From a virus: DNA of 64,000 nucleotides. Location of the stretch: the IMG/VR virus record IMGVR_UViG_3300042691_035162, positions 1 through 64,000 of that record; one strand, 5' to 3'. Shown in pieces: positions 1 to 64,000 of this stretch (position 1 is the first letter of the stretch; every line of letters begins with the position of its first letter). The notes beneath the pieces are model-generated. The model was not told the DNA's origin. It ran no database searches and worked only from the letters and a program-made list of their open reading frames with translations. The translations under genes were made by a program, and so were the position numbers.

Positions 1-258
1 CCATAGTTGAAATCTAACCTTTGTTGTGCCTCCAGGAACGGTCCACAAACAGCAGTTTCCGTCCCTAAAATATGTGGAAGCCTGGTCATATACACAAACA
101 GACCCGGTCTCCGAGGTCAACGTAGGAATAGCTGCTGCCCAAAGGGTGTAACAATTTGGGTTAGACAAGACTGCTTGTCTACTTGTGGGTTCCCCCATGG
201 CTAGTCTAAGGGCCTTGTTAGCCTCACCTAGCGCGTTATAAACCATTATGTCTGACAT
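1..258 (-). CDS. Cys-rich fibre-like protein, N-terminal part (runs off window)
   Basis: This is the first 86 codons of a gene whose 3' end lies beyond the left edge. It starts at the ATG read from 258, with the SD-like AAGGA just upstream, 9 bases after the tail-spike stop. Its end, with the sequence CCLWTVPGGTTKVRFQLW, matches the protein at 62424-63473, which has SCLFTVPAGVTQVQFQLW at the corresponding place. The two are therefore paralogues. By that comparison the missing part should be a Gly- and Cys-rich adhesin-like domain. Function in host recognition is inference from the neighbouring tail spike. Confidence 0.75.
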   Translation of the reverse strand, partial: MSDIMVYNALGEANKALRLAMGEPTSRQAVLSNPNCYTLWAAAIPTLTSETGSVCVYDQASTYFRDGNCCLWTVPGGTTKVRFQLW

Positions 259-267
259 GGCTATTCC

Positions 268-3126
268 TTATGTAACTGTGATTGTGTCAACTACTCCGCT
301 CTCTAAGTACGTTATTGTAACGTTCTGTGTGATAGCGTTTTTAACTACTTGGTAACTAGTTACTTGTTGTTGTGGAACAACTATTCCAACAGTTGAGTAC
401 GTTATGTTCTGATAAGTAGTGGCACCTTCTACAAATTTTGTGTAGTATCCGCTCGCATTTACCGTATCTAATAGAGAACGTGTGTAGTTAGTGACTTGAC
501 CACCAGAGTTATTGTCAACATAAGTCTTTACTGCGTACTCAGTTGGAACAGCAGAGTTGGTCGGGTTATTTCCGCCCAGTGTGGGATCAGACGAAAACTC
601 ATTAATCGTCTCACCAAGTTGTGCCCCAATTGAACCAAGGCGCAGTGAGGTAAGACCCGCCAAGTTAAACGCGTTAGCGTTAAGGGTGGCCGTACCGGTT
701 GCTTGATCCACTCGGAAGTATTCACCAACCCGGAAGTTGCCATCTTGGTCGGTAGATACGTAATAAACCCGTCCTGGCAGATCCTCATTGACCTCATTTC
801 CTTGCGAAGGCGGCTGCAACGGAGTATTTGGGTAGTTGGTGGTGGTAATTCCACCAGTACCAATATTCAAAAAGTCATGGCCAGTAAGTCGGATCTGTGA
901 GTAGTTGTAACGAATCGTTACTGCTGCGCCACTCGGAGAAGAGGTTAATTTTTCCTGGGCAAGAGCAAGCGCTAAAACACTTGATGCATTTACGTACGTG
1001 CCTGTTACTGACTGAATTACGTAAGATCCTGGATCGCCTGCAATTTGAATACTTGCCCCGGCCAATGGAGCAGCAGCAAAACCATTGGCAACTAATAAAT
1101 AACCCTTTTGATCAGATACCCCCGTGGGTGCAATTGTCAGGGTGTATGTTCCGTCTGTGATGTCTTCGCCATTTTGGAAGTTAGTGACGGATGTTTGGTT
1201 GTAGTAAATTTTAGCGGCAGAGGACTGTAGATTTAATACGGTTCCTGTTGCTCCCGAAGTTAAACCTGTAATCGTAGTTCCGGCAGCAAACCCCTGAGTA
1301 ATTGGATCAATTGTTACTGTAAGTTGTTTACCGAGTAAAGCGCCCGTCTGTGGTGTTTCTGTTGCCGAATATCCAAACGATGATGCTCCCCATGTTCCAT
1401 ACGAGTTGTTACCATTAAGGGAACGAATAATTCCGCCGCCAGAGGTGGCATATCCGAAGTAAGCGTAATAGGTGAAGCAAGATACAATTTCACCTCGACC
1501 ACCGTCTTTAATCCAGTAGCCTACGCCATTGTCCGTAATAATGGTGTATCCATGGAATAACATGGACCGGTATCCACCAGCTTGTATGGAACCATCGACT
1601 AGAGCACCAATACAGCCCGACCCTATCGCAGAGCACTCAAGAATATATGGTGATTTTGTGGTCACATTTGAGGCTGGATTTAGCGCCACCACAACACCTT
1701 TTGGTGTTGAGGTTCTAATATCTGCTGGAGTACTTCCAGGAACCCATCCAGTCATTCCAACAAACGTCATCTTATTAAGGATCGACGCGTTGGACATCAA
1801 GAACATCGTGGCCTGGTTGTTAGGCGTAATTCCGTCTGCCGCTAATCCTGCTGCAGGTTGAACGATTACCGTACGCTGGTTATCCCCAACAATCGCTACT
1901 GTTGGAGGAACAATAATTGGAAGTGCAGCCTCCGAATAAGTACCTGTTTTAACAAAAATTGTTGCTGGTTGCCCCGCCGGAACAGCCGCAACGGCTGCTT
2001 GAATGTTAGCAAAAGGAGTAGCTAAACTAGTTCCTGGATTACTGTTGTCACCATCCGGTGATACGTAAAATACATTTGTAGATCCGGTAGCGTTTATCCA
2101 GTCAATGTCAATACCGTTTGCAGCTACTGTAAGTGAGTATCCTTCCAGTCCTGGGGTAATTACAGGCAAGACATCGTCGTCCCCTTTTGCAAGGAACTGC
2201 CAATTTCCTGCTAAATAATCGTTGTTAAAGTTGCTGGTGGAAGTGTAGTCATTCATACAAATGTATGAAGACGTCACGTTAAATACGACATCGTTTACCA
2301 AGTACGAAGTGCTTGGTGTCCAAGCACCTCTCCACCGGATACCGCTATTAAAAATCTGCCATTTGCCAGCGGCAAGATCCGTAGCAAACGTGCCAGAGGT
2401 GTTTTGGATTAAACAGATATAGGTATTGCCGCCATATGTGACAATATCGTTGATGTAATACAAAGTTGTCGTAGTCCACGCGCCTCGCGTGCGAATCGTG
2501 TCTACAAATAAATCCCAATAGCTCGTGTTTGTGGGAACGTTGCCGGTGGTGTTTGCCGTGGCTACATAGAGATTGGCACCATAGGCGACGATATCCCCCG
2601 GGACATATGCTGTAGCGTTGTTGTACACAGCCTGGGGAGAAATACCTTGTACAAACGGGTCCCAGTAAGTGATATTGGTTGGATTGTTGTTATTTGTAGT
2701 TGTTTTAGCAATGTATGCTGACGGACCGTATGTAACTACGTCGTTAGCTTGATAAGTGGTTACAGAGCTGTAAGCCCCCTCATACTGAATACCTTCGACA
2801 AACTGAGACCAGTCAGCCGGGAAATTGTCTGGTTGTTTATTAATGTTATCTTGCAAAGCAACATAAACTGTGGAGCCATACGCCACAGCATCGCCAATAT
2901 AATATTGAGTGGCGCTGTTCCAAGCTCCAACAAAGTTGATGCCTTCTACCATCATCGCCCAATAGAGCGGGTCGGTAGGTTCATTGCCGATGGTTTTTAC
3001 GGTGTTGATATAGACGTAAACGTTACCGCCGTACCTAACAACGTCGTTTAATTCATACTCGGTTGCGCCGTTGTAATTACCAGCCCAGTAAAACCGAAGT
3101 TTTCCAAGATCAATAACAGTAGTCAT
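268..3126 (-). CDS. Tail spike / receptor-binding protein with six N-terminal repeats and a beta-helix
   Basis: This is a 952-residue virion protein. Residues about 10-330 hold six repeats of about 50 residues with the pattern W...Y..xD.V.YGgn.Y......P.....W, resembling the small aromatic-rich carbohydrate-binding modules of family 5/12. From about residue 350 a segment starting VFYVSPDGDNSNPGTS and followed by ATIFVKTGTY looks like the entry of a right-handed pectin-lyase-type beta-helix, as in tail spikes. The C-terminal part contains VYYVSTDQDGNFRVGEYF, which I know from phage fibre proteins. It overlaps the upstream gene by ATGA, so translation is probably coupled. Receptor or polysaccharide binding is inferred; no catalytic residues can be assigned. 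Confidence 0.8.
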   Translation of the reverse strand: MTTVIDLGKLRFYWAGNYNGATEYELNDVVRYGGNVYVYINTVKTIGNEPTDPLYWAMMVEGINFVGAWNSATQYYIGDAVAYGSTVYVALQDNINKQPDNFPADWSQFVEGIQYEGAYSSVTTYQANDVVTYGPSAYIAKTTTNNNNPTNITYWDPFVQGISPQAVYNNATAYVPGDIVAYGANLYVATANTTGNVPTNTSYWDLFVDTIRTRGAWTTTTLYYINDIVTYGGNTYICLIQNTSGTFATDLAAGKWQIFNSGIRWRGAWTPSTSYLVNDVVFNVTSSYICMNDYTSTSNFNNDYLAGNWQFLAKGDDDVLPVITPGLEGYSLTVAANGIDIDWINATGSTNVFYVSPDGDNSNPGTSLATPFANIQAAVAAVPAGQPATIFVKTGTYSEAALPIIVPPTVAIVGDNQRTVIVQPAAGLAADGITPNNQATMFLMSNASILNKMTFVGMTGWVPGSTPADIRTSTPKGVVVALNPASNVTTKSPYILECSAIGSGCIGALVDGSIQAGGYRSMLFHGYTIITDNGVGYWIKDGGRGEIVSCFTYYAYFGYATSGGGIIRSLNGNNSYGTWGASSFGYSATETPQTGALLGKQLTVTIDPITQGFAAGTTITGLTSGATGTVLNLQSSAAKIYYNQTSVTNFQNGEDITDGTYTLTIAPTGVSDQKGYLLVANGFAAAPLAGASIQIAGDPGSYVIQSVTGTYVNASSVLALALAQEKLTSSPSGAAVTIRYNYSQIRLTGHDFLNIGTGGITTTNYPNTPLQPPSQGNEVNEDLPGRVYYVSTDQDGNFRVGEYFRVDQATGTATLNANAFNLAGLTSLRLGSIGAQLGETINEFSSDPTLGGNNPTNSAVPTEYAVKTYVDNNSGGQVTNYTRSLLDTVNASGYYTKFVEGATTYQNITYSTVGIVVPQQQVTSYQVVKNAITQNVTITYLESGVVDTITVT

Positions 3127-3359
3127 ATGAACACCATCTCCAAGTGACCTTTAGCCCCCCACTGGAACTGAAAGGTGCCGGTTGACCAGATCCAATTTAC
3201 GTACTCATTTGGACCAACAATATATTCAGGCTCGGGAAGATTAACCGTTGACCCATCATTAATAATGTCTACGTTCAGGTCGCCTGTGGCCTGAATAAGC
3301 TTAAACCCATAGAAGGTCTGGTTTGCATAATTAGGAACGGTGTGGGTTTCAATACTCAT
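3123..3359 (-). CDS. Small structural protein, unknown function
   Basis: The product is 78 residues, acidic to neutral and beta-rich by composition, with no signal peptide or membrane segment. It is coupled on both sides: its start overlaps the upstream stop as TGATG, and its stop overlaps the tail-spike start as ATGA. The sequence YIVGPNEYVNWIWSTGTFQF is not one I can assign to a named family. Position between a decoration-type protein and the tail spike suggests a small tail or capsid component. Confidence 0.65.
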   Translation of the reverse strand: MSIETHTVPNYANQTFYGFKLIQATGDLNVDIINDGSTVNLPEPEYIVGPNEYVNWIWSTGTFQFQWGAKGHLEMVFI

Positions 3360-3673
3360 CAGACGCCCTCCAATGCGGAAACTAAAACGTCAAAGCCGTT
3401 TGCCAGCGCCGTAGATGCCTGGAGGGTGTCTCCCGCCTCCAATACAATTTTGTTGCCCCGCATCAATTCCTCTGTTTTTCCAGGCCCTACTCTAAATTCC
3501 TTAATTATGTACGTATTATTGCCCCCACGTCTATGCCATACGCTGATCGGCAATTCAGTAGGGTAGATATTGGCCGCGTTAAGCCCAATCACAACAGAAC
3601 CAGTAAGCGCCGTATGGATGGTAGTGGCAGTTGTCCCTAAATTCCTGGTTGCAGTGCTTTTAAAGGTAGCCAT
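3359..3673 (-). CDS. Decoration-type small virion protein, paralogue of the gene at 48400
   Basis: This is a 104-residue protein without membrane segments. The central part TYIIKEFRVGPGKTEELM and the following IVLEAGDTLQAS match, in order and spacing, EYYLIKGYSLAPNATMDVF and VVLEATDELTIES in the 110-residue protein at 48400-48732. This indicates two copies of one small beta-sandwich-like fold in the genome. Such proteins are frequent beside tail genes of uncultured phages, where I know them only as hypothetical. A role as adaptor or decoration protein is inference. Confidence 0.65.
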   Translation of the reverse strand: MATFKSTATRNLGTTATTIHTALTGSVVIGLNAANIYPTELPISVWHRRGGNNTYIIKEFRVGPGKTEELMRGNKIVLEAGDTLQASTALANGFDVLVSALEGV

Positions 3674-3675
3674 AT

Positions 3676-4053
3676 TTAGCCCAGTGCAATCGCAAAAATA
3701 ATAGCCGACCCAGCCGGATCATAGACTAGGGAACCGTCAGCGTTGTTATAAACCGCGCGTTCAGCCGGCAAAGTACAGAAAATTTCTTTAGCCCCAGCCG
3801 AAAAGTTGACTATTAGGTTGCTGTTAGAACTTTTTAAAATTATGTCCCTGGAAACAGATGTTCCATCGAAGGTGCCTACCCCTACTTCCCACTCGCCAGC
3901 AGAATCGTTTGTAATCGTGTAGTACGTGACATTACCTGCCCCAATCGCGGCAGAGAAAGTCGTATAGCCGGTGTACGCCCCAGTGGGCGTAAACGGGCCT
4001 GTGCCCAGGCTACTGCTGGTTTCCCTTACTCGATCGGACAGTACTAAAGCCAC
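3676..4053 (-). CDS. Conserved phage structural protein, unknown function
   Basis: The product has 125 residues and opens with LVLSDRVRETSSSLGTG. It continues with segments about grid-like values, YYTITNDSAGEWEVGVG and SRDIILKSSNSN. This layout (short N-terminal arm, then a repetitive beta domain) is familiar from phage tail-associated proteins of environmental genomes. No enzymatic motif is seen. It sits two bases from its neighbours in the tail-proximal cluster, so it is probably a virion component. Confidence 0.7.
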   Translation of the reverse strand: MALVLSDRVRETSSSLGTGPFTPTGAYTGYTTFSAAIGAGNVTYYTITNDSAGEWEVGVGTFDGTSVSRDIILKSSNSNLIVNFSAGAKEIFCTLPAERAVYNNADGSLVYDPAGSAIIFAIALG

Positions 4054-4054
4054 G

Positions 4055-4489
4055 TTACACCAAGCGAATTACCGCAGTTGTTGAGGTTGGGGCCGGAAAA
4101 ATGACCGTAAAGTCGCCATCCGTGGCCGTTTTATCGGAGCCAAAGTCAAACACGGCAACACCCTTATTTGCCTCTGTTTGGTTATAAATCAGGCATCCAC
4201 GGGCGGTAAGAGTTACGTTGGGAAACGTAAGGTCGTTAAAATCCAAAAACGCCGTTGTACCGGACAGGGAGACCCCCAGGCTTGTCAACGCGCCTCCGCC
4301 AGCCGGGTAGTTAGTGCCGACAGAGGACACTTCGCCGGAAGTGGTATAGGCCGTAGTGGCTGCATCTAAAGAGGCTGCCGAGGTGTAAAGGGCCAAATAA
4401 AATGTGTCCCCACCTACAGCATCAAAGTCGTGAATCCCCTCAAACAGTTGCTGTTTAAAGGAGGAGCATATTGCTTGGGTAATAGCCAT
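4055..4489 (-). CDS. Conserved phage structural protein, unknown function
   Basis: This 144-residue protein has FKQQLFEGIHDF near its start, followed by FYLALYTSAASLD and RGCLIYNQTE. I recognise this as a common small structural protein in uncultured Caudoviricetes, without an established function. The C-terminal half is beta-rich (FDFGSDKTATDGDFTVIFP). It lies one base from both neighbours in the tail gene cluster. A head-tail or tail tip role is inferred only from position. Confidence 0.7.
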   Translation of the reverse strand: MAITQAICSSFKQQLFEGIHDFDAVGGDTFYLALYTSAASLDAATTAYTTSGEVSSVGTNYPAGGGALTSLGVSLSGTTAFLDFNDLTFPNVTLTARGCLIYNQTEANKGVAVFDFGSDKTATDGDFTVIFPAPTSTTAVIRLV

Positions 4490-4490
4490 T

Positions 4491-4778
4491 TTAAATCTCC
4501 AAGAGTTTTATCAAATCCTCCCGCCCGCACGCGCGAAGGTTATTCGCTAATGTGGTTCTATCGGACTTGATTGCTTGCTTCATGTACTGCACTAAAACTT
4601 CGTGAATCTGTTTCTTAAAAGCATGAGCCTGCTCTTTTATAGCAGGATGTACGTTGTCTCCAACATACAAAATCTTTTCCACGGCCTGATCTGCCAACTC
4701 TTCGGGCGTAAACCCCCTTTTGTTGGTAGTTAAAACCGTTACTCCATTTAAAAGAAGTGCGCTTTGTACGTCCATCAT
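4491..4778 (-). CDS. Small alpha-helical protein, unknown function
   Basis: The 95-residue product is mostly helical in composition, with a C-terminal stretch AIKSDRTTLANNLRACGRED. It overlaps the adaptor gene upstream by ATGA and ends just before the next gene. No known domain is visible. Because it follows the head-tail adaptors, it could be a small chaperone or connector accessory factor, but nothing in the sequence proves this. Confidence 0.6.
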   Translation of the reverse strand: MMDVQSALLLNGVTVLTTNKRGFTPEELADQAVEKILYVGDNVHPAIKEQAHAFKKQIHEVLVQYMKQAIKSDRTTLANNLRACGREDLIKLLEI

Positions 4779-5437
4779 GGCCCCGGACTTGGTGATTTAA
4801 GTGGAACACGTGCCATGCCATCACGGAACTCGTCACGACGGCGGCGACCCTGTTGTTCAATGCCAAGGCCCTGTAAGGTTTGTCTGTAGCTGTTTTCAAA
4901 GTACTGCAGCATTTCAGGGGGCCCTTTTGTGTAACTGTAGGCTTGAATTAAACATGCATACAGAAGCGCCTCTGGGGCGAAAGTACTAATCCAAGTGGTT
5001 GGGTTGGCCGGAGAGATTTGTGCAGGTCTGTGAATATATCCAAGTTCTACGGTGTAAGACAGATCAGGAGTAGGTGCAATATAAAAGCTGTACTGATCCC
5101 AAATAGAGTAATACTTTGGCACATCAGTTTGATTACCATTTGGCCAATACTCTTTCATAAACGAAGTATCCCTAAACTGTAGGAAAACTTGTTTATTGGT
5201 TGCGGGAGAAGTGATCATCATATAGCGCTGAGTCAACATGTCTGACGGGGCGGTAAGAAACCTGTTATTAGCCGTCATATTGCCTGTAACTTCGCGCTTA
5301 AATACGTCGAGATCAATGTCTCGAAGGATTCGGTTCTCCGCCATTGTAATGAACGTATCAATAACAGAATTAGAAAATACGTTGGCGTTAACCTCCGTAT
5401 AGTTCCTAATGTCAGTTACAAGTTGGTTATAGTTCAT
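4775..5437 (-). CDS. Head-tail adaptor protein (SU10 / P22-connector type)
   Basis: This is a 220-residue protein. The N-terminal helical part (YNQLVTDIRNYTEV, then FITMAENRILRDIDLDVF) is followed by a beta region and a C-terminal helical part with FAPEALLYACLIQAYSYTKG and an Arg-rich tail. This is the arrangement of the podovirus head-tail adaptors that bind below the portal (P22 gp4 and SU10 adaptor class). The gene overlaps both neighbours by ATGA. A second, related adaptor is encoded at 5786-6457, so the connector probably has two stacked adaptor rings. Confidence 0.75.
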   Translation of the reverse strand: MNYNQLVTDIRNYTEVNANVFSNSVIDTFITMAENRILRDIDLDVFKREVTGNMTANNRFLTAPSDMLTQRYMMITSPATNKQVFLQFRDTSFMKEYWPNGNQTDVPKYYSIWDQYSFYIAPTPDLSYTVELGYIHRPAQISPANPTTWISTFAPEALLYACLIQAYSYTKGPPEMLQYFENSYRQTLQGLGIEQQGRRRRDEFRDGMARVPLKSPSPGP

Positions 5438-5784
5438 GTTATGACGACAGTTAGTTTTCCTGTGGATATTCTACTTATTAAGGCCTGCGTTTGCCGTTCT
5501 GGTTGCATATTAACGGTGTTGTTAGCAGATCCAATGCTTTCAAAAGCAGAGTCACCAGGGGCACCAAGGTAAACAGACAACGGCTCCACGCGATCTGGGC
5601 GCGGCTCATATAGAGCCACGGCATCACCGTTAAACTTAAGGGGTTCCAACTGTGGTTCTTTTGGCTCATAGTCTTCTGGGCAGACTTTGAACCCTCGCCA
5701 GTTTTTGCGCAAAACGTTATATGCGTAACGTTGCCCGCAGTAGTCACATAGTCCATACGAGAATTTGCCGGTTGCAAAGGACAC
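5434..5784 (-). CDS. Small structural protein with a zinc-ribbon-like N-terminus
   Basis: The product has 116 residues. The N-terminus carries CDYCGQRYAYNVL and then NWRGFKVCPEDYEPKEPQ, giving a CxxC pair and a single further cysteine with no fourth cysteine nearby. A complete four-Cys zinc site is therefore not present; His or Glu would be needed as fourth ligand. I know this short motif from structural gene clusters of aquatic phages. It lies between two adaptor genes and overlaps the downstream one by ATGA, suggesting a connector-associated role, which is inference. Confidence 0.65.
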   Translation of the reverse strand: MSFATGKFSYGLCDYCGQRYAYNVLRKNWRGFKVCPEDYEPKEPQLEPLKFNGDAVALYEPRPDRVEPLSVYLGAPGDSAFESIGSANNTVNMQPERQTQALISRISTGKLTVVIT

Positions 5785-5785
5785 A

Positions 5786-6457
5786 TTAGACCCCCATTTC
5801 CGGCACGAAACTTATCCGGGCCGTCTCACGGTCTTCTGCTGCTGCACGGGCCCACTCTTCTTCATAAATTTGCTTAAGGGCAGGTGTTCTATCTGCGGCA
5901 AACTTGAGAGATAAATAATAAGCAAGTCCTGCGGTTAAACATGGCAAAAATCGATAGTTAACGTCTAGCGTATTGGTGTATACACCAGCGTCTTGAATCC
6001 TACGAATCCGATAGTACCGAAACTGGTACGTAGAATTTAAGTTTGGCGTGGGGTAAAAATAAACCTTTGGGGTATTTGTACGTTCCACGTAGTACTGAGC
6101 AGGACGAGCTTGCGTAGATTTATCTGGAATATCCAGATATTCCGCACGCGTGATTGGGTCGATAGTTATGTCTACTGGCGGACTCTGGGATGAATCGCGT
6201 ATAACAGCCGTTAGAACCTGCACTGTGTCAGTGGGCAACGTAATTGATGTTACCCCCTGAGACAAGTTATAGGTCACTTCTTCAATGGTCCATAAATTCA
6301 ATCCACGATTGGCCCAGTCAAGAAACATGAGGTTGAGCGACCGACGAGCGGTCTTAAGGTGATGACCAGTAGTCATCTCCATGCCACAACGCTCAAACGC
6401 TTCCTCGACTAGTTCGTCAATCGAAAGGTTGAAATCAGTGGTACCAGAAGTTGCCAT
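5786..6457 (-). CDS. Head-tail adaptor protein
   Basis: This 223-residue protein starts with an acidic helical region (LSIDELVEEAFERCGMEMT) and has LKTARRSLNLMFLDWANRGL and later RFLPCLTAGLAYYLSLKFA. Helix-beta-helix order, length and these segments fit the adaptor proteins under the portal of P22/SU10-like podoviruses. It is similar in plan to the gene at 4775-5437 (for example the late helical ALLYACLIQAY-type segment). It sits directly downstream of a group of small basic proteins. Confidence 0.75.
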   Translation of the reverse strand: MATSGTTDFNLSIDELVEEAFERCGMEMTTGHHLKTARRSLNLMFLDWANRGLNLWTIEEVTYNLSQGVTSITLPTDTVQVLTAVIRDSSQSPPVDITIDPITRAEYLDIPDKSTQARPAQYYVERTNTPKVYFYPTPNLNSTYQFRYYRIRRIQDAGVYTNTLDVNYRFLPCLTAGLAYYLSLKFAADRTPALKQIYEEEWARAAAEDRETARISFVPEMGV

Positions 6458-6643
6458 TTAGCACATTCCGCCTTTTTTCATGCCCATGGCCATCTTTTTA
6501 CGTGGGCTTACCATCAAGCCACCTTTAGCGGCCATAACCACCGACCCAGTTGTTTTACTGGGTTTAGAAACGTACTTATTCTTGGGGCCAGACTCAACAC
6601 AACCCCCACCCTTAGTTGCACTTCCCATTCCTTTGCCAGCCAT
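6458..6643 (-). CDS. Small basic Gly/Lys/Met-rich protein ending in Cys
   Basis: The product has 61 residues, is very rich in Lys, Gly and Met, and ends in KKGGMC. It has one internal Cys (GGGCVESG) as well. It belongs to a set of four basic late proteins in this cluster with a terminal cysteine. The stop abuts the adaptor gene and the start lies two bases after the stop of the next small gene upstream. Similar short basic proteins are common near phage head genes. DNA condensation or capsid cementing is inference. Confidence 0.6.
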   Translation of the reverse strand: MAGKGMGSATKGGGCVESGPKNKYVSKPSKTTGSVVMAAKGGLMVSPRKKMAMGMKKGGMC

Positions 6644-6645
6644 GG

Positions 6646-6804
6646 TTATTTACCTTTCTTCATTTTTTTCTTGGCAGCGCCGCCCTTTTTCATGCCCATA
6701 GGCATCATAGGAGCTGCGGCCATTTTCATAGCACGACCTTTGGCATCGGCGGTTTTACGCTTGAGCGCACGGCCTTCCATATCCATCATTTCTTTCTTTT
6801 TCAT
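6646..6804 (-). CDS. Small basic Lys/Met-rich protein
   Basis: This 52-residue gene starts with MKKKEMMDMEGRALKRK and ends in AAKKKMKKGK. Its ATG overlaps the stop of the gene upstream as ATGA, and its stop is two bases before the next start, so it fits exactly between two real genes in the operon. The composition (Lys, Met, Ala) resembles its neighbours and suggests a DNA- or RNA-binding internal protein. No known domain is visible. Confidence 0.6.
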   Translation of the reverse strand: MKKKEMMDMEGRALKRKTADAKGRAMKMAAAPMMPMGMKKGGAAKKKMKKGK

Positions 6805-6959
6805 TTCTTGCCCTTTCTCGCCGTTTTGGCGGATTCACGAAAAGCTTTTGCAGTTGGCGCACCTTTTGTACCAGGCTTGCGCATTTTTTCACCAGACCCT
6901 GCCGCAATCCGTTTCCGTTTTGCGTTGATATTGGCATAAAGACCAGGTTTAGCGGCCAT
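6801..6959 (-). CDS. Small basic phage protein (MAAKPGLYANI family)
   Basis: This 52-residue protein begins MAAKPGLYANINAKRKRI and contains KMRKPGTKGAPTAKAFRESA. I recognise the pattern PGLYANI...GAPTAKAF from many uncultured aquatic phages, where its function is unknown. The gene is coupled to the next by ATGA. High Lys/Arg content suggests nucleic-acid binding. It is typically found in the head region, as here. Confidence 0.7.
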   Translation of the reverse strand: MAAKPGLYANINAKRKRIAAGSGEKMRKPGTKGAPTAKAFRESAKTARKGKK

Positions 6960-6964
6960 TTCAC

Positions 6965-7213
6965 TTAACCTTTTGATATAAGTCGATCAATTTTTTCTTC
7001 AAGGCGGTTAAACCTTGCGTCAATGTGTTCAGTAATTCGTTGAACTTCTGCTTTAGTGACGTGATCACGAGCAACCTCCACTCTGGTTTGATTAAGCGTT
7101 TGCTCAATCTGATCAATTTTCCCGAACTTTTCTTGTGCCATATACCAAACCACCCCAAAAAATGCGGACGCTAGGGTTAATACTATGTTCCAAACAATAG
7201 TTACGGAGTCCAT
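6965..7213 (-). CDS. Small membrane protein with C-terminal coiled coil
   Basis: The start at 7213 is chosen because its ATG overlaps the upstream stop (TAATG) and has GGAAG at a suitable distance; an ATG four codons earlier has a poorer site. The 82-residue product has one N-terminal membrane segment (TIVWNIVLTLASAFFGVVWY). A charged coiled coil follows (QIEQTLNQTRVEVARD, then IDARFNRLEEKIDRLI). This topology is seen in phage holin-accessory, spanin-like or ejection proteins. It lies far from the lysis genes at 51-53 kb, so a role in the virion or in membrane attachment is as likely. Confidence 0.65.
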   Translation of the reverse strand: MDSVTIVWNIVLTLASAFFGVVWYMAQEKFGKIDQIEQTLNQTRVEVARDHVTKAEVQRITEHIDARFNRLEEKIDRLISKG

Positions 7214-7494
7214 TAGCACTTCCATCGCTTTCTGGCTTGCCTAATTCGACTGTTGGGGTCCTTGGCCGCCTCGGGGAATTTTTCCATTTGACCAGCAGAA
7301 CGGGCACAAAAAGATTTGCGCCGTTTCGCGCGTGCGGGCGAGGGTTTGTCCTCAGTTACAGCGGTCTGCAATTTACTCCCAGGATTTGCGCGACGGTATG
7401 CTGCCACGCCTTTCTTGGTCATGCCCGCCCCTTGTTTAGTCGGGCGAAAGTTGCCTGACTTAACCGAAGTTTTAATTCCCATGCCCTTGGCCAT
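7213..7494 (-). CDS. DUF6321-type small basic protein ending in Cys
   Basis: The 93-residue product contains MTKKGVAAYRRANPGSKLQ, then SPARAKRRKSFCARSAGQM, and ends in RQARKRWKC. I recognise this as the DUF6321-type domain, widespread in aquatic phages and of unknown function. It is strongly basic and has a second Cys (SFCARS) besides the terminal one. It overlaps the next gene by TAATG. Together with the other basic proteins here it may bind DNA inside the head; this is inference. Confidence 0.75.
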   Translation of the reverse strand: MAKGMGIKTSVKSGNFRPTKQGAGMTKKGVAAYRRANPGSKLQTAVTEDKPSPARAKRRKSFCARSAGQMEKFPEAAKDPNSRIRQARKRWKC

Positions 7495-7797
7495 TTATGC
7501 CGCAGCTCCGCCAACAAAAAGTAGGGTTACGCTGACAATCTCTGCTCCGCTACGAGTAATGTGAATCCCGTCCTCAAACAAGATTCCGTCGTCCGGAATA
7601 ATTAGATCGTAAGCACCTGCAGCACCCGGCGTAGCAAGAGTCAGCCTTGCCGTTCCAAGAGCACCACCTGTTCTCAGGGTAATGGTCCCTGGGGTGGCAG
7701 AGCACGTGTAATACAGCCCGGCTAGTCTGGATCGGCCATTAACGCCTTGCGTAGTGTCCGTCTTAGTGACGGATTGAATGTCACTTGCGAAGCTCAT
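7495..7797 (-). CDS. Small beta-rich structural protein, unknown function
   Basis: The 100-residue product starts SFASDIQSVTKTDTTQG and has GLYYTCSATPGTITLRTGG followed by DDGILFEDGIHITRSGAE. The segment order and size resemble the small decoration-type proteins at 3359 and 48400, but similarity is too weak to call a paralogue by eye. It lies between capsid and adaptor genes. A capsid decoration or adaptor role is inference. Confidence 0.6.
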   Translation of the reverse strand: MSFASDIQSVTKTDTTQGVNGRSRLAGLYYTCSATPGTITLRTGGALGTARLTLATPGAAGAYDLIIPDDGILFEDGIHITRSGAEIVSVTLLFVGGAAA

Positions 7798-7809
7798 TAA
7801 AGCCCCCTA

Positions 7810-8019
7810 TTAAGTGAGTGCGCCGCCGAGAGCCGTTCTCCAAGCAGTGCCATTGCTAACTACGATGCAATACTCATTATTGCCAACGCCATTGTCGGAA
7901 ATAACATACACGGTTCCAGCGGGAACAGAGTTTGCGGGGGGAAGTGCTGCGGTCAAAACAACCGGAGCGATGAAGCCGTTGTCAGATGCGACTGGGCCGG
8001 AGAAGGTAGTGCGAGCCAT
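7810..8019 (-). CDS. Short capsid-associated protein (MARTTFSGP family)
   Basis: This 69-residue protein begins MARTTFSGPVASDNGF, a start I know from short proteins encoded just after capsid genes in environmental phages. It continues with GTVYVISDNGVGNNEY. It is the first gene after the capsid terminator. There is no membrane segment. A fibre-tip or decoration role is possible because the start resembles the N-terminal arm of some phage surface proteins, but this is inference. Confidence 0.6.
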   Translation of the reverse strand: MARTTFSGPVASDNGFIAPVVLTAALPPANSVPAGTVYVISDNGVGNNEYCIVVSNGTAWRTALGGALT

Positions 8020-8044
8020 TTAATTTGCCTCTCATGCGAGTTGA

Positions 8045-8101
8045 GTGCGTTTGTCTGCATGACGTCTAGCCGGGACTAGTCAAACGCACCGGGGACCCCG
8101 G
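8045..8101. repeat. Inverted repeats between capsid terminator and 7810 gene
   Basis: GTGCGTTTG at 8045-8053 is the exact reverse complement of CAAACGCAC at 8081-8089, with CTAG-containing sequence in the loop. A second palindrome, CCGGGG-A-CCCCGG, follows at 8089-8101. In the minus-strand transcript both would fold between the capsid terminator and the next gene. They may form mRNA-stabilising structures or a processing site; an operator is also possible. Confidence 0.5.
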
Positions 8102-8132
8102 GATAAAGCCAATATACACCAATTCCATGAAA

Positions 8133-8160
8133 AAGAAAGGGGGCAAAAGCCCCCTTTCTT
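8133..8160 (-). terminator. Terminator after the major capsid gene
   Basis: A perfect 12-bp stem (arms 8133-8144 and 8149-8160, loop of four A on the plus strand) is formed from AAGAAAGGGGGC and its complement. On the minus-strand transcript it is followed by a T-rich run (TTTTTC). It begins 7 bases after the capsid stop codon. This is a typical rho-independent, perhaps partial, terminator that sets capsid expression apart from the downstream genes. Confidence 0.85.
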
Positions 8161-8167
8161 ACTTCAA

Positions 8168-9076
8168 TTACGGCGTTCCGGGAGAACCGAAAATGCCGCG
8201 TGGGTCGCTGTAGCCGAAGCTATAACGCTCACGAGCCTTGTAGCGAACGTTGCCGGTGTCGAAGTCGCCTTCAAAACCAGTCTTGATCGCCACACGCTGG
8301 AACATCTTCATGCCGTTCGGGGCATCGGTCTTAATGAACCATGCGTCCGGATCGGTCAGGAAGTGGTTAACTGTGTAACCCTGGGGAATCATGCCCATGT
8401 TTTTGATCGCGTTGATGTCGTTGTCTGCAGTGCCAACACGCAGGGTGGACTTCATGATGCGATCAGCCGTGAACTGGAGTTCCTTCGGGATGATCAGTTT
8501 CAGACCTTGGATGGCGATCTTCAGACCACGCTCGTCCGTGAAGGCGGCGATGTCGATCAGGGCCTGCTCCAAAGAAGTCTCTGACAGATCCGCAGGGGTT
8601 GACAGTTCATTCTTCAGGTTAGGACCGGACAGGGTCGGGTGATCGTCAGCACAAAGGGGCTTGCCGTCGCCACCGATCGAGGTGGTGAAGGCGCCGTTCA
8701 GGACGGCGGCCGCTTTGATCTGCTTGGTCTGGGACATAGAACGAGCCAGAGCACGGGTGTAACGTGCAGCCAGACGGTCATAGAGGTTGTCCTCTACGGC
8801 CTCTTCTGTCAGCGCGAATGCCAGTGCGATGGTCTCGTGCGTGTACCGGGAAGCATAGACTTCTTGCGCGTTGTCATAAGCGACACCGGCGCCTTCAGCC
8901 TTGACGGGGGCGGTATTGAAACCGGAGAGCATAACTTCTTCTTCGAACGCGCGATCAGATGTCTCGACATCATAAATCTGGGCGTGCTCGTTTTCGTAGT
9001 TGCTGTACTCCAGTCCGAACAGAGCATTGAGACCAGGCTCAAGCTCGCGTACCAGTTGGGAACGTGAAATTGCCAT
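8168..9076 (-). CDS. Major capsid protein (Mu gpT-like)
   Basis: The 302-residue product starts MAISRSQLVRELEPGLNALF and contains YASRYTHETIALAFALTEEA and ARYTRALARSMSQTKQIKAA. It also has GGDGKPLCADDHPTLSG in the middle. This is the pattern of the Mu gpT-like HK97-fold capsid family, and the length is typical. No N-terminal propeptide is evident and no prohead protease is encoded nearby. Instead a separate scaffold gene is at 10181. The strong terminator behind it and its position between scaffold and adaptors support the call. Confidence 0.9.
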   Translation of the reverse strand: MAISRSQLVRELEPGLNALFGLEYSNYENEHAQIYDVETSDRAFEEEVMLSGFNTAPVKAEGAGVAYDNAQEVYASRYTHETIALAFALTEEAVEDNLYDRLAARYTRALARSMSQTKQIKAAAVLNGAFTTSIGGDGKPLCADDHPTLSGPNLKNELSTPADLSETSLEQALIDIAAFTDERGLKIAIQGLKLIIPKELQFTADRIMKSTLRVGTADNDINAIKNMGMIPQGYTVNHFLTDPDAWFIKTDAPNGMKMFQRVAIKTGFEGDFDTGNVRYKARERYSFGYSDPRGIFGSPGTP

Positions 9077-9089
9077 GACTTAGCTCCTA

Positions 9090-9680
9090 TTAGGGTGCGG
9101 GAGGACTGTTGGCAACACCAGCGCTGCCATACAAGTGACAGTTAATCTTAACAACCACATCTACATTTGCCTCACCAAGGACGTTATCGGTGGCACTGTA
9201 CGGGCCAACGATAGTCAGAACCTTAGTTGCGTCAACTGCGATTGAGGATGAGCTAAGTTCCGTACCAGAAACACCAGTCGTTGCGCTACCAGCAGCGTAA
9301 GCGATGTCAGCTTGCTTACCAATGTTGGCTTGTACAACGATACCGTCGGCCTGAATCAGGAACAGTTGGTTGGGGTCATCCAAAACTTCTGCCTGAATAA
9401 CGCCAGAAGTAATGTTTACCGAACCGGGGTAAAAGGCGCTCCATGTGGGCTTGCCAGTCGTCGGGTTAACGTAGTTGCAGCCGTTAAACACACCAACAGC
9501 GACGGTGTGCAGAGCAGCGTCAAACTTAACGACATAGCCACCAGAAATGGTCACCAGATCCCCTTGATAAATTGCGCCAGATTGGTTGTCCTCAATCAGG
9601 TAGGCGTACTGCTTCTGGGCACCAGTAGCAGACAGATTACCAAGAGGACGAAGACCAAAGGCTTTATCAACGTTTGCCAT
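9090..9680 (-). CDS. Capsid-associated (minor head / decoration) protein
   Basis: This 196-residue protein starts MANVDKAFGLRPLGNLS, a start I know from head proteins encoded just upstream of capsid genes in podo- and siphoviruses of environmental origin. The rest is beta-rich (DNQSGAIYQGDLVTISGG, later TVAVGVFNGCNY). Its position directly before the capsid gene suggests a decoration or minor capsid protein. It is separated from the capsid by 13 bases, so both are probably made in large amounts. Confidence 0.75.
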   Translation of the reverse strand: MANVDKAFGLRPLGNLSATGAQKQYAYLIEDNQSGAIYQGDLVTISGGYVVKFDAALHTVAVGVFNGCNYVNPTTGKPTWSAFYPGSVNITSGVIQAEVLDDPNQLFLIQADGIVVQANIGKQADIAYAAGSATTGVSGTELSSSSIAVDATKVLTIVGPYSATDNVLGEANVDVVVKINCHLYGSAGVANSPPAP

Positions 9681-9704
9681 TTTGTCTTTCCTTTAAAAGA
9701 TTAA

Positions 9705-10178
9705 TTACTCGGCCTTTTTAGGGCCACCGAATGTAACTCTAGACTGTCTCTCCGGCTTGATGACCTGCATAGATGAATGTGCGTTGGTCTTCAGTAAGTC
9801 GTTGTCAACAGCCTCAATTTGATCGCTCGTCCGCTGGTCGTAGTATTCCCTACGCTGATCGGCCATCTCTTCGGGGATCCTCGCCAACATTACGTCGCCA
9901 ACGCCAATGACGCCAGCATGAATGCCGTTTTGAATCGAAGGAGTAACGAAGTCGGGGTATTCCTCAGCCCGGACCAGCTCATAACCCTCACGGATCTTGC
10001 CAGCCACGTTCTTACTGTCATCCATACCGCCTGCTTCTTTACGAATCCAACGATGCTTATATCCCGGAGGTGCCGGAGGCGCATCCAAGTCGGAAGGACG
10101 AGACCATGACTTCTTACGCTCCGTTTTTGCACGGGTTTCAGCAGCACGTGATGTGCGATCGATTTCAGATTTAGTCAT
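9705..10178 (-). CDS. Head-region protein, unknown function
   Basis: The 157-residue product is highly charged. It has PPAPPGYKHRWIRKEAGGMD and GKIREGYELVRAEEYPDF, a combination I recognise from head gene clusters of aquatic podoviruses between scaffold and capsid. The N-terminus is basic (RAAETRAKTERKKSW). There is no membrane segment. It may be an internal or assembly protein; the sequence does not decide. Confidence 0.7.
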   Translation of the reverse strand: MTKSEIDRTSRAAETRAKTERKKSWSRPSDLDAPPAPPGYKHRWIRKEAGGMDDSKNVAGKIREGYELVRAEEYPDFVTPSIQNGIHAGVIGVGDVMLARIPEEMADQRREYYDQRTSDQIEAVDNDLLKTNAHSSMQVIKPERQSRVTFGGPKKAE

Positions 10179-10180
10179 GA

Positions 10181-11128
10181 TTATCTCCTTACGTACTTAG
10201 CGTACTCTTCCAGTGGGACACCTAATTTTCTTGCAATGGCCACCTCACTAGGTGTGAGTTTGATGGTCCTGCGCCCCGTTTGGCTCGCGGTCGAGCCGCG
10301 AGTAGCAGGTGCAACACCGGGGGCGTCCACGTTGGTGTTTACCTGAGGTTTCTTAAACTTGTGCGGAAGTTCCTTACGGATCCTCCGATTTAGCTCATCG
10401 TAATACTCATCACTTGACAAGTCAAACCCTTCTCGTTCTAGCTGGCCGTGGACAGCGTAGGCGACATTGGTCATGACTTCATCTTCCCCAAACCATTCAT
10501 TTTCATCGGCCCATTTCTGCGCCTTTGGATCAATGGCCTGTTGGGCGGCCTGTTGGGGTTGAACGTACTGTGGGGCCGGTTGTACCGCTTCCTGTTTCGG
10601 CGCCGCTTGACGTTGTTGAGCAAGAACGTTGGCTCTTTCCTGCTGCAGGATTAGTTGAGACATGAGCTTTTGGGCCTCTACAACAGCCTTTCCATCTCCA
10701 CGTTCTACTGCGTCTTGCAGGTTGGCTTCAGCAATAGCCAGTTGGGAATCCACCCGAGACTTAAACTCAGTCAGATAACCCTCATCCAGGGTTTGAACTC
10801 GAGACTGCGCAGTCTGAAGATTTGCCTGGACTTGACGAGCATAGTCTAAAGCAGCCTGTTCACGACGCTCGGCCTCGCGCAGGCGAGCCGTCATCTTGTC
10901 TAAACGCTTCTTAACTTTGTCGCTGTAATCCTGGTGCTCCGCAGCATCTGCCTGCTTTTTGGGCGGCGACTGCTCGACAACAGGTTCTTCTACCTGTTTT
11001 ATCTCAGCTTTGCCGTCCTCTGTGATCTCAACCTCGGCGCCCTGTTCGCCTTCGCCCAGGTTGAATTCCAGTTGATCATCCCCACTGGGGACCTGTACTT
11101 CTTCTTGAACTTCTTCGTTCTCTGGCAT
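10181..11128 (-). CDS. Head scaffolding protein
   Basis: This 315-residue protein has an acidic N-terminal third (GEGEQGAEVEITEDGK), a long central coiled coil (KVKKRLDKMTARLREAERRE and onward) and a basic C-terminus rich in Gln/Pro and Arg. Acidic N-terminus, helical rod and basic C-terminus directly upstream of capsid genes are typical of phage scaffolds such as T7 gp9 or P22 gp8. The C-terminal KLTPSEVAIARKLGVPLEEY looks like a capsid-binding helix-turn-helix. No protease domain is fused. Confidence 0.8.
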   Translation of the reverse strand: MPENEEVQEEVQVPSGDDQLEFNLGEGEQGAEVEITEDGKAEIKQVEEPVVEQSPPKKQADAAEHQDYSDKVKKRLDKMTARLREAERREQAALDYARQVQANLQTAQSRVQTLDEGYLTEFKSRVDSQLAIAEANLQDAVERGDGKAVVEAQKLMSQLILQQERANVLAQQRQAAPKQEAVQPAPQYVQPQQAAQQAIDPKAQKWADENEWFGEDEVMTNVAYAVHGQLEREGFDLSSDEYYDELNRRIRKELPHKFKKPQVNTNVDAPGVAPATRGSTASQTGRRTIKLTPSEVAIARKLGVPLEEYAKYVRR

Positions 11129-11139
11129 GGTATTTCTCC

Positions 11140-11586
11140 TTAAACCATGTGCGCGATGTCTTCTGGGTCAGAAATCTTCGCCAGAACCTCATCGTCGTTT
11201 AAAATTCGGATCTCTCCGCCATCAATGCCAATCCTAGCCCCGGCATACCGGCCAAAGACAATCCAATCACCTTTCTGGCACCACGGACCCTCAGGAAACT
11301 TCTCCTTATCGGCATAGGCCAAAGGCCCTGTAGCTACAACGTAGCCACAAACCGTAGCGATTTGTTGCCTTTCTACGGCCTGGTCCGCCAGAACAATCCC
11401 GCCCTTAGACTTCTTGGGGGGACGGAACGGCAAAACCACAATCCGCCAGCCAGTGGGCTTAGGGATACGGTCCAGCACACTAGCGTCCATGTTCTCAGGG
11501 CGTAGTTGCTGTTCGTCCTCCTGCACCTTCTGCTCGGCAGACCGTTCTTCGGCCCACTTCTTTTGCAAAGCAGTCATTTCAGTCAT
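11140..11586 (-). CDS. GroES-like co-chaperonin
   Basis: The product has 148 residues, against about 97 for bacterial GroES. After a charged N-terminal extension of about 40 residues the GroES fold is visible. PTGWRIVVLPFRPPKKSKGG is the first strand and the start of the mobile loop, followed by IVLADQAVERQQIATVCGYV, GDWIVFGRYAGARIGIDGGE and ILNDDEVLAKI. T4 gp31 is the classic phage example: it replaces host GroES so that GroEL folds the large capsid protein. The position beside scaffold and capsid genes supports this role. Confidence 0.85.
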   Translation of the reverse strand: MTEMTALQKKWAEERSAEQKVQEDEQQLRPENMDASVLDRIPKPTGWRIVVLPFRPPKKSKGGIVLADQAVERQQIATVCGYVVATGPLAYADKEKFPEGPWCQKGDWIVFGRYAGARIGIDGGEIRILNDDEVLAKISDPEDIAHMV

Positions 11587-11630
11587 TTATTTCTCCGTTA
11601 TTGCGCGGTATCCACCGCGAAGGTTAGCTT

Positions 11631-11816
11631 TTACTCACTTTCTAATTTCTTCAGTATCTCCGTCATGCGGTCTTCGACCATTTGCAAGCCCCGGACCTCA
11701 CCCACCAAACCTTGGTAGTGCTCCTGGTTCTTGACCCCGCCATAAATCATTGCCTCACCGATCTCGTGTTTACGAGATCGGATGAGTTTGTAGAGTTGCT
11801 CGACTAGGTTTTCCAT
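11631..11816 (-). CDS. Small helical protein, unknown function
   Basis: The 61-residue product is almost entirely helical, with EQLYKLIRSRKHEIGEAMIY and VRGLQMVEDRMTEILKKLES. It starts at the stop of the gene upstream (TGATG). Such short coiled-coil proteins are common between portal and capsid genes of environmental podoviruses, without a known role. It may help scaffold or portal assembly. Confidence 0.65.
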   Translation of the reverse strand: MENLVEQLYKLIRSRKHEIGEAMIYGGVKNQEHYQGLVGEVRGLQMVEDRMTEILKKLESE

Positions 11817-12109
11817 CAGCAGATTTTGCAGCCCTTAGTGGGACGCGCGGCACCCTGTCCGCGTACTTTCACCATGCCGCCTGACTTGTAGCCGGCGTAG
11901 TTGTATGCCTCACCCTCTTTAGCCTCCTGGGGGACAGACTCGCGGACCTTTTCCGCAGCCTTCATTTCGTCCCTGGCAGATTTTGCCATAGTTGTGGAGA
12001 TCTTAGACCAGACATCTTTTTCGCCTTGGATCCCACTTTCCATCATGGAACGTGCTTTATCCAATTTGGCGGTTTCTTTAGCGGTAGGGGTACGATATTT
12101 ATTGCGCAT
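11816..12109 (-). CDS. Small basic head-region protein ending in Cys (KVRGQGAAR type)
   Basis: The product has 97 residues: a helical charged N-terminal part, then YKSGGMVKVRGQGAARPTKG and the end GCKIC. I recognise the GG-V-KVRGQGAA...C-C ending from small proteins of many uncultured aquatic phages. Two cysteines lie in the last four residues. Its context between portal and scaffold suggests a virion component; disulfide or metal cross-linking is an idea from the sequence, not established. Confidence 0.65.
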   Translation of the reverse strand: MRNKYRTPTAKETAKLDKARSMMESGIQGEKDVWSKISTTMAKSARDEMKAAEKVRESVPQEAKEGEAYNYAGYKSGGMVKVRGQGAARPTKGCKIC

Positions 12110-12118
12110 TTTGCTCTC

Positions 12119-12358
12119 CTAGCAAATTTTCACTTTACGGTCGGCATCCTTGCGTTTGACGTATCGAACTTCCCCGCCAGTAGCCATCTTCTTGGATTTT
12201 CCAGCGGTCGAAAGCGCAATTGCCACGGCCTGTTTAACGGCCTTCTTCTCGCTGGTGGGTTTACTGGTACCAATAGACCCAGTCTTTTTAAACTTCCGAA
12301 CCATCTCAGAGATATTCCCAGAGATGGTCTTCTGACTACTGCCTTTTTTGAGTGGCAT
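12119..12358 (-). CDS. Small basic protein ([11 protein letters not shown] family) ending in Cys
   Basis: The 79-residue product begins [20 protein letters not shown] and contains [20 protein letters not shown], a family I know from environmental phages and some bacteria. After that comes [12 protein letters not shown] and the end RKVKIC. Its start lies 23 bases inside the 3' end of the portal gene in another frame. Basic composition suggests nucleic-acid binding; the function is not known. Confidence 0.7.
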
Positions 12359-14768
12359 TCTGAACCCCCATCTGTTGTAGTCGCATTAAAGTGAGATCGG
12401 CCTTTTGATCGGCGATATCTTCCTGGGATTGAATTTTAGCGGCAGTTTCTGCCGCACGCTGCTGTAATTGCTGGGCCTGCAGGCCAATCTTCTGCTGGTC
12501 ATTCTGCGCAATCTGCTGGTCTCGGGCTGCCCGTTGTGCCAGTTCCTGCTCCTTGAGCTGAACCAGTGGATCAGGTGCGCCAGCACCAGACAGTTGTGAG
12601 GACAGTTGCCGCAGTTCTCCCATTCCCTGGGCCACGAGCATGGCAACCATTGCCTCTTTCTGGATGTCGGACACCATGCCCCGGTTCTCCGGGCCGTACT
12701 CCGTGAAGATCTGTGCCTCGACCTGTTCCTCCGCCTTCAGGCGCACGTGCTCGAGGATGTGCTTAGTCAGATTCATAGCAGCTAGGGGATTACCCTGAAC
12801 GATCGGGCTCATTCCCTGGAGCATGTGGCTCATTATGTGAGCGTCATGCTGCTGACCAGCAAAGGCCTTAAGCTTCTTGCCGTCAATCGCATCAGCGTTC
12901 TCAGTTGCCGGATCCTTGGGCTTGGGCTCTTGCGTATCGTCGTAGTTCAGGATCATGTCGATATCCCGAACTCCCAGTGCATCGTACATGCGGCGATAGG
13001 CCTCGTACATGTTGTGCATCTGCGGTGCAGACTGGGCCAGTTGTAACTGGGTCTGGGCCATCATGATCCGTTGGGACGTCGAGTAAATGTTCGGGTCTGC
13101 CACGGGCAGCACGTCAACACGCTCATCAAAATCCTCGCGGAAGATCTTCCGATCGCCACCCTCTACTTCGTACGGATACTCATCTGGCAAGTACTTGGCA
13201 AAGCACTTTGCCATCAATTCAAACTCAAGCTTCTGCGCATAGTGCAGCCGCTTGTGGATACCAGACATTACGTTGGCGCCCTTTTCCATTAGCGCCATGG
13301 TCGTACCTACGGCAGCCTGCTGGTTGCCATCACCCACCTGCATGTCAGCAATGCTTGCCAGGCGACGTCCACTGTCAATACAGAAACCCATCAAGGTAAA
13401 TAGCGTCTGACTTGGCTCCTTGTACGGCAGGGGCAGTAGCGACGAGGCCAGGTCCGCGCCACCCGCATCAATGTCCCGCCACTCGCCAGGCTGCAGCGGA
13501 TTGTCGTCATCCGCGATCCGCAAACCCCGTGCTTTAAACCCAGCCGGCAGGTTAGACAGCGTTCCAGCGTCCAACAACTGACGCAATGCGGACGTCGCTG
13601 CCCGGTTCAGGTTACCAATCAGGTGAATCAGACCATAGCCCATGCACCCCGGACCTGGTAGGAACATGTAATGAACGTAGTACTGCTCAGGGCAGCACGT
13701 CTCATCTTCCTCGGCCCAGTTACGATAGATCGACAGCACCTTGCCGCTGTCCTTGTCCACGGTAATGATGTATGGCTTCTTAATTCCGTTCTTGTCCTTA
13801 AAGCCCGGAACGTCATACAGAATGTGGGCCTCAAGCAGGGTGTACTCTTCATCCATGTAGCCAGGAGTCTGGCCAGAAACTTTGTCTTCTCCGTCCGTAA
13901 TCGGAGTCTCGCGGGGAGTTACGGCGCCACTTTCAAGGTTGATATCGCGGTAAGTGCCGTTGACCTGCGCCTTGCGCAGATCGTTCTTGGACATCGGAAC
14001 CACCTGGATGCAGCGCTCGTTCTCCCACGGATTGCTTGAACCGTGGTACGGCATCACAAAGTTATCCGGCACAATGAACGGCGACACACAGCGCTTTTTA
14101 TTCTTGTCGAAGTAAACCTTCTTGAAGGCCGACCCACCATAGCCCACGTACCACAGCATCTGGTCGTAGTCGGGGGTGTATTCCTTCATTACCGTCGTAA
14201 TCTGGTAGTTCATGAAATCTTTGACGCGGTTGGCCTGGGCTTCACGCTTGCGGTTGCTGGCGCCCATCACGTGCGTGCGCACGGGCCCGCCCGCAGGCAT
14301 GAGTTCTTTCATGGCCTGGGCAGAAAACTGTGTAATTGCCTCGGTCAACAGCGGAACAGATACCCCGGCCGCACCACGGAAAGGCTTTGTACGAACGTCG
14401 TACTGAAACCCAAGATTCTTAAACCCTTCTGAGTAGGTACGCTCCCACTCTTCGCGAGAGGCAACGTCCGAATCAAAATACTCCAGGATTTCGCTGCCGA
14501 TCATGGCCAAATCGTCATCGCTAAGTTTCTCGGCTAGGTTTTGACGATGTTTGGTTTCAATCTCGTCTTCTTCCTCTTCGCCCATCGTGATCGTAGCGCC
14601 ACCTTCCTCGTCAATCTCTACATTGACAAGTTCTTCATCGGTCTCAGGGTCCTTGGCCTCAATCTCTACCTCAACGCCGCCGCCTTCAGCCAATTCGACC
14701 ATGGGCTCAGTAGCCATCAAAGATTTTTCGATGTTGTTAGCAGTTGAGTTTTTCTTTCTTTTAGCCAT
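12336..14768 (-). CDS. Portal protein (P22 gp1-like)
   Basis: This is an 810-residue protein. A strongly acidic low-complexity N-terminus (about residues 20-75) precedes the conserved core with [40 protein letters not shown] and [21 protein letters not shown] Gln-rich helical C-terminus follows, which would form the barrel inside the head. Length and motifs fit the large podovirus portals. It lies next to the terminase and lysozyme-domain genes, as expected. Its stop codon lies within the next small gene. Confidence 0.88.
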
Positions 14769-17700
14769 TATGCTGCCCGATCATATAAGGGTTTATCGAC
14801 TATGCCGCCTTTAGCGAACCCTTCTGGGGCATCGACATAGCGAAGTTCTTTGGAAATATTAAACGGAATATCTTCCGGGGTTGTTTTGTTAATAAAGGCT
14901 TTTAGTTGGGGCAAGTAGTCTTCCGGCGTAACGTTAGAGGTCAACGGACCATTACCTTGCGCTTGCCGCATAGAAAACTTACCTGACTTTTCGCCCTTGA
15001 CCATTTCAACGTTAGTTACAGGCATTCCGTTCTTGTCGTATAAAACAAATAATTCTACATTCCCGTCTTCCAAGGCTTTTCGGCCATTATTAAACGGGCC
15101 ATATGACCCGTAATTGGCATATCCCTTGATGGAATTATCTAATACCGCAGACTGAATCAAAGTTGCATCTGGATCAACTATTTTTCTCCAGGTTGACCCG
15201 TCTGGCAGCTCTTGGAATACCTCTGTACCAAAAGCAAGTGCTTCAGGATCTACAAACTTATTGTTTTTTATGCTTTCTTGAATTTCATCCGCGCGAGCTT
15301 CTAGTGTTTTTTGTTTTACCGCAAGTTTTGATGCTCTAGAAACAAACGTAGCAAAATTAATGTCTTTTAATTCTTGCGTACTCATTTTACCGGCTTGTCT
15401 AGCCAGATCTTTTATGTCGTACCCAAAAAAGTCCATGTAACCACTACTGATGTCGAGTAGTGGTTGCCCTCGTTTCAACGCCTCGAGTTCGTTTTTGCTT
15501 AAATTTTCAGTAGCGTACCTTCCGTACAGTCCTTCGTACCGAGCAATGTCAGAAGGATTTACGTTTTCAGCATTTATGTTTATAAGTTTTGAAATCTTTG
15601 GCTCTAGAACAACAGAGAAGTACTCCGGGTTATTTTTTAACCGGGTGCGAATATCTGCTACGTCTGCTGGATCTTTGTTTGTTAGTTTAGACAACAGGTC
15701 ATCCGGTATTAACTCGGGGTGTTGCTTAAACTGAGCCAAAATATTTTGTTTAATGCTTTGGCTCATACGCTCGGTTTCTGCGTAAGGCTCTGCAATATCT
15801 TCTTTTGCCAAATTAATTTGACGGATTCCAAGCATTTGGTCATACCGACGCTCTAGGTCCCGCATAGCACTGATATCGCCAGATTCTGCTTCCCTAATAA
15901 GGTACTTTGGAAACAACTCTTCCCCTACTTCGCCTGGCATCTTAATCCGCCCGGCTATCATTTCTTTCTTTAACTCATCACTAATACTTCCTGCTCGTTT
16001 CTCAAAAAAGTCTCGTGCTTTTTTGTTAAACATCTCTGCAGCAGCCGTAGCTTTTTCCACATCTCCGCCAGCGGATTCCATCGCCTCCGTGGCGCCACGA
16101 CTAATAAGCCTAGATAGTTGGCTTCCCTCGCTAGTGAAGAATGTTCCGCCAGGGGCGCGGGAAATTGCGGGGGCCCCGGCTTGCATGATGCTCTTTTGGT
16201 TGAGCACGAAGTCCATCATCTGCTCTTTGGTAGCTTCCGGGTTGCCAGTAATCTTCCTAAACGTGGGCAACGTCATCTTCTCGACGCCTTTTTCGATCCC
16301 TGCAATGCCTTGTCTTGCCGCTGCCCCCACTGGGTATGGGCGTTGCAACTGCACTTGGGGCAGTGCTGCATCGAGTTTGTATTCTTGGGCAAGCCTGCCA
16401 ACGTTTTGGAGAGTCTCTTGGCCAGCCTCAGTACGCGGCTCGTACATGAACCGGCTTGGTGACACTTCTTTTGCGGGAACGCCACGCAGTACGTCATAAG
16501 CAATGGAGGCCGGAGCAGTCAGGCCGGACAACGCACTTAGTGCTGTCTCACCAGCCCCGATTAATTGCTGGCCGGGTGTGAAAGTAGGTTGAGGTACGGG
16601 CGCATCACGGACCACTCTTCCCTGCACATCCACCTGCGGCACTTCACTAATGGACGGCGCTCTCCGATTTACCTCGCCGCCGTCTTTGAACAGGCGCTTA
16701 CCGCCTTCGGTTGCGGCAGTGCTAAGTAGGTTTCTGTAAAGCATGCTGTTGAAGTCCATACCGGGGAACAAGTACATCCCGCCTATGGTGCCCGCCATAC
16801 CCAGAAATGCGCCTAAGCCATCATCATCTTTATCCGGCACGCGGTAAAACGGGTTTGGCTGCGCATCGATACCAAGCACCGACTCTTCTGGGGCGTAGTT
16901 GGTGCCGTACTTTGTGTTGTAGTCGCGTACAGCCTGGATGTATTGCTGGTCGAGAGCCAGCTTTTGGTTCTGGGCATCAATGTCCGCGTTCCACGGACGA
17001 TTGATCATCGTGCCAAAACGCTGCTGGTGTAACGGAGCCCAGGCCCCGTATGTCTCCCCCCATGTTGGCATAGGTGTGCCCGCTTTAGGTATGCCGGCAC
17101 CGTACTTCGCATCCCACTCGGCCTGCTGCCGCGCGGTTTCTTTTTGCAGTTCACTCAGTTGATTGAGTGCATTTTCTTGGCTGGTCGTAGCTAGGTTGAC
17201 GGGCTGGCCAAACTGCTTCTCGTGGAGTTTGTTCCACAGCGCCCCAACACCTTCGAGTGTCGGGCGAGCAGTCAGTGCCGTCGCTTCGCGGTACCGACGC
17301 TGCACCTCGGGCATCGTCACGCCAGTTACGCGGGATACTTGTTCCTGCGAAACGTTGTACTTGTTCATCGCCTCGGCAATCTGCCGATCCGTTAGCTCGG
17401 GCCTTTCCTTTAGGTACCGGGACACCTGTTCATCGCTAAACTTTTTTGCTTCGCCACCTTCGGCAAACCTCACGGGCATGCGCGGGACGGGTCTTCGCTT
17501 TGGCTCGCTCTCTTCTTGCGCTTTTGCCATGATCGCAAACGGATCTACCGTCTTTTCCGACGGCGCAAGGATCGAACCAATCTTTGTTCTCGTGCTGGAG
17601 GCTCCGGAACCGCCATCTTCAGACTGTATTTCCTCTAACAACTTCATCGCCTGGTCTGTTACCGACTCTTTTTCGGTATCACCAAGATAATTCGCAGCCA

Positions 17701-18163
17701 GAGCCATGCGATAACTTTCCGGCAACTGATTCGCAGACGCTACTTGGACCGTGGGCCGTGGTCCGGGTGCCTTGGTGGGTGCTTGAGCAGTCGAGACTTG
17801 CGTAAAATGGCTCAAGGACCTCGGACCACCCTCCATCTCTATCATCGCACGCTGCAAATCCCCGATTCTTTCTGCAGGGACCACGGACGACGGATCAAGG
17901 CCCGTCTTCTTGGCGACAAAATCGATGTAATTGCTTGTTTTGTTCTCGGACGGAGGTGCGTATTTGTTCAAAAAGGCAGAAAGAGTCAACCCGCGCTCTT
18001 GCGTGTCGAGTTCGATCTGTCTTTGCATGGCAGATAGTCCTGCTTCGGGAGTTTCAAAGCGAGCAAAGCCGCCTTCTCCTGGCGTAGCCCCCGGTTGATT
18101 AGCAAACCGCAGGTTTCCAGGATTATTGTTTCGTATGGATAGCGGTTCTTTGCTAACTGACAT
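14768..18163 (-). CDS. Large virion protein with N-terminal lysozyme-like domain
   Basis: The product has 1131 residues. The N-terminal part (about 1-115) has LSIRNNNPGNLRFANQPGAT, FETPEAGLSAMQRQIELD and LSAFLNKYAPPSENKTSNYI. This is the NNPGN(L/I)R-type peptidoglycan-degrading domain that phages carry in ejection proteins. Around residues 235-300 there is a unit (FSDEQVSRYLKERPELTDRQ onward) that recurs twice in the protein at 24695-25498. The rest is a long helical ejection-type protein ending in EGFAKGGIVDKPLYDRAA. The gene shares one base with the portal start. It probably travels in the virion and opens the cell wall during DNA entry. Confidence 0.8.
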   Translation of the reverse strand: MSVSKEPLSIRNNNPGNLRFANQPGATPGEGGFARFETPEAGLSAMQRQIELDTQERGLTLSAFLNKYAPPSENKTSNYIDFVAKKTGLDPSSVVPAERIGDLQRAMIEMEGGPRSLSHFTQVSTAQAPTKAPGPRPTVQVASANQLPESYRMALAANYLGDTEKESVTDQAMKLLEEIQSEDGGSGASSTRTKIGSILAPSEKTVDPFAIMAKAQEESEPKRRPVPRMPVRFAEGGEAKKFSDEQVSRYLKERPELTDRQIAEAMNKYNVSQEQVSRVTGVTMPEVQRRYREATALTARPTLEGVGALWNKLHEKQFGQPVNLATTSQENALNQLSELQKETARQQAEWDAKYGAGIPKAGTPMPTWGETYGAWAPLHQQRFGTMINRPWNADIDAQNQKLALDQQYIQAVRDYNTKYGTNYAPEESVLGIDAQPNPFYRVPDKDDDGLGAFLGMAGTIGGMYLFPGMDFNSMLYRNLLSTAATEGGKRLFKDGGEVNRRAPSISEVPQVDVQGRVVRDAPVPQPTFTPGQQLIGAGETALSALSGLTAPASIAYDVLRGVPAKEVSPSRFMYEPRTEAGQETLQNVGRLAQEYKLDAALPQVQLQRPYPVGAAARQGIAGIEKGVEKMTLPTFRKITGNPEATKEQMMDFVLNQKSIMQAGAPAISRAPGGTFFTSEGSQLSRLISRGATEAMESAGGDVEKATAAAEMFNKKARDFFEKRAGSISDELKKEMIAGRIKMPGEVGEELFPKYLIREAESGDISAMRDLERRYDQMLGIRQINLAKEDIAEPYAETERMSQSIKQNILAQFKQHPELIPDDLLSKLTNKDPADVADIRTRLKNNPEYFSVVLEPKISKLININAENVNPSDIARYEGLYGRYATENLSKNELEALKRGQPLLDISSGYMDFFGYDIKDLARQAGKMSTQELKDINFATFVSRASKLAVKQKTLEARADEIQESIKNNKFVDPEALAFGTEVFQELPDGSTWRKIVDPDATLIQSAVLDNSIKGYANYGSYGPFNNGRKALEDGNVELFVLYDKNGMPVTNVEMVKGEKSGKFSMRQAQGNGPLTSNVTPEDYLPQLKAFINKTTPEDIPFNISKELRYVDAPEGFAKGGIVDKPLYDRAA

Positions 18164-18165
18164 GC

Positions 18166-19632
18166 TCAGTAGTACTCATGAACGGTGGGCCCGACCTCTT
18201 CGTCAAGAAAGTCACTCGGCAACTGAAGAAAATTGCCTTGTCGAAACCGTATTACCGCCTGAACTGCTGAGTCTGTCAAGTCATCATGCTCGCCATACGG
18301 AAATTCAGCCATCTCTTCAACAAGTTCCTCGGCCCATGTTTCGTCAGGGGCCCACACGAACCCCGCTTCGAAGACCGGAGAGACAGAGTTTGCTCGACTG
18401 ATCTTGTCAGTCCCCGATCTTCGACCCCCAGGTGAGTAATTTACGACCGGAATTCCTGTGCGACGCAACTCTTGGGTGAGCGGAAGCCCACTTGCCTTCG
18501 CTTCGATCAACACACAGTCCGGATCCCAGAACTTATACAGTTCCATCGCCTGTCGTTTTAGCTCCGGAAAGTCCCATCGACCCTTTTTCGCGTCCAAAAG
18601 TATCAAGTGATCCTCTTCTCCCTCCACCGGAGTGAACACGCCCCACGTAGTTATGGCAGAAAAGTCCGCTGTTTCCTTCTTTGAGTACGCCGTATCGTAA
18701 CTTTGGATCACATAACTCAGTTTTGGCACGTGTTGGCGGTCCCAAACCTTCCACCATTCACGCTTAAAGATCGCTCCTTCCTCGGCAGTCGGGTTTTGCA
18801 TCCACTGCGCGTTCCAGTTTGACACCGGAAGGGCCGCCTTCACGCGGAGCAAGTCCTCGACTTTCCAAAATTCCGGCCAACAGGGGTTGCCAGACGGCAT
18901 AATTGCTGGAAATTCAATGACTTCCCACTGATCGGACACCGGATTTTTTGCCTGGTCCTGCAAAACTCGTCCGGTCAAGTCTACTTTTGACCAACGGGTC
19001 ATAACCAGAAGGATTCGGCCGCCCGGCTGCAGACGCTGACGGGGTCCCGCCACGTACCAGTCGTAGCAATTCTCCATCGCGGTTTCTGATAATGCGTCTT
19101 GTTCCGAGTGCGGATCGTCAATGACCAGAAAGTCAGCACCACGACCAGTCATCGCACCGCCCACACCAGCCGCAAAATACTCGCCGCCCTTGTTCGTCTC
19201 CCATCGGCCAGCCGCCTTCGAGTCCGCCGCCAGATTCACTTCGGGGAAAATCTCCTTGTAGGCTTCAGAGTCCATTAGGTTTCGGACCTTTCGGCCAAAC
19301 CGCTGCGCCAGTTCGCCCGTGTGCGTAGCTTGAATGATCTTGGAGTCCGGTTTTTGGCCCATGAGCCAAGCCAGGAAAAGATAGGACGTCAGTTCAGACT
19401 TCCCGTGACGCGGTGCAATATTAATAATTACCCGCTTTAGGTCGCCACGGACAAGCTTTTCAAACTTCTCGGCCATGATCTTGTGGTGCGGGCCACAGAT
19501 AAACCCCGGCCACACGTACCGTACAAAATCCAAAAAGTTATTTCGAGCCTTTTCCCTGGCTTCTATCTGGGCTAGTCGAAGTTCTAGCTTCAGTATTTCT
19601 TCTTCCGGCGTGGATTGTTCCACGTTGAACAT
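18166..19632 (-). CDS. terL: Terminase large subunit
   Basis: This 488-residue packaging motor has an ATPase domain with the Walker A variant APRHGKSE at 73-80 and Walker B FLVIDDPHSE at about 168-177. The C-terminal RNase H-like nuclease has YDTAYSKKETADFSAI as first acidic motif, VLIEAKASGLPLTQEL as second and GEHDDLTDSAVQAV as the last. All catalytic acids seem present. Length is normal. A promoter candidate lies just upstream at 19678-19706. The small subunit is not adjacent but 3.3 kb upstream, which is unusual. Confidence 0.92.
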   Translation of the reverse strand: MFNVEQSTPEEEILKLELRLAQIEAREKARNNFLDFVRYVWPGFICGPHHKIMAEKFEKLVRGDLKRVIINIAPRHGKSELTSYLFLAWLMGQKPDSKIIQATHTGELAQRFGRKVRNLMDSEAYKEIFPEVNLAADSKAAGRWETNKGGEYFAAGVGGAMTGRGADFLVIDDPHSEQDALSETAMENCYDWYVAGPRQRLQPGGRILLVMTRWSKVDLTGRVLQDQAKNPVSDQWEVIEFPAIMPSGNPCWPEFWKVEDLLRVKAALPVSNWNAQWMQNPTAEEGAIFKREWWKVWDRQHVPKLSYVIQSYDTAYSKKETADFSAITTWGVFTPVEGEEDHLILLDAKKGRWDFPELKRQAMELYKFWDPDCVLIEAKASGLPLTQELRRTGIPVVNYSPGGRRSGTDKISRANSVSPVFEAGFVWAPDETWAEELVEEMAEFPYGEHDDLTDSAVQAVIRFRQGNFLQLPSDFLDEEVGPTVHEYY

Positions 19633-19677
19633 TTAGGTGTCCCTTTCTGCGTGCGCTGAGTCACGTTGTAGCGGCGA

Positions 19678-19706
19678 AGCATACGACCAAGTTTTAAATT
19701 TTGCAA
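19678..19706 (-). promoter_or_regulatory. Candidate sigma-70 promoter of terL
   Basis: Read on the minus strand there is TTGCAA (19701-19706), a spacer of exactly 17 bases and TATGCT (19678-19683). Four or five of six bases match each consensus. The start of transcription would be about 40 bases before the terL ATG. The upstream DNA is very AT-rich, which could act as an UP element. The upstream gene ends in a terminator, so a new promoter is needed here. Confidence 0.5.
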
Positions 19707-19964
19707 AAAATTTTTGGGGAAATCGGTTTTAAAAACAAGGGGGTGGGTTTCAAGTGGTTAAGTTTTGACCACCTGGCTGGCTGCCGGAAACTGGGCTAAA
19801 GGGGCAAAGCCAGTGAAGCCGGGTGGGTTGCAGAGCGAAGCAAGGAGCGAAGCGGGAAAGCGAAGCCAAACTGTCAGGGACTCCAAGGTGTTAAAGCGGG
19901 CCCGCCCACCCCCGCCTTCCTCCAGGGAAAGACTGGATAAAATCGCGTGTCAATTATTTTCTTC

Positions 19965-19988
19965 CTATCCCCACTGCAGTGGGGATAG
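19965..19988. repeat. 24-base perfect palindrome
   Basis: The two halves are CTATCCCCACTG and CAGTGGGGATAG with no spacer, so the whole 24 bases equal their own reverse complement. It is not followed by a T run on either strand, so it is not a simple terminator. A dimeric protein-binding site (operator, terminase or replication site) is the most likely reading. Confidence 0.7.
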
Positions 19989-20011
19989 ATAAATAGTATT
20001 GGACAGAGAAT

Positions 20012-20038
20012 AAAAAAGCCCGGGCCACGGCCCGGGCT
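20012..20038 (-). terminator. Terminator after the DUF932 gene
   Basis: A GC-only stem of about 10 bp (AGCCCGGGCC at 20017-20026 and GGCCCGGGCT at 20029-20038) is followed on the minus strand by TTTTTTA. It begins 26 bases after the stop of the gene at 20065-20865 and is a clear rho-independent terminator. Confidence 0.9.
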
Positions 20039-20064
20039 CTGCTGCTTGCGCAGCCAGGAGAGAA

Positions 20065-20865
20065 CTAAGCCTCGATCAACGCATCAGCAGCACGCCATAG
20101 CTGATCATTAACTCGGGCATCATCGGAGACTGAGCGCAGCACTCGCGTGCTGGACTGTCGGTTGGGCCGGTTCAGGTTAACCCCGCCTTTAATTACGTTT
20201 TCCTGAATCCGGTTTAATACGGTCCACAGTGAGTTGCCCGCATCCTCGAAGCGGCGGCCGATCAACAGGTCCGTGTGCTTGAGACCGGCGGGCCGGTCAT
20301 TACCCCAGCGGATCTGCGCTGCGGTCTCGGCCAGACCGGATTGCTCAATCGGGGATAATACGCGGTCCATGAACCGGCGCACACGGTCCTCGATGTGATC
20401 GATCTGACCCATGAACCCGATCGACTGATCCCCGACAATCTGGGCGGCATTCGATCGATGGGCCACGGACACCTGACCAAGCACGCTGTCGGAGATGATC
20501 AGGCCATTACAGCAGACCATTCGGAACAGGCCCAGCCACAGCTTGAACCCGCTGCTGCCGTCATGAGAATTCATGAGCACAACCTCAGGCACAGTCTGCC
20601 CGACTACCGTCGGCGCGTACTGGGGACGGAAGCGGATCAAGTGCTTGGCAAATTGTCGGTTGTCCTGATTGCGGGACAGAGTCTGTCCCGCGAAGACCGG
20701 GACTAAGCCCCGGGACCGGACTTCCTCGACTACATCGATCGTCGGCACGAAGCCATAGCGGGCCGATACTTTATCGGCGGGTTCTACTGCGAAGATACTC
20801 GGAGCGATCTTCATTAATTGATCATTCGAGAATCCGGTTTCACTGCGGTGTTGTGTATAAGCCAT
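20065..20865 (-). CDS. DUF932 family protein
   Basis: The 266-residue product has FAGQTLSRNQDNRQFAKHLI, then VVLMNSHDGSSGFKLWLGLF and RMVCCNGLIISD. These are the hallmark segments of the DUF932 plasmid/phage-like family, whose biochemical role is unknown. The start at 20865 has ACAGGAGA at good distance. The gene forms its own transcription unit: a promoter overlapped by a palindrome lies upstream, and a strong terminator downstream. High GC content and its isolation suggest it may have moved between replicons. Abundant early expression is likely but not proven. Confidence 0.82.
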   Translation of the reverse strand: MAYTQHRSETGFSNDQLMKIAPSIFAVEPADKVSARYGFVPTIDVVEEVRSRGLVPVFAGQTLSRNQDNRQFAKHLIRFRPQYAPTVVGQTVPEVVLMNSHDGSSGFKLWLGLFRMVCCNGLIISDSVLGQVSVAHRSNAAQIVGDQSIGFMGQIDHIEDRVRRFMDRVLSPIEQSGLAETAAQIRWGNDRPAGLKHTDLLIGRRFEDAGNSLWTVLNRIQENVIKGGVNLNRPNRQSSTRVLRSVSDDARVNDQLWRAADALIEA

Positions 20866-20904
20866 TTTAATTCTCCTGTATAAAGCGGCTCGGGAATCGT
20901 GCCG

Positions 20905-20941
20905 CTGGAATAATTAGAGCATTATTCCAGTATTGAGTCAA
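20905..20941 (-). promoter_or_regulatory. Promoter with overlapping operator-like palindrome for the DUF932 gene
   Basis: On the minus strand TTGACT (20936-20941) and TCTAAT (20913-20918) are separated by 17 bases, each with one mismatch to consensus. A perfect inverted repeat with 10-bp arms (CTGGAATAAT at 20905-20914 and ATTATTCCAG at 20921-20930) covers the -10 element. A repressor bound there would block RNA polymerase. The binding protein may be the phage HTH regulator at 23809, the RHH protein at 30210 or a host factor. Confidence 0.65.
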
Positions 20942-20977
20942 GCAAAATAATCCCGGCCCCTACTAATAGAATCAATA

Positions 20978-21676
20978 TCATCGGGCGGCCCGCCCGATAT
21001 CCCCGGCCACATGATGCCGGAGCATGGACCCCGGCGGTAAGCTCTTTGCGAATGCCTTAAGCGCGGCCGCATCATCGGCCGCGCCAGTCTTCCGTGTGCC
21101 GTGCCACTGTATGGCCGTTGGTCCTTGGGCCGCGTAGCATCCCCCGGCGCAATCGGTCCCCACCTTTTTAGCCCCTGTGCCATGGGCCACGAACACCACC
21201 ACATAGTCGCGGTCGGCCCGGGCGCACAGCGGCCGGCCATTGCCGCACTGCATGCACGTGAAATTATCGGCAAGCTCCGCCGGACACTGCACGAACTTCA
21301 CGCCACGATATTCATGGCCCCCGGACCAATCCGTGCCAAGAGGCGCGGCCACGACAGCGGGCCGGCCGATCGCCACAGCTTCTACGGCCGAGTCCATGTC
21401 ATCGCATGATGCATTAATTACAGTCTGCCCCGGACCGGCCACTGGAATATCGGCCGCCGGGAAATGAGAATAGGTCCACGCGACACCATTGCGCGGCACA
21501 GCCTCAAGCATTGCCGCGAGATAATCGCGGTCGATTTCATCCGCGCCAGATTCTGGCGCGGGATTCAAGGCGCAAGTCTTCGGGCACGTGCCGTAAGTGT
21601 CACGGACCCCGGCCCTATACGTCACAGCAATCGGCCCGGTCTTTTTGTTGCTGGATACTTGGACAGTCTTAAGCAT
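20978..21676 (-). CDS. Cys-rich accessory protein (DUF7227-like), unknown function
   Basis: The start MLKTVQVSSNKKTGPIAV at 21676 is chosen over an upstream ATG because AAGGGGG lies 7-8 bases before it and a promoter lies further upstream. The product has 232 residues. It contains RDTYGTCPKTCALNP, INASCDDMDSAVEAV, VQCPAELADNFTCMQCGNGR, PLCARADRDY and DCAGGCYAAQG. Several CxxC or CxxxC pairs could bind a metal or an iron-sulphur cluster. I have seen this type of protein on plasmids and in phages of Proteobacteria without known function. GC content is clearly above the window average, suggesting recent transfer. Confidence 0.7.
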   Translation of the reverse strand: MLKTVQVSSNKKTGPIAVTYRAGVRDTYGTCPKTCALNPAPESGADEIDRDYLAAMLEAVPRNGVAWTYSHFPAADIPVAGPGQTVINASCDDMDSAVEAVAIGRPAVVAAPLGTDWSGGHEYRGVKFVQCPAELADNFTCMQCGNGRPLCARADRDYVVVFVAHGTGAKKVGTDCAGGCYAAQGPTAIQWHGTRKTGAADDAAALKAFAKSLPPGSMLRHHVAGDIGRAAR

Positions 21677-21707
21677 GATGAAACCCCCTTCTTCTGTATG
21701 AGCGGCC

Positions 21708-21716
21708 ATTATAGCA
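21708..21716 (-). promoter_or_regulatory. Extended -10 promoter of the Cys-rich accessory gene
   Basis: The minus strand reads TGCTATAAT, a perfect -10 hexamer with the TGn extension. No good -35 is at 17 bases, which is normal for extended -10 promoters. Transcription would start about 25 bases before the ATG at 21676. An inverted repeat at 21755-21771 lies upstream and could bind an activator or repressor. Confidence 0.6.
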
Positions 21717-21754
21717 TGGCCGTTTAGAAAATAAACAAGGCCCCATAGCATCAA

Positions 21755-21959
21755 TGGTCAATAATTGACCAACAAACGGCCCGCGCGGGCGCGGGCCCGT
21801 GCAAAAAGATACACGGACCCCGGACCAAGGGACGAGGGGCTTAGTTTTTCTCCCTCCTGTACCATCCCATATTGCCTGCAAAAAGGGACCAAAACCCCTT
21901 AAAAAGTGGAGTCTCGGCCCTAATTTCACTGGTCAATTTTTGATCGGTAATAATTACCG
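21755..21959. repeat. Cluster of short inverted repeats in an intergenic region
   Basis: TGGTCAAT-A-ATTGACCA lies at 21755-21771, a GC-rich near-palindrome built on GGCCCGCG at about 21777-21802, a related GGTCAA...TTGATC site at about 21931-21944, and CGGTAAT-A-ATTACCG at 21945-21959. The last one contains the stop codon of the upstream gene. The repeated GGTCAA/TTGACC halves suggest one dimeric protein binding twice; the GC-rich element could act as a weak terminator. No gene is supported between 21677 and 21953. Confidence 0.5.
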
Positions 21960-22151
21960 CTCATCGTAGGCTCTTGGATCAATTGCGCCATTATAAGCCG
22001 CCTCTAAATCCTCGCTAATCCAAGCCATCGCCTGACACGCGCTTTTCCACGCCTCGTCATTATGCTTTGTCCCTTTCGGGTGGTCGTTGCGCCAATCAAT
22101 TAATAAAGTCCAAACCTCGTTTAATTGAGAATGAAAATTATTGCGAGTCAT
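21954..22151 (-). CDS. Small helical protein, unknown function
   Basis: The 65-residue product is rich in Trp and acidic residues, with LNEVWTLLIDWRNDHPKG and CQAMAWISEDLEAAYNGA. No family is recognised. Its start overlaps the end of the zinc-finger gene by 14 bases, as expected for a compact operon. It is the last gene before a non-coding stretch with inverted repeats. Confidence 0.55.
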   Translation of the reverse strand: MTRNNFHSQLNEVWTLLIDWRNDHPKGTKHNDEAWKSACQAMAWISEDLEAAYNGAIDPRAYDER

Positions 22152-22326
22152 GGCTTTCCTCCTCGATCACGAATGTATAGGTCCGATTACACAGCGGGCA
22201 CTTGCCACGCTCGAATTGTTCCCCAGCGTCGCTGGTGAAAAAGTCAGTCACCAGCCGAATGCCATGGGTCGGGCAAGCGGGCATCCCATCTTGGCCCAAA
22301 ACGTAGAAAAGCAAGTTAGACGCCAT
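22138..22326 (-). CDS. Small zinc-finger-like protein
   Basis: The 62-residue product contains MPACPTHGIRLVTDFF and RGKCPLCNRTYTFV. One Cys-x-x-His and one CxxC pair, about 25 residues apart, could form a treble-clef or zinc-ribbon finger. It overlaps both neighbours by about 11-14 bases. Small zinc-binding proteins in this position often modify host functions, but nothing specific can be said. Confidence 0.55.
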   Translation of the reverse strand: MASNLLFYVLGQDGMPACPTHGIRLVTDFFTSDAGEQFERGKCPLCNRTYTFVIEEESHDSQ

Positions 22327-22630
22327 AGTGAATCTCCTCAGTTAATTTGGTGGTGTCCACATGGCCGAACTGAAATTCAGTACGCACGACATACTTGAAT
22401 CGCTCGATAATGTATAGAGCTTGGTCTTCCAAATAATCCGTCAGGCTGTCGGTATGGAGACGAAAAGCGTCGGCCCTAGCGTAGTCCGCAGAGTCGGCCC
22501 GCGTGTCCCAATGGTTGCCCTCAGGGTAATAGTCGTATCGATACTCGCCGTTATCAATGTCAAATAGGAAACGCAACGGCTCATCAATGAACACCTCGAT
22601 CTTGAGGTTTGGTGCTGGCTTAAAAGTCAT
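22316..22630 (-). CDS. Small acidic protein, unknown function
   Basis: The start MTFKPAPNLKIEVFI at 22630 is preceded by ACAGGAGAAATAAC, an excellent ribosome site, so the longer reading from 22663 is rejected. The 104-residue product is rich in Asp and Tyr (IDNGEYRYDYYPEGNHWDTR). No domain is recognised. The leader shares the CGTAGTAC...CATANAGGAGAA pattern with the leader before 29684. Confidence 0.6.
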   Translation of the reverse strand: MTFKPAPNLKIEVFIDEPLRFLFDIDNGEYRYDYYPEGNHWDTRADSADYARADAFRLHTDSLTDYLEDQALYIIERFKYVVRTEFQFGHVDTTKLTEEIHYGV

Positions 22631-22671
22631 GTTATTTCTCCTGTATGAAAGTACTACGGGCACAGTATCGT

Positions 22672-23064
22672 TTAGTTTTTAAACGTTGTCAAGTGTTTTT
22701 TAACACTCTCCCAATCCCACGGATATTTCTGCTCAAGACTAGGTGCTAGCAATATTCCGGACTGGGCCAAAGCGTACGACTGCCAGCCCTCATACACCAT
22801 AAGCCGAGCCTTACGGCCTTTGTCGTACTGCACAAAAACCCACGTCGGATAGCCCTTGTGATTTGAATGAAACGATATCTGGTGCGGACTGAGCTTAACC
22901 TTCCCATTGGGCTGGGCAACCTTCAACTCAACAAGATGAAAATTATTGTCTAGCCCTACGATACAGTCCGGAATGCCCAAATTAACCCACGACTCTACCC
23001 TCGTTATCTTCGCCCCCGTCATCCCCTTCCTCATCTTCTGATAAAACGCCGACTCCGGTTTCAT
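22672..23064 (-). CDS. PD-(D/E)XK endonuclease (resolvase / VRR-NUC-like)
   Basis: The start MKPESAFYQKMRKGM at 23064 is chosen because GAGGAG lies 8 bases before it; the longer reading begins inside the upstream gene without a site. The 130-residue product has ITRVESWVNLGIPDCIVG followed by NFHLVELKVAQPNGKVKLSP. That order, E...GxPD...(L)VELK...Q, is the PD-(D/E)XK nuclease core with catalytic D, E and K. Small phage enzymes of this kind resolve DNA branches before packaging or degrade host DNA. Position next to the small terminase fits packaging-linked resolution. Confidence 0.75.
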   Translation of the reverse strand: MKPESAFYQKMRKGMTGAKITRVESWVNLGIPDCIVGLDNNFHLVELKVAQPNGKVKLSPHQISFHSNHKGYPTWVFVQYDKGRKARLMVYEGWQSYALAQSGILLAPSLEQKYPWDWESVKKHLTTFKN

Positions 23065-23683
23065 TAAGGAACTCCTCTGTGTGGTCCACGGTTTTTTCGT
23101 ACTCAATAGACTGAGTAATTTTGGCGTCTACAACTTCTGAACTTCCTTGGTACAACTTACGCAGGGCTTCGAGTTTTTTCTGCACTTCCTCTTTGCTCAT
23201 GGAATCAATAGATCCGTGCCGTATTTCCTTGCGGTCGATATAAATCGTGCCAAGAGCTTGGCCTCTCCGATATTCCGCCTGTACTGCCGCGGCCCATGCC
23301 CCGGCCTCTATCGCTTTATCTCGAATGAACTGCAAATCCTTCATGTGCCGTTCAAAAGTCGTCCCATGTTTGGCATTTAATTCCGCTTGTCTACGCTGGA
23401 TCGCCGCCACCACATGGGGATACTTCTCCGGGGTGGTTAATTCAGATCCCATCCTTCCGGCAATAGACTTTGGATAGCCAGCTTCCAACGCGGCTTGGGT
23501 CAAAGTTATCGTCCCATCGGCCCCAGCGTAAATCTCAACAAACTTTGCCTCCCGGGGTTTCAAAGGTTTACGTTTTCCGGTTAGCGGTGCCCCTGCTGTA
23601 GCTATCCTAGCTTGGGCTTTATGAGCCCGCCTTTTTGGCATGTCGCTTACTTTCTTCGGCCTGCCCCTCTTCTGATCTTCCAT
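22982..23683 (-). CDS. terS: Terminase small subunit
   Basis: The 233-residue product has a basic N-terminus and LKPREAKFVEIYAGADGTIT with LTQAALEAGYPKSIAGRMGS, the helix-turn-helix DNA-binding core of small terminases. KYPHVVAAIQRRQAELNAKH and a central oligomerisation helix follow, then an acidic tail (LSEDEEGDDGGEDNEG). GGAG lies 9 bases before the ATG. It overlaps the endonuclease gene by 83 bases. It should bind the packaging site and recruit TerL, although the two genes are 3.3 kb apart here. Confidence 0.82.
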   Translation of the reverse strand: MEDQKRGRPKKVSDMPKRRAHKAQARIATAGAPLTGKRKPLKPREAKFVEIYAGADGTITLTQAALEAGYPKSIAGRMGSELTTPEKYPHVVAAIQRRQAELNAKHGTTFERHMKDLQFIRDKAIEAGAWAAAVQAEYRRGQALGTIYIDRKEIRHGSIDSMSKEEVQKKLEALRKLYQGSSEVVDAKITQSIEYEKTVDHTEEFLNETGVGVLSEDEEGDDGGEDNEGRVVG

Positions 23684-23855
23684 GCTCGCTTCTCCGCAAC
23701 GATTCGTAAACCATGCCCCAACTGGGCGTTCCCGGGTGGTTTGTCTTCCCGTCCAATCCGTAATACGTTGTCCTCGCTATCATCTGATCGATAGCGGCAT
23801 CCCGAGATTCATCTATCTTGTCCAGCATATTCATCAGCAGACCCATAAACACCAT
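23619..23855 (-). CDS. Small protein upstream of terS, unknown function
   Basis: The start MVFMGLLMNMLDKIDE at 23855 has AAAGGAGAAAGTG directly before it and is preferred to a start six codons earlier. The 78-residue product is amphipathic at the N-terminus and charged at the C-terminus (RSEEGQAEESKRHAKKAGS). It overlaps the HTH gene by 47 bases and terS by 65 bases in other frames. No family is recognised. Confidence 0.5.
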   Translation of the reverse strand: MVFMGLLMNMLDKIDESRDAAIDQMIARTTYYGLDGKTNHPGTPSWGMVYESLRRSEHGRSEEGQAEESKRHAKKAGS

Positions 23856-24096
23856 CACTTTCTCCTTTATCAAAATGCTTGGGGCATAGCATCCATGTAG
23901 GGATGCCAGTTTTTTTACTTAAATCCTCGATGTACATACGGGGTATGGACCCCCGGCTTTTCCAGTTCCAAACGGCCTGAGGGGTAACCGAGCAAAAGGT
24001 AGCTATGTCGTCCTGCGAGCCAAAGGAAATCAGCAGCATTTCTACTGGGTTGTCTGGCAGTTGGTCGTATAGCTCTGGGATGACTCGCATAATCAT
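23809..24096 (-). CDS. Cro/YdaS-like HTH transcriptional regulator
   Basis: The 95-residue product contains FGSQDDIATFCSVTPQAVWN followed by WKSRGSIPRMYIEDLSKKTG. The first is a helix-turn-helix with the recognition helix at TPQAVWNWK, and the pattern matches Cro-like or YdaS-type regulators, which read SVTPQAVSxWxxxGxIP. AAAAGGAGA lies before the first ATG. A near-consensus promoter is just upstream, with a small inverted repeat (ATTC-N4-GAAT) in its spacer that could be its own operator. It heads the operon leading into terS and faces the repeat-rich control region, so it probably controls the early/late switch. Confidence 0.82.
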   Translation of the reverse strand: MIMRVIPELYDQLPDNPVEMLLISFGSQDDIATFCSVTPQAVWNWKSRGSIPRMYIEDLSKKTGIPTWMLCPKHFDKGESDGVYGSADEYAGQDR

Positions 24097-24115
24097 TTTC
24101 TTTCTCCTTTTGTTT

Positions 24116-24144
24116 ATTATCTACACGATTCTTTTGAATGTCAA
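24116..24144 (-). promoter_or_regulatory. Strong sigma-70 promoter for the HTH-terS operon
   Basis: On the minus strand TTGACA (24139-24144) and GATAAT (24116-24121) are 17 bases apart, 11 of 12 consensus bases. The spacer contains ATTC-TTTT-GAAT, a possible operator. The transcript would begin about 12-15 bases before the ribosome site of the HTH gene. It is the best promoter seen in the window. Confidence 0.8.
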
Positions 24145-24453
24145 ACCCAACTCCTTATACGTATGTTTTTCAAAAATTTTTTCACTACACACTTTTTATT
24201 TCAAAAACCGGACGTAGGGTGGCAAGAGTCTCGTTTATACAACATTACATCTGTTGTTAAAGGATTACTTTAACGTAATTCTTACTGTAATGCTAATTCC
24301 TTATATAAATCATATACTTACTTCAATAATTACGTTTATTACGCCTAAAAGTGACTTAAAAAAAGTGTTTAATGAAAAAATTTTTAAAAATCCACACTAT
24401 AAGGAAGCACCGTGGTCCCTGGTCCCTGGTCCGTGATCCAAGAAGCTCGACCC

Positions 24454-24529
24454 CTGACCAAATCAGTCAAGTATCAATTAAGCACCCTAGCCTGACCAAA
24501 TCAGTCAAGTATCAATTAAGTACCCTAGT
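24454..24529. repeat. Two tandem 38-base repeats
   Basis: Copy one is 24454-24491 and copy two 24492-24529; they differ at two positions only (GCACC/GTACC and the last base). Each begins with CTGACCAAATCAGTCA, which contains CTGA-N5-TCAG, and continues with AGTATCAATTAAG. Head-to-tail copies with internal symmetry look like iterons or paired operators. Confidence 0.8.
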
Positions 24530-24533
24530 CAGA

Positions 24534-24555
24534 TAACTAGTCAGGCGACTAGTTA
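24534..24555. repeat. Inverted repeat TAACTAGTC / GACTAGTTA
   Basis: Nine-base arms at 24534-24542 and 24547-24555 are perfect complements with a 4-base loop (AGGC). It begins four bases after the tandem repeats. It may be an operator or a hairpin; no T run follows on either strand. Confidence 0.65.
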
Positions 24556-24587
24556 CCTCTCATACGTATCTGGAGTAACCTATCAAT

Positions 24588-24653
24588 TGCCCAGCGGTAA
24601 CAACAGAATTCCGTGCAACGTGGGGTTCGGTTGTTGTACACAGCCGCTGGGCA
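24588..24653 (+). promoter_or_regulatory. Long stem closing the leader of the 24695 gene
   Basis: TGCCCAGCGG at 24588-24597 and CCGCTGGGCA at 24644-24653 are exact complements 46 bases apart. The loop carries partly complementary AACAACA and TTGTTGT. If transcribed it would form a closed RNA domain of about 66 bases about 40 bases before the start codon. The 7-bp closing stem recalls a tRNA acceptor, but no D, anticodon or T arm can be placed, so a tRNA is not called. A structured leader is the likely reading. Confidence 0.5.
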
Positions 24654-24694
24654 CGTTACACTTTGTTTATTCCGTTTCCAAAGGTTTTACGGCC

Positions 24695-25498
24695 ATGGCA
24701 CTCGATTACCACGCAATTCTCATGAATTTGCAGGGCACTCAAGCCCCCAACTCCTTCACTGATGCACAGGTCGTCGATTACCTGACCAATGTCATCCCTG
24801 GTGCCTCCGATCGAGATATCGCTGCGCACATGACCCGGCTAAACGTTGGCGTGGACCAAGTAGCCCGGGCGACAAAGTTACCTGTGGCAGATGTTCAAAA
24901 AAGGTTTGTCGCAGCTACTGCTCCCCTGCCTACGGAAAAGTTCAAAGACACTGACATCACGCAATACATTAAAGATCGCGGAGGCTCACTTACTGAGCCA
25001 CAGCTAATGGCAGAGATGATCAGCACGGGTGTTTCCCCCGAGCAATACGCACGGGCAACCAACACCCCCTTGGCCCAAGTTCAAACGCGCTATGGGGCCG
25101 TAGTAAATCCCCTGATGTCCTCCCTTCCCATCCCTGGTGGGGCGAGCACTCCTGCTACCACCCCAACCACAACACCGGGAACCACCACAACCCCAACGCG
25201 CACCGCCACGGCACCGATCCCACCGGGGCTCACCCCCGGCAACGTGGACACGACGACAATCGTCGCTACCCCGCCGATCACCACAGGGGTTGTGCCGCAG
25301 ATGCCTACACAGTACATCACCCCGACTGGGGCGCTGGGCAATGCCCCCGCAGGCGTGTCGCAGCTTGCCGTGCCGATGTTAAACATGCGCAACGTCATCA
25401 ACCAGGACGTGGTGCCCAACATCGTAGCGGCGCCAAAAACCACCCCGCAACTGAGCTACACCCCCATCACACAACTGGGCGTACCGCGAATCTTCTGA
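24695..25498 (+). CDS. Repeat-domain protein related to the lysozyme-type virion protein
   Basis: The start MALDYHAILMNLQGT at 24695 is chosen; the frame is open further upstream, but that part covers the leader stem. The 267-residue product has two copies of a 50-55-residue unit. One contains FTDAQVVDYL and VDQVARATKLPVADVQKRF, the other FKDTDITQYI and PEQYARATNTPLAQVQTRY. The same unit occurs once in the large virion protein at 14768 (SQEQVSRVTGVTMPEVQRRY). A Pro/Thr-rich linker and a C-terminal TPITQLGVPRIF follow. It is probably a virion-associated protein; it is odd that it stands alone on the plus strand. Confidence 0.7.
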   Translation: MALDYHAILMNLQGTQAPNSFTDAQVVDYLTNVIPGASDRDIAAHMTRLNVGVDQVARATKLPVADVQKRFVAATAPLPTEKFKDTDITQYIKDRGGSLTEPQLMAEMISTGVSPEQYARATNTPLAQVQTRYGAVVNPLMSSLPIPGGASTPATTPTTTPGTTTTPTRTATAPIPPGLTPGNVDTTTIVATPPITTGVVPQMPTQYITPTGALGNAPAGVSQLAVPMLNMRNVINQDVVPNIVAAPKTTPQLSYTPITQLGVPRIF

Positions 25499-25508
25499 TT
25501 TGCCCAAT

Positions 25509-25527
25509 TTGCCCAAAATTTGGGCAA
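25509..25527 (+). terminator. Hairpin after the 24695 gene
   Basis: TTGCCCAAA-A-TTTGGGCAA forms a stem starting 10 bases after the stop codon. A partial direct repeat (TTTGCCCAA) precedes it. No T run follows, so it is a weak terminator or an mRNA 3'-end stabiliser. Confidence 0.45.
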
Positions 25528-25532
25528 GCATG

Positions 25533-25624
25533 CTCGTAAACCCCTAGCGGTTCGAGTCCCGATTATTCTGGACTCTTAACATTTGGACGGCACAATGATC
25601 CCTGGTTCGAGTCCCGGGGAGGGG
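25533..25624 (+). other. Two tandem tRNA 3'-half-like fragments
   Basis: The 13-base T-arm sequence GGTTCGAGTCCCG occurs twice (from 25549 and from 25604). Each copy is preceded by an anticodon-loop-like heptamer, CTCGTAA (25533-25539) and CTCTTAA (25573-25579). The second is followed by GGAGGGG in the place of an acceptor strand. D arms and paired anticodon stems are missing, so these are not functional tRNAs. They look like decayed tRNA genes or capture scars, next to an HNH endonuclease gene. Confidence 0.45.
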
Positions 25625-25628
25625 AGAA

Positions 25629-26054
25629 GTGCCATTCAAAGACCCAGAACAAAAGCGGGCGTATGAACGCGTCTACCGCAAGACGCACTATGAGAAGAAC
25701 AAGGCGTCCGTACAGGCCCGCGTGGCCCGTAATAAAAAGCTTGCCCGCGAGAAGTGGGTGGAGTTCAAAGCCAGCCAGGTTTGCCACAATTGTGGTATGA
25801 CCCACCCGGCCATCATAGACTTCCACCACGTCGTGCGGGACGGGACACAGCAGTCCGTTAACCGCATGGCGGCGGATAATCGCTGGAAGGCCATCTACGA
25901 GGAGGTCAAAAAGTGCATCCCCCTGTGCTCCAACTGCCATCGGATACTACACTGGGACGAGAGCCGCAAAAAGATGATCACCAAGGACATGACCAACCGT
26001 ACGATGAACCGCACTAAGGAGAGTACGAATGACGACGATAGCGGCCCGATTTAG
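25629..26054 (+). CDS. HNH endonuclease
   Basis: The start is GTG at 25629 with GGGGAG a few bases upstream. The 141-residue product has a basic helical N-terminus (DPEQKRAYERVYRKTHYEKN) and an HNH domain. In this, VCHNCGMTHPAIIDFHHV carries the first CxxC and the catalytic His pair, and CIPLCSNCHRILHW the second CxxC and the last His. The four cysteines hold a structural zinc. It could be a free-standing homing endonuclease or assist packaging; a homing role fits its position beside tRNA-like scraps. It overlaps the next gene by 26 bases. Confidence 0.85.
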   Translation: MPFKDPEQKRAYERVYRKTHYEKNKASVQARVARNKKLAREKWVEFKASQVCHNCGMTHPAIIDFHHVVRDGTQQSVNRMAADNRWKAIYEEVKKCIPLCSNCHRILHWDESRKKMITKDMTNRTMNRTKESTNDDDSGPI

Positions 26055-26490
26055 CACCCTGGAGATAGCGGCAGATAGCCAGGTCTCGGGCGACGACGTG
26101 AAGTACTACATCGAGAAGCTGCGTCGGGGCAAGGACTGCATCTTCGGTGGGGCCGGGGACCTTGATAAGTTGCTCAAGTTCTATGACTCAGTAGAAAAGA
26201 ACGGGGACTTTGATGACCCCATCGAGGTGGACGTGCTCGAGCTTCGGGCTGACGGGATCTACGTCTACGAATCCACCATCCACCCGGTCAAGGTCCGGGG
26301 AGACTTCTTCTCGATAGGCACTGGCTCAGCCTATGCGCTAGCTGCGATGTACCTGGGGAAAAGCCCCAAGGAGGCCATCGAAATAGCCTCCCTGTTCGAT
26401 CCGGTGACCGGCGGGCCTATTGACGTGCTAAAGCTTGAACCGGGGTCCGTGGTGCGTAAGAAACGCACCACGAAGAAAGCTGCTACTTAA
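26029..26490 (+). CDS. HslV / proteasome beta-like Ntn peptidase
   Basis: The start follows AAGGAGAGTACGA. The 153-residue product begins MTTIAARFSTLEIAADSQVS. After removal of Met the N-terminal residue is Thr, as in HslV (TTIV...GDGQ). The Asp of AADSQ and the Lys of YIEKLRR match HslV Asp17 and Lys33 (NVKKVRR). CIFGGAGDLDKLLKFYDSVE matches the HslV AGFAGGTADAFTLFE segment, and FFSIGTGSAYALAAMYLGKS the GSGGPYAQAAARAL segment. All catalytic residues thus appear present. No HslU-like ATPase is in the window. It may use the host ATPase or act alone on phage or host proteins. Confidence 0.82.
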   Translation: MTTIAARFSTLEIAADSQVSGDDVKYYIEKLRRGKDCIFGGAGDLDKLLKFYDSVEKNGDFDDPIEVDVLELRADGIYVYESTIHPVKVRGDFFSIGTGSAYALAAMYLGKSPKEAIEIASLFDPVTGGPIDVLKLEPGSVVRKKRTTKKAAT

Positions 26491-26875
26491 GGAAATGCAT
26501 CCGGTGGATCTTGTACAACTCTAAGCTTAGATCACTGGACTTCTCGTAGGCTTCTTTCACAAACCGCTCTGCGATACAGATTAAAGCCGAAGCACGATTT
26601 GAATTTAAATCCTCCAGGTCATACATCGCGGAATCCATAAGCTGAACAACCTCGTGCAGCTTATCGCAGACTTTGTCGTGATCCTCGAGGATGGCAAAAA
26701 ACTCCCGAGGAGGGTCTTTCTTATCCTCCGCCGCGATTTGGTTTCGAATAGTAGCGGCCCTATCCACCAGCCAGGTATCAAGCTTTTTGGCAATAGCATT
26801 AGAGCCTTTTTTGGAGCCTTTTTTAGAGCTTTTTACGGAGCCTTTTTTGGCTCCTTTTACGGGTTTTTTAGTCAT
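26483..26875 (-). CDS. Basic-tailed helical protein, unknown function
   Basis: The 130-residue product has a Lys/Ser/Gly tail of about 27 residues (KKGSVKSSKKGSKKGS) like a histone tail, followed by a helical acidic domain (FFAILEDHDKVCDKLHEVVQ). It ends 8 bases inside the convergent peptidase gene and is coupled to the Cas7-like gene by ATGA. The tail suggests binding to DNA or RNA. No family is recognised. Confidence 0.6.
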   Translation of the reverse strand: MTKKPVKGAKKGSVKSSKKGSKKGSNAIAKKLDTWLVDRAATIRNQIAAEDKKDPPREFFAILEDHDKVCDKLHEVVQLMDSAMYDLEDLNSNRASALICIAERFVKEAYEKSSDLSLELYKIHRMHFLK

Positions 26876-27486
26876 GACAATACCTCAAAGTTAGTGATGT
26901 TGTACCGCCCGTACGTTGGCCTAAAGTCCCCGGTGCCAACCAGCCGGCCTGCCATGTTGACTACCTCCTGAAATAGAATCGGATTGATGTATTCCGGGGT
27001 GAGAATCTGGAATACAACATTCGCCTTCCATCCAGCATACATAGCGGGCCGCGTACGATTGACTCCGTTTCTCTGGACCATAACGCGACGGGTATCGAGA
27101 TAGTCCCAGTCTTTCACGCCAAGAGATGCAAGCGGCGTGAGGGAAACAACACCAGCTTTAAACAGATCCATTGCAGATTTGCGCGTGGACCGTGGGTCTT
27201 GCTTAAATTTTGCTGCCTGAATAATCGACTGCCGCAGGTACTCCCCGGGTAGGCACAGGAACCCTTTCTTGTCGCGCCAGACGTACGATTCAACGTCATC
27301 GGTTTTCTTCACGGCAGAGTTCTTTGCCGCGTTCGTCTTGGCCTCCACAGATTCGCAATTCCACTTGTGAAAGAGCAAATCTGCTGCCCCGGAAACGGTC
27401 ACAGAAACCGTGTACGGAAAGCTATGTTCAATGGCTGTTTTACCGCCATTGCTGGGTTCACTAACTACTTTTAAATTCGACTTCAT
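26872..27486 (-). CDS. Cas7/RAMP-like phage protein (tentative)
   Basis: The start MKSNLKVVSEPSNGG at 27486 follows AAAGGAGAAGGTA; the frame stays open upstream only because it runs through a repeat array. The 204-residue product has KKGFLCLPGEYLRQSIIQAA, then RVMVQRNGVNRTRPAMYAGW and at the end MAGRLVGTGDFRPTYGRYNI. An early IPGxxLRxxL-type helix, a basic central strand and a late Gly-rich GDxRPxxGR(Y/F) motif recall the ferredoxin-like RAMP fold of Cas7 proteins. I know this family from many phages as hypothetical. RNA or ssDNA binding is inference; no other CRISPR gene is present. Confidence 0.6.
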   Translation of the reverse strand: MKSNLKVVSEPSNGGKTAIEHSFPYTVSVTVSGAADLLFHKWNCESVEAKTNAAKNSAVKKTDDVESYVWRDKKGFLCLPGEYLRQSIIQAAKFKQDPRSTRKSAMDLFKAGVVSLTPLASLGVKDWDYLDTRRVMVQRNGVNRTRPAMYAGWKANVVFQILTPEYINPILFQEVVNMAGRLVGTGDFRPTYGRYNITNFEVLS

Positions 27487-27510
27487 TACCTTCTCCTTTA
27501 TGAAAAAACC

Positions 27511-27640
27511 ATGCCATGTCTTGCCTAGCCATACCAACCCTCGCCATACCCTACCGCACCAAACCTGTACTTGCCTGGCCTCACCTCGCCATGCCATACC
27601 TCGCCTCGCCATGCCTGGCCTCGCCAAGCCACCCCATACC
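27511..27640 (-). repeat. 26-unit GGNNN pentanucleotide array
   Basis: On the plus strand the sequence is a run of 26 units of the form NNNCC (for example TCGCC ATGCC TGGCC), 24 of which end exactly in CC. The minus strand and the transcript of the gene at 27486 therefore read GGNNN over 130 bases. The commonest units are GGCGA, GGCAT and GGTAT. GG tracts separated by 3 bases are the minimal two-quartet G-quadruplex pattern. The array lies directly upstream of the Cas7-like gene, so it is in its leader. Confidence 0.85.
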
Positions 27641-27648
27641 GCGTTAAA

Positions 27649-27807
27649 TCATTTATGTCCCAGGGCAATCATCGTCAACCCGATATTGCCAACGAGGTAA
27701 CCAAAATACGTGACCGCCATCCACGGCTGGTCGTGTCTAAAAAACAATACCGCAATTGCCGCGTATTGCACGGCGATGAAAGCTATCAACCAGGCGGGAA
27801 GAGTCAT
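27649..27807 (-). CDS. Small membrane protein, two helices
   Basis: The 52-residue product has two hydrophobic segments (LPAWLIAFIAVQYAAIAVLF and VTYFGYLVGNIGLTMIALG) with a short charged turn RHDQP. Its ATG overlaps the upstream stop as ATGA, so it belongs to the operon. The two-helix hairpin resembles small holins or superinfection-exclusion peptides, but no family is recognised. Confidence 0.65.
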   Translation of the reverse strand: MTLPAWLIAFIAVQYAAIAVLFFRHDQPWMAVTYFGYLVGNIGLTMIALGHK

Positions 27808-28034
27808 TGGGCCGTGGTCGATGAGCTAAGAATTTTGAGCAGATTCAAAGAACCTGTGGACATGCACTCACCAAAGGTGATGTCGTCCAAATGATCAAAG
27901 TCATCCTCCGACAAAGGAGAGCCAATAAATGCGATTGTCTTGCCATTTGTAAGACGCACGTAAAGCACCTGCACAGGCTCATCAGGATCGCGGTTAAGCA
28001 GATTGGAGATTGCCAGAGAATCGGCATAGCTCAT
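27804..28034 (-). CDS. Small acidic protein, unknown function
   Basis: The 76-residue product has VQVLYVRLTNGKTIAFIGSP and LSEDDFDHLDDITFGECM. It is soluble and acidic. It is coupled to both neighbours by ATGA overlaps. No family is recognised; small acidic early proteins often inhibit host enzymes, but this is only a general expectation. Confidence 0.6.
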   Translation of the reverse strand: MSYADSLAISNLLNRDPDEPVQVLYVRLTNGKTIAFIGSPLSEDDFDHLDDITFGECMSTGSLNLLKILSSSTTAQ

Positions 28035-28234
28035 TTTGCTCTGTCCTGCGTTTGCTTGATGATGTCCGCGATTGTCTTGAGCTGGGGCTGCGGGGGCAGT
28101 TTAAAGTCCGTGTGGCCTTCCATCTCATCAATATGATCGATTAAAAGTTTCATGGCGCAACGCCACCCATCCAATTGAACATCAATGCCGCTCGTCCATG
28201 ACCGGGCTAAGTGCTTGGCTTCGTCTAAGTTCAT
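28031..28234 (-). CDS. Small protein, unknown function
   Basis: The 67-residue product (starts MNLDEAKHLARSWTSGID) is helical and soluble. AAGGAG lies 8 bases before the ATG, inside the gene upstream, and the stop overlaps the next start as ATGA. No family is recognised. Confidence 0.6.
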   Translation of the reverse strand: MNLDEAKHLARSWTSGIDVQLDGWRCAMKLLIDHIDEMEGHTDFKLPPQPQLKTIADIIKQTQDRAK

Positions 28235-28355
28235 CTTCCAGCTCCTTATTACGCCTAAAAAGCACTTGGCAGGCGTAGGTTAACTGCTGTATATCTTGCC
28301 TTTGTCGCTCGATATAAGCAAGTGCCCTGGGGAGGGTATCGATTTCGCTAGTCAC
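28182..28355 (-). CDS. Small coiled-coil protein, GTG start
   Basis: The GTG at 28355 overlaps the stop of the gene upstream as GTGA, preceded by GGGAAGAA. The 57-residue product is one helix (IERQRQDIQQLTYACQVLF, then RRNKELEDELRRSQ). It overlaps the next gene by 53 bases in another frame. The exact coupling supports a real gene despite the GTG start. Confidence 0.55.
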   Translation of the reverse strand: MTSEIDTLPRALAYIERQRQDIQQLTYACQVLFRRNKELEDELRRSQALSPVMDERH

Positions 28356-28600
28356 GTGTTCTTCCCTTTCTGATGTATGTGTAACTCTTGAAGGTGATCA
28401 GAAACCTCCAGACCAAGCTGTCCAAAGTTTGACGCCGTAAAAACGGCCTGTAGATCCTTGATTGCCTGGTTATAACAAAGGCGCCCATACTCAAGTGCCA
28501 GGCTTTCCGGCATTTGGTACTTCGCTCCCGTTTGTTTTAGGCCCGAGGTCATCGCTGCCACTAGATACTCTGTTAGCATCCTCTCGTTGTTTGGGTTCAT
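28352..28600 (-). CDS. Small helical protein, unknown function
   Basis: The start MNPNNERMLTEYLVAAM at 28600 follows GGAGAAGGAAAAA and is preferred to an ATG 19 codons earlier. The 82-residue product is helical (SLALEYGRLCYNQAIKDLQA) with a His-rich end. It shares 110 bases with the upstream gene in another frame. No family is recognised. Confidence 0.6.
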   Translation of the reverse strand: MNPNNERMLTEYLVAAMTSGLKQTGAKYQMPESLALEYGRLCYNQAIKDLQAVFTASNFGQLGLEVSDHLQELHIHQKGKNT

Positions 28601-28691
28601 TTTTTCCTTCTCCAAATATTCGATCAAAGTTGTCCCAAAACGTTTGGTCTGGGACATTCATGGGACGTCTAGTAGATCCTTTTCCGCTCAT
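28491..28691 (-). CDS. MSGKGS-type small conserved phage protein
   Basis: The product starts MSGKGSTRRPMNVPDQTFWD and continues NFDRIFGEGK. This is the well-conserved core of a very small phage protein (MSGKGsxxRP...WDxIFGK) found in many tailed phages, function unknown. In most phages it ends after about 40 residues. Here it continues to 66 residues over the start of the next gene, probably because its stop was lost. Its start overlaps the micro-peptide stop as ATGA. Confidence 0.7.
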   Translation of the reverse strand: MSGKGSTRRPMNVPDQTFWDNFDRIFGEGKNEPKQREDANRVSSGSDDLGPKTNGSEVPNAGKPGT

Positions 28692-28744
28692 ATCAGTAAC
28701 CCCAAAATGATTCCGGCAATTAGTATCGGCCACATGTTCTTCAT
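28688..28744 (-). CDS. 18-residue membrane micro-peptide
   Basis: The reading frame MKNMWPILIAGIILGLLI starts at an ATG that overlaps the upstream stop (ATGA) and stops in an ATGA overlap with the MSGKGS gene. AAGGA lies before the second ATG at normal distance. Overlap at both ends with accepted genes and the purely hydrophobic product support a real micro-gene. Alternatively it only bridges translation between neighbours. Confidence 0.45.
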   Translation of the reverse strand: MKNMWPILIAGIILGLLI

Positions 28745-28944
28745 TCCTTCACCTGATAAAACCTTACAACACCAGTCTTATGCATATCAGCTAGCCCTTG
28801 AGTAACAAAGAAATCAAGTGCTCGCCTGGCGTGGGTTTCGCTGATCAGCAGCGTCTTCATTGCCTGCTTAATAGTCACTGGTGTTTTGCGCTCTAAGAGG
28901 TAATGCCAAATCTTCTCGTCTTTAGGATCAATGCTTACGGCCAT
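28741..28944 (-). CDS. Small winged-helix DNA-binding protein
   Basis: The 67-residue product has KIWHYLLERKTPVTIKQAMK, TLLISETHARRALDFFVTQG and a wing-like GVVRFYQV. This helix-helix-helix-wing order is that of small winged-helix regulators (FaeA/MarR-like half). It probably binds DNA as a dimer and regulates early genes of phage or host. It overlaps the upstream gene by 17 bases. Confidence 0.7.
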   Translation of the reverse strand: MAVSIDPKDEKIWHYLLERKTPVTIKQAMKTLLISETHARRALDFFVTQGLADMHKTGVVRFYQVKE

Positions 28945-29149
28945 TGTCTTTCTCCCAAAACTTTTTGTTTTGCTGCCCTACCCACAAGCCGGCGCAAACC
29001 ATCTCTAGTTCTTCAGATGGCGGGTTAGTTTTCAATGCTTCTTTTCTTCCAGCTTCGTATCCCATTTGCCAATGGTCCTTGGTCGATGGTCGAGTAATCG
29101 CCATGAAGGTAAGAATGCCAATGAGTAAACCCCCTATTATGTAGTTCAC
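28928..29149 (-). CDS. Small membrane-anchored protein
   Basis: The 73-residue product has one N-terminal membrane segment (YIIGGLLIGILTFMAI) and a soluble C-terminal part (GYEAGRKEALKTNPPSEELE). It overlaps both neighbours. It lies in a run of membrane or periplasmic genes between 28928 and 29684. No family is recognised. Confidence 0.6.
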   Translation of the reverse strand: MNYIIGGLLIGILTFMAITRPSTKDHWQMGYEAGRKEALKTNPPSEELEMVCAGLWVGQQNKKFWEKDNGRKH

Positions 29150-29484
29150 GTAGATCTCCCCGGTGTCTTACTGGTTGGGCATGGCCAAGTTTTTATCAAG
29201 GCATCCAGCACAACACGGTCGCCAGTTTTGTTTCTTTGAGCAGGATTACGTTCCAGGTACAGTCGAACGATGTCGTTAATTTGCCCAGCAGTGATGCCGC
29301 GTTCTGTGGGCGGACAAAAGGCAAGTGTGACACCAGTGTCGTATACCCCCATCACATAACCAAGAGCTTGCATCTTGCTCATCAGTTCATTGCTGGTCAG
29401 GCCGCTATACAGATCGTTGCCAGTCCAAAATTCTGCGCGGGCTAGGGCGGGTAGGCATAACAGGACGAACAGTATTTTTCTCAT
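29146..29484 (-). CDS. Rap1a/Tai-like periplasmic protein
   Basis: The start MRKILFVLLCLPALARA at 29484 gives a normal signal peptide, with cleavage likely after ARA. The 112-residue product then has EFWTGNDLYSGLTSNELMSK, LGYVMGVYDTGVTLAFCPP and GITAGQINDIVRLYLERNP, with a final pair at WPCP. GNDL...ALGYVMGV...CPP...T.GQ...V..YL..NP...C is the Rap1a/Tai pattern, known from immunity proteins against type VI amidase effectors. Its cysteines could form a disulfide. In a phage it may protect the wall or block competitors; that is inference. Confidence 0.78.
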   Translation of the reverse strand: MRKILFVLLCLPALARAEFWTGNDLYSGLTSNELMSKMQALGYVMGVYDTGVTLAFCPPTERGITAGQINDIVRLYLERNPAQRNKTGDRVVLDALIKTWPCPTSKTPGRST

Positions 29485-29684
29485 ATTTTTCTCTGGCAAC
29501 TAAAGGCTTGTGAATCGACGCGGAAAGAGCCTGCGTACTTGCAGTCGTTGAGGATGTCGCTGGTAGCAAAGAGCACGCCAATGAGAATCCCAAGCAATAG
29601 AGCAAACAAGGGCCAAAAAGACTTTGACCAGATGCCCGAGAAATATGCTTTAACTCGTTTAGTTTCTGCTTCATTTAAGAACAT
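29481..29684 (-). CDS. Small single-pass membrane protein
   Basis: The 67-residue product has a basic N-terminal part, one membrane segment (PLFALLLGILIGVLFATS) and a C-terminal part with two cysteines. AAAGGAGAAAGGA precedes the start. It overlaps the Rap1a-like start by ATGA. With one membrane segment and a periplasmic Cys-containing tail it may cooperate with the Rap1a-like protein. Confidence 0.6.
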   Translation of the reverse strand: MFLNEAETKRVKAYFSGIWSKSFWPLFALLLGILIGVLFATSDILNDCKYAGSFRVDSQAFSCQRKI

Positions 29685-29711
29685 TCCTTTCTCCTTTATG
29701 AGGTACTACGT

Positions 29712-29927
29712 TTAGAAGGGTAAATCATCCCCTGCTTGCCTGTCAACAAACTTTCTGCACCATATTCCTATGAGCATTGCATCAACAGCTATTTTGCGCG
29801 AAGTGTTTCGCGCCGCAGCATATTTCTCTTCCCGCATTTCTTTTTGCAATTGTTTGTGCAACTGCTGAATGCGGATCATGGCCTCAGAATAATCCTGGTC
29901 CAAGATGCTTGATTCGTTCGTAGTCAT
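29712..29927 (-). CDS. Small helical protein with an SSB-like C-terminal tip
   Basis: The 71-residue product is a helix (MIRIQQLHKQLQKEMREEKY) and a second helical part, ending in QAGDDLPF. The last residues resemble the acidic DDDIPF tip by which SSB recruits partner enzymes. It is coupled to the upstream gene by ATGA. A role in replication or in titrating SSB partners is inference. Confidence 0.55.
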   Translation of the reverse strand: MTTNESSILDQDYSEAMIRIQQLHKQLQKEMREEKYAAARNTSRKIAVDAMLIGIWCRKFVDRQAGDDLPF

Positions 29928-30298
29928 TTCTTCTCCTTTCCTTTTCGGCTTGAATTTTTTGTTTTAACTTTGAAGTTCGGGACGTGCATGTAGACGGGGT
30001 TTTCTTCCCCAATATGGACTCCCAAAAGTTGTCGGTCAAAGTATTCGATCGCTTGCTCACGAGTCATCCCCTGCTTTTCCATTTTGGTAAGCATTTTTTC
30101 AACATCCATGACGGCCACCGGCGGCCCACCGTGTCTTTCTCCAACCCCCACAATGCAATCCTCAAACCCAGACGGATAAACGACGACTTCAAAGGTCTCA
30201 TCTATCCACTCAAGAATTCGTTGGGTTTCGGAGGAACGGGTTCTTGGACCGTGGTCCGGGTTCCGTGGTTTTGGTTTCTTCGTAGGTGTCTCTTGCAA
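29924..30298 (-). CDS. Conserved phage protein, TTG start, unknown function
   Basis: No ATG is available at the conserved N-terminus; TTG at 30298 with GGGAG 9 bases upstream is the best start. The 124-residue product has RILEWIDETFEVVVYPSGFE and MEKQGMTREQAIEYFDRQLL. The latter resembles a segment seen in other phage hypothetical proteins. It ends in a Lys-rich tail. It overlaps the RHH gene by 89 bases. Confidence 0.6.
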   Translation of the reverse strand: MQETPTKKPKPRNPDHGPRTRSSETQRILEWIDETFEVVVYPSGFEDCIVGVGERHGGPPVAVMDVEKMLTKMEKQGMTREQAIEYFDRQLLGVHIGEENPVYMHVPNFKVKTKNSSRKGKEKK

Positions 30299-30437
30299 AA
30301 TGCCACTCCCATTCTTTGAAGACTAGGTCACTGAGAATTGATGCAATTGGCCTGCGGTCACGGGCAGCAATGTCCTTGAGCAACTCGTAGGTGTCTACGC
30401 GAAGCATCACGGATTTCCATTTGGTTGAGTCGGTCAT
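30210..30437 (-). CDS. Ribbon-helix-helix regulator
   Basis: The start MTDSTKWKSVMLRVDT at 30437 follows ACAGGAGAGCAC. The 75-residue product has KWKSVMLRVDTYELLKDIAA followed by RDRRPIASILSDLVFKEWEW, a beta strand and two helices typical of Arc/CopG-type RHH proteins. The remaining C-terminus is disordered and shared with the next gene. A palindrome that covers its own ribosome site suggests that it represses itself. Confidence 0.72.
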   Translation of the reverse strand: MTDSTKWKSVMLRVDTYELLKDIAARDRRPIASILSDLVFKEWEWHFARDTYEETKTTEPGPRSKNPFLRNPTNS

Positions 30438-30442
30438 GTGCT

Positions 30443-30460
30443 CTCCTGTATTTACAGGAG
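30443..30460 (-). promoter_or_regulatory. Palindrome over the RHH ribosome-binding site
   Basis: CTCCTGTA-TT-TACAGGAG is a perfect inverted repeat with 8-base arms. On the minus strand its downstream arm is TACAGGAG, the Shine-Dalgarno sequence of the RHH gene. It can act as an operator in DNA or as a hairpin that hides the ribosome site in RNA. Confidence 0.65.
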
Positions 30461-30468
30461 AATAACAC

Positions 30469-30495
30469 AAAAAAGAGGTGGCGCAAGGCCACCTC
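30469..30495 (-). terminator. Terminator of the replication operon
   Basis: GAGGTGGC (30475-30482) and GCCACCTC (30488-30495) form an 8-bp stem with a 5-base loop, followed on the minus strand by TTTTTT. It lies 45 bases after the polymerase stop and ends the transcript that starts at 37188. Confidence 0.9.
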
Positions 30496-30539
30496 AAGTG
30501 CTCGAAGGAGTAGCCCACATGAGAAAAAGGACGAGAAAC

Positions 30540-32405
30540 TCACGAGGCTTCCCCCCAAGACGGACCTGTTTCAATGTCCACCTTAGAAGGAACCTCTAAT
30601 TTAACGCAATCCATCATCGCCTGGGCAAATATATTTGCCTCGTCTGGGGAAAGTACGGACAAGCAAAGTTCATCGTGGACCTGGAGAAGGGGTAGTTCCC
30701 CGGCTTGAATGCAGGCCAACATGGCCCTTTTAGTCTGATCTGCGGCCGAGCCTTGGATTAGCCTGTTTAAACCCTTGTAGGTGTATGCTCTTCTGAGCCG
30801 TGGTCCGTATTCCAATACCGCTTGCTCACGAGGCAAGGGCTTGTGCAAACCAAACTCGGTGGGCTCCCAAAGATTGAATCGGCAGCGGCGCCCCAAAAGG
30901 GTACGAATTGAACCGTTTGAGGCAGGGTTATCCACACGTTGCTGGACCGCCGTGACCAGGCCCTTCATGAATGGAACTAGCTCATGGAACTTGCCTATAA
31001 GCTCTCCAGCCTCCTCGGTGGATAAGTCCAGCTCCACGGCCATCTTACCCTTCCCCATGCCGTACAGAAGCCCCAAACCGATCGTCTTGGCCTGTTTGCG
31101 GTCGATACCGGCCATGTCGGCCACGGTCTGGTGGAAGTCTGTTTCGGGGTTCGTGATGTAGGCTTCGGCGGCTTTGTCTGCCCCCTTTAATTCCAAGAGC
31201 TTGGCATAATGGACCGCGAGCCGTGGCTCTTGCTGGGAGAAGTCGAGGGAGGCCCATGTTTCGCCCTCTTCCGGCAGAAACAGGCTGCGAATGGCTGGAC
31301 CGATCTCCGGGTGCCGCGCTGGAATCTGCTGTAGGTTGGGGTTAGCCATAGATAGCCGCCCAGACACCGTCCCGCCCTCGTCAGATCGCAGTTGATTTAT
31401 ATGACCGTGGATCCGCCCATCGTACTTGGCGTAGTCCAGCAGGCTTTCTACGAAGGTACCGCTGGCCTTGTTGTACTCGCGGGCGTCCACAATAGCCTTG
31501 GCAAGGGGGTGGGGGTGGGAAGCTAGAAAGCCCTTGGTAAATGAGGGAGCACCCTTTTCGGTCTTGCCGTAGGCGATGCCCAATTTATCAAAAGCCTTCG
31601 CAATGCTTGCCGAAGCCCAAATATCCACAGAAACCCCTGACTGGCGCTTTATTTGAGCTAGTGCCTCCCTCTCCCTTTTCTTGAAATCGGCCATGGTTTT
31701 TTGGGCGCGGTTAACGTCAAACCGGACGCCCTCAAAGGTCATGTTGATCAAGTGTGGGCAAAGGGCAGACTCAAGGTCAAAAATGTTGGTCAGTTCCTGC
31801 TTGATCAACTCGATCTTGAAGTATTGCCAAAGCTTAAGCGTCAGGGCCGCGTCCTGCTCGGCATACTCACCAACATACATTGCCGGGAGCTTATAGAGTT
31901 CGCCCTTCGGATCTACGCCAAACTCTTTGGCCGCAGCGCGTAAGCCCTGCTCAGATTTAGTCTCTTGCAGGTAATCGAAGCCGAGAGCGTTTAGGCTGTA
32001 GCTGAAACGATTCTCGTCGATAAGTGCCGCCGCAATCATCGCATCGATAATTTTCCCCTTGATTAAAAAGCCCTCCGCCTTCAACCAGCCCACGTCGTAC
32101 GCTGCGTTGAAGAAAATCTTGTCGCAAGGAAGATCCAAAGCATCCTGGACAAATTTGCGGACCCTGTTCTCGTCTAAGTTCCCCCCGCCACCGTGGCGGA
32201 TCGGGAAGTAACCCTTCCAACCATCTACGGCTAAAGCAAAGCCAACTATGTAACCATTCCTTGTTGGCCAGCCCGGGCCGCTCGTTTTCATTCCTGGATC
32301 GCATGTTTCTAAGTCAATTGCAATTGCTTCTGCGGAGGACAGATCCGGAAATACTTCCGGGGCCATCCACTCCGTTTTTAGTTGTGGAAACAAAGATATC
32401 GTCAT
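30540..32405 (-). CDS. polA: Family A DNA polymerase with 3'-5' exonuclease domain
   Basis: The 621-residue enzyme has an N-terminal DnaQ-like exonuclease (AIDLETCDPG, FFNAAYDVGWL and YAEQDAALTLKL) and the polymerase core. Motif A is WASLDFSQQEPRLAVHYAKL, motif B RKQAKTIGLGLLYGMG and motif C LPLLQVHDELCLSV. No 5'-3' exonuclease is fused. The residue equivalent to E. coli Phe762 is Leu. It is the last gene of the replication operon, coupled to the helicase by ATGA and followed by a terminator. Confidence 0.95.
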   Translation of the reverse strand: MTISLFPQLKTEWMAPEVFPDLSSAEAIAIDLETCDPGMKTSGPGWPTRNGYIVGFALAVDGWKGYFPIRHGGGGNLDENRVRKFVQDALDLPCDKIFFNAAYDVGWLKAEGFLIKGKIIDAMIAAALIDENRFSYSLNALGFDYLQETKSEQGLRAAAKEFGVDPKGELYKLPAMYVGEYAEQDAALTLKLWQYFKIELIKQELTNIFDLESALCPHLINMTFEGVRFDVNRAQKTMADFKKREREALAQIKRQSGVSVDIWASASIAKAFDKLGIAYGKTEKGAPSFTKGFLASHPHPLAKAIVDAREYNKASGTFVESLLDYAKYDGRIHGHINQLRSDEGGTVSGRLSMANPNLQQIPARHPEIGPAIRSLFLPEEGETWASLDFSQQEPRLAVHYAKLLELKGADKAAEAYITNPETDFHQTVADMAGIDRKQAKTIGLGLLYGMGKGKMAVELDLSTEEAGELIGKFHELVPFMKGLVTAVQQRVDNPASNGSIRTLLGRRCRFNLWEPTEFGLHKPLPREQAVLEYGPRLRRAYTYKGLNRLIQGSAADQTKRAMLACIQAGELPLLQVHDELCLSVLSPDEANIFAQAMMDCVKLEVPSKVDIETGPSWGEAS

Positions 32406-33904
32406 AAGCGAAACGCCTTATATTGGTCTTGTGGATAAACAATATGTAACGTCTTTTTGGTTCGTGTTAGCCCTACGTAGTACAACCGATTAATGTCGTC
32501 CGGATTTACTTCTTGCTCGCGGGCGAACTTAGAAGACAAGTCCGTAAGGATGAGGACATGATCCGCCTCCCCACCTTTGGCCCCGTGTATTGTGGAGAGA
32601 CGTATGCGTGGAACTCCTCGTAGTGACTGCCCTCGTCTAAGAGCAGCTCGGATATAGACGCGGTTAGCGTCGGATAACTTTGAAAGGCACTCATACCATG
32701 GTCCGTCACTAGCAACCAATCCACCTTCTGTTCTGAGTCTTTCGAGGCTGTAGGATTGCTCGGGGTCCCCGACAAACTTTTTAAAGCCTCTTGCGACTCC
32801 ATTTGATCCGAGGTACGTGTACAGTGCTTTAATTTGTTTGCCATTAATTTCCTTACCATTTCTCAAGCCCTCCCAGGCGTACACCGCCTCGATTGGCCCT
32901 TCACCAATTGATCGAATACCGTTACGCTCAAACAAGATGCCCATGTTTTTCAAGTATTCATGCACGTCATTTAAAACGTAGTTCGTAGGGGCTAGGATGA
33001 GCCACGTACCATCAACCAAGTCCACATCGGTATAGCGCTGATAGAAGTGCAGTTCGCCTTCCTCCGGCCGTGAGTTCCAGGCCTTGGGGACCCGATACTT
33101 AACCCGGTTAATTATCTTGTTACTGTATTCATGCACAACCCGTGGGATGCGGTAGGACTGATCCAACACGACCTGATCGCCTGGATACGTGAGCAAAGAA
33201 CGCACGTCTGCCCCAGCCCAGCCAAAGATCGCCTGGTCGTCATCCCCGGCAATGTAAGCTTTCCTGGCTCGCCTGATGAGCCTGTCAGCAATTTTCCACT
33301 GCAGCGGGCTCAAATCTTGAGCCTCATCTATGATAGCGACCTCTAACTCTGGGTAGTATGTATCGTCTACCTCGGCAAACATCTCGAGCAGGTCGGTAAA
33401 GTCAAGCAGGCCTTTTTCCTGCATGTACCTGCGGTACATTTGGTACACGTAATAAAAGTGATGCCACTCGATATCTAGGTTGCTTCGGTTGTACTCTTCT
33501 TTAATGTCCGAGCAGCGGAGCCTGGCGAGGTTAATGACATTGAGTATTGGATGGTCAGCTCGAATTTCCCACGACTCGTCTCCTCGATCGACACTGAGGT
33601 TAAGTTTGGCCAGAAGGGCAAACTCTTTATAATTCTCCGCCGTTGCGATGCGGCTTGCTTGGATACCCAATCGTGCATAAGCGAGGCTATGCAGGGTCCT
33701 AAAGTTGGCAAGATCTCGTTTAAAGTCGAGTTGTTGAAAACGAGCGTAGGCTCTTTCTTTTGCTTCATGGGCAGCCTTTCGCGTAAATGCAAAGTAGCCT
33801 ATTGAAACCGCCGGCGTACCGTTTTGTAGGAGGTTATCGACAACGTTTAACAAATACGTAGTCTTACCCGTACCAGGCGGTCCAAATACTTTTGTGACGT
33901 TCAA
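32402..33904 (-). CDS. SF1 (UvrD/PcrA-like) DNA helicase
   Basis: The 500-residue product has Walker A GPPGTGKTTYLL at residues 8-19, VAIIDEAQDLSPLQWKIADR as motif II and GDDDQAIFGWAGAD as motif III. LSTIHGAKGGEADHV is motif V and YYVGLTRTKKTLHIVY motif VI. It is shorter than UvrD (about 700 residues) and has reduced 2B-type insertions. It sits between primase and polymerase, both ends coupled by ATGA, so it is probably the helicase used in phage replication or recombination. No DnaB-type helicase is present in the window. Confidence 0.9.
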   Translation of the reverse strand: MNVTKVFGPPGTGKTTYLLNVVDNLLQNGTPAVSIGYFAFTRKAAHEAKERAYARFQQLDFKRDLANFRTLHSLAYARLGIQASRIATAENYKEFALLAKLNLSVDRGDESWEIRADHPILNVINLARLRCSDIKEEYNRSNLDIEWHHFYYVYQMYRRYMQEKGLLDFTDLLEMFAEVDDTYYPELEVAIIDEAQDLSPLQWKIADRLIRRARKAYIAGDDDQAIFGWAGADVRSLLTYPGDQVVLDQSYRIPRVVHEYSNKIINRVKYRVPKAWNSRPEEGELHFYQRYTDVDLVDGTWLILAPTNYVLNDVHEYLKNMGILFERNGIRSIGEGPIEAVYAWEGLRNGKEINGKQIKALYTYLGSNGVARGFKKFVGDPEQSYSLERLRTEGGLVASDGPWYECLSKLSDANRVYIRAALRRGQSLRGVPRIRLSTIHGAKGGEADHVLILTDLSSKFAREQEVNPDDINRLYYVGLTRTKKTLHIVYPQDQYKAFRL

Positions 33905-35433
33905 AATGGTGACTCCGCTGCAACGCCCCTAGTTTCAAACGGGGCATCTTGTTTGTTGTACGCAGGGATCCGCCAGGTTCTAACGGTGCGGTTTTTTACG
34001 GTAATAGAGTGTGGGCTTCCTTGTACGTTCCGAAGGCGCTGCGCGATCTTTACTGTGCTCATCAAAAACTTATTGCGACCCAAAAAGTTTTCAAGATCTT
34101 TAAGTCTGAAGTAAGTTAACGCTTCGTCTTCATTAGTCCATGGACGGCCCATAAGAATTTCTTCACGATCCATGGCAGTCTGGAGGTGAGTGCAAAATTC
34201 TTCCAAAAGGTCATAGAATCTTCCATCACTGGAGGTGTCTTCTGGCGCCTCTGTGATCGCTTGTGTTTCGACCATTTGTTTGAGTAGCCCATTTAGCAGC
34301 GTCTCCCACTCTTGTTTTTTCAACGTCGGTGGCATGACGTTGACCTTGTTCATACAAACAACTTGAAACTTATTCTGCTGCTGCAGTTCTTCCGTAGTGA
34401 GTTCCAGGCGATGCCCGTCAACATCAATAAACCAAAGCGGAGGATCAGAAGCATATTTAGACAGGGCCGAGATACTCGGCATGTCATTAGACTGACCGAT
34501 ACCAAACTTTCTAGTCTTACATAGCGATGGGTTGCAATGACCGTTGATCGGAGAATCTTTACACTTATAGCCGTAGTCCTTCTTTTTTAATTGCTTTGAG
34601 ATAATCGTGAGTTCATTAAGAGGGAGAGGGGGAGACATGAACTTTTGGTTGTAGACCATGAGTTCGTTTTCCCATGTGTCCGGCATAGCTTTGCGGAGAA
34701 ACACCCCGATATTGAACAGTCCATTGTTTCGCGTACCTTCAGGAAAGCCCTGTCCGCATAAAACCTGTAGACATGGAGGACCATCGGTAAGCGCCGGATC
34801 ACTACTGTTTTGAACGGGCTCCTTGATGACGGTTTCCTCAGTGACAGCATAGGTTTCATACAAGTCATAAAACTCTTGGAGTGAGGCCGCAGAGCCGTCG
34901 TCTTTGTACGCATAGCGAGTGCCATTGTCTCCACCGAAATAAGGAAGGTTTAAAAAGTTGCCGGTATCGCCCCGGTCAACAAGAATTTCTGTCTGCTTTG
35001 GGAATATCTCCGAACCGGAGTATCCGAGATAGGCGGCAAAAAGCTTGAGGTGCTTTTGCATGTAGGCTGCAGTAACAGGTTCCTTCGAGAACATGAACAC
35101 ATGCATGCCGCCTGATTTAGACCTGAAAGCTATTAGCGGTAGCTCTAGCTTTCTAATTTTCTTGATAATAGATACGTGATCGATGGGGTACATATCAATG
35201 TCGATACAACCCCAGGTGCATGTGTTGTCGGCTCGAATCGGTATAATCCCGAGGCTGGGCTCAATGCCCTTGAGATGTTTGACCCAAAGGTCATCCGTGG
35301 GAGGTTGCCGGACGATTGTGGCCTTCCCATTCTGCTTTCCATCTTGCCGCTCCTTTTCAATCTTGTACGTTCCGTACGCAATATCAAGACCCGCAAATAT
35401 TTTTCTAAACTTTTCGATCTCCACTTCCGACAT
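33901..35433 (-). CDS. AEP-type primase / primase-polymerase
   Basis: The start MSEVEIEKFRKIFAG at 35433 is chosen because the 16 codons before it lie in a hairpin without ribosome site. In the 510-residue product the catalytic core is WGCIDIDMYPIDHV (two acids), FRSKSGGMHVFMFSKE (sGGxHv motif) and EIFPKQTEI with GDTGNFLNLPYFGG. This is the archaeo-eukaryotic primase fold of the TOTE/prim-pol type. CKDSPINGHCNPSLCKTRKF, a Cys cluster, lies further on, and a winged-helix-like C-terminus follows. It should make primers for the family A polymerase and may start replication. Confidence 0.82.
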   Translation of the reverse strand: MSEVEIEKFRKIFAGLDIAYGTYKIEKERQDGKQNGKATIVRQPPTDDLWVKHLKGIEPSLGIIPIRADNTCTWGCIDIDMYPIDHVSIIKKIRKLELPLIAFRSKSGGMHVFMFSKEPVTAAYMQKHLKLFAAYLGYSGSEIFPKQTEILVDRGDTGNFLNLPYFGGDNGTRYAYKDDGSAASLQEFYDLYETYAVTEETVIKEPVQNSSDPALTDGPPCLQVLCGQGFPEGTRNNGLFNIGVFLRKAMPDTWENELMVYNQKFMSPPLPLNELTIISKQLKKKDYGYKCKDSPINGHCNPSLCKTRKFGIGQSNDMPSISALSKYASDPPLWFIDVDGHRLELTTEELQQQNKFQVVCMNKVNVMPPTLKKQEWETLLNGLLKQMVETQAITEAPEDTSSDGRFYDLLEEFCTHLQTAMDREEILMGRPWTNEDEALTYFRLKDLENFLGRNKFLMSTVKIAQRLRNVQGSPHSITVKNRTVRTWRIPAYNKQDAPFETRGVAAESPF

Positions 35434-35460
35434 TTTTTCTCGCTGTATAAAGGTGACAAA

Positions 35461-35478
35461 GCCGCCCCGAAGGGCGGC
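35461..35478 (-). terminator. UUCG-loop hairpin between SSB-like and primase genes
   Basis: GCCGCCC and GGGCGGC form a 7-bp GC stem with TTCG as loop on the minus strand, followed by TTTGTC. It lies 15 bases after the stop of the SSB-like gene. The short T run suggests a partial terminator that keeps SSB-like expression above that of the replication enzymes. Confidence 0.65.
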
Positions 35479-35493
35479 CATGCTGTGCTTAGT

Positions 35494-36267
35494 TTAGAAA
35501 GGGATGTTGCTATCTGCGGTTTTGGCGCTTTCCTCCTGATCATGCTTAACATTCACCTCTCCCTGCTTCACAGAAAGTGAGAATGCTTTCGCAGTCTGGT
35601 ACACAGAAGCCTCTTCCACCGGACCCACACGCTCTACCTCCCAACCATACCAAGTTCCCTTGTCATTAGATTCCTTGGTGGTTGTCAATCGGTAGACGTG
35701 GCTATAGGACGGGGGAGTGAAAGGCCCATTCTTCCCATTCATCTTCAGCGTCATCATCATGCTATTCCACTTACGCGACTTCTTCAGTTGCGTGGCTTTC
35801 ATCACGATTAGCGCCGGAGCACAGTTACCTTCGTCATCAACAATTAACACATAGTGCTGAGCACTGTTCTCAATGTAATTACCGGAGTCTAGATAATCCT
35901 TGCTATCCCCAGGTTTACGGAAGGTCTTGCTCATGATATCGCTAGTCGCCGGATGAACTGCAACCGGAGCACCTGAGCCCTGGCCACGAGGAGTCCACTC
36001 GATGTACTTGCGCTCGTAGTGGCACGGCACGACTTTGATACCCTGCGTTCCATCAAACACTTGGCCCGACACGGTGTTGTAAATCATGCCAGCTTTCGCG
36101 CCATCGATTGACTCGAGTTCCGGGGACAGTTGTGAGAGGACCTTCAGGAAAGGCAACGCAACATCTTCCGACGATATGTTATCCATACCATCATGTGCGT
36201 CCTGCTCAAACATTGAGTTATCAACTACTGCTAATGCTGTTTCTTTTTTCTTTGCTACTTGGTTCAT
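35494..36267 (-). CDS. Probable single-stranded DNA-binding protein
   Basis: The 257-residue product has a helical N-terminus, a beta-rich core (GIKVVPCHYERKYIEWTPRG, later HVYRLTTTKESNDKGTWYGW) and the acidic end ESAKTADSNIPF. This end resembles the C-terminal tip of bacterial SSB. Proteins of this type are encoded at the same place (before primase) in many aquatic podoviruses and have been called SSB there. An OB fold cannot be proven by eye. The partial terminator behind it agrees with a protein needed in large amounts. Confidence 0.6.
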   Translation of the reverse strand: MNQVAKKKETALAVVDNSMFEQDAHDGMDNISSEDVALPFLKVLSQLSPELESIDGAKAGMIYNTVSGQVFDGTQGIKVVPCHYERKYIEWTPRGQGSGAPVAVHPATSDIMSKTFRKPGDSKDYLDSGNYIENSAQHYVLIVDDEGNCAPALIVMKATQLKKSRKWNSMMMTLKMNGKNGPFTPPSYSHVYRLTTTKESNDKGTWYGWEVERVGPVEEASVYQTAKAFSLSVKQGEVNVKHDQEESAKTADSNIPF

Positions 36268-36286
36268 GGTTAAGTTTCCTTGTTAG

Positions 36287-36835
36287 TTATGCACGTTTGA
36301 TTTTCGCTTTGAAGCCTGTGTAGGCGCCAAAGAGATCAGTGGGGAACTCAGTGCCTTGTTCCACCATTTCGCGAACCCAAGCTTTTAGGGTTTGGGATTC
36401 GATTTTCTCCGCCTGGTCAGGTAGGAGCCCTTGCTTGCGAATGACATTAATCAATTCGCCCGCTGCATCGTCTTCGCCACGACCAAACTGGACGGAGACG
36501 GTGTTTTTAATAATGTCATCGTACCCATGAGCACGAAGCCATTCATACGCTTCCCCACGGCGATCTGCTGGAATGCTTGCAGAGTAAAACGGCTTAACCT
36601 CTATAACTGAGCCGTCTGTCATCTGAAACTTTGCCATACCGATTTCCTTCAACGCATCAGGGATACGCTCTTCGGTAAGATTGCGCAGGACTTCTTTACG
36701 CTCCGCCAAAACTTTCTCAAGATCTTCGATCGATGCCTCTACTTCCAATGCTTCTTTAGCAAGTTCGGCAATCGAGGACAACGAATTGTCTTTGATCGTT
36801 AAGGCTTGTGCGTCTACCTCAAAATCAATACTCAT
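36287..36835 (-). CDS. Conserved phage replication-cluster protein, coiled coil
   Basis: The 182-residue product has an N-terminal coiled coil (AKEALEVEASIEDLEKVLAE) and a C-terminal domain with SVQFGRGEDDAAGELINV and LKAWVREMVEQGTEFPTDLF. I know this combination from replication regions of environmental phages without functional data. It lies between the operon's first gene and the SSB-like gene. AAAGGAGAAAGTT precedes the ATG. Confidence 0.65.
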   Translation of the reverse strand: MSIDFEVDAQALTIKDNSLSSIAELAKEALEVEASIEDLEKVLAERKEVLRNLTEERIPDALKEIGMAKFQMTDGSVIEVKPFYSASIPADRRGEAYEWLRAHGYDDIIKNTVSVQFGRGEDDAAGELINVIRKQGLLPDQAEKIESQTLKAWVREMVEQGTEFPTDLFGAYTGFKAKIKRA

Positions 36836-37157
36836 AACTTTCTCCTTTCTGATTGATATCTACTGCAATGGGATAGTACTTCATTTCCCGTTTGTCCCAT
36901 TTAAGCAAACGAAATCTTCCTTTATTGTATTGCGACGCCAATACGGCAGCAATACTCATGGCGGCAGGGTCACCAATTAAAAGTAGGTAGTCTGTGTCAG
37001 TGAATTCCCTAAGTGCGCGTTTCATTCGGGACACCATAGGTCCGGGTGAAAAACCAATCTGCACTTGAGGGGGCAAAAGGAAAATCAGTTCACCAAACTG
37101 TTGCGCGGGCAACACATTGTGGCGCATGGTTTCCTGGACAACATAGACTTTCGCCAT
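36825..37157 (-). CDS. Conserved phage early protein, unknown function
   Basis: This is the first gene of the replication operon. The 110-residue product has YVVQETMRHNVLPAQQFGEL and DYLLLIGDPAAMSIAAVLAS, then FRLLKWDKREMKYYPIAVDI. I recognise this as a frequent early-region protein of aquatic phages; the function is unknown. AAAGGAGAAAGAGGTA precedes the ATG and the promoter at 37188-37216 lies directly upstream. Confidence 0.7.
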   Translation of the reverse strand: MAKVYVVQETMRHNVLPAQQFGELIFLLPPQVQIGFSPGPMVSRMKRALREFTDTDYLLLIGDPAAMSIAAVLASQYNKGRFRLLKWDKREMKYYPIAVDINQKGESYEY

Positions 37158-37187
37158 TACCTCTTTCTCCTTTCTGTGAGTTCGTGT

Positions 37188-37216
37188 ATCCTAATACGGA
37201 AGGTTGTGTCTGTCAA
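37188..37216 (-). promoter_or_regulatory. Promoter of the replication operon
   Basis: On the minus strand TTGACA (37211-37216, full consensus) and TAGGAT (37188-37193) are 17 bases apart. It lies in the divergent gap between the replication operon and the SNF2 gene. Transcription would start about 20-25 bases before the 37157 start codon. No equally good promoter is seen for the plus strand. Confidence 0.7.
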
Positions 37217-37230
37217 GAAAGAGAGAAAGT

Positions 37231-38673
37231 ATGCTGGACTATCGTTTCAAGAACGAGCCATATGCTCATCAATCCGCTTATCTAGCAAGGTTTTGGGATA
37301 AGCCGGTGGCTGCACTTTTTGCCGACATGGGTACCGGCAAAAGCTTCATGTTAATTAATAACATGTGCATGCTGTACGACAATGGCCTTATCAACGGGGC
37401 CTTGATTATTGCCCCCAAAGGGGTGTACCGGAACTGGGCGGAGTTAGAAATCCCCAAACACGCCCCAGACCACGTCATGTACCGCATTGCACTATGGACG
37501 CCAAACCCAAATAAACAGCAGGAGGCGGCGCTAGGATCAATGTTTGAGCCAGACGATGTGCTACACGTTTTGATTATGAACGTTGAGGCCTTCTCTACCC
37601 CCAAGGGGGTCCGGTTCGCGGAACGGTTTGTCTTAGCCCATAACGCCCTGATGGCGGTGGATGAAAGCACCACGATTAAGACCGGGTCAGCCCAAAGAAC
37701 AAAAAATGTCTACAAAATAGGCCGTTTTGCCAAATATCGTCGTATCCTAACGGGTTCCCCTGTCACCAAAAGCCCCCTGGATTTGTACACCCAGTGCGCT
37801 TTCCTGTCCCCGAATCTATTAGGGTTTACCAGCTTTTTTGCCTTTCAAGCCAGGTACGCGGTCCTTGTAAAGCGAACCATGGGTCCGAGGTCCTTTAACC
37901 AAGTTGTAGGATACAGGCGCCTAGATGAGCTAAACGAGAAGCTACAACCCTTTGCCTTCCGGGTAACCAAGGAAGAATGCATAGACCTGCCACCTAAGAT
38001 CTATACCAAGCGAGAGGTGCTGCTGACTGACGAGCAGGCCGAGCTGTACAACCAAATGAAAAAGATGGCCCTTGCGCTTTTAGAAGATGGCAAGATGACC
38101 ACCACGGCTACGGCCCTAACCCAACTTCTGCGGCTTCACCAGATCTGCTGCGGGCATTTAAAGACAGATGATGGCGAAGTTCACGAGATTAAAAATAACC
38201 GACTTGAGGCCCTGCTGGACTGCATTGAAGAGACATCGGGCAAAATTATTATTTGGGCCTCCTACACCCACGACATCCTCGCGATTGAGAGGGCCCTATC
38301 TAAGGCGTATGGAGGTGGGTGTGCAGCTACTTACTACGGAGCCACTGAAGGGGAAGAGCGGCAAAAAATTGTGACCCGGTTTCAAGATCCGGACAGTGAT
38401 CTGCGGTTCTTTATCGGGCAGCCCAAGACTGGCGGATACGGGTTAACCCTTACGGCAGCCAGTACGATGATCTACTACTCAAACAGCTATGACTTGGAGG
38501 TGCGTCTGCAGTCCGAGGACCGGGCACACCGCATCGGGCAAACTAAGTCTGTGACCTATATCGACCTGATTACGCCTAAGTCCGTAGACGAAAAGATCGT
38601 TCAGGCCCTTAAAAACAAAATAGATATTGCCACTCAAGTACTTGGGGAGGACCTAAAACAATGGCTCATTTGA
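37231..38673 (+). CDS. SNF2-family helicase / translocase
   Basis: The start MLDYRFKNEPYAHQSA at 37231 is chosen; the nine codons before it cover the ribosome site region (AAGAGAGAAAGT). The 480-residue product has AALFADMGTGKSFMLI (motif I), ALMAVDESTTIKT (motif II, DEST instead of DEAH), YRRILTGSPVTKSPLDLYTQ (motif III) and LQSEDRAHRIGQTKS (motif VI). These mark a SNF2-type dsDNA translocase, here without extra domains. Phage SNF2 proteins are linked to replication or to removing proteins from DNA. It overlaps the nuclease gene by 13 bases. Confidence 0.88.
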   Translation: MLDYRFKNEPYAHQSAYLARFWDKPVAALFADMGTGKSFMLINNMCMLYDNGLINGALIIAPKGVYRNWAELEIPKHAPDHVMYRIALWTPNPNKQQEAALGSMFEPDDVLHVLIMNVEAFSTPKGVRFAERFVLAHNALMAVDESTTIKTGSAQRTKNVYKIGRFAKYRRILTGSPVTKSPLDLYTQCAFLSPNLLGFTSFFAFQARYAVLVKRTMGPRSFNQVVGYRRLDELNEKLQPFAFRVTKEECIDLPPKIYTKREVLLTDEQAELYNQMKKMALALLEDGKMTTTATALTQLLRLHQICCGHLKTDDGEVHEIKNNRLEALLDCIEETSGKIIIWASYTHDILAIERALSKAYGGGCAATYYGATEGEERQKIVTRFQDPDSDLRFFIGQPKTGGYGLTLTAASTMIYYSNSYDLEVRLQSEDRAHRIGQTKSVTYIDLITPKSVDEKIVQALKNKIDIATQVLGEDLKQWLI

Positions 38674-39452
38674 TGATCAACGTAGTCAAGCGGTACAAGT
38701 ATGAAACCCTGACCCGCCAAGACACTCCTCAGGGGCGCCGGTACGTTAACAGGCATGGCGAGAAGTTGCCCAGCGTCACTACGATATTGGATAAAACTAA
38801 AGACAAGACGAAGTTGATAGAGTGGATTAATAGGGTAGGGGAGGCCGAAGCTGAAAGGATCAAGCGAGAGGCAGCGTCCGTTGGAACCTCAATGCACGCT
38901 TATATTGAGGCCCACGTCAAAATGCGGCCGATACCCTGCGCTAAGTTCCCCTGGCAGTACAAGGCCTACCGCATGGCTGCCGGCCTAATGGAGGCGTATT
39001 TTCCCGAGTTAGACGAGGTCTGGGGCAACGAAGTCATGGTCTACAAGCGCGGCGTCTATGCTGGCACTACTGATCTCGTCGGAGTCTTCCGAGGTCAACC
39101 ATCCATCATAGACTTTAAGCAGACCAATAAGATGAAAAAACGGGAGTGGATTGACGATTATTTCGTGCAACTGACAGCATATGCTGCGGCGCATAATGAA
39201 ATGTACGGCACGGAAATTCGCCAGGGCGTGGTCTTGATGTCTTCCCAAGATGGCCTCCTGAAAGAATTCATCATTTGCGGGCGCGAATTTGATAGTTACC
39301 TGGACCATTGGAATGCAAAGGTCAAGGAGTTCTATCGACTTACGGCCGACGCTGCTGAATTAGAGGGGCAAGAGGATCGTTCGGGAACAACGCCTGATAC
39401 TGCTGACCAGACACCGGTTGCGGAGACGGGATCGCAGGAACCGAACGCATAA
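38661..39452 (+). CDS. RecB/Cas4-like PD-(D/E)XK exonuclease
   Basis: The 263-residue product has LPSVTTILDKTKDKTKLIEW, EAASVGTSMHAYIEAHV (the His motif), GVYAGTTDLVGVFRGQ (catalytic Asp), PSIIDFKQTNKMKKREWI (catalytic D-x-K) and DYFVQLTAYAAAHNEMYG (QxxxY). This is the complete nuclease core of the RecB/Cas4/lambda-exo class. Paired with the SNF2 protein it could process DNA ends for recombination-dependent replication. The Asp/Thr-rich C-terminal 35 residues lie in an overlap with the convergent virion gene. Confidence 0.85.
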   Translation: MAHLMINVVKRYKYETLTRQDTPQGRRYVNRHGEKLPSVTTILDKTKDKTKLIEWINRVGEAEAERIKREAASVGTSMHAYIEAHVKMRPIPCAKFPWQYKAYRMAAGLMEAYFPELDEVWGNEVMVYKRGVYAGTTDLVGVFRGQPSIIDFKQTNKMKKREWIDDYFVQLTAYAAAHNEMYGTEIRQGVVLMSSQDGLLKEFIICGREFDSYLDHWNAKVKEFYRLTADAAELEGQEDRSGTTPDTADQTPVAETGSQEPNA

Positions 39453-42400
39453 GTCTGCTTTGAGTCAGGCTCATTGATGGTGCGGGGACCACGTTCTCTG
39501 GACGAATATCCCGCTGATATTGCTGCAAGAAAGTCTGGTCCGGCATCCTCGGAACAGGACGAGGCGGGGCAGCGGGTTGAGACGGGACAGCCGGTGCCGG
39601 AGAAATTCTTTCTGGCGGGACTATGGCAGTTGGGCGCGTTAGTTCCTCGTCTTCCATAGCTTGGATTGCCTCAATGCTGGCAATGCGTGGAGAGTTACGC
39701 AACAACGAAGGCAGATAACCACCTACCTGCATAGTTAATTTAGAAACTTGGTTGAACCCTTTTGGCGTAGTAATCGGGGCAGAAGCCTCTACCAGACGGG
39801 CAGCATAAGCTGGGTCAGTCAGGGCGCTTAGCAGGATCTTGTCGGTGATGCTTTGCTGTTGGCGAGTAAAGAAGCGGGACAGGAGCGATACCACAGCGTG
39901 CTGGGGGCTGATTTGACGAATCATTGCAGCACGAGCCGTTGACTCAATGGTGCCTACGCCGGCACCAATCTTTTCCCGGAGTTTTATATCAAACGTACGG
40001 AACGGGCTTAGAGCCCCTTCTGGGCGATTAACTGCGAATACTCGTTCCTGAATTGCTCCAAGCAACTTTAAGTTATTCATATGCTCCGGTGTGTAGAGCA
40101 TATTTAAAGATTTGCCGTACCGAGTCAAATACTCGTTTAAGAATTGTGGGTCGTTTTCGTCACGTAATCTACTAACGATTCCTTCCCAAAACTCGCGACG
40201 CAGGGCCTGAAGCTTAGCTTCATCCTTGCCAACAGTATTAATTAATTTACGCATGACAGCCGGATCCTCTACTGCCTGTCGAACCAACTGTCCTACATCT
40301 GCGTCTGGGCGAATAGACTTCTTGATTAAAGAATCAAGTTCTCTATCTTCCATGGCCTCCACTGCAGCTTTTTGTTTTGCAATTTCGTCTGCAAATGCTT
40401 GACCGGTTTTAATGTCATTTCTTAAGGTGGCTTGGACAGACTGCGGTAAATCATCCATAACACCGGATCTTGTCAGGCCAGAAACAAACCGATTGTAGGC
40501 TCGTGTATCTATTAATCCATCCTTATCAATTACGCCGGACTGACGAGCCTTTGCTAAAACTGCTGCCTCCATATTCTTGGCATAAGTTGGATTGTCACCA
40601 AATATTGCATTCAAGGAACGAAGGCTTTCTCTATTTTTAAGAGCTTCTTCTACTAGGCGCTGATCGCCCATCTCAAATTCGCCTGTGGGGCGTTTACGAG
40701 TAGCCATAAGCGGGAAGAGCTTATCAAAACCTTTTGTGTACATATCCCGATATGCAGACTCAAGCGCACCAATCCCAGGGGCATTTTTAAATGCTGGTCC
40801 CATAAACACAAAGTTTTCAACGTCCGCAAGAAGCTCCCTGCCGTTACGGTCAACTTGATCCGCAAAGGCTCGCGGCATACCAAACTGTAAGTCGTTTTGG
40901 GACTTCACAAACATGTGCGTGCGGTAACGTTGGGCGGCCAACAACAAGTCCATTGCTTCGGGAAGCGTGATTTGAGATCCAGTTTTTTCTTCTGCCTGCT
41001 TTGTTGCCTGCGCCAAGATCTGTTTGTCTTGATCCCTTCTAAGAAAATAGGAGGGCGAACGGGAATCAACACCAGGAGGAGTTTTACCCGTAAGGATACG
41101 GTTCACTATATTTTGAATGGTGCTTTCAGCTTCCGATTCTGGAATAGCCCTCATGTACCGTTCGTCTTTCAAACCGTCGCGAACAAGTTTTTCTACGTTT
41201 TTAGCAACTGCATTTTGTTTTGCATCCTCAAAGATGCTAAGTGCGCGTTGAATATCTTTTGCAGGAGCAGGTACTTCTCCTCCAAACAAACGATTGTCCG
41301 GAGTCATTTTGTACTTTGCCAACATGCGCTTTGCAAACCCATCAAAGTCTGCTGCAGGAACGCCCTCAATTGGTTCCAAATCTTTACGAACTGGAGCACG
41401 GACACCTTCCGGACGCATTGTTGCTTTGTCCACCATGTCGCGGAACTTAAACATCATTCCGTCCCTCATGGCCAAAATAGAAGAACGCAAAGTACTACCA
41501 ACGTCTGCTAGATTAGTATCTAAACGATACCTTTCTAGAATGCTGGCTGCCTCATCCGCTTTTAATCCTTCAATTCGATCCAGAGAATCTTTAATAGCTC
41601 TGGTCTTTTCGGCATCATGCAGCACCAATGCCTCGCCCATGCTCATGGGTGCAGAAGGCTTGAACTTTTGGGCCACATCTAAGAAAGATCGGACGTTTTG
41701 ATCCATCCTGGCGTTGATGTCTGCCCGCACAGCGGGGGAAGCACTCCGCATGATTTCGTTGAACGTTTGGCGGAGAGTAGGAATAAGGGTTGCTTCCGGA
41801 AGCGAGAACACAAACCGCGCATCCTCAAACCCCTCCTGCTTCGCAATATTCTCAATGGCAGTAGTCAGAGCAATTGCATCCTGGGCTTCCATGCCACCTT
41901 CTTTGGCCAGCACATCTTGCAACTGTTTAGAGATCGTGCGTTGCGCTCGGGATCCGTAGTAATTGCCCATAAAGCCAACCGGGCCACGGATTCCAGGAAT
42001 GTTGGGGATCGTTTCGGCTACGGCTGGGTGATAAAAGTCAAAGCCCTCTGTTCCGGGGACCTTGGGCGATGGAGTGGCAACCGCGCGAGCAACCCCAAGT
42101 GTCGGGCTCATTGAAGCAAGCCGCTTACCTATATCAAGAAGTTTGCTGCCGGTGGCAGGGATAGCAAGAGTTACAGCAACAGGTGCTACTGCAGATAGAA
42201 CGTCTCGGGCCATGCCGGGTTCTGTCGCTTCTTTAGCTAGTTGTTCTGTGCCGCCGTAGACCGCCCCAAAAGTTTGATCTAGGGCAATTGCTTTACCGGG
42301 GTTTTCCCTAATAAAGTCCAGTGTTTCTTTTGCAATCTGCTTGGTGATTGGGGCGCCAGGCGTAAGAGGAGTAGTCAGGGCCTTGGTCCGTGCAATGTAG

Positions 42401-42780
42401 CCCAAAATGCCGGTGGCAGGGACCGTCCCGGCCATGGATTGGCCAATAGCATTTGCCACTCGTTCAACAGCATTCTTGGGAGCAGCAGTCCCACGGTTAA
42501 AGTATTGCGTAAAAGTTGGAATTTCTTCCGGGATAACTTTTAATTCTTTTGCTACGTTTACTAGTTGATCTGGCCCCAACCCAAATAACACAGTGTTAAA
42601 CCCGGCGCCAACTTGGCCCAAAGCATCTTTCGCTGAGCGAAAGAAACCACCCTCGTAAACGTCGCCGCCCTTCTCTGGAAGACGAGATTCTTTTACAGAA
42701 ACTTGCTGAGGTTCCGTCTGGCCAACTACTTGGCCAGTGGTCATGTCTACCTGTACGCCATCAGATCTAGTGAAAATCAC
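39340..42780 (-). CDS. Large internal virion / ejection protein
   Basis: This 1146-residue protein has no membrane signal at its start. It is mostly helical (LAKEATEPGMARDVLSAVAP and many coiled segments) with a Pro-rich C-terminal 120 residues. Its size, Ala-rich helical character and location behind two other ejection-type genes fit the long internal proteins that podoviruses push into the host cell. No enzymatic motif is recognised. The last 113 bases overlap the convergent nuclease gene. Confidence 0.7.
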   Translation of the reverse strand: MIFTRSDGVQVDMTTGQVVGQTEPQQVSVKESRLPEKGGDVYEGGFFRSAKDALGQVGAGFNTVLFGLGPDQLVNVAKELKVIPEEIPTFTQYFNRGTAAPKNAVERVANAIGQSMAGTVPATGILGYIARTKALTTPLTPGAPITKQIAKETLDFIRENPGKAIALDQTFGAVYGGTEQLAKEATEPGMARDVLSAVAPVAVTLAIPATGSKLLDIGKRLASMSPTLGVARAVATPSPKVPGTEGFDFYHPAVAETIPNIPGIRGPVGFMGNYYGSRAQRTISKQLQDVLAKEGGMEAQDAIALTTAIENIAKQEGFEDARFVFSLPEATLIPTLRQTFNEIMRSASPAVRADINARMDQNVRSFLDVAQKFKPSAPMSMGEALVLHDAEKTRAIKDSLDRIEGLKADEAASILERYRLDTNLADVGSTLRSSILAMRDGMMFKFRDMVDKATMRPEGVRAPVRKDLEPIEGVPAADFDGFAKRMLAKYKMTPDNRLFGGEVPAPAKDIQRALSIFEDAKQNAVAKNVEKLVRDGLKDERYMRAIPESEAESTIQNIVNRILTGKTPPGVDSRSPSYFLRRDQDKQILAQATKQAEEKTGSQITLPEAMDLLLAAQRYRTHMFVKSQNDLQFGMPRAFADQVDRNGRELLADVENFVFMGPAFKNAPGIGALESAYRDMYTKGFDKLFPLMATRKRPTGEFEMGDQRLVEEALKNRESLRSLNAIFGDNPTYAKNMEAAVLAKARQSGVIDKDGLIDTRAYNRFVSGLTRSGVMDDLPQSVQATLRNDIKTGQAFADEIAKQKAAVEAMEDRELDSLIKKSIRPDADVGQLVRQAVEDPAVMRKLINTVGKDEAKLQALRREFWEGIVSRLRDENDPQFLNEYLTRYGKSLNMLYTPEHMNNLKLLGAIQERVFAVNRPEGALSPFRTFDIKLREKIGAGVGTIESTARAAMIRQISPQHAVVSLLSRFFTRQQQSITDKILLSALTDPAYAARLVEASAPITTPKGFNQVSKLTMQVGGYLPSLLRNSPRIASIEAIQAMEDEELTRPTAIVPPERISPAPAVPSQPAAPPRPVPRMPDQTFLQQYQRDIRPENVVPAPSMSLTQSRLMRSVPAIPSPQPVSGQQYQALFPNDPLAPLIQQRRP

Positions 42781-45098
42781 TGGGCAGTTCCTCGTAGCAA
42801 TTGCTGGACATAGGGGTGGCTGGAGTCAATACGCTGAACTTTACCATCTGAAAACTTCAAGTGCATAGACAAGTTAGGACGCTTGGTAAAGGCGTCGCGC
42901 AAAAGCATTTCGGTGTTTGGCACAACAGGTAACGGATCTGTCTTAGTACCCTGTGGGATACGATCAAGTTGCTTCATTGGGGCGCCAAAGAGTTGGCTGT
43001 CGATTTCAGCTAAACGATTTAGGTCGGCACGCTGGAAGTTTTGTACGGTACCAATTACAAGTGGTACATCGGTAAACAGGCGATTTGGTTTTTCAGAGAG
43101 ATCTTGAGCATTCTTCATATCAAGATTAGATACTCGATCACTGTTTCTGAATAAACCTTTAACTATGTACTCATTACCAATGGCTTGATTTGCACGGATT
43201 TGATTGAGTTGAGTGTCCGTTACACCAAACCCAATATCTCCAAACAGCCCCAAAACTACGCGAGATGCCCCGCTTCGGATTGTGGGTAGAACACCAACGG
43301 TGTCGCCGTAAACATCGGACATAAATCTGTCGTACATTGTCAGATTTTTCTGAAGCTTCATGCGCTCATCAATAAGCTTCTTACGAGCTTCAGGGTCGTT
43401 TGTAACCGTCATTGTTTCAGGAGAAACGCGGACGTACGGATTACGCTCGTCCAAGTAACCAACCTGACTTTCTGCTAAAGGTTTGTACGGAGACCAACGC
43501 ACGGTATTGCTGATCCTGTCGTACCATTCTTTGGTAGCGTTATCTTGAGCAACCGTTCCGTTGTCTATATCCCTGGCCAACTGAATGGCTACGTTTCTAT
43601 CCATGGTCGGATCTCTGGCAAGAATGGAACTTGTCAGGGAAGAAACTTTGTCACTTAAACCCGTACCGCGTCTAATAACTTCTCGTTGAATAAGGGAAGC
43701 AGCTTTTCTTGCATCTGCGTATTCCTGTTCAACTGCAGATAGGGCGGCCGCAGCAATGGCCCGTTTATCCTTCTGAGCCTCTGCTCCAATTGCAGCCAGA
43801 CCGGCCGGAAGACCTTTAACACCCTTGGCAATGCGCTCGGCAGTGCTTCTACCCGTGGCGGCAGCGGTATTAACTGCGGCCTCTGCGAGCATAAAGAGAG
43901 CTTGAGCCTTCCGCATTTCTGGATCAGAGCCAAGAAACTCGGAATAGATGTCCATTTTTTCTTGAACGCGTTGACGGAAATCTTTTCCTTGATCTTCGGG
44001 TTCAGCACTAGGGGGAATACGGGTGAATAATCCTTCCCCATCCCTTTTCGGAAGAAGACTATCTTTCGTGAAACCGCCAACTGCTCCGGGGGCCGGGGGT
44101 GGAGGAACTCCTTCCCCTCCACCTCCACTCGGCATTTCTACCTGGGCACCTGGGGCAGGAGTAACTGTGGTGGGAGCAGCGGAGGTAGGAACCACACTTC
44201 TAGCAAAACCCGGGCGATCTTCCGCACCAGCCCCAGTTTCTAAATCAAACATGCTGCCGTATAGTTGACCACGACTTGGATCGGATTCAATCAAAGCGTC
44301 GGTTGCAAAACCAGCCGCAATTCCAGCCGGTCCGAAACGAGTAGCAAAACGGCCAAGATTAAATTTACTTGCCATGGGAAAACCACGGCTAGGCATGTTG
44401 GGGTTTGTACCACCTACCGGCTGATAAAAACGTCCTTGCTTATCCACGAAAGGTATTTCTTTGCCGGAAGCGGACACAGGGCCCCTGGTCTGCATTTGTT
44501 GAGACAGAAAGTTACTTACGCGATCATCAATATTCGCAGTTAAATCACGGGCACCACCCATCATTCTGGAAAGCAAACCACGACGCTCTGTTGCCTGACG
44601 CAAAAGTTCGTTATCAATGGTTGTTCTACCGGCCATTTCGCCGGAAGGAGGGCTGCCAAGTTGACGGTAAACAATTCCGCCGTGAGCCATTTGGATAGGT
44701 TCTTGCCCTTGCGGAAGCATGGGTTGTTCTTCCATACCAGATGCAATACCACCAGGAGGCATTGGCGGGGCTTGTGGGGGAAGACTTCCGATGCCCTGTT
44801 GTGATGGTGCGGGGGCCGGGATCGGTGGTTGTTGCTGCTGTGCAAACTGAGCTTGCATCAGTGTAACTACTTCTTCAGGGGTATCAAACGCTGCTTCCCC
44901 GACCATTTGTGCAAGTTCTAAATAACGTTCATCCATGGAGCGCATGTCTCCACGGATGTTGTTTGCAATGATCTCTAGGTCATCAGGACGACGCTCATAT
45001 TCGTCTTCGTCATCGGCAATCCCGCTTAGGATACCTTTCGATTCTGACTTAGGAGAGACTTTGGCAAACATTGCCCTCTCAAGAACCTGTTTTTTCAT
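42777..45098 (-). CDS. Internal virion / ejection protein with AHGGIV motif
   Basis: The start MKKQVLERAMFAKVSPKS at 45098 follows GAGGATAAGTAC; the longer frame from 45164 runs into the gene upstream. The 773-residue product has a Gln/Pro-rich N-terminal region, the motif PIQMAHGGIVYRQLGS near residue 140, and a helical C-terminal half (RAIAAAALSAVEQEYADARK). It is coupled to the next gene by ATGA. Order and composition fit the second of three ejection proteins. Confidence 0.7.
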   Translation of the reverse strand: MKKQVLERAMFAKVSPKSESKGILSGIADDEDEYERRPDDLEIIANNIRGDMRSMDERYLELAQMVGEAAFDTPEEVVTLMQAQFAQQQQPPIPAPAPSQQGIGSLPPQAPPMPPGGIASGMEEQPMLPQGQEPIQMAHGGIVYRQLGSPPSGEMAGRTTIDNELLRQATERRGLLSRMMGGARDLTANIDDRVSNFLSQQMQTRGPVSASGKEIPFVDKQGRFYQPVGGTNPNMPSRGFPMASKFNLGRFATRFGPAGIAAGFATDALIESDPSRGQLYGSMFDLETGAGAEDRPGFARSVVPTSAAPTTVTPAPGAQVEMPSGGGGEGVPPPPAPGAVGGFTKDSLLPKRDGEGLFTRIPPSAEPEDQGKDFRQRVQEKMDIYSEFLGSDPEMRKAQALFMLAEAAVNTAAATGRSTAERIAKGVKGLPAGLAAIGAEAQKDKRAIAAAALSAVEQEYADARKAASLIQREVIRRGTGLSDKVSSLTSSILARDPTMDRNVAIQLARDIDNGTVAQDNATKEWYDRISNTVRWSPYKPLAESQVGYLDERNPYVRVSPETMTVTNDPEARKKLIDERMKLQKNLTMYDRFMSDVYGDTVGVLPTIRSGASRVVLGLFGDIGFGVTDTQLNQIRANQAIGNEYIVKGLFRNSDRVSNLDMKNAQDLSEKPNRLFTDVPLVIGTVQNFQRADLNRLAEIDSQLFGAPMKQLDRIPQGTKTDPLPVVPNTEMLLRDAFTKRPNLSMHLKFSDGKVQRIDSSHPYVQQLLRGTAQ

Positions 45099-45108
45099 GT
45101 ACTTATCC

Positions 45109-46245
45109 TCAAGGTCCAAATAGGCCAGCTTTTTGTGCCCCGGTAGCAGCAGACAGTGCGCCAATGCCTAAAGAAGCTGCCTGCAGCAATGGACTAGTGG
45201 TTGGCGCACTCTGCCCAGTAATTGCCATGGAACTAGATGGAGCGCCTTTGTAAATGTCCGACAAGAAACCTAGTTGCTGGTAGGGAGCCATTGTCCTTTG
45301 CAGTTGCGTAGCGCGTTGTGCTTCCAAACCTTGCTGGCTAATTTGACGTTGTTGTTCGCCAAGATTAAACAACATATTAACGTCTGACTGACCAGCACGT
45401 TGAGCACTTTCACCCAAAGCGCCTTGTTGCACGCCAAGAGAACCTAGACCCTGGCCAAGAGAGCCATACAACTGTGCTCCAGTACCGAGGATATTTGCTT
45501 GTTGCGCTGCAATTTGTGCTGGGAGAAGACCCATTTGAGCTTGTTGCGTGCCCATTTGGCCAAGAAGGCCGGCACCGCTAAGTTGACGTTGCTGCTGTGC
45601 TTCGAACCCGGCCATCCCAGCTTGTTGTGCTTGAGCGTAGTTTGCAGCTAAGTCTTGTGCAATGCGCTGGCTCATGACATCTTGAAGGCCACGCTCAAAC
45701 TCTGCACGCTGAACACCTTCACGAGTGCCACCAAAAGCACCGGCTCTAACAGCCTGAGCAGCCTGACCTTGGCGAGCGATATCAGCTTGGCGACGCATCT
45801 CCGTTAATGCACGCTCAGTAACCTGTTGCTGATACGGATTCATAAACGCTTGGGCCATATTCGGGTTGTAGCCCATCGTGGCACCAGGCACATTTCCGGC
45901 AGCTTGACCAAGAGTTGTAATGCCCTGTTGCACAGACGGCATGCCTGTGCCTGCTGCTGTAGCAAACTGGGGAAGTTGAGCAGCCATCTGCGTGCCGTAA
46001 CCCAGCGCTCCAATACCTGCTTTGACAGCCTGCCCAGCTTGCGTCATAAACGGCGCGTATGCGCCAATGCCTTGTTTTGCCAGTTGAGCGGCTTCTACTT
46101 GCTCCGGTGCCATACCCGCCACTTGATAGGCGGGTAAATCCATGGGTCTCGCAATTTGCGCCTTTGCTGCTTCTAACAGGCCTAACTTATAGGCCTCAAT
46201 CTGTGGCGCTTCGCGTACTATCTGTTCGGTAATTTCTGTAGCCAT
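45109..46245 (-). CDS. Gln/Ala-rich ejection-type virion protein
   Basis: The 378-residue product is rich in Gln, Ala and Gly, with NPYQQQVTERALTEMRRQAD, VRAGAFGGTREGVQRAEFER and QAQMGLLPAQIAAQQANILG. I recognise this type from uncultured podoviruses, where it sits with DNA-ejection genes; it recalls small ejection proteins such as T7 gp14 or P22 gp7 in composition. Its start shares one base with the upstream stop. It may form the first part of a channel through the cell envelope. Confidence 0.7.
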   Translation of the reverse strand: MATEITEQIVREAPQIEAYKLGLLEAAKAQIARPMDLPAYQVAGMAPEQVEAAQLAKQGIGAYAPFMTQAGQAVKAGIGALGYGTQMAAQLPQFATAAGTGMPSVQQGITTLGQAAGNVPGATMGYNPNMAQAFMNPYQQQVTERALTEMRRQADIARQGQAAQAVRAGAFGGTREGVQRAEFERGLQDVMSQRIAQDLAANYAQAQQAGMAGFEAQQQRQLSGAGLLGQMGTQQAQMGLLPAQIAAQQANILGTGAQLYGSLGQGLGSLGVQQGALGESAQRAGQSDVNMLFNLGEQQRQISQQGLEAQRATQLQRTMAPYQQLGFLSDIYKGAPSSSMAITGQSAPTTSPLLQAASLGIGALSAATGAQKAGLFGP

Positions 46246-48326
46246 TATGCTTTCCTTTCAAAGGCACGCATCATTTGGTACATGCGTTTTGCGCCTTCTC
46301 TGCGGGATCCACCGCCAGCACCACGAACAGCCCTAGCAGTCATAACAAATTCTCCATCCGACAACATTGCGGGAATTGAGTCTGAGGTTTCTGTACCTGG
46401 ACCGGAGATCTGCCCGGTCCTGCGCGGGAAATGTCGTGGCTGACCACCATTAGCATATCCGCCTAAGTTGTATTTACGAGGCGCAACAGCAGCAATACCA
46501 CCAGTAGCTGCGTACATCATTCCAGGTCTAGTTGGGTACACCGTTTGGCCACCACCTACTGTAACGCCAAAAATGTCCGGGCGACTACGTAAAAGGTCAT
46601 ATCCCGTTTCTTTGGGAACTATGTTTGGCGGGGTAACTGGTTCTTGTTTAAATCCTCCGGTCAGGGCAAGTGCTCCAAGACCTGTTCCAACAACGCGGCT
46701 GGTAGTACCAAACATGGGTTCAGCAGCTTTTTGAATTGCAGCAAGTTGTTTAGCCGCTGCAGGAGTGTTTTTAGACGTCAAATCGGTGAAAGCTTCTTGG
46801 TAGTTTTTATATGCTCCCCCGGATAACTTTTGAGCAGCAGCATTTAAATCTTGGGGGGACGATTCTGGATTATAGAAATCCATGATCCCCTGGCCTACTT
46901 TTTTCGCCCCGGCAGCGGCTTGGTCAAATAAAGATTGTTCAGGAACGACAGTTGAGGAATCTATATAGTTATATGGGGGCTGTTGTGCTAACTGGGCGCC
47001 AGCAACATTAGTAGGTGCTCCTTGAACTAACGGGCCGCCAGACGGGTTGTACTGAAGACCGCGTTGCGCTAGTGCTCTATCCACGGCCTGGCCACTAGCA
47101 ACATCAGGTGGCATTGCTTCAATCAATGGGCCGCCAGACGGGTTGTACTGAAGACCGCGTTGCGCTAAAGCCTTATCAACAAACTCCCCCCTAGCAACAT
47201 CCGATGGCATTACATTTGATGCCACAGTCTCCGTTGGGGTGGGGATAGCCGCTTGTGTGGGGGTGGCAGGAGGTGCTTGAACCTGAGAAACATTCCCACC
47301 AATTAAAGATTTAATCCCGCCAGTAAACTTATCGGTTTGTTGCGAAAGAGCTTGGGAAAACGATGTCGGGGCATTTGCCGAAGCCGCAAACGCACCTGGC
47401 GTAGTCAATCCAGTTATTGCTCCTGCGGTAAGTGCGCCAAAGGCCCCAGTTCTTAGAGCATCTTTAACGCTTTGTCCTGCCAACATTGAGGAACCAAAGC
47501 CCCCCACAAAACCGCTCATTGCTGCAATACCAGCAGCGGAGGAGACTCCCATTGCGGCAGCGGCGGCAGGACCTAAGAAAAAGCCAAGAGCAACAGTGGT
47601 AACCATTCGGCCAATGCTAGAGGAAGCAAACTTTTTGATGCCACGGCCGACATCTTTAAGTGCCTTACCTACGCCTTTGACTAGGTTTTTTGCGCCCTTG
47701 ACGATCTTGTCAATAAAAAATTCTGGGAGTCCTGTTTCAGGGTTGATGGTTCCAGACCCACCTCTGCGGCGCAACAAACGTGCTTCTCCGTGAGTAATGT
47801 GGGCCAAAAGTCTATCCCCGTGCCGGCCTTTTCCAGCCAGGGCTGCAGCGATCGGATTGAGCTGCACAATCCCGCCTTTGGCAAAAGCCTGTGGTTCGGG
47901 GGCCATGGACCGGGCACTCATCTGGTCCAGAGCCATGTTTAGGGCAGCAAAATAATTTGGGTCAAATTCCGGGGGTAAGAGATCCTCGGGGATTCCCTCC
48001 GCCAGAAGGGACGCACGAATTTGAGGGTAATTCTGTGGATCAGCCAGGATTACATCCACAACCTGGCCTAGAAGGTCGATAACCTCCATGGGAAGATTAA
48101 TGCTGTTTAGCAGTTGAACAAACTCGTCCACCGCCTCCGGATCGGCATTTTTTGCCTGTTCAAGCAGTGCATCCCCAAATTCCTTAGGGTTTACCTGCAT
48201 CCGGGCCTGTTCAAAGGCTGCCTGCTCTGCCTCACCAACCTGTGCAACGGGTTGAGCCGTTGGTGCTTGCATGCCTGCCTGGGGCAAGGCCATGATTCCT
48301 TGGTCTTCCATTTGCGTCCTTTCCAT
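46245..48326 (-). CDS. Virion protein with hydrophobic core and tandem repeats
   Basis: The 693-residue product has an acidic helical N-terminus, PQAFAKGGIVQLNPIAAALA near residue 150, and RHGDRLLAHITHGEARLLRR. A long hydrophobic Gly/Ala-rich stretch follows (TVALGFFLGPAAAAAMGVSS) with KNLVKGVGKALKDVGRGIKK before it. Near residue 390 two 32-residue units share ALAQRGLQYNPSGGPL. The end has GEFVMTARAVRGAGGGSRRE. Amphipathic and hydrophobic segments suggest membrane insertion during infection. It is the first of the ejection-gene group. Confidence 0.7.
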   Translation of the reverse strand: MERTQMEDQGIMALPQAGMQAPTAQPVAQVGEAEQAAFEQARMQVNPKEFGDALLEQAKNADPEAVDEFVQLLNSINLPMEVIDLLGQVVDVILADPQNYPQIRASLLAEGIPEDLLPPEFDPNYFAALNMALDQMSARSMAPEPQAFAKGGIVQLNPIAAALAGKGRHGDRLLAHITHGEARLLRRRGGSGTINPETGLPEFFIDKIVKGAKNLVKGVGKALKDVGRGIKKFASSSIGRMVTTVALGFFLGPAAAAAMGVSSAAGIAAMSGFVGGFGSSMLAGQSVKDALRTGAFGALTAGAITGLTTPGAFAASANAPTSFSQALSQQTDKFTGGIKSLIGGNVSQVQAPPATPTQAAIPTPTETVASNVMPSDVARGEFVDKALAQRGLQYNPSGGPLIEAMPPDVASGQAVDRALAQRGLQYNPSGGPLVQGAPTNVAGAQLAQQPPYNYIDSSTVVPEQSLFDQAAAGAKKVGQGIMDFYNPESSPQDLNAAAQKLSGGAYKNYQEAFTDLTSKNTPAAAKQLAAIQKAAEPMFGTTSRVVGTGLGALALTGGFKQEPVTPPNIVPKETGYDLLRSRPDIFGVTVGGGQTVYPTRPGMMYAATGGIAAVAPRKYNLGGYANGGQPRHFPRRTGQISGPGTETSDSIPAMLSDGEFVMTARAVRGAGGGSRREGAKRMYQMMRAFERKA
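47032..47167. repeat. 40-base exact direct repeat inside the 46245 gene
   Basis: The 40 bases at 47032-47071 recur exactly at 47128-47167, 96 bases (32 codons) apart, so the reading frame is kept. They encode the RGLQYNPSGGPL units. Exact identity at DNA level means a recent duplication or gene conversion. Confidence 0.85.
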
Positions 48327-48399
48327 ATGGGGCGATGGACCTACTTCGTCCGCGCGTCGGGAAAGGACGCGAATTTGGTCAATATTATGACGGATTTCA

Positions 48400-48732
48400 T
48401 TAATTTCTGTCCATCTCTAGATAAGACAGATAAAAATGTACTGAACCGACCGAAGACTCTATTGTGAGTTCATCAGTGGCCTCTAAAACTACAGGCACGC
48501 CAGAAAAAACGTCCATCGTGGCATTGGGTGCCAGGCTGTAACCTTTGATTAAATAATACTCGGAACCACCCCCAGTTGGGTAGACGGACACCGTAATTGA
48601 GGCTACCCCCGCATTAGCGTTTGTGACCCGCAAAGAAGACAGAATGGCCGTGTTTGCGTCCGGGACAATGTACATGTCCGTTTCGGATGCCGGAGCCGGA
48701 ATTAAATGGTTTCTAAAATATTTATTGGCCAT
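48400..48732 (-). CDS. Decoration-type small virion protein, paralogue of the gene at 3359
   Basis: The 110-residue product starts ANKYFRNHLIPAPASETDMY and contains SEYYLIKGYSLAPNATMDVF and PVVLEATDELTIESS, which line up with the protein at 3359-3673. It is beta-rich and has no membrane segment. It precedes the long ejection genes and follows a jelly-roll-like protein. A role in the tail or on the capsid surface is inferred. Confidence 0.65.
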   Translation of the reverse strand: MANKYFRNHLIPAPASETDMYIVPDANTAILSSLRVTNANAGVASITVSVYPTGGGSEYYLIKGYSLAPNATMDVFSGVPVVLEATDELTIESSVGSVHFYLSYLEMDRN

Positions 48733-48733
48733 G

Positions 48734-49447
48734 TCAGTTTGCCGAAATAAAATTAATCGTAAAAATTACAGATGGAATTTCTGGTCTGTTGGGGGCCGTG
48801 TTAACTGGATATTGTTCTAGGTAAACGTCAATATTGTCTGACCACCAGGCCAATTCCAAATAACTATTAATTGGATCTGTAATTGTAAAAATTCCAGTAA
48901 TTGCTGGAACAACATGGCTCCAGATAGTGGCACTTTTTCTAGATGGGACATCAAAACGGGTATTGCTGGATGCAACATTGACTCCCGTATCCTTAAACCA
49001 GACCTCAAACTCTCCAGTGGAGTTACTACGATTAGTAACTTGAAGGGTAAAAGTGACAAGATAGTTTCCAGCACACGGGACGTAAATTTTTGAATTGTCT
49101 ACAACACGTATTCCGTTTGTAATTGGAATATTGTTATAAGTAAGGATATTTTCACTAGTGATTCCGGCATTGGCTTGGTCAACTGTTGAAAAAAGTGTTG
49201 CGTGCGGCAATAAAATACCGTTAGATAATTGAAAGCCCCTTACACCTCCGGCAAATCCCCCGCCAGCGCCAGCTCCACCAAACCAACGTTGTGCCCCAGA
49301 GGTGGTCTCATCGATTGTAGAGTTATAGGTGGAGTTTAACTGTAGAACAATCTGCTCGAGAGATCGGACTAACTGGTTAAACTTCTGCGGATCGTATACC
49401 GGCGACGCTGCCGCGTCAGGGAGACGAACGTTGAATATTTTGCTCAT
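48734..49447 (-). CDS. Structural protein with C1q/jelly-roll-like C-terminal domain
   Basis: The 237-residue product has a helical N-terminal part (QKFNQLVRSLEQIVLQLNS), a Gly-rich linker and a beta domain. The beta domain has YLVTFTLQVTNRSNSTGEFE, WFKDTGVNVASSNTRFDVPS and SYLELAWWSDNIDVYL. The last pattern recalls trimeric C1q/TNF-type heads found in phage fibres. The helix-linker-head plan suggests a short trimeric fibre. It is coupled to the upstream gene by ATGA. Confidence 0.65.
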   Translation of the reverse strand: MSKIFNVRLPDAAASPVYDPQKFNQLVRSLEQIVLQLNSTYNSTIDETTSGAQRWFGGAGAGGGFAGGVRGFQLSNGILLPHATLFSTVDQANAGITSENILTYNNIPITNGIRVVDNSKIYVPCAGNYLVTFTLQVTNRSNSTGEFEVWFKDTGVNVASSNTRFDVPSRKSATIWSHVVPAITGIFTITDPINSYLELAWWSDNIDVYLEQYPVNTAPNRPEIPSVIFTINFISAN

Positions 49448-51300
49448 CTCAACCCATCCGGCTGAATATCAACTCGCATTGTTCCAAATCGCCAATTTGT
49501 ACTTAAATCATCGCTTTCTATCCTCAGGCTAATCTGACGACCTCTTGCTCTGGTATCTACTTTTTGGGTAGTTGGGGCAATAACGTACGGATCTAACGAA
49601 GAAGGTGCAGCAGAAGCCTGCGGGTATGGGCGAAGCAAAAGATGTACAGTTAAATCTCCGACCTGGTTCTTAAAGTCCGGAATAAACCGCTTCATGTACA
49701 TCATGTTGTCGCCATCGCCAATGTCAAAGTAGCCGGATTGGATATAGGCCAAAATAGGTTGGCCATTGGCGTTATAGCCCTGCTCATGCGAAAAAATTAA
49801 TGTACGACCAGCAGTGAGGCCATAAATTGTGGAAATAGTAGGCTCATTGCTTAGCAATAAATACTCCGAAGCTAATGGCTTGTTATAAACGTTCACATCT
49901 CTCCAGGACGTCCTAGATAAAGATCCTGATGACCACACGTTTTCAAGATAGTTGTAAGTTACAAATCGATTTATATAATCAACTCCAGCAGAGCAATACC
50001 ACCAAGTAACTTCGTTAAACTGCGAATTAACCCCAGCATGAAATTTAGTGGCTTGCGTCAAGTTTATGTCTTTAAATACATAGTCTTGAACGGTACAAGC
50101 AAGCTTTTTAACAGTACCATCAAAAGCATAAAACGCTTCTGGCCCCATCCAGAAAGCAAGACCATTTACATCCACTGCAGCATGTGGCCCGGTACAACCA
50201 CAGTTTGCGCCAAGTTGTTGAAAACTAAACGTGTATGGCGGTCCTACGTACTGCATGCCATGCAATGACGTATCAGTAAAAATAAGGATCTGACCACGAG
50301 ACCGAATTGCACTAATAATTCGACTTCCGTCACTTAAACGTTGACCACCTGCCGTATTTGTAGCGCTTTCTTGGAAGGTATTAATATCTTCTTGGTTGGA
50401 GAATCGAACAAACATCCTGTCTTGACTTGTTGGATCTCCAATAATTGTTTCTGTCCCAAAACATATTAGATGTCGGTCTGGGCTAGACACAAGAGCATAT
50501 TCACTCTTTGTTGGCGCCCCAGAGATAAGTGTTGCGGGAGTTGTAATTCCAGCACTGGTGTCAAACAAAAAGGTTTGGCCATTAACTAATTGGCAAATTA
50601 CGTCTTCGCCATAATTGTCAAACTGCCATACCCGAGAGAATAGTTGTAGACCTGTGGTCACCGAAGTTCGGGGCGTTCCCCACGTTTCCTCACCCCACTT
50701 ACCTGTTCCCCAACCGTACCCAAAATAGCTAACGGCTGTGCCCACATTGATCTGATACGTACCAGTAGCAGAACCTGCTCCGAGGGCCGTGGACGTAGCA
50801 GCGTTTGGAACTATGATTGTGTACTGGTTAGCGTTAAGTACTAACTGAATTTCAAATTCATTTGTTAAATCTGCGTTAGCAATACCACCAGGGTTTCCAG
50901 TTACTGCAGAAAACTTAACAAAGTCTCCGTCAGTTGCTCCGTGGGCAGTATGATTCACTACTACGCTAGTAAACCCAGAAGTCGTATCAAAAGTAACTCC
51001 TGAAGCAGAGTATCGGATCGGAGTAATGTCAGCCCATAAACCCCCACTGGAAGCATAAAGTTTGCGATTTGTTCCAACCATTAAGAAGGAAATTCCTTCT
51101 AGGTTGTTCCAAGTGAATATTTCACTGGCCATTCCTACTAAATAAACCGGGGTATTTTCAAACAATACCCAACCACCTAGTTTTTCCGGCAAGCCATAGC
51201 GAAAACGAATGTAATCGCCATCGATCCAGCCGCCTTCAGCGCCGTATTCGGTGTTTTGCTTGTCGATGCCCGGTTTAAGGGCGAGTCTAAAATAAGCCAT
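49444..51300 (-). CDS. Tail hub / stabilisation protein (P22 gp10-like plan)
   Basis: The start MAYFRLALKPGIDKQNTE at 51300 is chosen, two codons after an earlier ATG. The 618-residue product has LKPGIDKQNTEYGAEGGWID, GDYIRFRYGLPEKLGGWV, SSPDRHLICFGTETIIGD and LHGMQYVGPPYTFSFQQLGA. I recognise it from many aquatic podoviruses. The repeated aromatic beta units fit a beta-propeller such as the packaged-DNA stabilisation protein P22 gp10, which closes the channel below the adaptors. This assignment is by plan, not by proven homology. Confidence 0.7.
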   Translation of the reverse strand: MAYFRLALKPGIDKQNTEYGAEGGWIDGDYIRFRYGLPEKLGGWVLFENTPVYLVGMASEIFTWNNLEGISFLMVGTNRKLYASSGGLWADITPIRYSASGVTFDTTSGFTSVVVNHTAHGATDGDFVKFSAVTGNPGGIANADLTNEFEIQLVLNANQYTIIVPNAATSTALGAGSATGTYQINVGTAVSYFGYGWGTGKWGEETWGTPRTSVTTGLQLFSRVWQFDNYGEDVICQLVNGQTFLFDTSAGITTPATLISGAPTKSEYALVSSPDRHLICFGTETIIGDPTSQDRMFVRFSNQEDINTFQESATNTAGGQRLSDGSRIISAIRSRGQILIFTDTSLHGMQYVGPPYTFSFQQLGANCGCTGPHAAVDVNGLAFWMGPEAFYAFDGTVKKLACTVQDYVFKDINLTQATKFHAGVNSQFNEVTWWYCSAGVDYINRFVTYNYLENVWSSGSLSRTSWRDVNVYNKPLASEYLLLSNEPTISTIYGLTAGRTLIFSHEQGYNANGQPILAYIQSGYFDIGDGDNMMYMKRFIPDFKNQVGDLTVHLLLRPYPQASAAPSSLDPYVIAPTTQKVDTRARGRQISLRIESDDLSTNWRFGTMRVDIQPDGLR

Positions 51301-51302
51301 GA

Positions 51303-51809
51303 TCAACCCATAAATAGTGCAACTTCAGCTTTGCGGCGACGCACCAATCCGGGCAGTTCTTTACCCCCGGCCTTGGTATACATCATAAAACCCTCGGCAA
51401 TTTTTTCCAATGGTTCGTCCCGCAAAATTCGCTGCCGAAGCGTAGATCTTTGAAACCCGCCCACGCCTATGTTGTAGGAAAGAGCGATGCAAGCGTCAAA
51501 CAAGCCTTGACGCCCAGATAAATTAGGGGCATTTCGAAGAACACCAAGCTCAAAACTTCTGAGGAGATTCTTGAAGCGTTCCTCCAGTTCTGCCTTGGGC
51601 CATACCCGATTGTGTTCTGGTGCAAGGGGAAACTCCTTTCTTAGCATTCCGGTATAGCCTTCTTGGCGTATCAGCGGTAACTTAATTTGTTCGTGATGAA
51701 GCATCTCGCCCCAGCCCACGCTCCACAGATGCGCCGGGCACAGGTAGGGCTTATCCCGATAGCCCTCAAACTGGTGCATTACGTGGATGCCGTTTTCAGA
51801 CGTTTTCAT
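51303..51809 (-). CDS. Endolysin, GH24 lysozyme
   Basis: The 168-residue product has HQFEGYRDKPYLCPAHLWSV followed by GWGEML. This is the E-8aa-(D/C)-5aa-(T/S) catalytic pattern of phage lysozymes with Glu15, Cys24 and Ser30, so the C/S variant of the usual D/T. The C-terminus has FDACIALSYNIGVGGFQRST and GLVRRRKAEVALFMG, typical of the family. There is no signal peptide or SAR helix, so release needs the holin. ATGA overlap couples it to the holin gene. Confidence 0.88.
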   Translation of the reverse strand: MKTSENGIHVMHQFEGYRDKPYLCPAHLWSVGWGEMLHHEQIKLPLIRQEGYTGMLRKEFPLAPEHNRVWPKAELEERFKNLLRSFELGVLRNAPNLSGRQGLFDACIALSYNIGVGGFQRSTLRQRILRDEPLEKIAEGFMMYTKAGGKELPGLVRRRKAEVALFMG

Positions 51810-52288
51810 TTCTTAAACGACTGCGACCCAAACCAGAATGCGATCACCGATGAGAAAATGATGGCCGAGTCCTCATCCCACAGAATTTGCATGGCCTGGT
51901 CAAAAGGCACCCCGGTTTTCCATGCGTAGAAAAACCCAAAGATATTCACAAAAAGCAGCATGCAAAACATACCGTAGGTGATGACCGGACGAACAGAGGC
52001 CCGCATATTGATTACCCACTGGGAGGCCCCTTTTCCAATTTCTATGTCGTGGGCATACAGAGCTTGTCGTTCTTGCACCGCAGTCTGCATGGCAATCTGG
52101 TCTGTTCGGATTTCCTCGACCCTGGCCTGAGCGGCAAAACCAGCAGCCATCATTTTTAGTTCCCGCTCGGTCTGCATTTGAGCTAACTCCAGCTCATGCT
52201 TTTTATCTGAACGGTCTTGAAAGAAATCTAAAACCTTGGGCAGACCGCCCATCAAAAAGGAGATAAGAGTAGAAAGGAGGGTAATCAT
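51806..52288 (-). CDS. Holin, 3TM family
   Basis: The 160-residue product has an N-terminal hydrophobic segment (ITLLSTLISFLMGGLPKVLD), a charged helical middle and two C-terminal membrane segments (YGMFCMLLFVNIFGFFYAW and DSAIIFSSVIAFWFGSQSF). RASVRPVITYGMF before the second segment is typical of 3TM holins of the GTA type. It lies directly before the endolysin. It should form the membrane holes that let the lysozyme out. Confidence 0.85.
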   Translation of the reverse strand: MITLLSTLISFLMGGLPKVLDFFQDRSDKKHELELAQMQTERELKMMAAGFAAQARVEEIRTDQIAMQTAVQERQALYAHDIEIGKGASQWVINMRASVRPVITYGMFCMLLFVNIFGFFYAWKTGVPFDQAMQILWDEDSAIIFSSVIAFWFGSQSFKK

Positions 52289-52629
52289 TTTTGGTTCTCC
52301 ATATTCACGGTGTCATCACCCTTACGAACGGTAACCTTGCCATCCTCAACATCCACCCGCATGGGAGGTTCCTTCTGGTCTAGTCTGGCAATTAGATTCT
52401 GGATCACCTGAAACTCTGGTTTTTCTTCTTTGTCCTTGGTGCCGGTAATCCCGCCGATCATGGATATCAGGGCCATAATAACGCCAGAGGCCATACCAAC
52501 AATCGGGGTAAGTGCCTCGGAGGAAAGTTGCATGGCTGAATAAATCACCATACCAACCATAAGCACGATAGCCGGGATACCTATAACCCCGATGACCTTA
52601 CTGGCTAACTCTTTTGCTGTCTTTTCCAT
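52285..52629 (-). CDS. Two-helix membrane protein of the lysis cassette
   Basis: The start at 52629 (TGATG overlap with the upstream stop, AAGG site) is chosen. The 114-residue product has two membrane segments (VIGIPAIVLMVGMVIYSAM and PIVGMASGVIMALISMIGG) and a charged C-terminus (EKPEFQVIQNLIARLDQKE). It may be an antiholin or a second holin. It overlaps the 3TM holin by ATGA. Confidence 0.65.
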   Translation of the reverse strand: MEKTAKELASKVIGVIGIPAIVLMVGMVIYSAMQLSSEALTPIVGMASGVIMALISMIGGITGTKDKEEKPEFQVIQNLIARLDQKEPPMRVDVEDGKVTVRKGDDTVNMENQK

Positions 52630-53087
52630 CACCACACCTTTATGACTTTAAGGATAAAATAAATAAACGCAGAAGCGGCTATTAAAACCAACCATTCGTT
52701 TCTACTTGCTACACGATCTGAGTCGTACTCCTTTTGCAATTCTTTTCTTTCCTTGCGAAGTTGTACTTCTAGATCTTCCACTTCCTGTACTGCCCGTCTG
52801 CCAAACTCTTTTTCAATAATTTTGTAGGCGTCGGTTTTTTGACGACGTATGTTTGCCAAAATGCGATACTCGTTTATGGCATCAATAAACATCATGTCCC
52901 CGCGCCGCTGAACCTCTTGTTGCTTCTTGCGCCACGCCACGCGGGCACGGGCCTCTTCGTCCAGAAAAGCGTTTACTTCTTTGGCCGTTTCTTTGATGTC
53001 ACGCCCAGCCTTGATGGCTTCTCTAATGCCGCCAAGAGCCCCTTGGACTACTTTAGACGGATCAACGGGATCGGGTAGTTGGCTCAT
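52629..53087 (-). CDS. Coiled-coil protein with C-terminal membrane anchor
   Basis: The start MSQLPDPVDPSKVVQGAL at 53087 overlaps the micro-peptide stop as TAATG. The 152-residue product has a long charged coiled coil (VEDLEVQLRKERKELQKEYD) and one C-terminal membrane segment (WLVLIAASAFIYFILKVI). The tail-anchored plan is the reverse of an i-spanin. A role in lysis control is inferred from position. Confidence 0.65.
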   Translation of the reverse strand: MSQLPDPVDPSKVVQGALGGIREAIKAGRDIKETAKEVNAFLDEEARARVAWRKKQQEVQRRGDMMFIDAINEYRILANIRRQKTDAYKIIEKEFGRRAVQEVEDLEVQLRKERKELQKEYDSDRVASRNEWLVLIAASAFIYFILKVIKVW

Positions 53088-53167
53088 TACCACCAAGTCC
53101 ATACAAAAAGAGACAGGGCAATACCTCCCGCTAAAAGACCCAGGAAAGTAAATGCCCAAAATCCCAT
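53087..53167 (-). CDS. 26-residue membrane micro-protein
   Basis: The reading frame starts MGFWAFTFLGLLAGGIAL and ends VWTWW, one membrane helix with a Trp cap. Its ATG overlaps a TGA of the frame upstream (TGATG) and its stop overlaps the next ATG (TAATG). Tight coupling at both ends supports a real gene, perhaps a lysis regulator. Confidence 0.5.
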   Translation of the reverse strand: MGFWAFTFLGLLAGGIALSLFVWTWW

Positions 53168-53234
53168 CACAGCACCAAGATTATGAGTGCCGCAGCAATA
53201 ACCGCTGCCCCAAAAAGAAAGATGTTTCGGCTAA

Positions 53235-53408
53235 CTACTTCATCTTTTTTAGGGTTTGCGCTAACCGGGCTCTCTTGCCCAGTTTGCCCGGTTTTTTTGC
53301 TGCGGCTGCGAGCTTTTTTGCAGGAATTGGTTTTCCTTTCTTTGCTCCCAGCGACTTACGCAGCGAACCAGGCTTTGATACCGCCTCTTTGATCCACTTT
53401 TCAGCCAT
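53235..53408 (-). CDS. Small basic protein (MAEKWI family), candidate -1 frameshift gene
   Basis: The 57-residue product starts MAEKWIKEAVSKPGSLRKSL and has KKLAAAAKKPGKLGKRARLA before the end. I recognise this short basic family from many aquatic phages. The slippery heptamer A AAA AAG (minus strand, 53250-53244) lies in frame two codons before the stop. A -1 shift would replace the last two residues by 25 others that include the membrane helix NIFLFGAAVIAAALIILVL and end at 53167. A frameshifted longer form is therefore possible (53167-53408). Confidence 0.75.
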   Translation of the reverse strand: MAEKWIKEAVSKPGSLRKSLGAKKGKPIPAKKLAAAAKKPGKLGKRARLAQTLKKMK

Positions 53409-53418
53409 GTTTTTCTCC

Positions 53419-54009
53419 TCAGGCGAACTCTGTCCATCCGGTCAGGATGTACTTGACGCCAGATAACGGTGGGTTACCACGATGGGCCCACGGATAGTTT
53501 GAAGGAAATATTACTAATCGACCCTTTTTAGGGGCGACGCGCATGGACTGGTACAAAAATTCTGTTTCCCCGCCTTCCTCAACATCGTTGAGATAGAGGA
53601 TGTACACGCCAATGCGAAACGCGTGAGACTTGGTTCCGTCTTCGGAATGCCAAACGTGGTATCCACCACTGGGCAAGGTCTTTTGGACCTTGTAAGTATA
53701 AATAGTATGCTTATCGTAATCCAATAAGACACTGTAGTTTTCTAGATATTCTTTATAACATTGGGACCAAAACTTGTCATTAAAGTCGCATATAAAATTT
53801 TGTATATTCGGGTAAGAGAAATTTATTTCCGAATAGTCAGCGGGATTTAATATCGTAGAGTCATCTTTTTTAACACGTTCTTCTTCCGGGCGGGCGTACG
53901 TACGGTTGTTCTTTTGGCACCACTCAAAATATTCAATGAGTTGGTCGCACATCTGCTCCGAGATTGCGTTGTCGTATATGCCAACAAAATTTTGATACGT
54001 TGATTTCAT
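53419..54009 (-). CDS. 2OG-Fe(II) oxygenase, prolyl-4-hydroxylase-like
   Basis: The start MKSTYQNFVGIYDN at 54009 overlaps the upstream stop as ATGA. The 196-residue product has FVGIYDNAISEQMCDQLIEY at the start. The core is SGGYHVWHSEDGTKSHAFRI and GVYILYLNDVEEGGETEFLY, with VIFPSNYPWAHRGNPPLSGV and KYILTGW at the end. The proximal metal site is His-Ser-Glu-Asp (a canonical HxD is not exact), the distal His is in AHRG, and Lys of KYILTG could bind 2-oxoglutarate. GGETEF is typical of P4H-type enzymes. It is one of two such genes next to a collagen-like fibre gene. Confidence 0.85.
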   Translation of the reverse strand: MKSTYQNFVGIYDNAISEQMCDQLIEYFEWCQKNNRTYARPEEERVKKDDSTILNPADYSEINFSYPNIQNFICDFNDKFWSQCYKEYLENYSVLLDYDKHTIYTYKVQKTLPSGGYHVWHSEDGTKSHAFRIGVYILYLNDVEEGGETEFLYQSMRVAPKKGRLVIFPSNYPWAHRGNPPLSGVKYILTGWTEFA

Positions 54010-54614
54010 TTGAATGCCGGCCCACAAACCCAGACAACGATGGTTCTACGAATTCCGCTAGTAACTGGGGTAACCCTATGCAACACATAGCTAGGAAACC
54101 CAACGACTAACCCCCTTTGCTTCAACACTTTTGTTGGTGTAGACATAGTATACAGTTCCAAGTCTCCACCTTCATACTCTTCTGGATCGCTTAATTGAAG
54201 CACCAGGGAAAATTTTCTTGGCGGCGAAGATGTCCCACTTACACCGCTATCTGTATGCCAAGAATAGTGTCCGTTAGTAGAACTTTCGTAAACCGTGTAT
54301 TGAAGATCCTCACTAAACCCATATAGGTCAAACTTGTAAAACTGACCGTTCAGTTGCCTAGCAATGTATGCCAAGCGATCGTAAATCCATTGAGACTCAG
54401 AGTTCAAACCAATCCAAGCCACCTTTGACTCTCGTATCTCAGAGATATCTTCTTTCGTATCTACAGAACCAATAGTTCCTTTATTTACTGGTAATGAATC
54501 GCAGTAAGCAACTAATTTTTCAAGTTCCTCCGAGCTAAACCCATTTTCCCAAGTAGTAAAAGGATGCTCTGAAACTCCAAATGTAGGGGCTGGGGCAAAA
54601 ATGTAGTTGGCCAT
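54006..54614 (-). CDS. 2OG-Fe(II) oxygenase, PKHD-type hydroxylase
   Basis: The 202-residue product has ENGFSSEELEKLVAYCDSLP at the start and then the double-stranded beta-helix. HYSWHTDSGVSGTSSPPRKF gives the HxD metal site, LQLSDPEEYEGGDLELY follows, and VLHRVTPVTSGIRRTIVVW gives the distal His and the Arg that binds 2-oxoglutarate. All four key residues are present. The pattern is that of PKHD/PiuC-type hydroxylases common in marine and freshwater phages. Stop and start overlaps couple it to the second oxygenase and, by one base, to the collagen-like fibre gene. Confidence 0.88.
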   Translation of the reverse strand: MANYIFAPAPTFGVSEHPFTTWENGFSSEELEKLVAYCDSLPVNKGTIGSVDTKEDISEIRESKVAWIGLNSESQWIYDRLAYIARQLNGQFYKFDLYGFSEDLQYTVYESSTNGHYSWHTDSGVSGTSSPPRKFSLVLQLSDPEEYEGGDLELYTMSTPTKVLKQRGLVVGFPSYVLHRVTPVTSGIRRTIVVWVCGPAFK

Positions 54615-56059
54615 TACTGCCTATTCCAGGAAACTATGACTTGTCCTGGAGTGACTCCGCCCCCAACCGTGACCGTCACATTTTGTCTAGAGTTAAAGTT
54701 CGTGTTGGTATTAACCGTCGGTGCCACATTAGAGCCAGGCTGCCCTGCTCCTCCCGCTTTCCCGGGCCAGGTATTTGGTGCGGCAGCGCCAGGTTGCCCA
54801 AGAGTTGCCCCTGTGCCGCCAGGGCCTTGACCTCCTGGGCTTCCTGGATCTCCCTGTGTTCCAGGATTTCCATTTTGACCGTCTTTCCCAGGCCAAAAAC
54901 CAGGGGCAGCGTTTCCAGCGCCCCCTGCGTTTCCGCCTCCCCCTCCGCCAGGGGAATAAACTGTAATGTTTCCGGGGTTTGCTGCCGTTAACGTCCAGGT
55001 ATTACCCGGGCCCCCATTGCCGCCAGAACCTCCACCGCCAGTATTGCCCGATCCTCCGGGACTTCCGGGGAAGGTTCCAGTATCTCCGGTATTAACAAAT
55101 GCAGGGCCAAAAGCAAGTGGTCCTTGGTACCCGCTTGAGCCACCATTACCAAAGGATCCAGCATCTCCTCCTGGGCCTGCTACTCCGTTGTTCCCATCAG
55201 TTCCCGCGTTACCGGGTTGACCAGAAAAGCCCGTCCCGCCCGGTAGTCCAGGATTACCCGCCACACCCGCCGGTCCACCAGCCCCTCCTGGTCCACCAAC
55301 ACCGGCTGTTCCGCCCGGGCCGCCAGGTAAAGGCGCAGCAGAAAAGTTTATGTTCCCAAAAGCTGAGGGATTACCCGCATTACCTGGAGTTCCTGGCTGC
55401 CCAGCAGTTCCTGGCGTCCCAGAAGGTCCGGTTGCTCCTACGGTTCCGTTAGCCCCATCTTTTCCTGGCCAAGTATTCGGGGGATTCCCCCCAGTAGCGC
55501 CCGTGCCACCAACTCCGCCCAAAGTCCTTCCAAACCCAGCACTGCCCGAACTCCCGGCATTTCCTGAGTTACCGGACCCACCCGAAGCAGAAAAATTTCC
55601 TCCTCCGCCCCCGCTTCCACCACCGGGAATGCTTGCTCCGGGGTTTCCTGCGGTTCCTGCAGAACCTCCACCGCTAGAGTTATAACTAGCTGTTCCAGAA
55701 GCGATTGGAAAAAGCGTTCCGCCACCGCCACCACCTCCCCCGCCCCCGGGAGTTCCAGAGGATCCGGAATTCCCCGGGTTGCCGGCAAGACCACGTGGTC
55801 CCCCCAGACCTCCCTGGCCCCCTACGCCTCCGGGGCCACCTACTCCATTAGTGCCATCGTTTCCTTTAGCCCCGCTTTGCCCAGGTTGACCGTCCGTTCC
55901 CGGCGCTCCGGGAGAACCAACATTACCTGCGCCAGAGCGGGCTGCAATGGAAGCCGTGCTTACGCCGAATGGAGCTTCAAAGGTTCCACTAACGTTGAAC
56001 GTGACAGAACCCGCAGGAGCAATCGTTCTGCGTAGTTCAGATCTAAAAGCCAAGGGCAT
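54614..56059 (-). CDS. Collagen-like Gly/Pro-rich fibre protein
   Basis: The 481-residue product has an N-terminal beta part (APAGSVTFNVSGTFEAPFGV) and then about 400 residues of Gly-X-Y-type repeats (GSPGAPGTDGQPGQSGAKGN) interrupted by poly-Gly runs. It ends with NFNSRQNVTVTVGGGVTPGQ. Pro is frequent in the position before Gly, the site hydroxylated in true collagen. Collagen-like stalks occur in phage side fibres as trimeric rods. The direct neighbours are two 2OG hydroxylases, so hydroxylation of this fibre is an attractive idea. The poly-Gly interruptions also recall glycine-rich adhesins with polyglycine-II sandwiches. Confidence 0.85.
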   Translation of the reverse strand: MPLAFRSELRRTIAPAGSVTFNVSGTFEAPFGVSTASIAARSGAGNVGSPGAPGTDGQPGQSGAKGNDGTNGVGGPGGVGGQGGLGGPRGLAGNPGNSGSSGTPGGGGGGGGGGTLFPIASGTASYNSSGGGSAGTAGNPGASIPGGGSGGGGGNFSASGGSGNSGNAGSSGSAGFGRTLGGVGGTGATGGNPPNTWPGKDGANGTVGATGPSGTPGTAGQPGTPGNAGNPSAFGNINFSAAPLPGGPGGTAGVGGPGGAGGPAGVAGNPGLPGGTGFSGQPGNAGTDGNNGVAGPGGDAGSFGNGGSSGYQGPLAFGPAFVNTGDTGTFPGSPGGSGNTGGGGSGGNGGPGNTWTLTAANPGNITVYSPGGGGGGNAGGAGNAAPGFWPGKDGQNGNPGTQGDPGSPGGQGPGGTGATLGQPGAAAPNTWPGKAGGAGQPGSNVAPTVNTNTNFNSRQNVTVTVGGGVTPGQVIVSWNRQ

Positions 56060-56071
56060 ATGACTACCCTA

Positions 56072-56395
56072 CTAAGCGTTTTTAACCGCCAACTGCACAA
56101 AGTTTCCGCTTTGCAGATCAGCGACCGTTTTTGCAAATTTGCGCGGATACTGGGACGGAGCAAGGTCCATATCAATTTCTGTATATACAACAAATGGAAA
56201 CTTATCAAAAGTTTCTCCGGGCCACCAAGTGCTTAAGGCGCTAAATAAGTTTGCATGCTGTGAATCGTCTGCATACATCATCAGCCGAAACTTGATCTTG
56301 TTATCCGTTAGGAATTTTTTCATTTCCCAACATGCCTGTGCATCTTCGGTAACTGCAACATACAGATCAACATCATCAATTTTAGTAGTAGCCAT
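56072..56395 (-). CDS. Small protein, possibly thioredoxin-like fold
   Basis: The 107-residue product has VDLYVAVTEDAQACWEMKKF and FLTDNKIKFRLMMYADDSQ, then DKFPFVVYTEIDMDLAPSQY. The order strand, Cys-containing helix, strand, then FP-type strand recalls glutaredoxin-like domains, but only one Cys (AQACW) is present and no CxxC. It lies between fibre genes. A redox role is uncertain; a fold-only relation is possible. Confidence 0.5.
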   Translation of the reverse strand: MATTKIDDVDLYVAVTEDAQACWEMKKFLTDNKIKFRLMMYADDSQHANLFSALSTWWPGETFDKFPFVVYTEIDMDLAPSQYPRKFAKTVADLQSGNFVQLAVKNA

Positions 56396-56406
56396 AAATT
56401 ACTCCA

Positions 56407-57375
56407 TTACGAAACGTCAGCCATGGCAAACGTGCCAAACCAAAATGAACCACCGTTAACGGTGAAAAAAGTAAGTACATCAATATCGTTAGCGCCGGTA
56501 GATAGCGTTGGCGGTAAAGCATTTGAGTATTTTGCGTTGGTAAAGGTTGCGGTCCTGTTACCTACGCCGTCTTGTCTTAAGATTATCGTCACAGAGCGAG
56601 AAACTCCCGCAGGCGGGGGATTAGTAAAAGTAAACGTAACGTTATTACCGAGCGTTATATCAAAGATGTTTGACAGAGAAAGGTCTATGTCATACGTAGT
56701 CGTAGCAATAGACGCTGTTGTAACCTCTTCCGAGTAAGCCTTTAAACGGCCTGTGTATGTTGTACTGGTCAATGCGCCGGTGCCTGGAACATATGTTAGT
56801 CCAGCAGAATCACTAATCGTACCGCTAGCACCGACAATTGCCACCCGGCCAGAAGTCAGCGTTGATCCACGCAGGCCGGCCGCTGTGAGATTCGTTCCAT
56901 CAAAAGTCAAGTTTGCAGAGCCAGCCAAGGCTCCACTTGCGTTGTACTGAACCTGGGTGTTGGCACCACCGGCTGAAGCACCGACCTGCACAAAGTCTAA
57001 CCCATTCCATGCAACCAAAGCTTTACTCGCCACTGGAATGGTAACGCCTGTAGTCGCTGCCGCCTTAATTACAACCGCTGCATTGGACTCGTTAATTACA
57101 ATGTAGGCTTTTGACTTGTTTGGAGCAATAATGTTTCGGGTTACGCCAGGAGATCCGGTGGCGATTAAAATGGCGCATCGCGCTTGGTTCGCGGCCCCTA
57201 AACCCGTAGTAGTCAAAGTCCAGTCACCTGCCGAGACAGAGTCTGTTGCAACACCGGCAACGGAGTCTTCTACCAGTTGGGTAATGCTGTTGTTTACAAC
57301 CGAACCCCAGGTATTTGGTAACTCCCCGGTAGTTGGCAGTGCAAAGCCCAACAGAGTCGTATAGTTAGTCGCCAT
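56407..57375 (-). CDS. Tail fibre protein
   Basis: The 322-residue product starts NYTTLLGFALPTTGELPNTW and has GSVVNNSITQLVEDSVAGVA, a start common in phage tail fibres of aquatic podoviruses. The middle has GNTQ-type repeats (NTQVQYNASGALAGSANLTF), and the end is beta-rich (ITLGNNVTFTFTNPPPAGVS). This suggests an N-terminal attachment domain followed by a trimeric shaft. Receptor binding is probable. Confidence 0.75.
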   Translation of the reverse strand: MATNYTTLLGFALPTTGELPNTWGSVVNNSITQLVEDSVAGVATDSVSAGDWTLTTTGLGAANQARCAILIATGSPGVTRNIIAPNKSKAYIVINESNAAVVIKAAATTGVTIPVASKALVAWNGLDFVQVGASAGGANTQVQYNASGALAGSANLTFDGTNLTAAGLRGSTLTSGRVAIVGASGTISDSAGLTYVPGTGALTSTTYTGRLKAYSEEVTTASIATTTYDIDLSLSNIFDITLGNNVTFTFTNPPPAGVSRSVTIILRQDGVGNRTATFTNAKYSNALPPTLSTGANDIDVLTFFTVNGGSFWFGTFAMADVS

Positions 57376-57399
57376 ATTTTTTTCCTTTAAACCCTAACC

Positions 57400-58350
57400 T
57401 CAGTGAATAATCTCCGTCCAATCCGGGGTCTCTGAATCATCAACATCCGTCCAAATTGTTGGTGGTGTAGCAATAGGTGCCCAACCTGTGGTCTGAGCAT
57501 TATCCACAACAGCCCAAATCCCGGTCTGCGAATCGTTAACATCTACCCAATCTGGAACTTGCGGGTCAGGGACATCTCCCCATACTAGCACGTTGGATAT
57601 CGTAATAATAGCCTGCTGGCCTACAAGAACCGCCGTAGCGCCACCGGCCGCCGTAACGTCTCCCGAAGAGATAAACATCGGCTGGCCGTTGGGCCTTGCA
57701 TACGTCGTAATCTTTACGGCAACGCTGTTCAGGAATGATGCAATCTCTTCGCCAGTAAGTTGTGTATTGGCATCTGCCGAGGCGGCCAAAGAGGAGATTG
57801 CAGATACGAGTTGCTGCGTCGTCAACGTTGCCGTTGCGTTGGCCTTGGCCACCAAACTGCTTTGCAACATCTGCAGTTGTTCGCCAGTGATCGTTCCAGT
57901 GGCATTGGCCTTGGCAATAACAGAAGACAGGGCTGTCGCAAACTGTTCGCCGGTTATGGGGACGTTGGCCTTGGCGGATACAGCCAAATTCTCCTGCAGC
58001 GCACTTAGGGTTTGCCCTAATAGCCGGACAGCGATCGTTATCTTGATCGTGCCCGTGTAAATATTTAACAACTCGCCAGTTAGGGTAGTCGAAGCCTTGG
58101 CGTCAATCGAAACGCTGGAGAGGAAAGACTGGATCTGCTCGCCAGTTAAGCGGTACCCAGAATTAGTGGTGAATTGGCCAGTAGCGAAATTGGCCTCTTG
58201 ACCGAACAACTCAACGTACGACCCAGCGGCAGCATCGATCGGGATTTGGATTAGCGTTAGTTCTTGCCCCGTCAGGGTCGCGAGCGCGGGTACGCCTGTC
58301 TTCGGGATCGAAGCAAACGGGACGCGGGCGAATGGGGCGAAACCGAACAT
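57400..58350 (-). CDS. Repeat-rich fibre protein
   Basis: The 316-residue product has an N-terminal attachment segment (MFGFAPFARVPFASIPKTGV) followed by about eight repeats of about 25-30 residues around (I/L)TGEQ...(S)AKA.A, such as GTITGEQLQMLQSSLVAKAN. The C-terminal 70 residues have Trp-rich units (WVDVNDSQTGIWAVVDNAQT). The short N-terminus with FAPFARVPFA-type sequence is often seen in phage structural proteins of this kind. It is probably a fibre or tail-surface protein. Confidence 0.7.
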   Translation of the reverse strand: MFGFAPFARVPFASIPKTGVPALATLTGQELTLIQIPIDAAAGSYVELFGQEANFATGQFTTNSGYRLTGEQIQSFLSSVSIDAKASTTLTGELLNIYTGTIKITIAVRLLGQTLSALQENLAVSAKANVPITGEQFATALSSVIAKANATGTITGEQLQMLQSSLVAKANATATLTTQQLVSAISSLAASADANTQLTGEEIASFLNSVAVKITTYARPNGQPMFISSGDVTAAGGATAVLVGQQAIITISNVLVWGDVPDPQVPDWVDVNDSQTGIWAVVDNAQTTGWAPIATPPTIWTDVDDSETPDWTEIIH

Positions 58351-58368
58351 TACTTACCTAGCGCGTAA

Positions 58369-59052
58369 TTAGCCAACATTGACAGGAGCAGTTCCACGTG
58401 AAACCTCTGGAAAAAGACAATCTTCGATAAACCGTTTGACCTCTGCCTCATCCAGACCAAGTGCCGACATCACCTTAGGCGTATGCGGGTTCTTTTTCTG
58501 GTTTTGGCAGTACCAATCCTGGGCCTCGGTGAAATCCACCCCACACGAGACTTCCCCTACATTTTCCAAGTAATAGTCAAGGTTAGCAATCACTAACTGC
58601 AGTAATCTCGAAAGTTCCTCTTCATCGGAAATGTTGCCGGCAGCCACCATGGAATCGCTAAATATTGCTTTGGCCCAGTCCGGCAGTTGACGGACCTTGG
58701 ACCACGAGTTTTTACTGACACGGACCTTGAACCAATCCAGCATGGGGTGTGATTGAGCTACCGGGCTAAAGTCATGAAATGCCCCGGTCACCTTGTTTGG
58801 CCCGGCAATGATGTCAAACCCAAAGATAGGTGCCGGATCGTCGGTGTGGGGGAACACCGTTAGATGAAGCATGTACAACTTCTTGGTATCCCTGGCATCA
58901 ACAATATCCAGGTGTGCGCGGCGGAAATTAAGTCCGGTGTAGACATAATTAGGCCAAGAAAACTGGTGACCTTCGTCTAACGGGGTAAATCTAGCTATAC
59001 GAGCGTGGAGTTTTGTTTCTGCGGCTTCAAGTTGCTGGAATATCGTAGGCAT
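58369..59052 (-). CDS. pcyX: Ferredoxin-dependent bilin reductase (PcyX/PebS-like)
   Basis: The 227-residue product contains HLDIVDARDTKKLYMLHLTV, DPAPIFGFDIIAGPNKVTGA and FHDFSPV. This is the core of the HY2/FDBR family (FG.D...V.G...D.SP), where the Asp after FGx is the proton donor. The heme oxygenase gene directly upstream overlaps it by 26 bases, so heme to biliverdin to a reduced bilin is encoded in one unit. Phage enzymes PebS (cyanophages) and PcyX (found in marine phage sequence and thought to be from phages of heterotrophs) make phycoerythrobilin. The absence of cyanophage traits here points to PcyX; the gene name is an informed guess. Confidence 0.85.
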   Translation of the reverse strand: MPTIFQQLEAAETKLHARIARFTPLDEGHQFSWPNYVYTGLNFRRAHLDIVDARDTKKLYMLHLTVFPHTDDPAPIFGFDIIAGPNKVTGAFHDFSPVAQSHPMLDWFKVRVSKNSWSKVRQLPDWAKAIFSDSMVAAGNISDEEELSRLLQLVIANLDYYLENVGEVSCGVDFTEAQDWYCQNQKKNPHTPKVMSALGLDEAEVKRFIEDCLFPEVSRGTAPVNVG

Positions 59053-59560
59053 TGGCTAACTCGTCAAAAAGTTCAAGAACAAAGTCAAACGCCTTATTTG
59101 CTTCATCCCCAAGGTCGTCGGAAAGTTTACTCCGAACTCTGTTGATAAGTTCTGCCCTATCCTTAAATTCGTACATTCTGCCTTGGCTTGGGACAACCTT
59201 CTTTAACATTTGACCCCCATACATATCCCCAAAATGCCGGACGTAAATATGGGCCATTAGTTTTTCTGCTGGGACGTTATTTAAGTAAGAAACGTAATTA
59301 GAAGTAGCTTTTCTAAATCCGGGCTTCTCTCCAAGTTCTGTCAAGTCTTCCTGCATCAAATCAGCCCGTCGAATGTCTTCAATGCCAAACAACAAACCGT
59401 ATCTTTGAGCCAACGACTCTAGCCTAGAGTAGGCCACTAATTGGTTGAAAAGAAAATCCGCATAAATATTTTTGGGCATTTCCCCAGAGAACAAAAGCTT
59501 AACAAAGCGGTGGTTTTCCGCCTTGTCGTGCTTTTCTGCTATTTTGTCCCTAAGTGCCAT
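59027..59560 (-). CDS. hemO: Heme oxygenase
   Basis: The start MALRDKIAEKHDKAENHR at 59560 is chosen; the longer frame from 59644 lies in the upstream gene. The 177-residue product has KIAEKHDKAENHRF with the proximal His, as in cyanobacterial HO1 (KKSHTMAENT). The distal helix is HFGDMYGGQMLKK, matching GDLSGGQILKK of HO1. Length is slightly below the usual 210-240. It opens heme to biliverdin, iron and CO using reduced ferredoxin. It overlaps the bilin reductase and the carbamoyltransferase genes. Confidence 0.92.
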   Translation of the reverse strand: MALRDKIAEKHDKAENHRFVKLLFSGEMPKNIYADFLFNQLVAYSRLESLAQRYGLLFGIEDIRRADLMQEDLTELGEKPGFRKATSNYVSYLNNVPAEKLMAHIYVRHFGDMYGGQMLKKVVPSQGRMYEFKDRAELINRVRSKLSDDLGDEANKAFDFVLELFDELANAYDIPAT

Positions 59561-61352
59561 TTCTAATAGACAAAAGTTTCGAGTACTCTGGGAGATAAAG
59601 ATACTCAATATTTGACTGTTGCAATGTCCAAAGAGCGTCTTCAAGAGTTTCTACTAAGGGCTCGCCGCCTAAGTTAAAACTTGTGTTAAACACAATTGGT
59701 ACCCCGGTCTTTTCCTTGAACTTGCTTATAAACCGATAGTACAACGGGTTTTCATTCTCTGTAACTGTCTGGATTCGGCATGACCCGTCTACGTGAATGA
59801 TCGAAGGGATCTTTTCCTCCACGCCCGGGCGGCAGCTTACCGCGTACATCATGTGCGGACTTGCTTCCATGCCTTTTAGATCGAACCACTCGTGGACATC
59901 TTCCTTAAGAATAGAACCGGCAAACGGTCGGAAATACTCTCGGCGCTTTACCGTATTAACGTAGTCTTTCCCGTCCTTAAATCTTGGGTCAAATAAAATG
60001 GATCGGTTTCCAAGAGCCCTCGGTCCGTTCTCAGAACGTCCTTGAAACATCGCCACAATGTTTTTAGACGTCAGCATATCGACGATTTTTTCATCATTAG
60101 CATCTTCGACAGACGCTCCGTACTTGTCACAAAGATCTAGTATTTGCTGTTCTGTGTACTCATACTTGGGACCAAGGTAGATACTACTAGGCGCTTTTTT
60201 AGTCGACCCGGTTAGGTTGTGGTAAAACCACAAAGCAGCTCCTATAGCTGTCCCGCCGTCGTTTGATATTGGCTCAACATATAGTTTTATACCTAGTTCA
60301 TTTAACTTGTCTAAGTAAAAGTAGTTTGCTACACAGTTAAGGCCATACCCCCCAGCTAAAACTACGTTTTTCTTACCGGAAAGTTCAGATGCACGAATTA
60401 TTAGTTTTAAAACTTGCTCTTGGGTTTGAGTTTGCAGGGCATACGCTAAATCCCGCCTGTTTTGTAGTTGTGTTAAATCCTTAACGCTAACAGTAGGATC
60501 ATCCTTAAGCTCTGCAATAAGGTTTCTATTTACAAAGGCAGACCCAGGATACGTTGGTATTACTAGGTTTCGATCAACTAAATCAAATGGGAAGACGTCA
60601 GACACAGTATTGAATAACGGTGGGATAGCAGCATTTGGTTTTCCGTAAGGAAAAAGTCCCATTGTTTTACCGGCTTCAATACCCTGAAACCCACAGTACT
60701 CTGTTACTGCTTCGTATAGTTTTACAATGCCAGCCCTGTCCGTTATGTAGGCCTCTACGTCCTTTTCCTCTAGAAATGCATCCTTAGGAATAGTTACTTT
60801 ATCGCAAGGAACTATATCCCTACTTCCATAATGCTTATGGAGGGTGGAAAAATTATTTGGATAACTACAGTCATAAATTGTTTCGACCTCCCACAACATG
60901 GCAGGCATATTTCCAAAACTAACTTGTTTACAAGATCCTGCCCCGTCCACCACGACTGCCACAGCCTCATCAAAACCGCTTCTGTAAAACGCCATAGAGG
61001 CATGGATTTTGTGATGATGTTCTGCTAAATCAACTACTTGCGGATGGTTAAAGATGTCAGTTTTTCTATTGATCAGCCCAAGCTTACGAGCAAGCCCAAC
61101 ATAAACATTGTCGCCCGTGTAATCCACGTTTTGAGAAACTGCTTGCATGGTTTGGGTATGAGAAACAACAACATAATCTACCTTATCCGTGTAGTCCAAT
61201 ACCTTCATCATTGCAGCATATGGGCCGCCATCATATTTGTGACGGCTAAGCCTTTCTTCCTCAACAGAGAAAACAATTTCTCCATCTTTTAACAAACATG
61301 CCGCTGCATTATGGCCTCGGCTAATTCCAAGTATGTATCCAGTATTTGTCAT
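59550..61352 (-). CDS. Carbamoyltransferase (NodU/CmcH family)
   Basis: The 600-residue product has GYILGISRGHNAAACLLKDG and FSVEEERLSRHKYDGG in the N-terminal ASKHA-like domain, EHHHKIHASMAFYRSGFDEA with the metal-site histidines, AVVVDGAGS, and KNVVLAGGYGLNCVANYFYL. GRSENGPRALGNRSIL marks the C-terminal YrdC-like domain. Length is normal. Such enzymes transfer carbamoyl groups to sugars or to secondary metabolites and occur in T4-like and other marine phages. Next to a GT9 transferase it may modify a surface glycan or the phage fibre. It is coupled to its neighbours by 4- and 11-base overlaps. Confidence 0.9.
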   Translation of the reverse strand: MTNTGYILGISRGHNAAACLLKDGEIVFSVEEERLSRHKYDGGPYAAMMKVLDYTDKVDYVVVSHTQTMQAVSQNVDYTGDNVYVGLARKLGLINRKTDIFNHPQVVDLAEHHHKIHASMAFYRSGFDEAVAVVVDGAGSCKQVSFGNMPAMLWEVETIYDCSYPNNFSTLHKHYGSRDIVPCDKVTIPKDAFLEEKDVEAYITDRAGIVKLYEAVTEYCGFQGIEAGKTMGLFPYGKPNAAIPPLFNTVSDVFPFDLVDRNLVIPTYPGSAFVNRNLIAELKDDPTVSVKDLTQLQNRRDLAYALQTQTQEQVLKLIIRASELSGKKNVVLAGGYGLNCVANYFYLDKLNELGIKLYVEPISNDGGTAIGAALWFYHNLTGSTKKAPSSIYLGPKYEYTEQQILDLCDKYGASVEDANDEKIVDMLTSKNIVAMFQGRSENGPRALGNRSILFDPRFKDGKDYVNTVKRREYFRPFAGSILKEDVHEWFDLKGMEASPHMMYAVSCRPGVEEKIPSIIHVDGSCRIQTVTENENPLYYRFISKFKEKTGVPIVFNTSFNLGGEPLVETLEDALWTLQQSNIEYLYLPEYSKLLSIRNGT

Positions 61353-62338
61353 GATTTTTGGGGCTCACAGCAGGACTCGTTGTAGGAAAGGGCTTTTTTA
61401 ACTTGCTCTTGAAATTTATTTTTACCAAGAGTTGTACGCACCTGTTTTAATATGTCCTTAAAAACCTCGTCTGGGAGAATCATTAAGTCTTCATTGGATC
61501 GTTCCATAAACAAATCCTGCGAAATGCGCAGCGGGGAGTATGTTCTTTTCCCGAGTCCAATATCAAATATCTTAAAATTCGGATTTTGTGGGTAGCTAAT
61601 GTTCTCTGGAAACGTAGAACCAATAACCACTGTGGCAGGTTTATGCAAAGCATTAGCGTAATGCTGTCCCACGCTATCACATCCGATAAAGTAATCTGCC
61701 GCTTTAAAAATACCCATCCACTGGAGCAAATTAACGTTCTCAGGAATTACCGCCGGCATCGGCTTATCCGTTGGGATTTTAAACCCAGACATTAGTACTA
61801 TTGCGTAGTCTTTTCCAAGTTCTTCGACCAGCCGCATTAAATCCCTAACCTCAAAGCTTCTGCCGGAATCATCAGTAATAAAATTGCCGTCTAACTTAGC
61901 CGTGCTTCCAAAGGGCTGGAAAACTATTACTTTGTCTTTCTTTAGTTGAACTTTTACATTCATCAAAAAGTTATAGCCAAAAACTTGGTCTGCCTTTCCT
62001 ATGGACAAATTAAAAGGCTTTGTTTCCGGTACTTCTTTAAGTCCATTAACAAGCATATCAAAGGCCTGTATTAAGTTACATTTTTGGTTGTAATACTCTT
62101 TAAGGCGATACGGCTCTGGACTAACTATTTCACGAGAAATAATCTTGTCTGAAAATAAGTTTCTGTGATGGGCCGGGTAAACCCTATCCCTCAGAATATC
62201 ACTTGTTACAAACAACTCGGACCATGATTCGGCCACAACAATAGAGTCATCTTTGTTGTTCAAAAAATAGTGCTCTAGTCCTGGGATAGAACACAAGACT
62301 CTTCCTACTCCGCCGTTTATAAAAAATGCTTTACTCAT
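61349..62338 (-). CDS. Glycosyltransferase family 9-like protein
   Basis: The 329-residue product has FFINGGVGRVLCSIPGLEHY (Gly-rich N-terminal loop), VIVFQPFGSTAKLDGNF and KAADYFIGCDSVGQHYANAL with HKPATVVIGSTFPENISYP. The last segment is the GT9 (ADP-heptose:LPS heptosyltransferase) sugar-nucleotide site. It probably transfers sugar to a glycan or protein. It starts this short operon behind the terminator at 62378-62405 and is coupled to the carbamoyltransferase by ATGA. Confidence 0.78.
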   Translation of the reverse strand: MSKAFFINGGVGRVLCSIPGLEHYFLNNKDDSIVVAESWSELFVTSDILRDRVYPAHHRNLFSDKIISREIVSPEPYRLKEYYNQKCNLIQAFDMLVNGLKEVPETKPFNLSIGKADQVFGYNFLMNVKVQLKKDKVIVFQPFGSTAKLDGNFITDDSGRSFEVRDLMRLVEELGKDYAIVLMSGFKIPTDKPMPAVIPENVNLLQWMGIFKAADYFIGCDSVGQHYANALHKPATVVIGSTFPENISYPQNPNFKIFDIGLGKRTYSPLRISQDLFMERSNEDLMILPDEVFKDILKQVRTTLGKNKFQEQVKKALSYNESCCEPQKS

Positions 62339-62372
62339 ATTCCCTCTTCTTTCTGTGCTTTCTTTACTTTCT

Positions 62373-62405
62373 ATAAAAACGTAGGGCCGATATTGGCCCT
62401 ACGTT
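62373..62405 (-). terminator. Terminator after the Cys-rich fibre gene
   Basis: AACGTAGGGCC (62378-62388) and GGCCCTACGTT (62395-62405) form an 11-bp perfect stem with a 6-base loop; on the minus strand the stem is followed by TTTTATAG, with the T run starting in the stem. It lies 19 bases after the stop codon. Confidence 0.92.
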
Positions 62406-62423
62406 CTGTACTGTACCACAATT

Positions 62424-63473
62424 TTAACAATTCCAACTTACACAAATCATGCCCATACCTCCAGCATCACCATTACATGCGCCATAACCGCCGCAAATGT
62501 ACTTTCCGTATCCTCCTACCGCTGGAATTTGTTGATATCCGGCAGAGGCTTGAAAACAACATCCCCCAAAATCATAATAAATTGTACTGGCACTGAGGCA
62601 ACAGGTACAGTTTTCAAACCCGAACACAGGGGGAGAAATCTGATAGCTGGTATACAAACTTCCTGATCCAAGGAACATAGCGGGGTATATTCCAGGAAGT
62701 CCGTATATTTCCGTTACTCCACGGGTGTTACAGGAAGTACACCAAGTTGTATAACAATCAAAAATATGCGGGATGTTAATCCGATCGTTACCACTGTCCC
62801 AGCAAAAATTCCATCCGCTACACGAACTTGGGTTACATCCCTGATCTGTTGGGGGGCCACATTGGCTCATTGAGTTACCCGCGATAGAATTGCACCAATA
62901 CTGGTACTCAGGATTTGCTCCTTTTGCCAACAACGCAAAATTTGTGGTTGTAACAGAGTACACGCAGGTACACATGGAGTTATACCCTGGAGTAGTTTGA
63001 TCCGCATAACAGCAATAGGCACACCCGGAAATTAAGCAGAACTGCTCTCCAGGAGTGACGGTTACGTTAGCCATGACGTAAGACCCGGTCGGTCCCCAAG
63101 GAGATCCGCCGCAACAACATTGTCCGCTATTGCCTCCCCCATGCCCCCAAAGTTGGAATTGAACTTGTGTAACTCCAGCAGGAACGGTGAAAAGGCAGCT
63201 ATTCCCGCACCGGAAATATCCGGAGGTATCACAAACCTTAAATCCATTTGCCCTTGCTACGGTTAATGGGGTCAAGTATTTTTTCCAAGCAGAAACCATT
63301 GGAGGACACTGCGTGTTTATTGTCCTACCATAACAGTTGTACAGTGGGGCTAAGTTATTGTTTGAGTAATACGACACAGAGGTTGGAGCCCCTGGATTAG
63401 CGGAAACATATATGTAGTCCTGTAAAAGCCTCTGATTCTCTTTTACAGCAGCGTAAAGTAATACGTCACTCAT
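62424..63473 (-). CDS. Cys-rich adhesin-like fibre protein
   Basis: The 349-residue product contains 31 cysteines (about 9%), many in CC or CCC clusters (SGQCCCGGSPW, SGCAYCCYADQ, ENCTCCLSAST, GGCCFQASAG). The middle has LFTVPAGVTQVQFQLWGHGG, a segment of phage fibre glycine-rich domains in which GHGGG usually starts a Gly-rich sheet. The end is GMGMICVSWNC. Disulfide formation would need an oxidising place outside the cell, or the cysteines bind metal. A truncated paralogue is at 1-258. The N-terminal 90 residues probably attach to the virion. Confidence 0.75.
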   Translation of the reverse strand: MSDVLLYAAVKENQRLLQDYIYVSANPGAPTSVSYYSNNNLAPLYNCYGRTINTQCPPMVSAWKKYLTPLTVARANGFKVCDTSGYFRCGNSCLFTVPAGVTQVQFQLWGHGGGNSGQCCCGGSPWGPTGSYVMANVTVTPGEQFCLISGCAYCCYADQTTPGYNSMCTCVYSVTTTNFALLAKGANPEYQYWCNSIAGNSMSQCGPPTDQGCNPSSCSGWNFCWDSGNDRINIPHIFDCYTTWCTSCNTRGVTEIYGLPGIYPAMFLGSGSLYTSYQISPPVFGFENCTCCLSASTIYYDFGGCCFQASAGYQQIPAVGGYGKYICGGYGACNGDAGGMGMICVSWNC

Positions 63474-63482
63474 AATCTTCCC

Positions 63483-64000
63483 CTATCGAACGGACGGGTT
63501 TGGCAGTTGATTAAACAACTTAACTAGTACAACAGGAATTTTTGGTATTTCGTTACTGTCAACTGTCACATATTTCCATGGGTATGCCGTCTTAATCGTT
63601 TCAATATACGCATCAATGCTGTTTAAAAAAGAATCTATCTGGGTTTTATCAGCCGGCTCAAAATCATAAGTTTCTGCATACTTTTTAACATATGCCCTAC
63701 GATAAGCCGCCTCTTCAAAGTTCAGGTTTTTTGAATCTTTTACAAACGACTTCAAAACAACTTTTTCTGCCAAAACAAAGGCCTGATAAAAATCCGATAG
63801 TTTTGGATTAGTTATTTTTTTATAAATGGACCCGTCATGATTTAGTTCATCTTCAAACTCATACTCGTATTGAGCTAAGTTTTGAGTCAAAAGAATAACT
63901 GCAGCTATTTCCTCGTTTGACGCAGAAGATACGTTGATCTCTATTCTGTTACCGCCAACGGGTTCTTGTTCAGAGACACTTAGAACTTGTCCATCATCCG
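63483..64000 (-). CDS. Helical protein, N-terminus outside the window
   Basis: The frame is open to the right edge, so the gene is partial at its 5' end; a TTG at 63890 is inside it and not needed as start. The visible 172 residues have NEEIAAVILLTQNLAQYEYE, FYQAFVLAEKVVLKSFVKDS and YRRAYVKKYAETYDFEPADK. It is helical and acidic, ending IPKIPVVLVKLFNQLPNPSV. No family is recognised. It lies 9 bases before the Cys-rich fibre gene and may be its chaperone or a further tail component. Confidence 0.6.
   Translation of the reverse strand, partial: DDGQVLSVSEQEPVGGNRIEINVSSASNEEIAAVILLTQNLAQYEYEFEDELNHDGSIYKKITNPKLSDFYQAFVLAEKVVLKSFVKDSKNLNFEEAAYRRAYVKKYAETYDFEPADKTQIDSFLNSIDAYIETIKTAYPWKYVTVDSNEIPKIPVVLVKLFNQLPNPSVR

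Follow-up and report, generated by a model that had tools for sequence, protein, structure and literature searches.

Why would a virus encode a heme oxygenase (HO) overlapping a bilin reductase (FDBR) when no photosynthesis gene accompanies them? The question is raised by a two-gene locus within a 64,000-nt window, the whole stretch of DNA analyzed here, which makes up nearly all of a 64,913-base IMG/VR record. The original prediction, made from the sequence, described the two genes as one unit in a phage without cyanophage traits. The coordinates of the genes and their neighbors are given in Table 1.

Table 1. Features of the HO/FDBR locus and its surroundings, in window coordinates.
Feature	Position	Strand	Basis and remarks
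Heme oxygenase (HO), HemO type; biliverdin-forming expected	59027..59560	-	177 aa; PF01126, catalytic residues, fold
FDBR of PcyX type; phycoerythrobilin synthase expected	58369..59052	-	227 aa; PF05996, PcyX clade, residues, fold
Overlap of HO end and FDBR start	59027..59052	-	26 bases; from gene coordinates
Nol-like carbamoyltransferase	59550..61352	-	PF02543/PF16861; phrog_1601, E 6.8e-165
Glycosyltransferase-like protein	61349..62338	-	weak PF01075; phrog_8954 (unknown function), E 1.7e-128
Tail-region protein	57400..58350	-	18 bases downstream of FDBR; relatives adjoin the cassette
Tail-region protein	56407-57375	-	next in chain after 57400-58350; further tail genes beyond
Two 2OG-Fe(II) oxygenases	53419-54614		same module as the cassette

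Both translations contain the motifs noted in the original prediction (GDMYGGQMLKK in the HO and FGFDIIAG in the FDBR), and both match their Pfam families above the cut-offs, PF01126 (Heme_oxygenase) with E 1.9e-17 and 64 bits against 23, and PF05996 (Fe_bilin_red) with E 6.3e-21 and 75 bits against 31. Relatives were found in 339 (FDBR) and 176 (HO) viral contig stretches, which rules out chance for the two ORFs. The HO starts at the ATG at 59560, where the starts of its relatives align with MALRD. A TTG start at 59644, given by a mechanical ORF list, was rejected, as the overlap with the carbamoyltransferase would then be 95 bases and the relatives use the ATG. At the 80 FDBR loci nearest to that of the window (of 339), the HO lies directly upstream wherever the contig reaches, mostly overlapping, in agreement with the overlap originally described. 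The exact length of 26 bases recurs in L003, L005-L007, L014-L016 and L022, with other lengths in most relatives, and the overlap suggests that translation of the two genes is coupled.

The HO has the proximal His and the GDxxGG distal helix of HemO-type heme oxygenases, and residues H11, E15, R65, D112, G115 and G116 are invariant across 24 phage homologues. Its AlphaFold2 model (pLDDT 95.9) superposes on solved heme oxygenases (Foldseek TM ~0.83 to HmuO, rat HO-1 and Synechocystis HO-1), so that this short protein still holds the HO fold. Compared with its counterpart in L003 (3142-3675) the HO is 71% identical, with 86-89% for the FDBR, carbamoyltransferase and glycosyltransferase, indicating that the HO evolves faster than the remaining genes of the operon.

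The reductase is most similar to PcyX. Its best PDB match by phmmer is PcyX_EBK42635 (5owg; 198.5 bits, E 8.8e-58), 135 bits above Synechocystis PcyA (63 bits, E 2.1e-16). In the gap-free part of the alignment, window residues H47, D49, H63 and D80 correspond to chain positions 61, 63, 77 and 94 of 5owg and, because the native protein begins at chain residue 9, to His53, Asp55, His69 and Asp86 of PcyX. The Asp55 (D49), His69 (H63) and Asp86 (D80) positions are all retained. Asp55 has been called PcyX-specific, and is missing from the CB_2 enzyme, which was first filed as PcyA/X and makes phycocyanobilin (PCB) (Wegner et al. 2024, PMC11480375). The critical residues of PcyA are Glu76, His88 and Asp105, the first of which is absent in PcyX. 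Glu occupies the Asp55 position in all four PcyAs compared, and the window FDBR departs from the PcyA triad in having Asp (D49) for this Glu. Among 118 distinct viral-type FDBRs the position is Asp in 116 and Glu in two, with the His and the second Asp kept in every one.

A maximum-likelihood tree of 47 rows, in which some references are partial and several branches long, placed the window FDBR in a clade with 5owg and the reductase of phage Mosig (support 97/98), separate from PcyA (98/95) and from PebS, including that of cyanophages. The tree had neither alphaproteobacterial PcyA sequences nor the CB_2 enzyme, and the border to the alphaproteobacterial PcyA clade therefore rests on the residue comparison. 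Placement outside the FDBRs and loss of the catalytic Asp had been named at the outset as findings that would count against the assignment; the protein falls in the PcyX clade, and D49 and D80 are both present in the alignment. Structure prediction, also proposed then, gave an FDBR fold (AlphaFold2, pLDDT 93.6) with PcyA and PcyX structures as top Foldseek matches. By sequence the window reductase is a PcyX, about half or less identical to the characterised PcyX.

It is very unlikely that the enzyme functions as a PcyA and makes PCB, for example to charge a host phytochrome. The NCBIfam PcyA equivalog model does match it, at 97 bits, far under the cut-off of 206, and the name PcyA was not adopted on that account. 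Freshwater phage CB_2 has a PCB-forming FDBR able to charge Cph1, but that enzyme lacks Asp55 (PMC11480375), unlike the window FDBR, which has D49 where PcyAs have Glu76 and clusters with PcyX. Searches of this record and 22 related records found neither a PHY (phytochrome) domain nor a phycobiliprotein. A different case is presented by the FDBRs of L072 and L258, which are PcyX-like in sequence apart from a Glu in place of the Asp (RRAHIEIVD) and are possibly PCB-forming variants.

The view of the two genes as one unit is borne out by their overlap, but the unit is larger, since the carbamoyltransferase upstream overlaps the HO by 11 bases and belongs to the same operon. A chain of touching genes on the minus strand opens with the glycosyltransferase-like gene (4-base overlap with the carbamoyltransferase) and continues through the carbamoyltransferase, HO and FDBR to the tail-region proteins. 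Counterparts of the carbamoyltransferase (86%) and the glycosyltransferase-like protein (89%) are found in L003, where the former also adjoins the cassette, and relatives (45-52%) of the 57400-58350 protein adjoin it in L003 and L004; this protein gave no family match among Pfam and PHROG profiles. The cassette lies in a variable tail-fibre operon, behind the carbamoyltransferase, and from this position it would probably be expressed late in infection.

The pairing is nearly constant. An FDBR is present within about 3 kb on either side of 78 of the 80 nearest HO loci (of 176). Since both 80-locus sets consist of the nearest matches and include some redundancy, these proportions hold for this clade. 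Exceptions among the FDBR loci are a few with one intervening gene, and two (L073 and L074, 8820-10004) in which PcyX directly follows an AlaS-like gene and no HO was found in the locus, a broken version of the cassette of three genes already published. In comparison with L003, dN/dS is ~0.04 for the FDBR and ~0.16 for the HO, and across close pairs it ranges over 0.04-0.17 and 0.10-0.23, respectively, with dS near saturation in some pairs. Both genes are under purifying selection.

A bacterial origin for the locus was considered and rejected: when 84,980 species genomes were scanned, five matches came up, all on MAG contigs (one, L087, was read closely), and misbinned phage contigs may well account for them. 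Among the 385 and 369 proteobacterial genomes sampled, only four besides two seed MAGs had an FDBR-family match, and in the two of these four that were read the match was not PcyX-like by sequence. Plasmids gave no match.

What kind of phage carries the pair? Phage DSL-LC04, from Dishui Lake, has a core collinear with that of the window (TerL 65%, portal 57%, MCP 89%, Pol 64%), and HTVC023P-type pelagiphages and phage 023Pt_psg01 are relatives as well. DSL-LC04 has a predicted gammaproteobacterial host, and HTVC023P-type phages are Podoviridae infecting Pelagibacter. Terminase, portal, capsid and polymerase are shared with these podoviruses, in the same order as in DSL-LC04, and on these similarities the carrier is a short-tailed phage of the DSL-LC04/HTVC023P type, its host probably lying within the Pseudomonadota. 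The window has no tRNA gene, and so gives no hint of the host from that source.

The statement that the phage lacks cyanophage traits holds, with one nuance. A Pfam scan of the remaining ORFs of the record found no photosynthesis family, and searches of all 64,913 bases found no phycobiliprotein, PHY or 2Fe-2S ferredoxin (PF00502, PF00360, PF00111), as had been claimed for phycobiliprotein, photosystem and other photosynthesis genes. Among named phages, however, the carbamoyltransferase is closest to proteins of cyanophages S-SSM7/S-SSM6a (58.7%), and it was the only gene matched in a DNA-level search against named phages. This match, together with terminases 45% identical to that of the window in Planktothrix and Synechococcus phages, would fit a cyanophage whose pigment serves the host phycobilisomes during infection. 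The core genes are nearest to those of DSL-LC04, the pelagiphages HTVC027P and HTVC023P, and roseophages, however, and with the photosystem, phycobiliprotein and ferredoxin families not found in the record, such a role is highly improbable. The window phage is probably not a cyanophage.

Unlike the window, the DSL-LC04/HTVC023P-type podoviruses and a 60-kb relative with 91% TerL identity do not carry the HO and FDBR. That relative is one of 21 terminase relatives, many of them incomplete records, in which neither gene was matched. A related terminase (64% and 51%) is encoded by two further phages with the cassette, and in another three the terminase is distantly related (37%). The pattern is one of gain or loss of the cassette among close relatives of the window phage. 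The T4 capsid protein Gp23 is encoded in seven of 25 cassette records, including Mosig; its presence in some carriers, and a DSL-LC04-type core in the window, show that the cassette is spread over unrelated phage lineages.

Homology, catalytic residues, folds, gene overlap, purifying selection and near-constant pairing were obtained directly, and the reactions and product are drawn from characterised relatives: phycoerythrobilin (PEB) is the product of PcyX, and in vitro activity has been shown for both CB_2 enzymes, the HO and the FDBR (PMC11480375). The pair is very probably a two-enzyme auxiliary metabolic cassette with a predicted activity from heme to biliverdin to PEB, a pink pigment. 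HemO would open heme to biliverdin IXalpha, with release of CO and Fe(II), and PcyX would convert biliverdin to PEB in a four-electron reduction that passes through 15,16-dihydrobiliverdin. As no ferredoxin was found in the record, the electrons would have to come from host ferredoxin. Among the outcomes originally proposed was a phycobilin, and a PcyX-type FDBR with intact catalytic residues would be expected to yield one, namely PEB.

Heme oxygenase chemistry releases iron, and it is a reasonable, if less than even, possibility that iron is the point of the cassette, with HemO supplying iron-dependent enzymes of phage or host with Fe(II) taken from host heme, and the reductase serving just to clear biliverdin, which would otherwise be toxic or stay bound to the oxygenase. 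The same module encodes 2OG oxygenases that depend on Fe(II), and in several relatives such genes lie between or beside the HO and FDBR; an iron role was mentioned by Wegner et al. (PMC11480375). Yet 2OG oxygenases also occur in the cassette-free DSL-LC04, HTVC023P and 023Pt_psg01, and strict pairing with a constrained, product-specific reductase bearing the PEB-type Asp exceeds the needs of clearance. The counts (78/80 paired, 116/118 with this Asp) and the strong constraint on the reductase favor the bilin as the selected output, and we infer, more tentatively than for the pathway itself, that the bilin and not iron alone is kept by selection.

The purpose of phage hemO-pcyX has been described as still enigmatic (Wegner et al. 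2024, PMC11480375). Because the reductase is under strong selection and no antenna or phytochrome gene was found in the carrier phages, one rather speculative suggestion is that short-tailed phages of heterotrophic proteobacteria make PEB for an undescribed non-photosynthetic use. If so, it might load a host bilin-binding regulator, for example, or have a late redox or anti-oxidant role.

The gene pair itself is an already known kind of system. Wegner et al. 2024 (PMC11480375) described the hemO-pcyX pair from freshwater phages and from marine phages that resemble pelagiphages, and the cultured Pelagibacter phage Mosig EXVC030M carries it as well. The surprise first expressed at bilin genes outside cyanophages was thus overstated, although the genes are real. 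With the published cassettes (PcyX_EBK42635, Mosig and the contigs of Wegner et al. 2024) the window shares the two genes, their order and overlap, the PcyX-type Asp and a neighborhood of tail/neck genes. Mosig, like the published marine contigs, is a T4-like myovirus, whereas the window phage is of the short-tailed type and has no Gp23; its FDBR and HO are 47.9% and 31% identical to those of Mosig, which, unlike the window phage's record, has a ferredoxin. The freshwater CB_2 cassette (hemO, PcyA/X and alaS; PMC11480375), from a phage assigned to a non-photosynthetic host, likewise joins an HO to an FDBR of the PcyA/PcyX branch, but its PCB-forming reductase lacks the Asp present in the window (D49), and no alaS was found in the window phage's record. 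Cyanophages P-SSM2, P-HM2, P-SSM4 and P-SSM7 (ho1/pebS/pcyA) also bear heme oxygenase and FDBRs, the latter from other branches (PebS, or PcyA with Glu76). HO and FDBR are apart in P-SSM2, P-HM2 and S-SSM6a, in contrast to the window, and photosystem genes lie near the HO in P-SSM2 and P-HM2. The locus adds one more case to the published puzzle of a pigment pathway in phages of non-photosynthetic bacteria. It extends the carriers to a second type of phage, shows the cassette gained or lost between closely related phages, and supplies counts for the pairing and the Asp; the short-tailed lineage, the presence/absence pattern and the counts may be new in the openly searchable literature.

Several minor features were seen along the way. 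Between TerL and portal the window encodes a 1131-aa protein with a transglycosylase-like start (14768-18163), where DSL-LC04 instead has a PcfJ-like gene; in the nearest relative the match covers just part of the protein (42% over 166 aa). Genes read from their motifs as 2OG-Fe(II)-oxygenase-like lie between HO and PcyX in L004 (9429-9974), L008 (9368-9997) and L013 (3948-4523). Such oxygenases were rejected as a specific partner of the cassette, since they occur too in relatives without it, and a shared hot spot is more likely. In L065 (8793-10001) an isocitrate-lyase-like gene, identified by reading the sequence, separates HO and PcyX. In Mosig electrons could come from the phage's own 2Fe-2S ferredoxin domain (MT647606.1, 2758-3000), of which the 23 cassette records searched gave no other example. 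In L087 (PBPT01000016, 335 kb, filed as a Neomarinimicrobiota MAG) the HO, a nitrilase-like gene and PcyX adjoin at 8276-10573. This phage-like contig probably belongs to a jumbo phage that was binned as bacterial; it has a permuted tmRNA at 860-1204, a type that hints at an alphaproteobacterial host.
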